Shown: in pieces, positions 1 through 40,775 of the stretch
How positions within the stretch are numbered: position 1 is the first letter of the stretch
How the letters are laid out: each line of letters starts with the position of its first letter
Assembly: GCA_023256215.1 (NCBI GenBank)
Contig: JAGDXB010000070.1
Span: 1 to 40,775, forward strand
DNA from: Vulcanisaeta sp.
GTDB lineage: Archaea; Thermoproteota; Thermoprotei; Thermoproteales; Thermocladiaceae
Length of the DNA stretch: 40,775 bases
Reading direction: 5' to 3'
Notes under the pieces: model-generated
What the model was told of the DNA's origin: nothing
The model's input: only the letters and a program-made list of their open reading frames with translations
Database searches by the model: none
Translations under genes and position numbers: made by a program

Positions 1-172
1 AACGTGATTTACGGTACTAATACATGCCCATGATCATTAACAGGAGTAACCTATTAAAAACGGTCTTATCTTATGTTCTTCTCAGGAATGATTATTCAAA
101 AGGGAATGTTTAATCTATAAGTAGAGACCAAGGATAAAGCATAATGTAAGCCATAAATAGAGTAGTTAATTA

Positions 173-916
173 ATGATAATGATGGAGATCTTAGTGGGTA
201 CTTGTGGATTCCCCACGTCGCGGTCTAAGTATTATTCGTTATTTAAGGTTGTGGAATTACAAGAGACTTTTTATGATTTTCCGACACAGGAGAAGATGAG
301 TAACCTGAGAAGGGAAGCCCCTGCTGATTTTCAGTTTGCAGTGAAGGTATTTCAGGGGTTAACACACACGAGTGATTCGCCCACATGGCGTAAGATGAAG
401 AGGGCTAGACTCACGGGTAACCTGAGTAATTACGGATTGTTGAGGCCCACTAGGGAGAATCTGGAGCTTTGGGATGAGTTTCTAAATGTTGTGAAGCCTC
501 TTAATCCGTCATTTTACGTGTTCCAGACCCCACCGTCAATGAGGATTACTGAGGATAATGTAAGAGACGTTATTGAGTTCTTTAGATCAATAGGCAATAG
601 TGACAAGGTTGGGTGGGAGCCTAGAGGTTCTAGTTACGATAATCCTGGACTATTAAGGAGGGTCTTTGAGGAAGCGGGTATTGTACATGTGATCGATCCA
701 TTTAGGAGGAACGCATTGGTTACGCGGGATACGGCCTACTTCAGGTTGCATGGTATTGGTAAGGGTGAGGTTAATTACTCATACAAATATACAGACTCTG
801 ATCTTCAACAATTAAGGAATGTGGTAATGAACCTTAATTCATCGGTTGTGTTTGTTATGTTTAATAATGTGCACATGCTTAACGACGCCCTTAGGTTTAA
901 GGAGTTATTGAGGTAA
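173..916 (+). CDS. DUF72 domain-containing protein
   Basis: ORF; N-term MEILVGTCGFP..KYYSLFKVVELQETFYDFP plus FRLHG motif typical of DUF72. Confidence 0.85.
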   Translation: MIMMEILVGTCGFPTSRSKYYSLFKVVELQETFYDFPTQEKMSNLRREAPADFQFAVKVFQGLTHTSDSPTWRKMKRARLTGNLSNYGLLRPTRENLELWDEFLNVVKPLNPSFYVFQTPPSMRITEDNVRDVIEFFRSIGNSDKVGWEPRGSSYDNPGLLRRVFEEAGIVHVIDPFRRNALVTRDTAYFRLHGIGKGEVNYSYKYTDSDLQQLRNVVMNLNSSVVFVMFNNVHMLNDALRFKELLR

Positions 917-1707
917 TGAGCATGTTCAGTAGATTGGTTGCGGAGAAGGTCTTGGAAATTCTCGGTAATGATCCCATTAAGGTTATTGACCAATGCAACT
1001 GCTTGAATTACACGTACGTGCTAATAAGGACAGGGTTAGGCGAGTTCCTAGGGCTTGCATATACTCCTATTGAGGATCTCAGGGCTGGTGAGGTAGGTAC
1101 TATCCCTAGGGTTGAGGAATTGCCCGACCTAATCACAAACCTTGACTCACTGGTTAGGGCTATGGGCATAGCCCTACTTAATGCAGTATCTCATTACTTA
1201 GTAACCCGTAACAGACTAAGCCTACTACCCGGCGACCTGAAGAGTGAAATTATCAGGTTACTAAGGCCTAGATGCACCGCATGCTTCATCGGCAGCATAA
1301 CGCCTGTCGCAGAGAGGGCTAGCGAGGTATGCTCCGTGTATCAGCTGGAGAGAAGGAGTGATCTCAGGCATAGTAGTTATCCAGACATTGATACACCGTT
1401 GATAATACCGAACTGTGATTTACTGGTAATGACAGGCTCAGCCCTAATTAATAACACTATTGATTACATACTATCACTCAAAAAGAGCAACGCCACAGTA
1501 GTGTTAAGCGGGCCCTCTGCCGCGGCTTACCCACCCGTGCTCCACGAATTGGGTATTGATGTTGTCGGTAGCTCTCTCGTTAAGGACCCCTACACAGCTA
1601 TTGACTTACTAAAGCTTGGGGCTGGCTATAGGCTAATGGATAAAAGAGGATTGTTATTTAAGTACGTCTCTGTGAGGCACCATGGGGAAGGTACTCGTGG
1701 TAATTAA
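916..1707 (+). CDS. DUF364-like protein (putative heavy-metal chelation domain family)
   Basis: ORF; Rossmann-like C-terminal half (CFIGSITPVAE..., LVMTGSALINNTID, VVLSGPSAAAYPPVLHELGIDVVGSSLV); start overlaps the preceding stop (TAATG). Confidence 0.75.
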   Translation: MSMFSRLVAEKVLEILGNDPIKVIDQCNCLNYTYVLIRTGLGEFLGLAYTPIEDLRAGEVGTIPRVEELPDLITNLDSLVRAMGIALLNAVSHYLVTRNRLSLLPGDLKSEIIRLLRPRCTACFIGSITPVAERASEVCSVYQLERRSDLRHSSYPDIDTPLIIPNCDLLVMTGSALINNTIDYILSLKKSNATVVLSGPSAAAYPPVLHELGIDVVGSSLVKDPYTAIDLLKLGAGYRLMDKRGLLFKYVSVRHHGEGTRGN

Positions 1708-2269
1708 CTGCGGTAAGACTAAGTCTGTTGATATGAATATTGTTAAGGCGAGGCTTGGTAAGGTGCCTGGTTTCGATCTTGAGAATGAGGATGAGTATAG
1801 ACGGTTGCTTGGTGATTTTGTTAAGCCTGCTATTGATATGTATGATGGTCCAGAATTCAAGGTGCTAAGGCAGTTTAGGCGGTGTATTGATACCTTCATA
1901 CTATCCGCCAGGTATGGCTTAATACGTGGTGATAGATCGATAGTACCATATGATGCCTATCTCAGTAAGGCTAGGGTTGATGAATTAATCTTAGATAGGT
2001 GGAGAAGGTATGGTAATTGGGATTTAGACAGGCTTGTGAGTGGCAATTGGGATGTCGCCATAATTAGGTTAAGTAAGGCATACCTTACTTACTTCATGAA
2101 AGTGATGGAAGATCCATGTAAATTAGGGCGTGAGATTCACGTATTATCTGGCAAGTATAACCCAATAAAGTGCAATAACGTAATTGATCATCACGTTAGA
2201 GGTATAGGAGATTCCCGGAGCGTATTAAGGAAGTTATTGGAAAATATCTGCGGCTCTTCGAATCAATAG
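1682..2269 (+). CDS. DUF6884-like protein
   Basis: VVINCGKTKS N-terminus, 'AIDMYDGPEFK', 'FILSARYGLI' motifs; overlaps upstream ORF by 26 bp. Confidence 0.55.
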   Translation: MGKVLVVINCGKTKSVDMNIVKARLGKVPGFDLENEDEYRRLLGDFVKPAIDMYDGPEFKVLRQFRRCIDTFILSARYGLIRGDRSIVPYDAYLSKARVDELILDRWRRYGNWDLDRLVSGNWDVAIIRLSKAYLTYFMKVMEDPCKLGREIHVLSGKYNPIKCNNVIDHHVRGIGDSRSVLRKLLENICGSSNQ

Positions 2270-2398
2270 ATCATAGAATGTTTTTAAAAGTATTTAACTT
2301 AACTAATTCTTCTAACTCCTTAATTAAATAAAATATTTTAGTAAAAGGCAGTTAGATTTTTAAATGCTATATTCAATGGTTGACCCAAAGTCACAAGT

Positions 2399-3835
2399 AT
2401 GACTATAAATAATGGTGTACGTAGCGGTGTAAATGAGTCTGGTTTACGTAGAGTCCTTGGATTTTGGGACGTATTTTTCGCAAGCTTGGGAGGACAATCG
2501 CCATTCCTTAGCGATTTGACCTACGCGTCGGCAACGCTGGCCATAGCGGGCTTAGCAGGTCCTGTTGCTATAATAATTGGGACGCTTATTGCCTTCATTA
2601 ATGGATTTGTTGTTGCGCGATTGAGTAAGAGGGTTGTTGAGGCTGGTGGTTATTATAAATACGCAACCAAGTATCTGGGCGGTAAACCTATAGGCTTCTT
2701 TATTGGTTGGAATTACCTATTCTATTCAATACTTTACGGTGCTGCCTATGTAATCGGTGCGTCTTATCTAGCCGAGTGGATTCTCGGAATACCCTGGCAG
2801 GTTAGTTTACCCATATCTCTGGCAATAATGACCATACTAGCATACCTGGGCATTAGGATATCGGCTAGGTACGCAATTTTCGCAGGTTCACTTGAGATGG
2901 CGACCCTCATATTGATATCCACAGTATTACTTCTGATTCCCCATGGAGTATTCTTCAATCCCCTTGCTTACATGGGCTCAGTACCGTTATCAACATTGAT
3001 GGTTGCGGTGGTTTACGCAATAGCGATCCCCACGGGCTATGGCACAATAGCACCACTAAGTGGCGAGGTTAAGAGGGCCAGGGAAACCGTTAGCCGGGCA
3101 GTGGAGACCGTCATAGTAACCGGCGGCGCCCTGGCAGCACTCGCCATTTACTCAACGGCGGTTGCCGGCCTATCATACATGAATATTCATGATTTTATTA
3201 AGTTCTTAAATGAAGCCACAGACAAGGGCTTATCACCCGTCGTAATAGTACTGCATCACTTCCTTGGTATATTACTCGACCCAATAGTCATCTTTGCGAT
3301 GATTAATGATGGTGTACTTGGTGCTTTGGCTTATGTACTCGCATCATCAAGGACGCTGTATGCCATGGCTGATGATGGGCAATTACCGAGTGCGTTATCC
3401 CTGATTAATAGTAAGGGTAATCCAGTAATCTCGGTGTTAATCAGTGCATTGGCCCTTGACACAATTGCGCTAGTGACTACTTACTTACTCGGGCCATTTA
3501 ATGCCTTCCTACTCCTTGGCTTCCTATCAATGCTCGCTAATTTAATAGTCCATTTATCGGCTAACTTCGCCCTACTTAGGGCAGCCACGATGAAGGTGAA
3601 GGCAGTGCTTTACGGTGTTGACACCATGAGGAGTCTAGATAAGGCTGTGTCTGTGGCGGCGGCCTTAATAACAATATTTACGGCAACGGAGTCCGTGCTC
3701 GGCATAAACATAGTCGAGTTAATACCGTACTTCATAGTCCTCGTGATTGTCATGATTTATCTAACGGTAAGGGTGTTAGTAATTCGAGGGGCGTTCTTCG
3801 GATCTAGAGTTCATGGTTATAGAATGACTAAGTAG
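2399..3835 (+). CDS. APC-superfamily amino acid permease
   Basis: Polytopic; GFWDVFFASLGGQSPF...GPVAIIIGTLIAFINGFVVARLSKRVVEAGGYYKYATKYLG. Confidence 0.85.
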   Translation: MTINNGVRSGVNESGLRRVLGFWDVFFASLGGQSPFLSDLTYASATLAIAGLAGPVAIIIGTLIAFINGFVVARLSKRVVEAGGYYKYATKYLGGKPIGFFIGWNYLFYSILYGAAYVIGASYLAEWILGIPWQVSLPISLAIMTILAYLGIRISARYAIFAGSLEMATLILISTVLLLIPHGVFFNPLAYMGSVPLSTLMVAVVYAIAIPTGYGTIAPLSGEVKRARETVSRAVETVIVTGGALAALAIYSTAVAGLSYMNIHDFIKFLNEATDKGLSPVVIVLHHFLGILLDPIVIFAMINDGVLGALAYVLASSRTLYAMADDGQLPSALSLINSKGNPVISVLISALALDTIALVTTYLLGPFNAFLLLGFLSMLANLIVHLSANFALLRAATMKVKAVLYGVDTMRSLDKAVSVAAALITIFTATESVLGINIVELIPYFIVLVIVMIYLTVRVLVIRGAFFGSRVHGYRMTK

Positions 3836-4919
3836 CCCTTACAAGTCTAAACAGTGGTAGGAGGGCTAGGGATATTATTATCATTAATATCCAGGGCAGT
3901 GAGTATGATATTACCATAGTCTCCGTAAATATTATGCTAAGCCACATGCCGATGATCATATTCAGGGCATTTAGTGTGGCGAGGGATAGGGCTGGGTTTT
4001 CATGCCGAGCTGCCAACGTGTACGCTGCAGTTAGCGCTAATTCATTTGTGAAACCCATTAAACCTCCAGCAATTGTTATGGCTATTACGTTTAACGTGGG
4101 TATTGAGATCAGTGGTACGGTGCCTACTATCGTTAACACCACTATTAGTAGAACCTTGTTTTTAATAACATCAATAATTCGCCCAGAAAGTCCTCCAAAT
4201 ATACTCGAGAAGAGCATTATTGACGTTAATAATGAGGATGTGTAAAGGGGTAAACCCCTACTAACGGCATAGGTAGGTAGTAAACTACCGGCCGCGTAGT
4301 ACGCACCCCAGAAGCCACTTGTTGCCACGCCAATCATTACCGCATCACGGCTAAAGCTAATGCGTAATCTGCGCATGTAACCACCCTGGATAAAGAGGAT
4401 AATCAGTGCCACTGGAATTCCGGCAATGCTGAGTAACAACGTTGATAATCTCCACCCAAGTAAGGCATATGTGACACCCCATGCCAAGCCTATCCCTGAT
4501 CCAAGGCCAAAGGCTGCGTTGTAAATACCGAGTAATGTACCAACCCTTTCAGGGTATGCCGTTGATAGTACTGCGGCACCGGTTGAGAAGAATAGTGCGG
4601 CGCCAATACCTGCAATTAACCTAAGGATCAATACTTCGTAGAAATTAACACTAAAGGGCACTAATAGGCCTGTAACTGCCATGGTGAGTAAGCCAATACC
4701 TGCGGTCCTAGCGTTACCCAGGCGACTCGCAATGATACCCGCGGGTATCTGAAATGATGCAGCGCCTACAATAAACATGAACGGAACTAAACCGAGCAAT
4801 GCTTTACTAACTCTAAACTCAGTACCGATTATTGGCAGTGCAGGGGCTAAGTAAAACCAGTATGCACTGTATATTGTTCGCGCTATTACTATGATTATTA
4901 TTACCATCGATTTTCTCAT
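3828..4919 (-). CDS. MFS transporter
   Basis: Polytopic ~363 aa; GIIASRLGNARTAGIGL, RLIAGIGAALFFSTGAAVLS; overlaps the convergent APC gene by 8 bp. Confidence 0.8.
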   Translation of the reverse strand: MRKSMVIIIIVIARTIYSAYWFYLAPALPIIGTEFRVSKALLGLVPFMFIVGAASFQIPAGIIASRLGNARTAGIGLLTMAVTGLLVPFSVNFYEVLILRLIAGIGAALFFSTGAAVLSTAYPERVGTLLGIYNAAFGLGSGIGLAWGVTYALLGWRLSTLLLSIAGIPVALIILFIQGGYMRRLRISFSRDAVMIGVATSGFWGAYYAAGSLLPTYAVSRGLPLYTSSLLTSIMLFSSIFGGLSGRIIDVIKNKVLLIVVLTIVGTVPLISIPTLNVIAITIAGGLMGFTNELALTAAYTLAARHENPALSLATLNALNMIIGMWLSIIFTETMVISYSLPWILMIIISLALLPLFRLVRAT

Positions 4920-5043
4920 TTAGGCATGAACCAGCCAAGAACCATTAATTCTTTACTATTACCATACCCACAATATGTTAAGGGTTAAGGGTATAAGGTA
5001 TATAGAATACATATTAATTAGGTTTAAGAAAATGTAAAGCAGA

Positions 5044-6258
5044 GTGATATCGATGACGGACATACTGGACCTGTTTCCTCAATATGCTGAAGAACTAAAG
5101 TTATTAAGGAAAACCGCTAGAGAATTCGCCCAGAGAAACTTTAGTACTGAATTGGCTAGGGAGCTTGATAAGAAGGAGGAATTTCCGTGGGATCTCTATA
5201 GAAAGGCCGGTGAACTAGGTTTATTAGCCCCGTCAATTCCCGCAGATTATAATGGTGGTGGCTTCTCCACATACCTAGCTGATATAGTTGTGACCGAGGA
5301 GTTAGTAAGGGCCGAACCCACACTCGGTATTGCAATAGTGTCAGGCCCATTCTCATCGCACTTATTGTATTACTTCGGTACTGATGAGCAGAAGAAGAAG
5401 TATTTGCCACCTGTCTATAGGGGTGAGACCACATTCTTTGGAGCATATACAGAGCCTGAGCATGGTAGTGATATTACGCAATTAAACACCGTGGCGGAGA
5501 GGAAGGGTGATAAGTTCATAATTAGGGGTATGAAGACGTTCATAACTAATGCACCTACGGCAAAGTACGGAATACTCCTCGCACAAACAGACCCTGAGAA
5601 GAGACATAGGGGGCAGACATTGTTTATAATACATACTGATTGGCCTGGCGTTACGATCAGGAGATTGACCGGTAAGATGGGGCAGAGAACGATACCTGTT
5701 GGTGAGATTTACCTAGATAACGTTGAGGTACCCATTGATTACGTGGTTGGCGGTGAAAGGGGTATTAACCAGGGATTCTATTGGACATTAGCCTACTTCA
5801 ATGTCTCAAGGATAGGGCCGGCAGCCATGGCACTTGGCATGATGTTATCAGCCTTCGACAAAGCCCTTGAGTATGCCAAGAAGAGGGTTCAATTTGGTAA
5901 ACCGATCATCGAGCACCAACTAATCCAGGAAAAACTAGCTAGAATGGCTATGCTTATTGAAGCCGCTAGATCATTGGTCTATAGGGCTGCTTATTACGTG
6001 GATGATTATCTAAAGCTCAAAATAGACCCAAGGGCTATGGCTGCGATTACTTCGGCTGCTAAGGTCTTCGCTACAGATGTTGCTAACCAGGTCATTGATG
6101 AAGCAATACAAATACACGGTGGTTATGGATACTTCGAAGAATTTGACGTAGAAAGATATTGGAGAGATCATAGGGTAACCAGGATATATGAGGGTACCAA
6201 TGAGATCAATCTATTAACAATAATAGACGCCCTGAAGAGAGATGTGTGGAGACCATAA
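5044..6258 (+). CDS. Acyl-CoA dehydrogenase
   Basis: YTEPEHGSDI, GFYWTLAYFNVSRIGPAAMALGMM, QIHGGYGYFEEFDVERYWRDHRVTRIYEGTNEI. Confidence 0.93.
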   Translation: MISMTDILDLFPQYAEELKLLRKTAREFAQRNFSTELARELDKKEEFPWDLYRKAGELGLLAPSIPADYNGGGFSTYLADIVVTEELVRAEPTLGIAIVSGPFSSHLLYYFGTDEQKKKYLPPVYRGETTFFGAYTEPEHGSDITQLNTVAERKGDKFIIRGMKTFITNAPTAKYGILLAQTDPEKRHRGQTLFIIHTDWPGVTIRRLTGKMGQRTIPVGEIYLDNVEVPIDYVVGGERGINQGFYWTLAYFNVSRIGPAAMALGMMLSAFDKALEYAKKRVQFGKPIIEHQLIQEKLARMAMLIEAARSLVYRAAYYVDDYLKLKIDPRAMAAITSAAKVFATDVANQVIDEAIQIHGGYGYFEEFDVERYWRDHRVTRIYEGTNEINLLTIIDALKRDVWRP

Positions 6259-6413
6259 TCTTTCTTGTTGCTAAATTTATTTATACTTCATATTTCGTAA
6301 TCTTAATTTCAAATCAAAACCTTTTGTAATAAGAAAATTGAAAAATAATAAATAAATTTCAAATAAAATAAATTTTTATTCAATAATTATCCCATAAAAG
6401 TAAATTAATATTC

Positions 6414-6431
6414 ATTATTATGCATAATAAT
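6414..6431. repeat. 18-bp perfect palindrome ATTATTATGCATAATAAT
   Basis: Read directly; equals its own reverse complement. Confidence 0.85.
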
Positions 6432-6450
6432 TGTAAAATATTTATCGTTC

Positions 6451-6503
6451 TTGATATTATAAGTAACAAAACTATTTAAATAATTTGATACCATAAGTAA
6501 CAA
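6451..6503 (+). promoter_or_regulatory. Promoter region: two 19-bp near-identical direct repeats (6451-6469 TTGATATTATAAGTAACAA; 6485-6503 TTGATACCATAAGTAACAA) flanking a TATA-like box (TATTTAAATAA, ~6473-6483)
   Basis: Direct reading; 17/19 identical; ATG at 6507 lies about 25-30 bp from the TATA-like box. Confidence 0.6.
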
Positions 6504-6569
6504 GGCATGAGTCTTGATGATTTCAATCCATAGTGGAGGGGTAGGGAATATATTGATCAAGATCCTGAC

Positions 6570-7769
6570 TTGATTAAGTGGCGTAATGCAAGGGTTAGGT
6601 GGATTCCTAAGGAAATCAATGCGCTATCGTTAAAGCCGTTTTCTCTTAATTTCATCTATGGACCACGTCAGGTAGGTAAGACAACACTGATAAAGCTTGC
6701 AATAAAGGATTTACTTACTAAGGTTAAACCTGAGGCCATTTTTTATTACAGCTGTGATTTGCTCATTAATCATGAGGAATTACTTGATATCTTAAGGAGG
6801 TATCTTAGGATTAAGGAGGAGCGTGGCATTAAGACAAGCTATATTTTCCTTGATGAGGTGACCTATGTGAGTGATTGGTTTAGGGTTATTAAGTACGGTA
6901 TTGATAGGGGATTGTTTAAGGATGATGTTATAACGATAACAGGCTCAACAAGTATATTTCTAAGAGGCGATATAGAGACGTTTCCGGGTAGAAGAGGATT
7001 TGGTGTTGATATTGTGCTATACCCACTTAGTTTTCAATCATATATCAAGGCTTTAAGGCCTGAGATCGATGTAACACCAGGCTGGTATGAGGAGATCAGG
7101 AGCTTATTTGAGAAGTACTTGGTGACTGGTGGATTTCCATTATCAATCAATTCATACTTCAGCTTAGGTACAGTAACTGCCGATGTCTATAAGTCATACA
7201 TTGACTGGATAATATATGATGTCAAGAGGGTCGGCAGAGATGAGGGGCTAATGAAGGAGATCTTGTCAATACTAATTGAAAAGGTTGGTACTAGAATTAG
7301 TTATAATTCGATAGCGAAGGATCTCGGGATTTCCCATAGAACGGTTTCGGAATACATCGATTTATTAAGTAAGATGTTCTTAATAACTGTGCTTAATTAC
7401 ATTGATGTTAATACGGGTAATAAAGACTATAGGAAACTGGTCAAAATACACTTCACAGACCCATTCCTATATAGAGTAATTTCATTCTGGACAGGAGTTA
7501 AAGTACCTAATGAGTCGATAATCGTTGAGGATATCGTAGCCTCACACCTAGCTAGGATTGGTGAAGTTGGCTATACAACCATTGGTAATAGGGAGGTTGA
7601 CGTACTATCACTTAGTGATTTTACAGGTTATGAGGTTAAGTATGGAAGAAGAAGTGAGCGTGTGAGCATTAAGGCCGGGAAGATGAAGAGGGTCATAACA
7701 ATATTGAGGGACGTAGATGGTATTGATACAGTCCCTGCACACATATTTTTAGCAAGACTCAATATGTAG
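6570..7769 (+). CDS. Archaeal AAA_14/DUF4143-like ATPase; native frame probably begins at ATG 6507 but is interrupted by TAG at 6531-6533
   Basis: P-loop YGPRQVGKTT, Walker B YIFLDEVT, ITGSTS sensor, C-terminal VDVLSLSDFTGYEVKYG (nuclease-like fold signature). Confidence 0.85.
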   Translation: MIKWRNARVRWIPKEINALSLKPFSLNFIYGPRQVGKTTLIKLAIKDLLTKVKPEAIFYYSCDLLINHEELLDILRRYLRIKEERGIKTSYIFLDEVTYVSDWFRVIKYGIDRGLFKDDVITITGSTSIFLRGDIETFPGRRGFGVDIVLYPLSFQSYIKALRPEIDVTPGWYEEIRSLFEKYLVTGGFPLSINSYFSLGTVTADVYKSYIDWIIYDVKRVGRDEGLMKEILSILIEKVGTRISYNSIAKDLGISHRTVSEYIDLLSKMFLITVLNYIDVNTGNKDYRKLVKIHFTDPFLYRVISFWTGVKVPNESIIVEDIVASHLARIGEVGYTTIGNREVDVLSLSDFTGYEVKYGRRSERVSIKAGKMKRVITILRDVDGIDTVPAHIFLARLNM

Positions 7770-7777
7770 ATTAATAC

Positions 7778-9133
<1,356 letters not shown>

Positions 9134-9163
9134 TCAATAAATTATTATTATAGCTCTTGATTC

Positions 9164-10957
9164 TTATTTAGATGAACGCTTTATCTTTAGGATCTCCTTT
9201 AGGAGGGCTATTTCGTCTTCTGTTAGGTGGTCTTTGAACTGCGTCATTAGGGTTATTGCATGTTCTTCAGGTACGTCGACATATAATTCATCGCCCTCTT
9301 TTACTTGCCTACCAACCATTATGTTGCCCTCTATCGATATTGCGACTTCCATACCTTTCTTTGCCTCGGGTATGTTCTTGCCCTTATCCTGTATCTGCAT
9401 TATTGTGCCTATTCTCTTACCGTCACCTCTAATTAGCGGATAACCGGGCTTTATTAATCCCTCAAGAACGGCCACGCCAACTATGACCGGGTTGCTCCTC
9501 CTAAAGACGTAACCAGGTAATATCCTAATCTTCCCGGGTCTCACGTACTTCTCAAGCTCCATTTCCGTAAGCTTCATCCTCTGCTCCTTATACCACTGGG
9601 TGAACTCCTCAACGAGCCTATACAGTATTTCATTCCTAAATATCTTAACACCATACTGCATCGCTTCAACCTCAACATCATGAGGAACCTTCACGTTGAA
9701 CGCCAGGACAACACCGTACAGTGGGTCCTTCTTCCTAACTATGGATGCCTCCACCACATCCCTCCTACTCACATTACCAACATCAGCCTTCCTGACAGGT
9801 ATGCCCTGGCTCCTTAGGTATATGACCATGGCCTCGAGGGTACCCAAGGTATCGGCCTTAGCAATAACACCCTCCTTGTCAGTCTCTATCTTAACTTCTG
9901 AAACCTCCTCCTTAACCATCTTCATATAATCCTCTAACAGTGAATCCTGAGGGACAACAAGGACGGGTGCTCCAGGCATTACTTGGTCAAGACCATCGGC
10001 AATGATCTTAACACCGGCCGCTGCCTTGACCTCGTCCATGAACATATACTTATCTTCAGGATCCCTCATTTCATCTAAAGGCTTCGGAAGAACCAGCATC
10101 TTAACCTTGGTACTCACTGGTCCTTCAAGGCCAGCCGTAACTATTAAGTCGCCCTTCTTAATGATGCCATCGTATAAAACAACATCTGCTGTGGTTCCCC
10201 AACCCTTCTCTTCCCTGATCTCCATGACGACGCCCTTACCAGGGCCATAGGTTATCCTAAGCTTATCCTTACTAAATCTCTGACTAAGTCCAGCCAGTAC
10301 GACTAATAAGTCGGCCAAACCCTCACCTGTGACTGCGCTCGTTGGCACTATAGGAACTTGGGTATTGAAGTCCCTAACCCTATCATACCTATCAGCATCC
10401 ATACCCAACTTATTGAATTCCTCAATGACCCGGGCAATCGCCTCCTCAACCCTACCCTGGACATCCTCCCTCTGCCTATCGTAAGACTCTAGGAATGGAG
10501 CGTTCTCATGGGGCTCCCAGCCATATATCCTATCGAGCTTATTTAAAGCCACCACAAAGGGTATATTCCTAGATCTGATCAACGTGAGGCTCTCGTAGGT
10601 CTGCTCCTCAAAACCCCTGGTAATATCTATAACTAGAACGGCTAAATCAGCCACAGAACCACCCCTACGCCTAAGGTTCGAGAAGGCTGCGTGGCCTGGG
10701 GTATCAACCATGAGAAAGCCCTTTATCCAGACCCTACCCTTAAGCCTAAACTTAATTAGTAATGGTTCAGCGATCTTCTCAACGGCATTCCAGGGTATGA
10801 AGGACAAACCAATGTGCTGAGTAATCATGCCAGGTTCCCTATAGGCTACGAAGGTGCCCCTAATCTTGTCAAGTAGTAATGTCTTGCCCACGTCCACATG
10901 GCCGACTACTACGGTGATAGGAGGTCTATAATCCACAACGTCGCTGGTCTTGCTCAT
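9164..10957 (-). CDS. infB: Translation initiation factor IF-2 / aIF5B
   Basis: [28 protein letters not shown] GTPase motifs and IF2 domains II-IV. Confidence 0.95.
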
Positions 10958-11003
10958 TATTAATCAGAATGATACCATGCTACTTCAGCTTAAAAATCAT
11001 TTT

Positions 11004-11519
11004 CTAAGATGAACCCTTATGCGCTAACTCCTTTATTAGTAAATTTATTAAAAATAGAATGAAAATAGAAATCGATGATGCAAGAACCAAAGTGAAATAA
11101 ATAATATTGGCATTTATAATCTCAATGTACATAATAATGAACCCTCTCAATAATGAGTATAGGATGTAGGTAAGGATTATTGATGTTACGAGCATTATTG
11201 AGGATAAGGCAAGCACACGCATATCAAATGAGCCATTTAGTGATAAGTAGATTATTATAGATGCCGTAATAAGTATCGCCAATACTAACGAATTAAAAAT
11301 GGTACCTTGTATTACCGATAATGCTAATACTGTGTATGCCTCATCGATAAAAAATAGGTACCGGGAAACACCGTGTCTAACCATCACTATAATGCATGAG
11401 CTCAGCAAGAGTATGATTCCTATAATTCCCATAGTCATGGGCTCCCTCTTAAATACGTATATATTTATTGCCAGTAATATCGTGGCGCTAATAATTAGCG
11501 ATAAAGAATTCTTCTTCAT
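11004..11519 (-). CDS. Small multi-pass membrane protein of the DUF58/MoxR cluster
   Basis: Hydrophobic 171-aa ORF; stop overlaps start of neighbouring cluster ORF. Confidence 0.6.
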   Translation of the reverse strand: MKKNSLSLIISATILLAINIYVFKREPMTMGIIGIILLLSSCIIVMVRHGVSRYLFFIDEAYTVLALSVIQGTIFNSLVLAILITASIIIYLSLNGSFDMRVLALSSIMLVTSIILTYILYSLLRGFIIMYIEIINANIIYFTLVLASSISIFILFLINLLIKELAHKGSS

Positions 11520-12670
11520 ATACCCTCACCAACAACGATTACCTGAGCGCCGTTTAGATCAACATTTGACCTTATTAGGTTGCTTAAGGATTCCTTACTT
11601 AATATCAATAATGAGTCTTTACGCAGATACCTCGTAAGAACCTTAATCTCGTCATTCGACAACCCTTTACTAACATTAACTGGATATAACCAGGTCATTA
11701 AATCATCATTACTTAGCTTATTAACATAGTTTCCAATAAGCCTTTTAGCCCTTTCGAGAAGTTCTTCTCTGCCTTCCATTCCGATTACAAGCACTCTCAA
11801 CCTTAACTCTAGGTCTGCCAATGATGCGATTCGTGAAAGATTCATTACCTTGGTAATATCATTACCTATTAGGATGAGCAATGCTCCTATACTTCTAAGG
11901 CCTCGTAGATACATTAACGCCTCATCAATAGGTCTATACTTATTGGCGGGTTTTAACATGTGTGGCGTATACTCCATAATTATTAATTTCGGTAAATTAC
12001 CCATCTCAGACCTTACCGTACTTACCAGGTTGCCTACACGTGCACTCGTAATCCAATGAATACTGCTTACCGGCTCTGAAAAATCGTACTCCTTAAGAGT
12101 GACGAAGTCGCCAGATCTAGATTGGAATACCACGGCATTGCCTAAATCTCTGCTAAGACCTTTACCGATTATTAATTGAGCATTCTCTTTAGGCTCTATC
12201 ACTACGTCATGCCCTAACTTTATAAAAGTCGCATTCGTCACTATACCCATTGGGTCGACAATCTTAATTACAATACCTAATATCTTTGCAATGCCGAACC
12301 ACTTAATTTCAAGATCCAGATCCTTTTGCTTGCCATTAATTATGAGGTCTCTATCAATATTACTACACTGGAGATGGGGAGAGCATATCAGGGTTATCTT
12401 CGCAGGAATTTTGAGCGGCAATGATGACTTGGCCCTAATACGTAGAATTACGTGATCCTTCATCACCACTAATTCGTCATTTATATCCAACAAACTCAGG
12501 GATAGACTTGTTAAGAGGTCCCATGTTAATAGGTACGATGTAAAAACAAGAAATAGACTAATACCGACAAATGTGAGCAAGGCATTCTTCATGTATATCC
12601 CTAAGTACATTAATGAGGCTATTAGAACGTAAACAATCAAGGACCTATTGTATTTAATAGCGCTACTCAT
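11516..12670 (-). CDS. DUF58 domain-containing protein
   Basis: Two N-terminal TMs; 'SGDFVTLKEYDFSEPVSSIHWITSARVGNLVSTV' resembles the DUF58 signature (G-D..~.R.Y...D..~.I.W..~AR). Confidence 0.8.
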   Translation of the reverse strand: MSSAIKYNRSLIVYVLIASLMYLGIYMKNALLTFVGISLFLVFTSYLLTWDLLTSLSLSLLDINDELVVMKDHVILRIRAKSSLPLKIPAKITLICSPHLQCSNIDRDLIINGKQKDLDLEIKWFGIAKILGIVIKIVDPMGIVTNATFIKLGHDVVIEPKENAQLIIGKGLSRDLGNAVVFQSRSGDFVTLKEYDFSEPVSSIHWITSARVGNLVSTVRSEMGNLPKLIIMEYTPHMLKPANKYRPIDEALMYLRGLRSIGALLILIGNDITKVMNLSRIASLADLELRLRVLVIGMEGREELLERAKRLIGNYVNKLSNDDLMTWLYPVNVSKGLSNDEIKVLTRYLRKDSLLILSKESLSNLIRSNVDLNGAQVIVVGEGI

Positions 12671-13619
12671 TATTATAGCCCTTGCCCAATGCCTTGGCCA
12701 TTATCGGTGTTGGTACCTTTTCGAGAATCTCGCTTATTATCCTGAATGGATCATCACCTATTGTTATTATTCTGTGGTTTAGTACGTATGGTGTTAGTTG
12801 TTTTACGTCGTCTGGTATTACGTAGTCCCTACCGTTTATCAATGCCCAAGCCCTAACTAACTTACTAAGTACTTGGGCTGCCCTAGGACTGGCGCCTAGT
12901 TTAATATCATGAACATTCCTAGTAGCCCTTACTATATTAACGATGTATCTAATTATCGAGTCATCAACATAGACCTTCCTCATTAATAACTGCATATTGA
13001 TTATGTCCTCCTTACTTAATACGGTATTCACGGGAGTAACGTCGCCAAGGTCAATATCATTGGCAATCCGTAACTCAACATCCTCATTTGGATAGCCGAG
13101 CCTTATTCTTATCATGAATCTGTCTAGTTGTGCTTCTGGTAGTGGGTATGTTCCCTCCAGCTCTATTGGGTTTTGTGTTGCTATTACCATGAATGGCCTT
13201 GGTAGTTGGTAACTCCTACCACCAATGGTTACCTGACCCTCCTGCATAGCCTCGAGGAGTGCAGACTGAACCTTAGGAGGAGCCCTATTAATCTCATCAG
13301 CAAGGACCACATTGGCGAATATCGGGCCAAGCCTAACCTCAAAATCACCAACCCTAGGATTAAAAACAAGAGAACCAGTAATATCGCTAGGAAGAAGATC
13401 AGGCGTAAACTGAACACGACCAAAGGAAAGACCAAGAGTCCTAGCAAAAGCCTTAACAAGACTAGTCTTAGCCAAACCAGGAAAACCCTCAACCAAAACA
13501 TGACCATTAGCAAGGAACGTTGCAAACATGATCTTAACCTCATTTTCAACATTGACTAATACTTTTGAAATCTCCTTACTTATTAATTGAGCAATTGATT
13601 GCAATACTCTATAATCCAT
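12663..13619 (-). CDS. MoxR-family AAA+ ATPase
   Basis: GFPGLAKTSLVKAFA, DEINRAPPKVQSALLEAMQEGQVTIGG, ATQNPIELEGTYPLPEAQLDRFMIRI. Confidence 0.95.
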   Translation of the reverse strand: MDYRVLQSIAQLISKEISKVLVNVENEVKIMFATFLANGHVLVEGFPGLAKTSLVKAFARTLGLSFGRVQFTPDLLPSDITGSLVFNPRVGDFEVRLGPIFANVVLADEINRAPPKVQSALLEAMQEGQVTIGGRSYQLPRPFMVIATQNPIELEGTYPLPEAQLDRFMIRIRLGYPNEDVELRIANDIDLGDVTPVNTVLSKEDIINMQLLMRKVYVDDSIIRYIVNIVRATRNVHDIKLGASPRAAQVLSKLVRAWALINGRDYVIPDDVKQLTPYVLNHRIITIGDDPFRIISEILEKVPTPIMAKALGKGYNNE

Positions 13620-13679
13620 GTTTCAAAATGCAGTCTTGAATACGGCATTATTAACTTATCTCTCTAAGTGTTAGTAAAA

Positions 13680-15041
13680 TTATTCAATACTGTCTAATGA
13701 TCTCCTCCCCAAATAATAATATATATAGTACCCTATCAACCATGGCACCATCAACAGGAAGGATGCAAAAGCTACTAATAACAAGACATAGATTGGTATG
13801 TTAGAACCGTGAGATTGAATATTTATAGGCTCGAAGGCCACCCAACCAACATTGGTGAACGCTTCAACCCAAATGGTCGTATGACTTGATTGAAATATAT
13901 AATCCCCATTACCTGACTGCTCTCCAACAAAACCAATCGTAATCCTTGATGGGATGCCCAACATTCTTAGTACGTAGAGGGTCAATAAGGCATAATCCAC
14001 GGGACTGCCTAAACCATGGGTTAACGTATAGTTAACAGAATACGTATTTCTGGATATCTGAAAACGTCCATTATTCATGTAGTTTAGTAACTCATTTATT
14101 GCAGACATTCCTTCGGTATTGAAAGGCCCAAGATAATAAATTACCGAACTCCATGAAACCCCCACATCAATCGGCCCTAAATAGTCCCTTGCATATAGAG
14201 TTTCAATACCTGAATAATTCATACCTTGAGATATAGAGCAAACCGTTATCTCAAAAACAGCACTGATTATCGGCTGATAGCTTAGGAGTAAATCGCCTGG
14301 CTCAAGTACGCTGACCTTAGAGTTTGGGTAAACAGATACCAATGTTATATTCGAAACAATAAACGAAAGATCCTTACCATAATTTATCACGAATGGTTCA
14401 GGTATAGCCTCAATAGGCTGCGAGAAACTCTCATAAACCATGTAAGTACGACACTCATCACCAACGGCCATGCCTATCGTTATTGGCGGATAACCCGTAA
14501 TTACCGGCGTTAGACTCTGCGTATTCGTCAACGTATTCGTCGAGGAATTATAGCCATTAAATGAATAAAATCTAAGTACTACGGGTATTTCTGACTTCAC
14601 TGTAACCGTAAAATTGGCGTTAACGAGCCCTGAGGTTACAGGATATGCCGGTGTTTTTAACCCACCCGTCTCAATCACAGGTATAAAGAAACCCACAAAT
14701 CGGGTATTATTAAAATGACCCTCGTAGAAACCAACATAGCCAGTACCATTATTGAAGTCGAGAATACCCGGAAAAATACCCTGACCCCCTACAATAGCTG
14801 TTGTAAAACTGAAGGGAGCCGTTACATTAATGGTCTTAATCCCTGACTTAGGTACCACCATCACCGCGTACTTTATATCATTCTGTGCAGTTAGTAGGTA
14901 AATAATGAAACTATTGTTTGTGCTTGCTATTACTACGTAGGTTGAGTTTATCGGTACGCTATATGTCACTCCTGCGGAAGAACCTGAGGTTGATTTAATT
15001 GCAAGCATTATTCCCAGCAAAAGCATTATTAATGCATTCAT
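13680..15041 (-). CDS. Membrane transglutaminase-like protein; start trimmed from ORF start 15146 to the internal ATG at 15041
   Basis: GSPVDYALLTLYVLRMLGIPSRITIGFVG...SSHTTIWVEAFTNVGWVAFEPIN; C-terminal TM; trimmed start removes overlap with the divergent gene. Confidence 0.75.
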   Translation of the reverse strand: MNALIMLLLGIMLAIKSTSGSSAGVTYSVPINSTYVVIASTNNSFIIYLLTAQNDIKYAVMVVPKSGIKTINVTAPFSFTTAIVGGQGIFPGILDFNNGTGYVGFYEGHFNNTRFVGFFIPVIETGGLKTPAYPVTSGLVNANFTVTVKSEIPVVLRFYSFNGYNSSTNTLTNTQSLTPVITGYPPITIGMAVGDECRTYMVYESFSQPIEAIPEPFVINYGKDLSFIVSNITLVSVYPNSKVSVLEPGDLLLSYQPIISAVFEITVCSISQGMNYSGIETLYARDYLGPIDVGVSWSSVIYYLGPFNTEGMSAINELLNYMNNGRFQISRNTYSVNYTLTHGLGSPVDYALLTLYVLRMLGIPSRITIGFVGEQSGNGDYIFQSSHTTIWVEAFTNVGWVAFEPINIQSHGSNIPIYVLLLVAFASFLLMVPWLIGYYIYYYLGRRSLDSIE

Positions 15042-15054
15042 TACACAATAAATA

Positions 15055-15873
15055 ATGAACCTTAAAAAAATCTTTTTGCAAATTTTAATCTCCGTAATAA
15101 TAACAGCACTATTATTCATAGCAGTAATCACTGACGCGTCTTCCATGTATAATTACCAATACAGTGGCAATTACGAATTAATAATGTGGCCCATACTCAA
15201 CGTAACACTCCCATTAGGAAAAACAACTGTAAATTGCGTATTGATAATAGTATCACCAAACTCGGCATCAATAAACGAAGCCTTCACGGGCCTATTAATA
15301 CTACCCAATAATACCTCCTACGTCGTCACAGGATTCCTAGGAAGTTCCACAGTTTATATAGTCAGTATCGAAAAATTAACAACCCAGACATTAAATAACG
15401 CCAATAACCCCTACTCCGGCCTAATCGCTCAGCATATTACCAACAAAAGGACCCTAATTAATAGCACTATTAATACAAGTGGTTCATTAACCAGAACAAC
15501 GAACAATAATATCAATAAGGCAGGGACTATCGTTAATAATAACGTTAAAAATCCAGGATATTTACTACCAATAATCATAGTTACAACAATTCTCATAATC
15601 TCAACATCATTGTTATTCATCGTAGATTCTAGGAGACGTATAGAGTATCCTAAGTGCTTGGAGGATGGTCTTATAAAGATCATTAAGAAAGCCAAGATAA
15701 GACAACCTGGGCTGACCCATAGGGAACTGGGTAACTATCTTATTGATCGCGTTGGCAATAAGTACGTTATTGAGGAGGTAATTAGGATGTTCGAGGAAGG
15801 TGTTTATGGTGGTAAAGAGGTTGATTGCAAAAGATACCTATCATTAATTAGCGAGGTACTAAGGAAACTTTAG
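15055..15873 (+). CDS. Membrane protein with DUF4129-like C-terminal domain
   Basis: N-terminal TM, Asn/Thr-rich extracellular region, second TM, then 'PGLTHRELGNYLIDRVG...VIRMFEEGVYGG'. Confidence 0.65.
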   Translation: MNLKKIFLQILISVIITALLFIAVITDASSMYNYQYSGNYELIMWPILNVTLPLGKTTVNCVLIIVSPNSASINEAFTGLLILPNNTSYVVTGFLGSSTVYIVSIEKLTTQTLNNANNPYSGLIAQHITNKRTLINSTINTSGSLTRTTNNNINKAGTIVNNNVKNPGYLLPIIIVTTILIISTSLLFIVDSRRRIEYPKCLEDGLIKIIKKAKIRQPGLTHRELGNYLIDRVGNKYVIEEVIRMFEEGVYGGKEVDCKRYLSLISEVLRKL

Positions 15874-15932
15874 TGTTTATTATCGTCATCACCCACAGCC
15901 ATCACTTTGTTAATAATGACCTGCAACATAAA

Positions 15933-15940
15933 CTTTATAA
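15933..15940 (+). promoter_or_regulatory. TATA-like box (CTTTATAA) consistent with leaderless start at 15965
   Basis: AACTTTATAA located ~25 nt upstream of ATG 15965. Confidence 0.5.
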
Positions 15941-15964
15941 ATTATGGGTTGCCCTCACCATCGT

Positions 15965-16162
15965 ATGAGAATTTACACATGCGCATTCTGCGGGAGACCA
16001 ATACCGCCAGGTACTGGAATAATGTATGTTAAGGCTGATGGTACAGTACTTAGGTTTTGCAGTAGGAAGTGCTTTGTTAGTGCTATCAAGTACAATAGGG
16101 ATCCGAGGAAGCTAACGTGGGTCAGAAAGGTTAAGAAAGTAAAATCAAAGGCCCAGAAGTAA
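15965..16162 (+). CDS. rpl24e: 50S ribosomal protein L24e (start at MRIYTC rather than ORF start 15944)
   Basis: [52 protein letters not shown], zinc-finger L24e. Confidence 0.93.
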
Positions 16163-16200
16163 ACCAATAAGTTAAAAGGAGGTACTTAATACGGTCGTTG

Positions 16201-16725
16201 ATGACCATCATTTATAAAGGACGTAGGGTAACACTTGAGGTCTATAGAACCGTGCTTCCCAATAATCATGTGATGAACGTAGAGAGGGTAATCTTTCCAA
16301 AAGCTGTCGCAGTATTACCTATCTACGGAGGTGATAGGGTAGTCCTTATACGCCAATTTAGGCCTGTAATCAATGATTATATATTCGAGATACCCGCAGG
16401 TGTTGTGGAGGAGAAGGAGAGTGAGGATGAGGCGTTAATTAGGGAATTACGGGAAGAGATAGGGGCTGAGGTCATTAATTATGGGAAGTTATTTGAGGGC
16501 TTTACAAGTCCTGGCTATTCAACGGAATACCTGGTCATTTATTATGCTAATGTGAGGAGCTTAGGAGAGGCCAGGCCTGAAGAGCACGAGGTTATTGAGA
16601 GGGTTATTGTGGGGCTTAGTGAGGCTATGGATATGGTGAGGAGGGGTGAGATTAAGGATTTGAAAACAGCCCTTGCGCTAACCCTTTATGCATTAAAAGG
16701 GAGTTCAGTAACCACTACATGGTGA
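16201..16725 (+). CDS. NUDIX hydrolase (ADP-ribose pyrophosphatase-like)
   Basis: NUDIX box GVVEEKESEDEALIRELREEIG; VVLIRQFRPVI...FEIPAG. Confidence 0.92.
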   Translation: MTIIYKGRRVTLEVYRTVLPNNHVMNVERVIFPKAVAVLPIYGGDRVVLIRQFRPVINDYIFEIPAGVVEEKESEDEALIRELREEIGAEVINYGKLFEGFTSPGYSTEYLVIYYANVRSLGEARPEEHEVIERVIVGLSEAMDMVRRGEIKDLKTALALTLYALKGSSVTTTW

Positions 16726-16728
16726 TTT

Positions 16729-17421
16729 ATGGAGTTAAATGAGGAATTGGTGCTTAAGGTTCTTAGTAATGTTAGGATTGAGCCGAGGAATTTTGCGGCA
16801 CTTTATGTTTTTAGGAGCAGCAATGACATATTTAGGGCTTTGGTTGTCACAATACTTACGCAAAACACCAACGATAAAAACGCACTTAGAGCTTATGAGA
16901 ACCTGGTCAGGGTTGCTGGAGATATAACTCCGCAGAGGCTATTGGAGATTGGTGAGGATGCCGTGGCCAATGCCATCAAGGTGGCCGGTATGCATAGGGT
17001 TAGGGCTAGGAAAATACTTGAACTATCCAGGGTGGTTCTTGAGAGGTTTAAGGGCGATCTCACGATAATAAGGAGCCTACCTGTTAATGAGGCCCGTAAA
17101 TTACTACTCGAGTTGCCTGGTGTCGGTGATAAAACAGCGGATGTTATTCTTGTTAATCTTGGTAAGCTTGCATTTCCTGTTGATACTCATATAACTAGGA
17201 TATCGATGAGGTTAGGTATTGTTAAGTCTAGGAATTATGGTGAAATACAGAGGGCTTGGGTGAAGATACTAACGCCAGATCCAGGTAGGTATCTCGAGGT
17301 CCACCTGAAGCTTATTCAATTCGGTAGGGATGTATGTAGGGCTAGGAATCCTAGATGTGGGGTGTGCGGGTTTAGGGAGGTGTGTCAGTATTATAATAAT
17401 GTATTAAGGAGTGAGAAATAA
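16729..17421 (+). CDS. nth: Endonuclease III (HhH-GPD, 4Fe-4S)
   Basis: LPGVGDKTADVILVNL, FPVDTHITRISMRLG, C-x6-C-x2-C-x5-C cluster (CRARNPRCGVCGFREVC). Confidence 0.93.
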   Translation: MELNEELVLKVLSNVRIEPRNFAALYVFRSSNDIFRALVVTILTQNTNDKNALRAYENLVRVAGDITPQRLLEIGEDAVANAIKVAGMHRVRARKILELSRVVLERFKGDLTIIRSLPVNEARKLLLELPGVGDKTADVILVNLGKLAFPVDTHITRISMRLGIVKSRNYGEIQRAWVKILTPDPGRYLEVHLKLIQFGRDVCRARNPRCGVCGFREVCQYYNNVLRSEK

Positions 17422-17438
17422 AAATAGGTAGTAATTGA

Positions 17439-18185
17439 ATGGTGCTTATAATGAACTGCGTACATGTTGAGGGGCTGTCTCGATTATTTAATGGTGTAAA
17501 GGCTATTGATAATATTTACTTTGATGCTGAGTGCGGTGATTCGGTAGCGTTAATAGGTCCTAATGGCGCTGGTAAAACGACGACTCTTAGGATATTAGCT
17601 GGTCTATTAAGACCAACCTCCGGTATTGTTAGGATTTGTGGTTATGACCCATTTACAGAATCTGAGAAGGCTAAGTCCTGCATTGGTTATTTACCTGAGG
17701 ATGCTGTGCCCTTTCTCAATTTAACGGTTAGGGAGAACTTAGAGTATGTAGCCATATTAAGGAGGATAAGCGATGTGAGGGGTACTATTGAGGATGTAAT
17801 GAGGTTACTTGACCTTACCGAAATAGCTAATAAGGTTGTGGCATCATTATCGAGAGGCAATAGGCAAAGGGTGGCAATTGCAATGGCGCTGATTCACAGG
17901 CCTAGGGTTCTCCTCCTAGATGAACCGCTTAATTACCTAGATATACCTACGCAGGAGAAGGTAATTAGGTTATTTAAGGAACTGAGTGATTCTGGAACAA
18001 CAATAATAGTGTCGACCCACATAATGTCAATAGCAGAGAGGTTGGCAAGAAGGGCATTAATAATGAATAGGGGAAGGATTATTTGGAGGGGTTCTATTGA
18101 GGAGTTGAACAAAATAGCTAAACTAAGTGGTAACGCAATTGAGGAGGTGATAATTAAATTGCTCGAAGAAGAATCACCTAATTAA
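17439..18185 (+). CDS. ABC transporter ATP-binding protein
   Basis: GPNGAGKTTTLRILAGLLRPTSG, LSRGNRQRVAIAMAL, VLLLDEPLNYLD. Confidence 0.95.
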   Translation: MVLIMNCVHVEGLSRLFNGVKAIDNIYFDAECGDSVALIGPNGAGKTTTLRILAGLLRPTSGIVRICGYDPFTESEKAKSCIGYLPEDAVPFLNLTVRENLEYVAILRRISDVRGTIEDVMRLLDLTEIANKVVASLSRGNRQRVAIAMALIHRPRVLLLDEPLNYLDIPTQEKVIRLFKELSDSGTTIIVSTHIMSIAERLARRALIMNRGRIIWRGSIEELNKIAKLSGNAIEEVIIKLLEEESPN

Positions 18186-18827
18186 CTCCTTCAAGTACGG
18201 CGTTGAATCAACCTCTCTATAACCCTCCTTAGTTATCGTCACAACATCTATTCCTTCACCACTGCCTGGATCATGATATATAGCCGACCTAACAGCCCTA
18301 ACAGCTAATCTAACGGCATCCTCAATGCTCATATCCCTCCTATAACCATCCTCGAGAACACCAAATGCTGTGGGCGAGCCACTACCCGTAGCCATAAACT
18401 CCGTCTCCCTGGTTAATGTACCGAAGAAGTCAAGCATATATATGACTGGTCCCTCATCTGGATCCCAACCACCAAAAATCATATGTACCAGGTAAATAAA
18501 CGGCCTGCTTGAAAATACCACCAGAGACGCATAATTTGCTAGCGCCCTTATCGAGATTGGTTTACCAGTCTCTATCTTGTATTGCATAGCCGTTGCCGTT
18601 AACGCGTCAAGAACCTTTTGGAGGTCAGCAACACCGCCACTCATTGTTGCTGCTACGTGATTATCAATTTTCCATATCTTAACACCCTTCTTCCTATGGG
18701 CAATGTAGTAGCCAGCGGTGACTCTCCTATCCGTGGCTAATACAACTCCGTCATTAATCACAATACCTACGGTTGTTGTCCCCGTCATTAACCTATTAAT
18801 ACCTTCATGATTAGGGCTTAGCATCAA
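18174..18827 (-). CDS. psmB: Proteasome beta subunit (retains the TTTVG N-terminal nucleophile motif)
   Basis: MTGTTTVGIVINDGVVLATDRRVTAGYYI...FMATGSGSPTAFGVLEDGYRRDMSIEDAVRLAVRA. Confidence 0.95.
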   Translation of the reverse strand: MMLSPNHEGINRLMTGTTTVGIVINDGVVLATDRRVTAGYYIAHRKKGVKIWKIDNHVAATMSGGVADLQKVLDALTATAMQYKIETGKPISIRALANYASLVVFSSRPFIYLVHMIFGGWDPDEGPVIYMLDFFGTLTRETEFMATGSGSPTAFGVLEDGYRRDMSIEDAVRLAVRAVRSAIYHDPGSGEGIDVVTITKEGYREVDSTPYLKELIR

Positions 18828-18874
18828 TCCAAGAGGAATTAATTGTTTAATAAATCTTAACCTATACGCTAACC

Positions 18875-19645
18875 TTATTGAGACGATTGCTGGGTTTGTT
18901 GGGATTCGGGCTTGGTTTCCGCCTGCTTCTCCTCCGCCTTGGTCTCAGCCTCCCTCTTCAATTCGATCTCGTCAACAAACAGTACCTTCTTTACGCTCGT
19001 AATTCTATTACCTATCTCATCGGCTATCCTGGCCCTTAGGGTCCCTATGTTCTCCATAAAGAGCGTCTCTATGGGTAGCTTTATAGTCACGGTAGAGCCA
19101 TCTTGAGACAGCTCCACGCTAACCTTGTCCAGCTCGAGTCTTGGTATGTACTGCTTAATTAGGTATTTTATCTTCTCCTCGGTCGTCTCAAGCTTTTTGA
19201 CTACCTTGGCCGTGACAATAAGCGTCTTGCCAGCCAGTGGGTGATTAAAGTCTAGGGTAACCCTACCACCCGTTATACTAACGACCCTGGCCTGCTGATT
19301 ATTAACCTCAACTAAATCGCCAACCTTAGGCAACTTACCATACCTATAGAACTCCCTAATGGATATTATCCTAACCTTAGCCGGGTCTCTCTGTCCAAAT
19401 GCCTTATCTGGTGGCACTTCAACGGTTACCTCCTGACCCTCACTGGAATTAATGATTGCTTGTTCCAGGGGCTCAAAGAGTTTGGTTTCGCCGAGTATTA
19501 TCAATCTTGGTTCATAAACCTCATCGGGCCTATAAATACCGGCTTCCCTAGCCTTATCCTCTATTGTTGTCTCTACCACCTTATTGTCGTCCTTATCAAT
19601 GACCGTGTACTCAAGCAATACATAATCACCCTTCTGGAACGTCAT
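18875..19645 (-). CDS. FKBP-type peptidyl-prolyl isomerase (SlyD-like/long archaeal type)
   Basis: GDYVLLEYTVIDKDDNKVVETT, VEVPPDKAFGQRDP, GGRVTLDFNHPLAGKTL; C-terminal Glu/Gln-rich tail. Confidence 0.92.
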   Translation of the reverse strand: MTFQKGDYVLLEYTVIDKDDNKVVETTIEDKAREAGIYRPDEVYEPRLIILGETKLFEPLEQAIINSSEGQEVTVEVPPDKAFGQRDPAKVRIISIREFYRYGKLPKVGDLVEVNNQQARVVSITGGRVTLDFNHPLAGKTLIVTAKVVKKLETTEEKIKYLIKQYIPRLELDKVSVELSQDGSTVTIKLPIETLFMENIGTLRARIADEIGNRITSVKKVLFVDEIELKREAETKAEEKQAETKPESQQTQQSSQ

Positions 19646-19727
19646 CGACTATGTGCCTGGTAATTACCTTATAAATTTTAAGCTTGAAGAGAATTAGGTT
19701 TTAATTTCCCTCGTTTAAATAACATTA

Positions 19728-20018
19728 ATGATGAATGCGGCTTACATAATAAGCATGGCGATAGCATTGTCAGTAATATTGATGTTCATTGGTATATTAT
19801 TGATAATACTGGATGTTGTAAGGAGTCATAGGGAGGAAGGGAATGAGGAGAAGGAGAGGGAGGAAAAGAGGAAGACTGGCGTTGGTGGTGTAGTACTCAT
19901 AGGCCCTGTGCCCATAGTATTTGGTAACGACCCATCTATAATTAAGTGGGCCATAATACTAACAATAATAGTCGTGGTTTTATTCGTGGTTTTTGCATTA
20001 CTACCTGGAATACTGTGA
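19728..20018 (+). CDS. DUF131-like (TIGR00304) small membrane protein
   Basis: Two TMs flanking 'GGVVLIGPVPIVFGND'. Confidence 0.75.
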   Translation: MMNAAYIISMAIALSVILMFIGILLIILDVVRSHREEGNEEKEREEKRKTGVGGVVLIGPVPIVFGNDPSIIKWAIILTIIVVVLFVVFALLPGIL

Positions 20019-20028
20019 GGTGGTTATC

Positions 20029-20343
20029 ATGAGACTTTACCAAGTCGGTATCTTGCTCATAATTCTCGCTGTATTAATACCAATAATAGCCGTAATACTT
20101 ACAATAGTCACTGGTGTTTCGGCCACAACGACTACCCCCAGTGTTGGTGGTGCCATAGTCATATTCCCAATAGTCCCAATACCGATACTCATAACCTTCG
20201 GCAAGCCCCAAATAGCACAACCACTTCTTTGGTTTACTTACGTAATATTCATAATATTCCTAGTCCTCATAATATTCTCAATAATACAGTACTACAGAGT
20301 TAGGAGGGAAGCCATGAAGAGGTGGCAGGAAGAACATAGGTAA
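20029..20343 (+). CDS. Second DUF131-like small membrane protein (start at internal ATG 20029)
   Basis: Two TMs flanking 'GGAIVIFPIVPIPILITFG', same layout as upstream ORF. Confidence 0.7.
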   Translation: MRLYQVGILLIILAVLIPIIAVILTIVTGVSATTTTPSVGGAIVIFPIVPIPILITFGKPQIAQPLLWFTYVIFIIFLVLIIFSIIQYYRVRREAMKRWQEEHR

Positions 20344-20377
20344 TCAATTTAATAACCCTTCGCCGGGTTAGTAATTA

Positions 20378-21505
20378 ATGAGACTTTACTGGTCCCCCGT
20401 AGAGTTAGCGAGTAGGCTCGTAAAGAAGGGTATCAAGTACAATTTCGCCAGTGGATCGCCAGACCCAACACTTTTACCAATTAATGAGATACGTAAGTCC
20501 TTCGAGAACGTATTCGAGAATTACGGAATATCTGTAATAGCATACCCTGGGGCTGGTGGTTTAAAGGAGTTAAGGATTGAGGTATCAAGGTATGTAAGGA
20601 GAATGCTGAATATAGATGCTAGTTGGAGGGACATAATAATAACTGCCGGTGCCCAACATGCTATTAAGTTATTATCTCAATTATTAATGAGAAGAGGAAC
20701 TATTGTGTACGTCGAAGATCCGACGTTTGTTGAGACCATAGCACCAATGAGATTTCAAGGCGCTAAATTAATTGGTGTTCCCATCGATGAGTACGGCATG
20801 AATACCCAGGAATTAGAAAGGTTGGTTAAGGATAATGGTCCAGGTATTGTTTACACGGTCCCTAACTGCCATAATCCAACAGGTGTATCCCTCTCATACG
20901 ATAGAAGGAAACATTTGCTCGAAATATCTGAGAGGTATGATCTACGTATTATAGAGGATGACCCATACACGGCATTATACCCAAATACCGAATCACCGCT
21001 TAGATCAATAAACGATGATGTAATTTACGTGGGGACGTTATCTAAAGTCCTGGGTCCTGGTTTACGAATAGGGTTTGTAATAGTCAGTGGTAGATTGAGG
21101 GATGATTTAGAAAAGATTGAGCAGCACGATTTTGCAACATCGACATTAACGCAGTACTTGGTTTATGACCTATTAAGGAGGGGCGTCGCTAATAAGGTCG
21201 TCGAGAGGGCACGTGATTTATATCCCAGGAAGCTCAGGGAATTGATTGAATCACTTAACGAGTACCTGCCAGGCTCACTCATGTTTAAACCGTCCTGCGG
21301 ATTCTACGCTTTTATAAATACCAGGGTTAACGCCTGGGACCTACTTAGGAGGAGTGTGAATCAGGGTGTTGCCTTTGTGCCTGGAGGTAGGTTCTTCGTA
21401 AACAGTAGAAGAGAAAACACCGCAAGACTTAGCATTGGGGCAATAAGTATTGATTCAATAAGAGATGGAATAAAGATCCTCGGCGATATAGTTAAATCCT
21501 CCTGA
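20378..21505 (+). CDS. PLP-dependent aminotransferase, class I/II (LysN/MocR-type fold)
   Basis: NFASGSPDPTLLP, TAGAQHAIKLLSQLL, YTVPNCHNPTGVSLS, GTLSKVLGPGLRIGFVI. Confidence 0.9.
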   Translation: MRLYWSPVELASRLVKKGIKYNFASGSPDPTLLPINEIRKSFENVFENYGISVIAYPGAGGLKELRIEVSRYVRRMLNIDASWRDIIITAGAQHAIKLLSQLLMRRGTIVYVEDPTFVETIAPMRFQGAKLIGVPIDEYGMNTQELERLVKDNGPGIVYTVPNCHNPTGVSLSYDRRKHLLEISERYDLRIIEDDPYTALYPNTESPLRSINDDVIYVGTLSKVLGPGLRIGFVIVSGRLRDDLEKIEQHDFATSTLTQYLVYDLLRRGVANKVVERARDLYPRKLRELIESLNEYLPGSLMFKPSCGFYAFINTRVNAWDLLRRSVNQGVAFVPGGRFFVNSRRENTARLSIGAISIDSIRDGIKILGDIVKSS

Positions 21506-21551
21506 AAATACGGACGATAGGCATTACTTTATTATTTACACCTGTCATGAA

Positions 21552-23441
21552 CTACTTAATTATGTAATAATCATTGCCTGAATCACCATTATCACTTAAT
21601 CCCTTCAGTATGGCCATTATTATTAATAATAATGTTAGGAGCCCCAGTATTATTAATAGTGACTTTATACCTAAGGCGCCGAGCGTCCAGATTCTTACAT
21701 AAACCCTATTACCTGTAACATTAACTACGTAGATGTCATTTCCATAAATAACTAAACCCACTGTCGAATTAATGGGTATGCAGTACCTACCAGGTCCCTC
21801 GTAGTATAGATCACCTACGTTAAGTATTGCCGTTGGTAACTCATTATTAAGTAGGTCAACCGGTACGAAATTTATTATGTGTGGTTCTAACTCAATACTT
21901 CCATAACTGTTGTTATTAACCTTTAATAAAGATTGGTAAAGTAATGAACCATTGCCCAACAGATATACTTGTATATAATCACCAATTAAGGCATTTGATA
22001 TATTCAATAATATTGAATTGTTTGTGAGCGGTAATACGTAATTCCTATCACCATACTTCACAATTAGTTGAAGGCTTAGGTTGGGGCATTGTTGAGGAAG
22101 GATTACGTTTAGGACGTAGTTTGAGAGTACGGGCACTGTTAATGAACTACCCTGTGCAATGTACTGGGTTCCCAAGTTCATTAGTTTATCGTTTATTAAT
22201 GCATAAATATCGTAATTACCTGGGTATATGCATGTGTCATTAGTAAATAGTAATAATGTCCCATTAGCATTTAGATAAAGTACGGTATTTATTGGATTAC
22301 CTAATTCGTCCATTATAGATATACTTGTCCGCGAAATTAACGGTACAGGTATTGTTATCGTGGTTGTTGGTATCGAGTTTAGGAATATCCCTATAGTTCT
22401 CATACCATTAATTACCAGATATAACTCCCTATCAGAGACGGGATTTACTGTGATGCTATTGGATAAGCCCATTATTTCACCACTTTGTGTTGTAATGAAG
22501 ACATTATTGCATGTTAATTTCTGTAGGGTCCCGCCAATGAAATTTATTGTTATTGGTTCTACGGACATATTAACGGTACAGCTTGGGCTATATGATAGGT
22601 AGTTGGTCCATGGGGTTATTCTTGGTATATTTGGATTTATCAGTGTGCAATTACTAACCGAGTACTTAATCCATGGTGCACCTGTTAGCATTATTATTGG
22701 CTGCTCCGAGGTTGGTATTATGAATCCCTGAGGATTGTTTATTTGTGCATAGTAGTATGGAGTTACTATGACGTACGTGGTTCCATCAGCTGAAACCGAT
22801 ATGTTGTTGGAGTATGTTATGTATGTAGTTATCTCTGCATAGGTACTTAATGAGCCGATGTTGACGTTGGAGTACTCGGTGTTTATTGGTGCGGTTAGGT
22901 AATTACTAACACTAGCTGTGGCCGGTGATATCGATATTACCCTAACGATGGAAAAGAGGTAGTTAAGTCCAGGAATGCTTGGTATTGATATATTAATAGA
23001 GCCCTGAGTCAATGTATATGTAGTGTTTGAACCAGGTAGTACCAAGGCTTCTAAGGGGTAGGGTGGGTAAGAACCTATGTTTAAGTAAACTCCATATATT
23101 GGTATTGAACAGTTAATTACTGCACTTACGTACTTAGGACTGTAATTGATGGGTGCCGATATGTAAGAACCATTATATAGTACGAGAGATACCGATACAA
23201 TGCCTAAATTCGAGAGAGGGTCTAAGTATGCATTAAATAATATGTAATTTTCCTGCGATGAGCAGTACTGATACGTTGGTATTAACAGGTGATTACCCGT
23301 TATATTCATTGTTTGCGTATACGAGGTATTATTAGAGTATATACTTATGTTTATGTAATTAATAGATACTTGCGCGTAGGTTAGTGTGGAGAGAGCGATA
23401 AATACTGCTATGGCCATAATCCAGGGCAGGCGTATCCTCAC
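21552..23441 (-). CDS. Large secreted, C-terminally membrane-anchored surface protein, Asn/Ser/Thr/Tyr-rich with many N-glycosylation sequons (proposed GTG start 23441; ORF track starts at 23480)
   Basis: Signal peptide RIRLPWIMAIAVFIALSTLTYAQ, C-terminal TM IKSLLIILGLLTLLLIIMAIL, numerous N-x-S/T; TATA-like TTATTAAATAATA ~26 nt upstream of GTG. Confidence 0.65.
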   Translation of the reverse strand: MRIRLPWIMAIAVFIALSTLTYAQVSINYINISIYSNNTSYTQTMNITGNHLLIPTYQYCSSQENYILFNAYLDPLSNLGIVSVSLVLYNGSYISAPINYSPKYVSAVINCSIPIYGVYLNIGSYPPYPLEALVLPGSNTTYTLTQGSINISIPSIPGLNYLFSIVRVISISPATASVSNYLTAPINTEYSNVNIGSLSTYAEITTYITYSNNISVSADGTTYVIVTPYYYAQINNPQGFIIPTSEQPIIMLTGAPWIKYSVSNCTLINPNIPRITPWTNYLSYSPSCTVNMSVEPITINFIGGTLQKLTCNNVFITTQSGEIMGLSNSITVNPVSDRELYLVINGMRTIGIFLNSIPTTTITIPVPLISRTSISIMDELGNPINTVLYLNANGTLLLFTNDTCIYPGNYDIYALINDKLMNLGTQYIAQGSSLTVPVLSNYVLNVILPQQCPNLSLQLIVKYGDRNYVLPLTNNSILLNISNALIGDYIQVYLLGNGSLLYQSLLKVNNNSYGSIELEPHIINFVPVDLLNNELPTAILNVGDLYYEGPGRYCIPINSTVGLVIYGNDIYVVNVTGNRVYVRIWTLGALGIKSLLIILGLLTLLLIIMAILKGLSDNGDSGNDYYIIK

Positions 23442-23513
23442 GAGAATGATAAGTAAAGGATTATTAAATAATACAAACACCTAAAATAACCCAGGAGGTA
23501 ATTAGCTCGGTTA

Positions 23514-23563
23514 GTGATGAAGCAGTTCGCAATGGATGGGATGACAGGGTTCTCGATCGCTGA
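23514..23563 (+). ncRNA. Candidate C/D-box sRNA (C box GTGATGA 23514-23520; C'-like GGGATGA 23538-23544; D box CTGA 23560-23563)
   Basis: Boxes and ~50-nt length read directly; lies in the intergenic gap with the D box adjacent to the pyrG stop codon; D' box is weak. Confidence 0.6.
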
Positions 23564-25219
23564 TTATGCATACACGGTATATTTTACACTGTATGGCGAT
23601 GGCAAACCATGCTTTCTATGAAGAGCAGCATTAAGTAGTGCAATGAACAGTGGATGAGGTCTCAGGGGTCTGCTTCGAAATTCTGGGTGGAATTGTGTAG
23701 CCACGAAGAAGTAATGATTCGGTAGCTCAATCATCTCTACTCTAGGTACATCCATTCTCCACGCAGAAAATACGAGACCCTTTTCATTGAGTACCTTAAA
23801 GAATTTGGGATTCACCTCATACCTATGCCTATGCCTCTCTGTTATCTCTGTGGTTCCATAAATCATATGTGCTATTGTATCCTTAACAATTCCTATCTTC
23901 CTATTGCCAAGTATCATCGTCCCACCAAGCTCCTCAATATTCTTCTCCTCAGGCGTAATATCAATAACAGGATACGGAGTATTTGGATCAACCTCAGTCG
24001 TATGTGCGCCCTTAAGTCCGACAACATTTCTAGCAAACTCGACAACGGCTAATTGCATTCCGTAGCATATCCCTAGGAACGGTATGTTATTCTCACGAAC
24101 ATATCTAATCGCCTCTATCTTACCCTCAACACCCCTAGCGCCAAACCCAGGTAGTACTATTACGGCATGGGCATTATTAAGTTCAGTAACTTTCGACGGC
24201 TCCTTCTCTATCTCCTCAGTATCGCACCAAATGATGTTTGGTTTAACTCTCAACTTGGCAGCTGCATGCTTTATAGCCTCAACAATGCTGATGTATGAGT
24301 CGTGAAGCTTCACATACTTACCGCACATATACACATTAACTTCCTCCTTGCCATTCTCGAGAGCGTTTACGAAGGATATCCAATCATCAAGCTTCGGCTG
24401 AGAGCTCTTCAGCCCCAGCTTATTTGTTATATAATTACCTAAGCCCTGCTCCTCAAGTATTAGTGGTACTTTATATATCGTATTGACGTCATAGGACGTG
24501 AACACGGCCTCAATAGGTACGTTCGTGAATAGAGAAATCTTCCTTCGAGTAGACTCATCAAGGGGCTTTGGCGACCTAGCAATTATTATATCTGGCTGAA
24601 TACCAACCCTCCTAAGCTCAGCAACACTATGCTGTAGTGGCTTTGTCTTAAGCTCACCTGTCGTTGATAATAGGGGTACCAGGGCAACATGAACAAATAA
24701 AACATCATTGGGAGACTCAAGCTTCATCTGCCTTGCAGCCTCAAGGAATGGTAATCCCTCATAGTCACCAACCGTACCACCAATCTCTATCAATACTATG
24801 TCAGGCTTTTCACGCTTCGCAACAAGCATTATCCTCCTCTTAACCTCCTCAGTAACATGCGGTATCAACTGAACAGTCTGCCCAAGATACTTTCCCTTAC
24901 GTTCCCTCCTAATTACCGTGTAATAAACCTGGCCACTAGTTATATTGTGGTACTTAGGAACCTCTATATCGAGGAATCTCTCGTAATGGCCGAGATCAAG
25001 GTCTGTTTCACCGCCGTCAAATGTAACGAAAACTTCACCATGCTGAAATGGGTTCATTGTACCTGCATCTACGTTTAAGTATGGATCTATCTTTATGGCC
25101 GTTACATGATAACCCCTAGCCTGGAGTATTTTACCGATGGAGGCTGTTGTGATACCCTTGCCCAAGCCTGATAAAACTCCTCCCGTTATAAAAATATACT
25201 TAGTCGTCATAAAGAACAC
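23564..25219 (-). CDS. pyrG: CTP synthase (start probably at [11 protein letters not shown])
   Basis: [61 protein letters not shown]; glutaminase domain GICYGMQ. Confidence 0.98.
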
Positions 25220-25263
25220 GGTCTGGCTAAATATTTAATTCTTTCTTTTATCCTGAAGATTGA

Positions 25264-25551
25264 TTACTTAATTCTCCTCATCAATTCCTTATACACACCA
25301 TCAATCAACTCATGCCTTCTCCTCACCTTCCTCTCTAAATCATTCAATGCATTTCTTAACCTATACAAATCGCTCCTGACCTTACTAACCCTATTTATTA
25401 AATCTAATTCATTCTGTGTCAATATATAGTCAAAATTCGCATTAGGTTTTATTGTCTTTAGTATTAAATAGATATCCAACTTGCTAAATCCCTTATTACT
25501 AAGTTCACTTACTATTTTCGATATATCCCTAACCTGTGAAATTAAAGGCAT
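25264..25551 (-). CDS. Hypothetical 95-aa basic coiled-coil protein
   Basis: ORF overlapping the upstream pilin-like gene by 23 bp; heptad-like C-terminus. Confidence 0.6.
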   Translation of the reverse strand: MPLISQVRDISKIVSELSNKGFSKLDIYLILKTIKPNANFDYILTQNELDLINRVSKVRSDLYRLRNALNDLERKVRRRHELIDGVYKELMRRIK

Positions 25552-25762
25552 TACTCACCACCTTCTGTAGGTCGTTAATGAAGCCGTTAAGCGCATTGTT
25601 TACAGAACCCTGTAGGTGCATTATACCAGACACCGTATTACCAAATAATCCGCTTATTAGTGATACCAGGGCAACGAGTACGGCCATCGATATTGCTATC
25701 AATAAAACCTCCTCGATGAAAATGTCACCCCTCCTTTTCCTAATTATTTTTGTGGTCATCAA
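25529..25762 (-). CDS. Pilin-like protein with class III (type IV prepilin-like) signal peptide
   Basis: KRRG^DIFIEEVLLIAISMAVLVALVSL: basic residues, Gly, Glu at +5, hydrophobic helix; 77 aa. Confidence 0.65.
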   Translation of the reverse strand: MMTTKIIRKRRGDIFIEEVLLIAISMAVLVALVSLISGLFGNTVSGIMHLQGSVNNALNGFINDLQKVVSNAFNFTG

Positions 25763-25798
25763 TTTGTATTACTCATTTTGATATTTAAGGTACTATGA

Positions 25799-26788
25799 TT
25801 AACCTATTACTCTCATACCCTTCCTAAATCCAAATTTCTTGACGATGTATGGTATCAATATTGGTAAAACGACTGTCGCATCCTCAAGAACAAAGGCTTG
25901 CCTCGCGGTTGGTTTAACCTTACCCCAGGTAATCGCCTCCTTAGGTCTTGCACCGCTTAGCGACCCATCCCACTCAATAGCCATTGTTATGTAGACCACA
26001 TAATCAAGCCCACCAGCGAACTGACTCCACCAAATAACGTGATGCTTAGAAATACCACCACCAACGATTATGGCGCCCAATGACTTACTTGAATACACAA
26101 TATCCATTAACTCGTGCTCATCCTTAAGCAAATCAACCTTAATAGGTCTGCCGCCAGTCTTTGTTCGCTGGATCTCGTTAAACGTGAGTATTGCCGTACC
26201 GAAAGCCCCATCGACAAAGCCAGGAACATAAATCGGAACCCTAGCCCTAGATGCGGCCCTTATTATTGAGTACTCATCATCAATCCTCTTACCCATCTCC
26301 CAAAGCAGTTCTCTAACGCCCCATTCCTCCTTAGTTTTAACCAGGTCTTCAAGTGATGAATGCACGAACTTCTCAATCAATGGTCCATAATGCTCCTTCC
26401 TGACAGCGACGTTACCAATCCTATGAATACCAGCCTTACTCATCTCAACGTCATCAACGTCAAAATAGCTAGCGTAGTACTTACCACCCATGGACTTAGC
26501 TATATCGTGATCCAGGGTACCCGCTGTCGTTATAATAACATCCACAAAGCCTCTCTCGACGAACTTGGCTATTAATCCGCGAAGACCTGTGGAGACTAAG
26601 TTGCCTGTGAATGAGAAAAAGACTGTCGCTTCACTGCTGTACATGCTTAGGAGCACGTCTACAGCATCTGCTAAATGCCTGCCCTGAAAGCCCCCAATTC
26701 GTCTATAGGCCTCGATTAAGTCTTCAATCGTGCTTATACCCGTATCTAAATCAATAACCTCATTCAAGAGGAATGGAGAGCTGCCCAT
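25799..26788 (-). CDS. dys: Deoxyhypusine synthase
   Basis: RIGGFQGRHLADAVDVLLSM, FSFTGNLVSTGLRGLIA, TTAGTLDHDIAKSMGGKYY, GGGISKHHVIWWSQF. Confidence 0.95.
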   Translation of the reverse strand: MGSSPFLLNEVIDLDTGISTIEDLIEAYRRIGGFQGRHLADAVDVLLSMYSSEATVFFSFTGNLVSTGLRGLIAKFVERGFVDVIITTAGTLDHDIAKSMGGKYYASYFDVDDVEMSKAGIHRIGNVAVRKEHYGPLIEKFVHSSLEDLVKTKEEWGVRELLWEMGKRIDDEYSIIRAASRARVPIYVPGFVDGAFGTAILTFNEIQRTKTGGRPIKVDLLKDEHELMDIVYSSKSLGAIIVGGGISKHHVIWWSQFAGGLDYVVYITMAIEWDGSLSGARPKEAITWGKVKPTARQAFVLEDATVVLPILIPYIVKKFGFRKGMRVIG

Positions 26789-26831
26789 TAAGGGTGTGAG
26801 TAATAATGCGATTTTAATGTTTAATTACTCC

Positions 26832-27587
26832 CTACTTTATGACCCTAATCTCCTTAACAAGTCCTCTCTTTATTAAATCATTGACTATCTCCCTAACGGC
26901 CCTCATGGTTAATTGAGTCTTATTGGATATCTCCTCTATAGACCTATTGCCATCGATCAATTCAAGGACATTCATATGGACATCATCGAGAGAGACGTTC
27001 TTAACCTTCTCTTCAAGCTCCTCCGTAGGTATTGGTATCTCAAGCCCCGGTATTTTATAAAGATATATCTTATGGCTCCTCCACTCCTCGTAAAGGTCTT
27101 CAACAATTAATGGCTTCCAACCAGGCACCTCAAAATCGTGAGACACAACCCTAACACCAGGCCTTAATTCACGCTCAAGCTTAGGCTTTATCCTTTCATT
27201 AACACTCGTGAGCAGGTACATAGTCACCACATCAGCGTCGGACAAGCTCTCCTCGAAGAAATTACCATAGATTACCTTAACCCTATCTTCAAGACCGAGA
27301 TCCTTAACCCTCCTAAGTGTTTGTTCATATAGATCCTTCCTAATCTCTATACAGGCAGATTGAGCGCCAAACTCCCTGGCCGCCATTATGACTATCCTAC
27401 CATCGCCACAACCCAGGTCATACACGACCTCGCCCCTTTTAACATTGGCTAATTGTAGCATTCTCCTAACCACAACCTCGGGTGTAGGTACGAATGGTAC
27501 ATCGTAAGGCATATTGAAATACGGAAAGAAATTAGGGCTATAAATATCCTTCTCTACTGCGTAATAATAATCATCGAAATCGCTCAC
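26832..27587 (-). CDS. aKMT-like SAM-dependent (protein lysine?) methyltransferase fused to C-terminal wHTH
   Basis: FVPTPEVVVRRMLQLANVKRGEVVYDLGCGDGRIVI, VTMYLLTSVNERIKPKLERELRPGVRVVSHDFEVPGW; C-term LELIDGNRSIEEISNKTQLTMRAVREIVNDLIKRGLVKEI. Confidence 0.75.
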   Translation of the reverse strand: MSDFDDYYYAVEKDIYSPNFFPYFNMPYDVPFVPTPEVVVRRMLQLANVKRGEVVYDLGCGDGRIVIMAAREFGAQSACIEIRKDLYEQTLRRVKDLGLEDRVKVIYGNFFEESLSDADVVTMYLLTSVNERIKPKLERELRPGVRVVSHDFEVPGWKPLIVEDLYEEWRSHKIYLYKIPGLEIPIPTEELEEKVKNVSLDDVHMNVLELIDGNRSIEEISNKTQLTMRAVREIVNDLIKRGLVKEIRVIK

Positions 27588-28045
27588 GAAACCTCATCAC
27601 CGGCCTTATTTAATATTTTTACCTTAAGGCCCTCCTCATCATAACTAACATCAAGATCTATAACACCCCTCTTCTTAAGGACCTTAACAGCGTCAATAAG
27701 CAATTGCCTCTCCTGCTGTGTAACCTTTGCTAAGGCATCGTTTAAATCCTCGGAATCCTTAATGATACTGAAGTACTTTCTTATTAAGGCTGAGTTCAGA
27801 CTTACTGGTACTGGGTTTTTATCGAAAATAAGGCCGTGCGTTGCAGAATCCGCTATTGAGTATATATTCAGTACCATGTCGGATAATGAGATGCATTTTG
27901 TAATTATGTCGTTTATTAATGAGGATAACTCCGATAATTCCGGGTACTTACTCTCTAACCTACTAATTAGTATCCTTAATTCGCTCATTTTCTCGATTAA
28001 GTCCATGTATACTTCATTATCGAGATTAAAAATTAAACTAACCAT
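27584..28045 (-). CDS. Hypothetical protein (153 aa), translationally coupled to the methyltransferase
   Basis: ORF overlapping downstream start by 4 bp; helical. Confidence 0.6.
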   Translation of the reverse strand: MVSLIFNLDNEVYMDLIEKMSELRILISRLESKYPELSELSSLINDIITKCISLSDMVLNIYSIADSATHGLIFDKNPVPVSLNSALIRKYFSIIKDSEDLNDALAKVTQQERQLLIDAVKVLKKRGVIDLDVSYDEEGLKVKILNKAGDEVS

Positions 28046-28068
28046 TAAATAAATAGCGAAATATTAAC

Positions 28069-29313
28069 TCAAACAATACTCATCCTAACCAATCTACTTA
28101 AGACGGGTGGGTGAGTGCTGAAGATCCTTAACCTTCTACTTGTTAGTTCACTGTATAATTCCTTCCAGGTAACCCTCAGAAGCGCCATGGCCAAGTCCCT
28201 ACTTGGTACAAATCTCATGGCGTACTTATCTGCTGAATACTCGCTTAGCTTCATTATGAACGTTATGGCAAATAACTCAAGAAATAATGCACTAATGAGA
28301 ATGGGTATTGCTGGCAACCTCATTAATGGTATTATGTACGTTATCAATGCAATATTGATAAATTGACCGAGTGATATCAGGAAGAGAGTCTTTGCAGAAT
28401 CGCTATGCACCACATGGCCGACCTCGTGCATAATAACGGCGAGTAGCTCGTCCTTATTTAAGCACGAGACAAGTCTCGAGGTTAGTATTACGTAATTAAT
28501 CCCAGGCATTCCCACAGAGGCTGCATTGCACTGATTCATGTTTACCATGTAAATGCCGTACTTAATACCGTACCTTCTCATTATAAAGCCTATATCGATA
28601 ACATCCTCATGAAAGTTCTGAGGGGCTGTCTCCGGGTTATTCACCAATGATAGTACGAATTTCCTTATTTCACTTAACGACCTAACATTGTCTATCCTTG
28701 AGAGAAACCTAAGGGCATTGTTAAACTTACCTTCATCAAATTCCCCGTACTCCAGGGTAAACTTAATTATCTGGGAATTCCATAGACTTCCTCGCCTAAT
28801 CCTTAACTGTAGAATATATGAGTATATTATTGGTATTAGCAATGGTGTTAATAGCAATGCTATTATTAGGTGTATAGATGGTATTAAATTCATAATTCTC
28901 AACACAGCAATCGCTGCCGAGAGTATTAATATTGATATCATAACAAACCCTATCAAACCTATAGGTAATGACTGAATCCTTGGTAAGTCATCAACCCTGT
29001 ATATCTTATTATCCTTTCGGAGGAGAAGTATCGTTATTTTACGTGAGCCCTCAGTGCCAAGATACCTAAGGACTATGGCGTTTAGAAGACCCCTTATTTT
29101 CTCGTGACCCCTGATTCTCACCTCGTGATTAATACTTAACTCAGCACTTCCATACTCGTTCTGCACTATAAGTCTTGTCCTACCATCACTCAACTCTCTA
29201 GTTACGTACGATACTCCACTGATTCTTAGTAAGTAATTCTCTACGTAATTAATTAGGGATTGAGGATCGCCGATTAAATCACGAATTATTTGATATGCTT
29301 TTACCGCCACCAT
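28069..29313 (-). CDS. M48-family (HtpX-like) membrane metalloprotease
   Basis: AVIMHEVGHVVHSDSAKT (HExxH), multiple TMs, LSEYSADKYAMRFV. Confidence 0.9.
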   Translation of the reverse strand: MVAVKAYQIIRDLIGDPQSLINYVENYLLRISGVSYVTRELSDGRTRLIVQNEYGSAELSINHEVRIRGHEKIRGLLNAIVLRYLGTEGSRKITILLLRKDNKIYRVDDLPRIQSLPIGLIGFVMISILILSAAIAVLRIMNLIPSIHLIIALLLTPLLIPIIYSYILQLRIRRGSLWNSQIIKFTLEYGEFDEGKFNNALRFLSRIDNVRSLSEIRKFVLSLVNNPETAPQNFHEDVIDIGFIMRRYGIKYGIYMVNMNQCNAASVGMPGINYVILTSRLVSCLNKDELLAVIMHEVGHVVHSDSAKTLFLISLGQFINIALITYIIPLMRLPAIPILISALFLELFAITFIMKLSEYSADKYAMRFVPSRDLAMALLRVTWKELYSELTSRRLRIFSTHPPVLSRLVRMSIV

Positions 29314-29767
29314 TCGTGGCTGTATGTGCTAGGTTTATTTTTTGCCCATTAGCTAATTCCCTGAACATATTTATACTAGTATTACCTCTTCTCGTGGATT
29401 TATAACCGTCAATGAAGGATAGAACCTCATGAACATTATTATGCTCGAGGATCAACCAGAATTCTGAACCTCTCATGATACCGTAAACCTTACCCCTAGC
29501 ACTCCTCTTAATTACCCTAATGAGCCCAAGCTCCACAAGCTCCTCAAGGAAATTCCTAACAATCACGGATTCCGAGCGTGGACTCTTCCTGGTCCATATG
29601 GATATGTCCTGAGCGACCTTTGCAGGTCTAAAGGTTATTAATTGACCCTTGGCATTGACAACCATGTCCTTTAGCATTTGAAGTATTAAGGTCTTCACCT
29701 TCCTGGTATCCATCATTAAGTTTTCCGAGGCTGTCATCAAGGCACCAGGGTTTTCGTATATATCCAC
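29279..29767 (-). CDS. wHTH-like DNA-binding hypothetical protein
   Basis: FRPAKVAQDISIWTRKSPRSESVIVRNFLEELVELGLIRVIKRSARGKVYGI. Confidence 0.6.
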   Translation of the reverse strand: MDIYENPGALMTASENLMMDTRKVKTLILQMLKDMVVNAKGQLITFRPAKVAQDISIWTRKSPRSESVIVRNFLEELVELGLIRVIKRSARGKVYGIMRGSEFWLILEHNNVHEVLSFIDGYKSTRRGNTSINMFRELANGQKINLAHTATNGGGKSISNNS

Positions 29768-29851
29768 TTAAATAAATAAATTAAGAAATGGTGACTCTGC
29801 CGAGATTAGTAACGCCAGAGTAATATGAATTCTCTTTTTAATAAACTATGA

Positions 29852-31288
29852 CTATTGCTTTTTCAATTTATCATCTAATTCCAAAATCCTTTCAATCATC
29901 TTTTCATCCGCCTCGAGTATACGCTCAATTTCATCAATCCTATCCTTTAAATTAACAACCTCCCTCTCCAACTCCATTATTTGCTTTCTAAATAAAGACC
30001 CATCACTGGATACGGTGTTTATCAACGAGACACCATTAAAATTCTTCACTTGATACTGATTATTCCTTACAGTTCTCTTATTATCAACATTAGTATCAAC
30101 ATTAAGTGCATTAGAGCCATCATTATTTACGCTGTTTAAGACCTTGTCATTACCATTGACACTAATATTGGACTCAGCACGTTCATGAACATCAACGTGA
30201 TTTTTATCTAGATCAATAACATGACCCTTATCAATCTCACCAGGACTTACCTCATGCTTAATCCCTCTAAATCCCCTAATGACAATATGGTTGGGACTTA
30301 ACGAAGCTCTTAAAGGCCTTATCTTCACGATACCTTTATTCGTTATTACCACTGCTTCGTCAGGCAATAATGTACTGAGCTTTTCAGCTAGATCTCGTGA
30401 AAGCGCTATTTCATCACCAAGAATTTCAGGGCTTACTTTGAATAATACTATATTGCAATGCTTTAGCAATGATGATCTTGGTATCGTATTACTTACGAGA
30501 ATAGTTCTTAAACCGTACTTTGCCAACTCCATTATTACATGATCAATTATTGAATAATTAGATCCACCCATATCCAGTAGGTTTTGGGCCTCCTCAATAA
30601 TTAGTATGTGTTTAACGCCCTTTTCAATCAACCCTCTCTTCATATAGTGTATATACAGAGAGGCCAATATCAATGAGGAGACTAACCTCTTCTCCTCAAT
30701 CAACGTTAAATCACTAAGGTCAATTACTGAGTCACCCTCCATAACCTTATCAATATCAATAATACCCTTACCAATGTTTGACGCTGAATATTCAAGTCTC
30801 CTAAGGATAGCGGCCTTCATCTCAGCCTCCGTTCTCGTATCCACCAGGTAATTGTTAATTCTATTTATCAAATCATCAAAGCTTGAGTAATTACCGTCCC
30901 TTATCATCCTGTAAAGCATGTACATACTTGGCTCGTTAAGGCCAAGGCCAAAGCCCAAGATCTCCGTTAGCAACTTGGGCGGTATTTTCTCTAGGTCCAT
31001 CTTGATTGCTGATGTTGGAATTGTAGGTAAGATCCCTGAGTATTCTCCGTGCCAATCAAGTATTGTAACCACGTATTTCCTGCTGAGTCTCCTAACCATA
31101 GCCCTGACAAGCGAGGATTTCCCACCCCTTGTAGGGCCTAGGATGCATAGATGCCTATCTAGTGGGACTCTATAGGGTATCATGAATCGGGTACCTACTG
31201 TAACGCTGTCTGCCGAATAATCCTTGATCAATGATGCAATGGCTAACGATGCGGGTATTGCGATGGCACTAATGGTTATTAAATCCAT
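29852..31288 (-). CDS. HerA/DUF87-like ATPase with N-terminal TM segment, low-complexity linker and C-terminal coiled coil
   Basis: ITISAIAIPASLAIASLI TM; HLCILGPTRGGKSSLVRAMVRRLSRKYVVTILDWHGEYSG; KHILIIEEAQNLL Walker B. Confidence 0.8.
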   Translation of the reverse strand: MDLITISAIAIPASLAIASLIKDYSADSVTVGTRFMIPYRVPLDRHLCILGPTRGGKSSLVRAMVRRLSRKYVVTILDWHGEYSGILPTIPTSAIKMDLEKIPPKLLTEILGFGLGLNEPSMYMLYRMIRDGNYSSFDDLINRINNYLVDTRTEAEMKAAILRRLEYSASNIGKGIIDIDKVMEGDSVIDLSDLTLIEEKRLVSSLILASLYIHYMKRGLIEKGVKHILIIEEAQNLLDMGGSNYSIIDHVIMELAKYGLRTILVSNTIPRSSLLKHCNIVLFKVSPEILGDEIALSRDLAEKLSTLLPDEAVVITNKGIVKIRPLRASLSPNHIVIRGFRGIKHEVSPGEIDKGHVIDLDKNHVDVHERAESNISVNGNDKVLNSVNNDGSNALNVDTNVDNKRTVRNNQYQVKNFNGVSLINTVSSDGSLFRKQIMELEREVVNLKDRIDEIERILEADEKMIERILELDDKLKKQ

Positions 31289-31332
31289 ACGTCTCAGTAG
31301 GTAAGTCTCAACATAATTAATAAACCGCTAAA

Positions 31333-32928
31333 TCAATTCCATAATGATTTACTTAAGAATTGGGATAAGCTCATAGGTCTCATACCCATTACTAACCACT
31401 TAGGCATATACTTCCTATAACGATAAAACCTACTATCTAAAAGCACGGCAACCTTTCTATGCCTATCCAGGTCCCTTAATAATCTACCAAGAACCTGGAT
31501 TGTCGTTGATATTGCCGGAAATAAAAAGGCAGTTGAGAATCCGCCAATACCCATTCTTTGGAAATAACGAGCTTTTAAGAAGCCCCACTGACTATATTGA
31601 GGTAGTGGAAAACCGACCATCATTATGCCAATCAATTCCTGTTCCAGGAAATTCATACCTTCACCGACAGGGTTTTGCGCATATGTTATTATTAGTGATT
31701 TTGTAGTCCTAGCGCTCTCCTTAAATGCACGTATTGAGTTCAGGGCATCATTACTATCCCTGAGTACGAATGTTGGTACACCCCATACTGGCGGTGAGTA
31801 CATACTGAGGTAGGTATCCATGTACTCGATACTTGGAAAGAAAATCGCAAGACCTCCCACTGGTGGTGCCGATTCTATGAATACCCTGATGCTCTTATCA
31901 ATAATGTTAAGGTAATCCCTCAATAATCTATTACGATGCGTCAGTTCAATATCCCTTATGGACATGATAATAAGGTTCTCCTGATATTCCTTGGGTAATG
32001 AATCTATTGATACGTAATACGAGGACTTAGATAAAGCATCAATAATGTGAGAGAACCTTCTGCTAATGGATGCTGTTAATAGGAGGGACTTGGAAGCCCT
32101 CGTTATTAAGTCACGTATTGGTTTAAATGAGATACACCTTAACCTGGTTAGTTTACCGTCGTAGGTAAAGGCGCATGCATCATTGCCGTAATGCATGAGT
32201 ATTTCAAGAACCTTATCACTAAATGGCTTAGACCCCTTTAATAAATCATCAATATCGAATTTTCTTTCAACAACAACCTCCCGCTGAGGAATATAATTAC
32301 TTATCCTACTAAGTATCTTCCTAGCTATGTCATTCCCGTAAGAAGCCCACAGCCTTAACTCATCAAGCCCAATGTCTATGGAAGTCTCAAGACCTGCGGC
32401 GACATTATGAAACTCATCAATTATAACCAGGGATTTATCCCAACTACTCACCACATCCATTAACTTACTATATAATTCAGGACTCGATAAATAAGCATGC
32501 GTTACTATGACCATTGGCAATTGATACGCTAAGGCTTCATTAACCTCGTATGGACATAAACCAAAATTGAATAAGTCAGTAAAGTCGCAGGTAAGTATTT
32601 GTGATGGAATCTCCACCCTCCTAACCCTACATATACCGCTCATTCTATACAACATGCATTGTTTAGAGTCATGGGCTTTGAATGGACATAACGATTCTCT
32701 ACCAAGAAATACAGCTGTCCTATCTCTAATACCAGCTTGTTTCGTAAACTCACAAAGCTGTAGGGCTTCAGCCCTCGACCTAGTCATGATAAGAACCTTA
32801 CCTCCATCGTCAACCCACCTCTTCGCAACACCTATGGCTATCCTCGACTTACCAAAACCCGGATATGCATTGAGTAGGAGTATCTTCCTATCACTTAACA
32901 ATGAGTATACATAGTCGATTATTTCCAT
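31333..32928 (-). CDS. XPD/DinG-like SF2 helicase with probable Fe-S cysteine cluster
   Basis: AYPGFGKSRIAIGVA, Cys set SLC..QC..IC..CPYE, VIVTHAYL, LVIIDEFHNVA (DEFH box), TTIQVLGRLLRD (QxxGRxxR-like motif VI). Confidence 0.85.
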   Translation of the reverse strand: MEIIDYVYSLLSDRKILLLNAYPGFGKSRIAIGVAKRWVDDGGKVLIMTRSRAEALQLCEFTKQAGIRDRTAVFLGRESLCPFKAHDSKQCMLYRMSGICRVRRVEIPSQILTCDFTDLFNFGLCPYEVNEALAYQLPMVIVTHAYLSSPELYSKLMDVVSSWDKSLVIIDEFHNVAAGLETSIDIGLDELRLWASYGNDIARKILSRISNYIPQREVVVERKFDIDDLLKGSKPFSDKVLEILMHYGNDACAFTYDGKLTRLRCISFKPIRDLITRASKSLLLTASISRRFSHIIDALSKSSYYVSIDSLPKEYQENLIIMSIRDIELTHRNRLLRDYLNIIDKSIRVFIESAPPVGGLAIFFPSIEYMDTYLSMYSPPVWGVPTFVLRDSNDALNSIRAFKESARTTKSLIITYAQNPVGEGMNFLEQELIGIMMVGFPLPQYSQWGFLKARYFQRMGIGGFSTAFLFPAISTTIQVLGRLLRDLDRHRKVAVLLDSRFYRYRKYMPKWLVMGMRPMSLSQFLSKSLWN

Positions 32929-32984
32929 TTCAATAGCTAATAACTCATTACAATTAATTAACCACTACAATAAGTAAGATTGGG

Positions 32985-33395
32985 TTATGCCGAGGGTTCG
33001 TAAATCCGCGTCTTTGACTCCTCAAGGAACTTCTTCTTAACCTCCTTCATCTCACTAAGTACATTATTGATGGCGTCAAGAACCTTAGAATTCGACTTAA
33101 CCTCATCAAGCTCTTTACAATTATTTAATACCTTTTCGAACAATTCATCCGCTATCTTATCAGGAAGTCTCTCAAGGGCTTGCCTATAGATCTTTGGCAG
33201 TTCCTCATTTATGAACTTAATGACGTCGTCGACGTCCTCCCAACCATCCTCAGCCTGTCTAATTAACATTAATATCGTCTCTAGGCTATACCTCTCATCA
33301 GCCGATAATTTTGAATCATCAAGTTCAAGATAAGCCCTGTTTAGGCAATACCTAACAAACCTATAAATTAGTGGGTTAATATTGAGTGTCGACAT
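32985..33395 (-). CDS. Hypothetical helical protein (136 aa)
   Basis: ORF, acidic/helical, no clear domain. Confidence 0.55.
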   Translation of the reverse strand: MSTLNINPLIYRFVRYCLNRAYLELDDSKLSADERYSLETILMLIRQAEDGWEDVDDVIKFINEELPKIYRQALERLPDKIADELFEKVLNNCKELDEVKSNSKVLDAINNVLSEMKEVKKKFLEESKTRIYEPSA

Positions 33396-33567
33396 CAGGA
33401 TACGGATTAGCTCTGCCTTAAAAATCTATTTATCACATTCTCAATGTTGAATCAATAATTAAGGCTATGAACACGGTTATCCAATGACTGACTAATATCT
33501 TTTACGATAATTAACGCCATATCCTTAATAGACCCACAATGAATAATTCTTCAGGTAGGTGTGAAAG

Positions 33568-34329
33568 ATGATTGATACCCACGCGCACCTCACACGACCT
33601 GGCGTATACGAACATGCGGATGAATTAATAGATGAGGCCCGCAGGGAGGGTTTGTTGGGTATTATCAATGTAACGATGAGTCTCGATGAGGCGCGTAACG
33701 CGCTAAATCTTGTGAGTAAGTATAGAGGTTTCGTATATACGGCCTTAGGTTATGACTATGGTGGTTTTGATATTAGGGAGGTTCAGAGTATTATGAAGAT
33801 TATTAATGACAATAAGGACGTAATTGTCGGTATTGGTGAGGTTGGCCTTGATTATAGTAAGGTTAGGGATCCCATGCTCAGGGAGATTTCACGGCACATA
33901 TTCACCAGGTGGGTATTACTTGCTAAGGAGCTTGATTTGCCGATAATTATTCATTCAAGGGATGCCGAGAATGATGTCATAGAGTTACTTAGGAAATACG
34001 GCCCCGTTAGATGCATCATGCACGCTTTCGGTGGCAATAAGAGCCAGGTAATGAAACTACTGGAGCTTGGGTGCTACTTCTCAATACCGCCAACTATAAC
34101 TAGGTCTAGGCAAAAGAGGGATTTGGCATCATTCGTGCCTCTCAACAGACTTCTTGTCGAGAGCGATACGCCAGAGTTAGGGCCTAACCCCGGTGAGCCA
34201 TCAAAACCCACACACATAAAATTAGTATTGTCTGAATTGAGTAGAGCGCTCAATGTTGATATTCGGGAATTGAGCGATATAATAACTGGGAATACGTATC
34301 AAGCCTTTCCTAAATTATTAAGTAAGTGA
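33568..34329 (+). CDS. tatD: TatD-family hydrolase
   Basis: MIDTHAHLT, VGIGEVGLDY, PIIIHSRDAENDVIELLRKYG, LLVESDTPELGP. Confidence 0.92.
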   Translation: MIDTHAHLTRPGVYEHADELIDEARREGLLGIINVTMSLDEARNALNLVSKYRGFVYTALGYDYGGFDIREVQSIMKIINDNKDVIVGIGEVGLDYSKVRDPMLREISRHIFTRWVLLAKELDLPIIIHSRDAENDVIELLRKYGPVRCIMHAFGGNKSQVMKLLELGCYFSIPPTITRSRQKRDLASFVPLNRLLVESDTPELGPNPGEPSKPTHIKLVLSELSRALNVDIRELSDIITGNTYQAFPKLLSK

Positions 34330-34377
34330 TCAGTCCTGCGTGGATTAATCACCAATCATATCCCCAGTCTTCATCAC
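34330..34377 (-). ncRNA. Candidate C/D-box sRNA: C GTGATGA - 11 nt - D' ATGA - 4 nt - C' TGATTA - 12 nt (ATCCACGCAGGA) - D CTGA
   Basis: Minus-strand GTGATGAAGACTGGGGATATGATTGGTGATTAATCCACGCAGGACTGA has canonical two-guide architecture; TATA-like box just upstream; D box adjacent to the tatD stop codon. Confidence 0.75.
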
Positions 34378-34388
34378 CCAGAGGGAAC

Positions 34389-34403
34389 TTAATAATTTAT
34401 TAA
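34389..34403. promoter_or_regulatory. Near-palindromic TATA-like element TTAATAATTTATTAA, possible bidirectional promoter for the sRNA (-) and the 34434 gene (+)
   Basis: 15-mer that is palindromic except at its centre; appropriate spacing to both starts. Confidence 0.45.
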
Positions 34404-34433
34404 CCTACCCTGTGAACTTAAAGATTAGGTTTC

Positions 34434-34985
34434 ATGAAGATTATCGATAAAATAATTGATGAGTTTAGGAATAGGGGTTTTAAGATAATAATTATTCGTG
34501 ATGATTCAATAAAAGCTCGTTTAAACAGGCTTAAGGTGAAGGTTTGGCTTGTTCCTGACGATTATTTTCCATGGTGGCCCAACCCCCTTGATATGGTTGA
34601 GGAGTTGGAATTAACCGATGTAAATGCGCTTTTTGTTGTTTCTGAGAGACCTTACGTGATTAGTGATTATATTGTTAATAATATATCAAGGGCTCGTTAT
34701 TGGTTTAATAAGGAGTTGAATGTGAGAGTATATTCGGTAAACATTGATAGACTTGAGGAGGATTTGGAGGATGGCATAAATATTGCATTAACAAATCATT
34801 ATAGGGAGATTAGTAATGTTTCGTTGATGGGTATGGCATGCCCTAATTGTGGATCGCCCATGGTCACGGTATACTCATCGAGGTACTTCTCGAGAAGGTG
34901 GGGTTCCTGGGCTAATGAGTATATCGAGGTTTGCGAAAAATGTAATATCATTTCACACAAACTAGTTCTTAACTTAAAGTCATAG
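34434..34985 (+). CDS. Hypothetical protein with C-terminal zinc-ribbon-like motif
   Basis: CPNCGSPMVTVYSS...EYIEVCEKCNII (two CxxC pairs). Confidence 0.65.
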   Translation: MKIIDKIIDEFRNRGFKIIIIRDDSIKARLNRLKVKVWLVPDDYFPWWPNPLDMVEELELTDVNALFVVSERPYVISDYIVNNISRARYWFNKELNVRVYSVNIDRLEEDLEDGINIALTNHYREISNVSLMGMACPNCGSPMVTVYSSRYFSRRWGSWANEYIEVCEKCNIISHKLVLNLKS

Positions 34986-35047
34986 TTAAGACTAGGTGAA
35001 CAAAGGTATATGGTTTACGAAAATAATATTTATTAATCACTGAATCT

Positions 35048-35554
35048 ATGACTTATGGAATAACTTTTATGCCTGATTTACCCTTTATGCCTTTAGATGC
35101 GAGGTTCGCCGATGTGTTAGGACTTATAGATACACTAGCTAATGAGTTTAAGGGGCAGGCAGATATATTCATGATTGCTAAGGAGATGGAATCCGACATT
35201 GATGATTTAATGCCAGCATTAAATGCCGCCGTATACCTGGGTTTTGTCGAGGTTAAGGGTGGTGACATTAAAATCACCGATATAGGTAAGGATTTCCTAA
35301 ATGCTAAAATTAGTGATAGGAAGAAAATACTAAGGCAAAAATTACTTAATCTTGAACCGTTCCACACGGCTTATAGTCTTGGCCTACGTAAACCATTTAC
35401 AATAGAGGATCTCATAGAGGAATTGAATAAGGCAGGTTACGTGGAGGCCAGAGAACCTGGTATTGCCCACCTACTGGAGATATTATTGGCCGAGTGGGGT
35501 GTCTTTGCGGGAATACTTAAGAAGAGAGGCGACGAGTATATAGCACTGCCGTAG
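35048..35554 (+). CDS. Stand-alone AAA-associated C-terminal (AAA_assoc_C-like) domain protein
   Basis: MPLDARFADVLGLIDTLANEFKGQADIFMIAKEMESDIDDLMPALNAAVYLGFVEVKGGDIKITDIGKDFLNAKISDRKKILRQKLL. Confidence 0.65.
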   Translation: MTYGITFMPDLPFMPLDARFADVLGLIDTLANEFKGQADIFMIAKEMESDIDDLMPALNAAVYLGFVEVKGGDIKITDIGKDFLNAKISDRKKILRQKLLNLEPFHTAYSLGLRKPFTIEDLIEELNKAGYVEAREPGIAHLLEILLAEWGVFAGILKKRGDEYIALP

Positions 35555-35556
35555 TA

Positions 35557-36012
35557 CTATTCATTAACCACCTTGATAAAGACCATACCTGAAACAAGGA
35601 CCTCCTCAATAACACCATCATTTAGTAATTGATTATACACCAACTGCCAATTCTCAGCAACATTACTGCTAAGCCAGCTTTCAAACTCAGGCTTGGGAAT
35701 CATACCTCGGATCTCACTCCTTATCTTATCAACGATCCTTTGAAGATTCAGCTTACCCTTACCGTTGCCATTACCTGAACCGCCATTACTATTCTCAACC
35801 GTATACTTACTCACCCTCCTCCTTATATAGAAGGTACCATCCAATGTACTGTACATAACCTCAAAAAGGCCGGTCCTACCCAATTTATTGAGTAAATCAA
35901 GGCTCATCTTAATTCCTAGAATGCGCTCGATCTCGTCAATACTGACCCACCTATCATCAACAATCCTTACCAACTTCTTTACTAAATCATCATTAATTGT
36001 TAATGAACTCAC
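35557..36012 (-). CDS. Hypothetical protein with two wHTH-like halves joined by a Gly/Asn linker
   Basis: RWVSIDEIERILGIKMSLDLLNKLGRTGLFEV... linker NGGSGNGNGKGK ...second helical unit. Confidence 0.5.
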   Translation of the reverse strand: MSSLTINDDLVKKLVRIVDDRWVSIDEIERILGIKMSLDLLNKLGRTGLFEVMYSTLDGTFYIRRRVSKYTVENSNGGSGNGNGKGKLNLQRIVDKIRSEIRGMIPKPEFESWLSSNVAENWQLVYNQLLNDGVIEEVLVSGMVFIKVVNE

Positions 36013-36068
36013 GTAAGACTCAACGCGTGGGCATATAAATCTTAAATAATTAATTTAAAAAGAAACAA

Positions 36069-36791
36069 TTGATGTCAATATCATTTAAAGTACCTATAGT
36101 TATAGTATTTGGTAGAGTTAATAATGAGCTAGCCGTATGGAGTAAGGACGGGGGTGTCTCGGCTCTAGGTAATATACCGGGTATAGGACTAATTGATGAG
36201 CTTAAGGCAGAAAGGCAGATAACAGGTCATGTTGCTTTGGCGTCCTTTGGCCAGTACGTTATCAAGGCGATAGATCTGGGTAGTAAGTATGGGTCTTATA
36301 CGTTGAGTGAGGACTCACTGATAAGGATACCCACTAAGAGTAATGTTGACTTTAATAAGTATAATGATTGGTTTACAATAAGGAACACGTTCATATTAAT
36401 TGGTGATCCCAACACGGAGTATCTTAGTTCTTACCCATTAATATGCCCGTACAGGGTTGGCGATACATTATTTGTGAATGTAGGGTATACAACCGCAGAT
36501 AGTATTAAGGCAATATTAACGATGTTGGGTATATTACGTAATTACATGGGTAGGGGGCGCATGAGCACCACCTGTATGTGTAGGATACCGGCGATGCCTC
36601 TTGAGATCGCTTTAATAGATGGCGATAAATACCTATTAATTAGGGTGTACCTAAATGAAGCCCAGCCCACACCGGGTAATAAGTACCTGGTTCTCCTAAC
36701 AAAGGGTGGTAACGTAATTGATAAGTACTCAACGAATAACCCGCCCCTCGATATGGTGGTAAAGATGCTTAATGAAATGAGGAGTCTCTAA
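36069..36791 (+). CDS. Hypothetical protein (240 aa), no recognised domain
   Basis: Long ORF with upstream TATA-like ATTTAAAAAG. Confidence 0.55.
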   Translation: MMSISFKVPIVIVFGRVNNELAVWSKDGGVSALGNIPGIGLIDELKAERQITGHVALASFGQYVIKAIDLGSKYGSYTLSEDSLIRIPTKSNVDFNKYNDWFTIRNTFILIGDPNTEYLSSYPLICPYRVGDTLFVNVGYTTADSIKAILTMLGILRNYMGRGRMSTTCMCRIPAMPLEIALIDGDKYLLIRVYLNEAQPTPGNKYLVLLTKGGNVIDKYSTNNPPLDMVVKMLNEMRSL

Positions 36792-36835
36792 TTTTTGAAA
36801 TAAGAATTATTAATTTTCGCCTATTTTACAAGCAT

Positions 36836-37762
36836 GTGAGTATAAGTACAGGGTTTGAATTTGTGTCGGAGAATATATTGCCAATTATAAGGAGTTTAGT
36901 AGCTAAGAGACTCCTTGAGAATGGGTATAGCCAACTCAGGATTGCGAGGATTCTAGGCATTACGCAACCCGCCGTTAATAGGTATGTCAGTAAGAGCTAT
37001 GATGAACTATTAAGGAGGGCCGAGACCATAGGTATTGACAAGAACTGGCTTTATAGGGTTGCCGATAATATTGTTGATTTGGTACTCAATGGTAAGGAAT
37101 ACGAAGCCCTCGAATATTTAACAAACACCATAGTGATGGAACTTGGCTCATTAAGACTATGCGAATACCACAGGAGGCTCGTCCCCTCACTACCCATTAA
37201 CTGTAATGTATGTTCCATATTACTGACCGGTGTTAGTGATTCCGTAATTAATAATTTGGAAAGGGCAATTTCAATACTTGAGTCGCACCCTGAGATCCAG
37301 GCCTTAATACCCAGGGTTCTCATGAATATTGTTGAGGCAAGACCAGGGGCTACTAACGAGAATGATGTAGCCGGCATACCAGGTAGGATAGATGTGCATG
37401 GTGGTAAGGTAATAATAAGGTCAAGACCTATCTATGGTGGTAGTAGGCATCTTGGTAAATTAATAATTAATTGCATGAAGTGGAATCCGAAGTACAGGTC
37501 CGTGGCTAGTATTAAGTATGATAGTGATGTTGAACACGCAATTAGCGAATTAGGTATACGATATACTAAGGTAGGACCGCATGAGAGTTCTAATGAGGAC
37601 GATGTCATAAATGCGGTAGTTAACTCAATAAGTAGTGATCCATCGCTTGATGTGGTGATAGACCTTGGTGGGTATGCCCTAGAGCCAATTACTTATGTGT
37701 TTGGGCTTGATGCGGTCGATGTTGCCCTGAAGATAATAAGAATAGCATCAAAGATATCCTAA
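36836..37762 (+). CDS. thiR: HTH-ThiN fusion transcriptional regulator (ThiR-like)
   Basis: N-term HTH YSQLRIARILGITQPAVNRYVSKSYDEL; C-term ThiN-like GRIDVHGGKVIIRSRPIYGGSRHLGKLI...DVVIDLGGYALEPITYVFG. Confidence 0.78.
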   Translation: MSISTGFEFVSENILPIIRSLVAKRLLENGYSQLRIARILGITQPAVNRYVSKSYDELLRRAETIGIDKNWLYRVADNIVDLVLNGKEYEALEYLTNTIVMELGSLRLCEYHRRLVPSLPINCNVCSILLTGVSDSVINNLERAISILESHPEIQALIPRVLMNIVEARPGATNENDVAGIPGRIDVHGGKVIIRSRPIYGGSRHLGKLIINCMKWNPKYRSVASIKYDSDVEHAISELGIRYTKVGPHESSNEDDVINAVVNSISSDPSLDVVIDLGGYALEPITYVFGLDAVDVALKIIRIASKIS

Positions 37763-38661
37763 GCCTTTATTTTACGGATGAGGTGATTTACAATATACTT
37801 GGCCGGGTTGATACCAGTGGCTCTCTTGAATCCCTGCCAGGACATGGTAGGATTAACCTCGAGTATGAAGTAGCCATCCCTCGTCTCGGCAATGTCAACG
37901 CCACCATAATCAAGACCAAGAACCTCAATAGCCTTTAATGCTAATTCGCTTAGTTCTCCCGTGACCTTGGCCGGCTCGGGCTTAGCGCCCTGAGCAACAT
38001 TACTCTTCCACGAAATACCCCTCCTAAACTCGGCCCCTATAACCTCATTACCAACAACCACAACCCTATAATCCCCATTACCAACCTTATCCAGGAATCT
38101 CTGTACGTATATTGGCTTATTCAGGTTAACTAAGTAGCTAAAGATGTGCATCGCAACGTCTGGGTCATCAACCTGAAATACACCAAATCCCATGGCACCC
38201 CTAATTTGCTTAATAACGGATTTACCAAACTCCTTAACTGTATTGTATGCCACAAACATGTTCTCACTAATTACAGTGTCAGGAATTGGTAGGCCGTGTT
38301 TTGCAAGGAGCATTAGTGATGCAAACTTGTCACTGGCCATTAACCAGTTCATTATTGGGTTCATAACGTAGACCCCACCAAGCTCTATCGCCCTAACAAC
38401 CCAGAGCCTATGTGCAAATTGCTCAAAATCCTTGATAACACCAATATGTCTAAGTATGGCTCCGGCTATGTTCAATTCCTCATAATTAGATCTACCAACC
38501 AATTGATAATAACCAACACCACCCCTACTAAGCTTAACACCAACCATGTCAATGTAAACCCTCTTAACCCTGTGACCCAGGGACCTAATGGCATCCTCTA
38601 AATCAACCACATCCTCAGGATTATACTCAACCTCGTACGGCCTAATTATACCTATATCCAC
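37759..38661 (-). CDS. RimK/LysX-like ATP-grasp ligase
   Basis: NWLMASDKFASLMLLAKHGLPIPDT, KQIRGAMGFGVFQV, GLDYGGVDIAETRDGYFILEVNPTMSWQGF. Confidence 0.85.
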   Translation of the reverse strand: MDIGIIRPYEVEYNPEDVVDLEDAIRSLGHRVKRVYIDMVGVKLSRGGVGYYQLVGRSNYEELNIAGAILRHIGVIKDFEQFAHRLWVVRAIELGGVYVMNPIMNWLMASDKFASLMLLAKHGLPIPDTVISENMFVAYNTVKEFGKSVIKQIRGAMGFGVFQVDDPDVAMHIFSYLVNLNKPIYVQRFLDKVGNGDYRVVVVGNEVIGAEFRRGISWKSNVAQGAKPEPAKVTGELSELALKAIEVLGLDYGGVDIAETRDGYFILEVNPTMSWQGFKRATGINPAKYIVNHLIRKIKA

Positions 38662-38753
38662 AGGGCAAGCAGGCTTATGTAGCTTTATTAATTTAAGCCC
38701 CTTAGTAAGTAATTGATATGGATTAATGTATACGTAAAGTAAACATATACGCT

Positions 38754-40097
38754 TTACTCAATTCTTAATTTATTCACATCAATAGATGCCGGAATCACAC
38801 CCTTCCTAAACCTACTTACATCGGACTTAATAGGCCTGGTGGCGTCAATACCAACCTTAGTAGTTATTCCCTGTATCGGATCAAGGGCCACTGGATCTAA
38901 TGTCGATCCCCTTACGTGGTTAATTACCACTAAATCCTCATCAGCCCTAAACCTAGTGGCGATGGCCCACTCAATGTCAGTTGGATCATCAACATTTATA
39001 TCATCATCAACCACAACAACGTGTTTGAGGCTTGGGTGAGCAGCGAAGGCGGCTATTATGGCATTCTTGGGATCACCATCACTCTGCTTCTTGATGGCCA
39101 CTACAGCATGAAGCCACCCACAACCACCATCAGTGAGTCTGACGGACTTAACCTCAGGAACAACGTTGCTTACAAACTGCCAAATCTTAGCCTCTTTCTC
39201 AATACCCATAAGCAACTTATGCTCGGAGTATCCAGCAACAAGTGCTTGAGCAATTAATGGGGCATCTCTCCTAACATAAATCCTCGTTATCCTGACCACA
39301 GGCTGTAGCCTAACCTCATCGTATGTACCAAGAATATCCATACACGGACCCTCCTTAGCCTCTTCATTAGCCAGTATATAGCCCTCCATAACCACCTCAG
39401 CATAGGCAGGTGCAGGTACACCATTATCGAGAACCTTGACCTCAAGAGAACCATTAAGCAGGGCATTAGCCATGTTCAATTCAAAAACACCAAAGGGCGG
39501 CGATGATGCGGCAGCTATCAATATAGCTGGATGAAGACCCCAGGCAATAGCTATGGGCGTGTCCTTACCAATTTCCTTATTTCTCACGTAAATCCTGAAT
39601 AGGTGCCTAGGTACAAGCCTAATGACGAATTTATCAGGGCCTATCGGCGTTAACCTATGAATACTTGCATTTAGTATTCCCTCCCTAACATCCATACCAA
39701 TAACAACAGCGCTTGTCAAGCACGGACCTGGCTCCAACTCGAAATACCTAGGTATTGGCAATTTCGTTAGATCTACACTGGGTAACGGGTCATAAACAGC
39801 ATTATTAGTCTCCCTAGGCCTGTAGGAAACGGCCGTATCCTCAGCCCATAGTAGCCTCCTATAGAAATCAACATCACTCTTAACACCCAAAGCCCTGTAA
39901 ACCTTATCTCTAGTATTCACTAGGTTACCGACAACATGCGCGTCCTTATGTTCACGAACATTCCTAAACTCAAGGGTTGGTCCCTTATCGAATTTAGTCA
40001 ATACATACGGTATTTCGTAATTGATGCTCAACTCATCGTCAACGTACTTCAGGAGTCCCTCGCCTCTAAGTTCTATCAGGAACTTCCTTAAATCCAT
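38754..40097 (-). CDS. UbiD-family (prFMN-dependent) decarboxylase
   Basis: GPCLTSAVVIGMD, HRLTPIGPDKFVIRLVPRHLFRIY, HPAILIAAASSPPFG, VVVDDDINVDDPTDIEWAIATRFRADEDLVV. Confidence 0.92.
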   Translation of the reverse strand: MDLRKFLIELRGEGLLKYVDDELSINYEIPYVLTKFDKGPTLEFRNVREHKDAHVVGNLVNTRDKVYRALGVKSDVDFYRRLLWAEDTAVSYRPRETNNAVYDPLPSVDLTKLPIPRYFELEPGPCLTSAVVIGMDVREGILNASIHRLTPIGPDKFVIRLVPRHLFRIYVRNKEIGKDTPIAIAWGLHPAILIAAASSPPFGVFELNMANALLNGSLEVKVLDNGVPAPAYAEVVMEGYILANEEAKEGPCMDILGTYDEVRLQPVVRITRIYVRRDAPLIAQALVAGYSEHKLLMGIEKEAKIWQFVSNVVPEVKSVRLTDGGCGWLHAVVAIKKQSDGDPKNAIIAAFAAHPSLKHVVVVDDDINVDDPTDIEWAIATRFRADEDLVVINHVRGSTLDPVALDPIQGITTKVGIDATRPIKSDVSRFRKGVIPASIDVNKLRIE

Positions 40098-40145
40098 TGA
40101 TTTGGTAAGGCAGGTTTATGTATAATAATTTTATTTCTAATGATC

Positions 40146-40775
40146 CTAAAATGCATACTGGGTCCTCAACTTAATCCCTATGCCTGGTATCTCGGGTGGA
40201 TAGACCTTACCGTTCTTTGCATACATTATTGATTTAGGCTCCTCGAACACGTCAAAAATAGCGCTCCTTAATGGGTTATCAGGAGCTGTATACTCTATCC
40301 ACATTGTACCAGGCTTAGCCGCAACAAGGTGTGCACTAACAATTGGCATTAAATGAGGCGATACAGGTATCCCGTAAGTCCTAGCCAAAGCCCAAACCCT
40401 AAGCCATTCCGTGATACCACCAACATGACCCACATCGGGTTGCACAATATCTACGGCCTCACTCTCAAGAAGAAGTTTGAAGTCGTAAACCGTATGATGC
40501 TGCTCACCAGCCGCAATGGGTATACCACAAACCCTCTTCAACCTCCTATAACCCTCCAAGTTATCTGGATGCACAGGTTCCTCAATCCAAAATAACTCGT
40601 ATCTTTCCCATTTTCTGCACATTCTTACGGCTAAGTTTAGATCGTAGGTACCATTTAGGTCGACCATGAGTTTAATATCAGGCCCAACAGCCTCTCTAAC
40701 AGCCTTTATACGCTCAGTAGCTATTTCAGGCGGTACTGCGGTCAATGAGCCCCTTATTTTAACGGCATCAAAGCC
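40146..40775 (-). CDS. Enolase-superfamily (mandelate racemase/sugar acid dehydratase-like) protein, 5' truncated by the window edge
   Basis: LMVDLNGTYDLNLAVRMCRKWERYELFWIEEPVHPDNLEGY, IAAGEQ, VDIVQPDVGHVGGITEW; frame stays open (GFDAVKIRGSLT) to 40775. Confidence 0.88.
   Translation of the reverse strand, partial: GFDAVKIRGSLTAVPPEIATERIKAVREAVGPDIKLMVDLNGTYDLNLAVRMCRKWERYELFWIEEPVHPDNLEGYRRLKRVCGIPIAAGEQHHTVYDFKLLLESEAVDIVQPDVGHVGGITEWLRVWALARTYGIPVSPHLMPIVSAHLVAAKPGTMWIEYTAPDNPLRSAIFDVFEEPKSIMYAKNGKVYPPEIPGIGIKLRTQYAF

Follow-up and report, generated by a model that had tools for sequence, protein, structure and literature searches.

The window analysed here, a stretch of 40,775 nt taken at its full length, belongs to a Vulcanisaeta-like MAG (G000), and the nearest named records with its tatD gene are all Vulcanisaeta. 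This gene encodes a TatD-type DNase, and an XPD/DinG-like helicase gene with DEAD_2 and Helicase_C_2 domains lies near it (31333–32928, minus strand). The tatD stop codon ends at 34329. Directly adjoining it on the opposite strand is box D of a candidate small RNA (sRNA), which is intergenic, convergent with tatD and flanked on its other side by a plus-strand gene starting at 34434 for which we found no Pfam match. The preliminary description had placed a 48-nt box C/D sRNA here on the minus strand, and the sequence is exactly as it claimed. Read from 34377 to 34330, the minus strand is GTGATGA AGACTGGGGAT ATGA TTG GTGATTA ATCCACGCAGGA CTGA, with the following features:

33568–34329, plus strand: tatD, TatD-type DNase (Pfam TatD_DNase, E 2e-53), convergent with the sRNA
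34330–34377, minus strand: whole box C/D sRNA, 48 nt (sequence, layout scan, kept in 12/12 genomes of the genus)
34371–34377, minus strand: box C, GTGATGA (sequence; TGATGA invariant in the genus alignment)
34360–34370, minus strand: D′ guide, AGACTGGGGAT, 11 nt (core GAC(C/T)GG kept in most orthologs; orphan)
34356–34359, minus strand: box D′, ATGA, one mismatch to CTGA (most orthologs also have ATGA)
34346–34352, minus strand: box C′, GTGATTA (GTGAAGA in most orthologs)
34334–34345, minus strand: D guide, ATCCACGCAGGA, 12 nt (11 of 12 positions pair with tRNA-Leu GCCUGCGUGGGU)
34330–34333, minus strand: box D, CTGA (sequence, ortholog comparison)
34389–34403, minus strand: A+T-rich TTAATAAATTATTAA, probable TATA-type promoter of the sRNA (common to several orthologs)

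Box layout and conservation of the sRNA

The arrangement is that of an archaeal box C/D sRNA: boxes of the form RUGAUGA and CUGA lie near the ends, C′ and D′ boxes lie inside in the correct order and spacing, and the guides from C to D′ and from C′ to D are 11 and 12 nt long, where about 10–12 nt is expected. In the best parse, box C′ is taken at 7 nt and the D′–C′ spacer is the 3-nt TTG; cutting one base later gives the 4-nt spacer and 6-nt C′ proposed earlier. Just upstream, an A+T-rich stretch (TTAATAAATTATT) recurs in several orthologs and is likely the TATA element from which the sRNA would be transcribed.

We scanned both strands of the window for this layout, requiring exact boxes C and D, at most one mismatch in D′, at most two in C′ and the usual spacings. 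The only match was 34330–34377, and 100 dinucleotide-preserving shuffles of the window gave none (mean 0.0). Orthologs beside tatD were recovered by blastn of relatives; the named loci are Vulcanisaeta. Most orthologs of the genus lie antisense to tatD and directly against its stop codon, and the gap from that stop codon to box D is 0–3 nt in 4/6 named orthologs measured. An alignment across the genus, a check that the preliminary description had suggested for the boxes, shows drift in the spacer and the flanks and retention of boxes C and D, of the D guide and of most of the D′ guide, as expected of an archaeal box C/D sRNA, in which boxes are kept in relatives but flanks are not. From this pattern we conclude that the box arrangement is beyond chance.

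A chance arrangement, or a conserved antisense or UTR element of tatD or its neighbor that is no C/D sRNA at all, would fit the position of the locus against the tatD stop codon, between two protein genes. This alternative is nevertheless very improbable given the empty shuffles, the retention of boxes and guides amid drifting sequence, and the end-to-end alignment (E 6e-6, under the gathering score) with the archaeal C/D family sR5 of Rfam. Moreover, the sRNA is kept in G011, a genome without a close tatD homolog, and lies 437 nt away from tatD at L208. Because these two copies stand apart from tatD, the sRNA is no mere appendage of that gene. A plasmid search returned no match.

To cover greater distances, we scanned 81 genomes of the class with the pattern TGATGA, 18–42 nt, SGCAGG N CTGA. 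It was present in all 12 genomes of the genus. Beyond the genus, three genomes of a different genus within the family (g3) carried it, as did G026 (family f3) and G051, G054 and G069 (families f4 and f13); a reversed control pattern had zero matches in the same scan. The identity proposed by the preliminary description is thus borne out by boxes and a D guide kept throughout the genus and in other lineages. The strict pattern gave nothing convincing in g2, g4 and family f2, though tRNA-Leu there keeps the site described below. One further candidate, CCCCGCAGG in G080, was taken as unrelated because it fails to match the tRNA-Leu of that genome (GCCTGCCCGG).

The D guide and its proposed tRNA-Leu site

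The preliminary description left the target of the D guide to a search of the rRNAs and tRNAs, and this search led to tRNA-Leu. Against GCCUGCGUGGGU, the guide forms nine consecutive Watson–Crick pairs (guide positions 2–10, including the +5 position), and the G000 guide adds a G:U and an A–U pair at positions 11 and 12, for 11 pairs in total. The nine-pair match is present in 5/5 tRNA-Leu genes of the complete genome G010 and in both of those found in G000. The longest run with any other tRNA is six pairs, and the 10-nt guide core makes at most six consecutive pairs over the +5 position in the 16S and 23S rRNAs of the genus and G012. A criterion used previously (PMC4644070) is a run of nine or more consecutive pairs spanning the +5 site; among rRNA and tRNA targets, the D guide reaches it with tRNA-Leu and the D′ guide does not reach it.

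In tRNA-Leu, GCCUGCGUGGGU runs from the 3′ side of the variable-arm stem through U, G and C48 to the fourth nucleotide of the T stem. Because of this span, the N+5 rule picks out the G immediately 5′ of C48, or G47 in linear class II numbering. This is the same G that the preliminary description had singled out. It had done so in the exact complement of the guide, UCCUGCGUGGAU, in place of which the tRNA-Leu sequence is the likely target; a search of five genomes for the exact complement of the 10-nt core (pattern TCCTGCGTGG) found no occurrence in a tRNA gene (ARAGORN) or an rRNA place.

Taken alone, the match is suggestive. When the D guide was shuffled, 27/400 versions (6.75%) reached nine Watson–Crick pairs somewhere in the G010 tRNAs and rRNAs, and roughly one archaeal C/D sRNA in three lacks a significant rRNA target (PMC4644070). 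Both figures would suit a genuine box C/D sRNA whose D guide is aimed elsewhere, at an mRNA or another RNA, with the tRNA-Leu match a coincidence. It is the evolutionary pattern that carries the case for tRNA-Leu and makes such a coincidence improbable, in that conservation falls on the pairing guide positions and variation on the unpaired one.

Among orthologs, the guide core CCACGCAGG hardly changes. Position 1, which lies beside box D and faces an unpaired target G, is A, G or T depending on the genome. Across 19 sRNAs, positions 2–7 are invariant and positions 8–10 little changed; the search pattern fixed positions 2–7, so that their invariance in distant genomes is partly by construction, while within the genus it was already visible in the pattern-free blastn search. 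Position 8, which the pattern left free, is compensated in G069. All four tRNA-Leu found there read GCCUGCGCGGG and the guide reads CCGCGCAGG, a U-to-C change in the tRNA together with an A-to-G change in the guide that keeps the Watson–Crick pair; the Vulcanisaeta guide would mismatch this tRNA-Leu at that letter. The G form of the guide also occurs in G051 and G054, where it makes a G:U pair with a U-bearing tRNA-Leu. The compensatory change is one event only. One Vulcanisaeta ortholog (L195 in G006) has a diverged D guide, CCCTCGCAGGG, that is mismatched to tRNA-Leu at position 8, and in family f5, where the tRNA-Leu site has changed to GCCUGCCCGG, no compensated sRNA was found.

On this comparative evidence, we consider it highly probable that the locus is a box C/D sRNA gene whose D guide directs 2′-O-methylation of G47 in all tRNA-Leu isoacceptors. 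The transcript would bind L7Ae, Nop5 and fibrillarin, and the D guide would pair with a stretch that extends from the 3′ side of the variable arm through C48 into the 5′ T-stem strand, aiming methylation at the G five nucleotides from box D, 5′ of C48. As the site is common to all leucine tRNAs, a single guide would serve the whole isoacceptor family. Since pairing competes with the T stem and the variable-arm stem, the probable substrate is unfolded precursor tRNA. We think it unlikely that the guide, besides marking all leucine tRNAs at the variable-arm/T-stem junction, also helps this class II tRNA to fold in an extreme thermophile, as a chaperone that would keep the T stem and the variable arm of the unfolded tRNA-Leu from closing.

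The D′ guide and a second sRNA

The D′ guide keeps its core GAC(C/T)GG in most of the genus and has no consistent target; its best Watson–Crick run is within the range of shuffled guides. The lineages of G051, G054 and G069 have D′ guides unrelated to that of Vulcanisaeta. Because the D′ guides differ in this way between lineages, the D guide looks like the older, unchanging function, with the D′ guide replaced.

We examined several candidate targets. The G000 D′ guide could form 10 pairs (with G:U) to 23S GTCCCCGGTCA (about nt 1039) and 10 to the T stem of the initiator tRNA-Met of G010; in G010, N+5 would fall on the wobble position C34 of tRNA-Arg(CCG). Pairing at the first two sites holds for the G000 and G010 guides and is broken in most species at position 4, where most orthologs carry A against a C that the rRNA and tRNA-Met sites share. 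For these two sites, for C34 of tRNA-Arg(CCG) and for another site at about nt 2284 of 23S, changes in guide and target are uncoupled, and each was rejected or left open. For tRNA-Arg(CCG), moreover, the guide fits the exon–intron junction best in the genomes that have no such intron. With a Watson–Crick match no better than chance, we regard a functional D′ guide, whether for 23S, initiator tRNA-Met or C34 of tRNA-Arg(CCG), as doubtful; such a function would add to the tRNA-Leu reading, not replace it. We treat the D′ guide as an orphan, and the two-guide proposal of the preliminary description is supported in form only, with no established target for D′.

Similarity searching also turned up a second box C/D sRNA in the same genome (GTGATGATGCGGTTGGGTAATGATTGGTGATTGGAATCGCATGGTCTGA; L121:591–638, minus strand, about 7396–7443 of G000:C30), which has the centre ATGATTGGTGATT in common with the tRNA-Leu sRNA. 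Both of its guides fit 16S rRNA, D′ at about nt 20–31 and D at about nt 48–59, approximately 28 nt apart. It served as a check on the method and gave the result expected of an rRNA-targeting double guide.

In G026, the tRNA-Leu sRNA occurs as two identical copies with identical flanks (L183 and L200), which may reflect either an artefact of assembly or a true duplication. These copies also carry CACGCAG between box C and box C′, so that each half may reach the same stretch of tRNA-Leu. Separately, tRNA genes of G010 (L170, L171, L173 and L175) are apparently interrupted twice, by an intron in the anticodon arm and by another in the T arm, and the T-arm insertion CGGTCGCGGGTTAACCGCGGGGAA is similar in several tRNAs.

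Comparison with known systems

At gathering thresholds, Rfam assigned no family anywhere in the window. The nearest entry, RF01304 (sR5), aligns with the sRNA end to end, mostly through the boxes, at 31.1 bits (E 6e-6); this is below the gathering score of 40 bits needed for membership, and the guides differ.

Archaeal tRNA-targeting sRNAs typically combine one tRNA guide with one orphan guide (PMC7994747), and an orphan D′ guide agrees with that pattern. As summarized in this review, the Pyrobaculum tRNA-targeting families (Lui et al. 2018) share with the Vulcanisaeta sRNA the C/D layout, the length and the division into one guide for a region common to several tRNAs and another with no target. 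Relative to the families as the review presents them, the proposed Vulcanisaeta target is distinguished as the tRNA-Leu variable-arm/T-stem junction, and the strict Vulcanisaeta pattern was not found in the family f2 genomes.

The closest precedent by target is in Pyrococcus furiosus, for which a C/D guide to G47 of tRNA-Leu(UAA) was predicted (snoRNAdb, cited in PMC7668247); methylation at this residue was undetected by mass spectrometry (PMC7668247). As cited there, the prediction concerns apparently the same tRNA-Leu residue as in Vulcanisaeta, a comparison made by residue. The prediction as cited names one isoacceptor, tRNA-Leu(UAA), whereas the Vulcanisaeta site is present in all leucine isoacceptors.

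The RNA type itself is ordinary in hyperthermophilic archaea, and C/D-guided methylation of archaeal tRNA is established (PMC7668247). What our comparison would add is a target, the conservation of that target and one compensatory change between guide and target across families. It gives a guide that had no target a concrete prediction open to testing: each Vulcanisaeta tRNA-Leu should carry Gm immediately 5′ of C48. The retention of the D guide in several lineages, beside D′ guides that have been replaced, should also be useful for tracing how guides for tRNA ribose methylation evolve.
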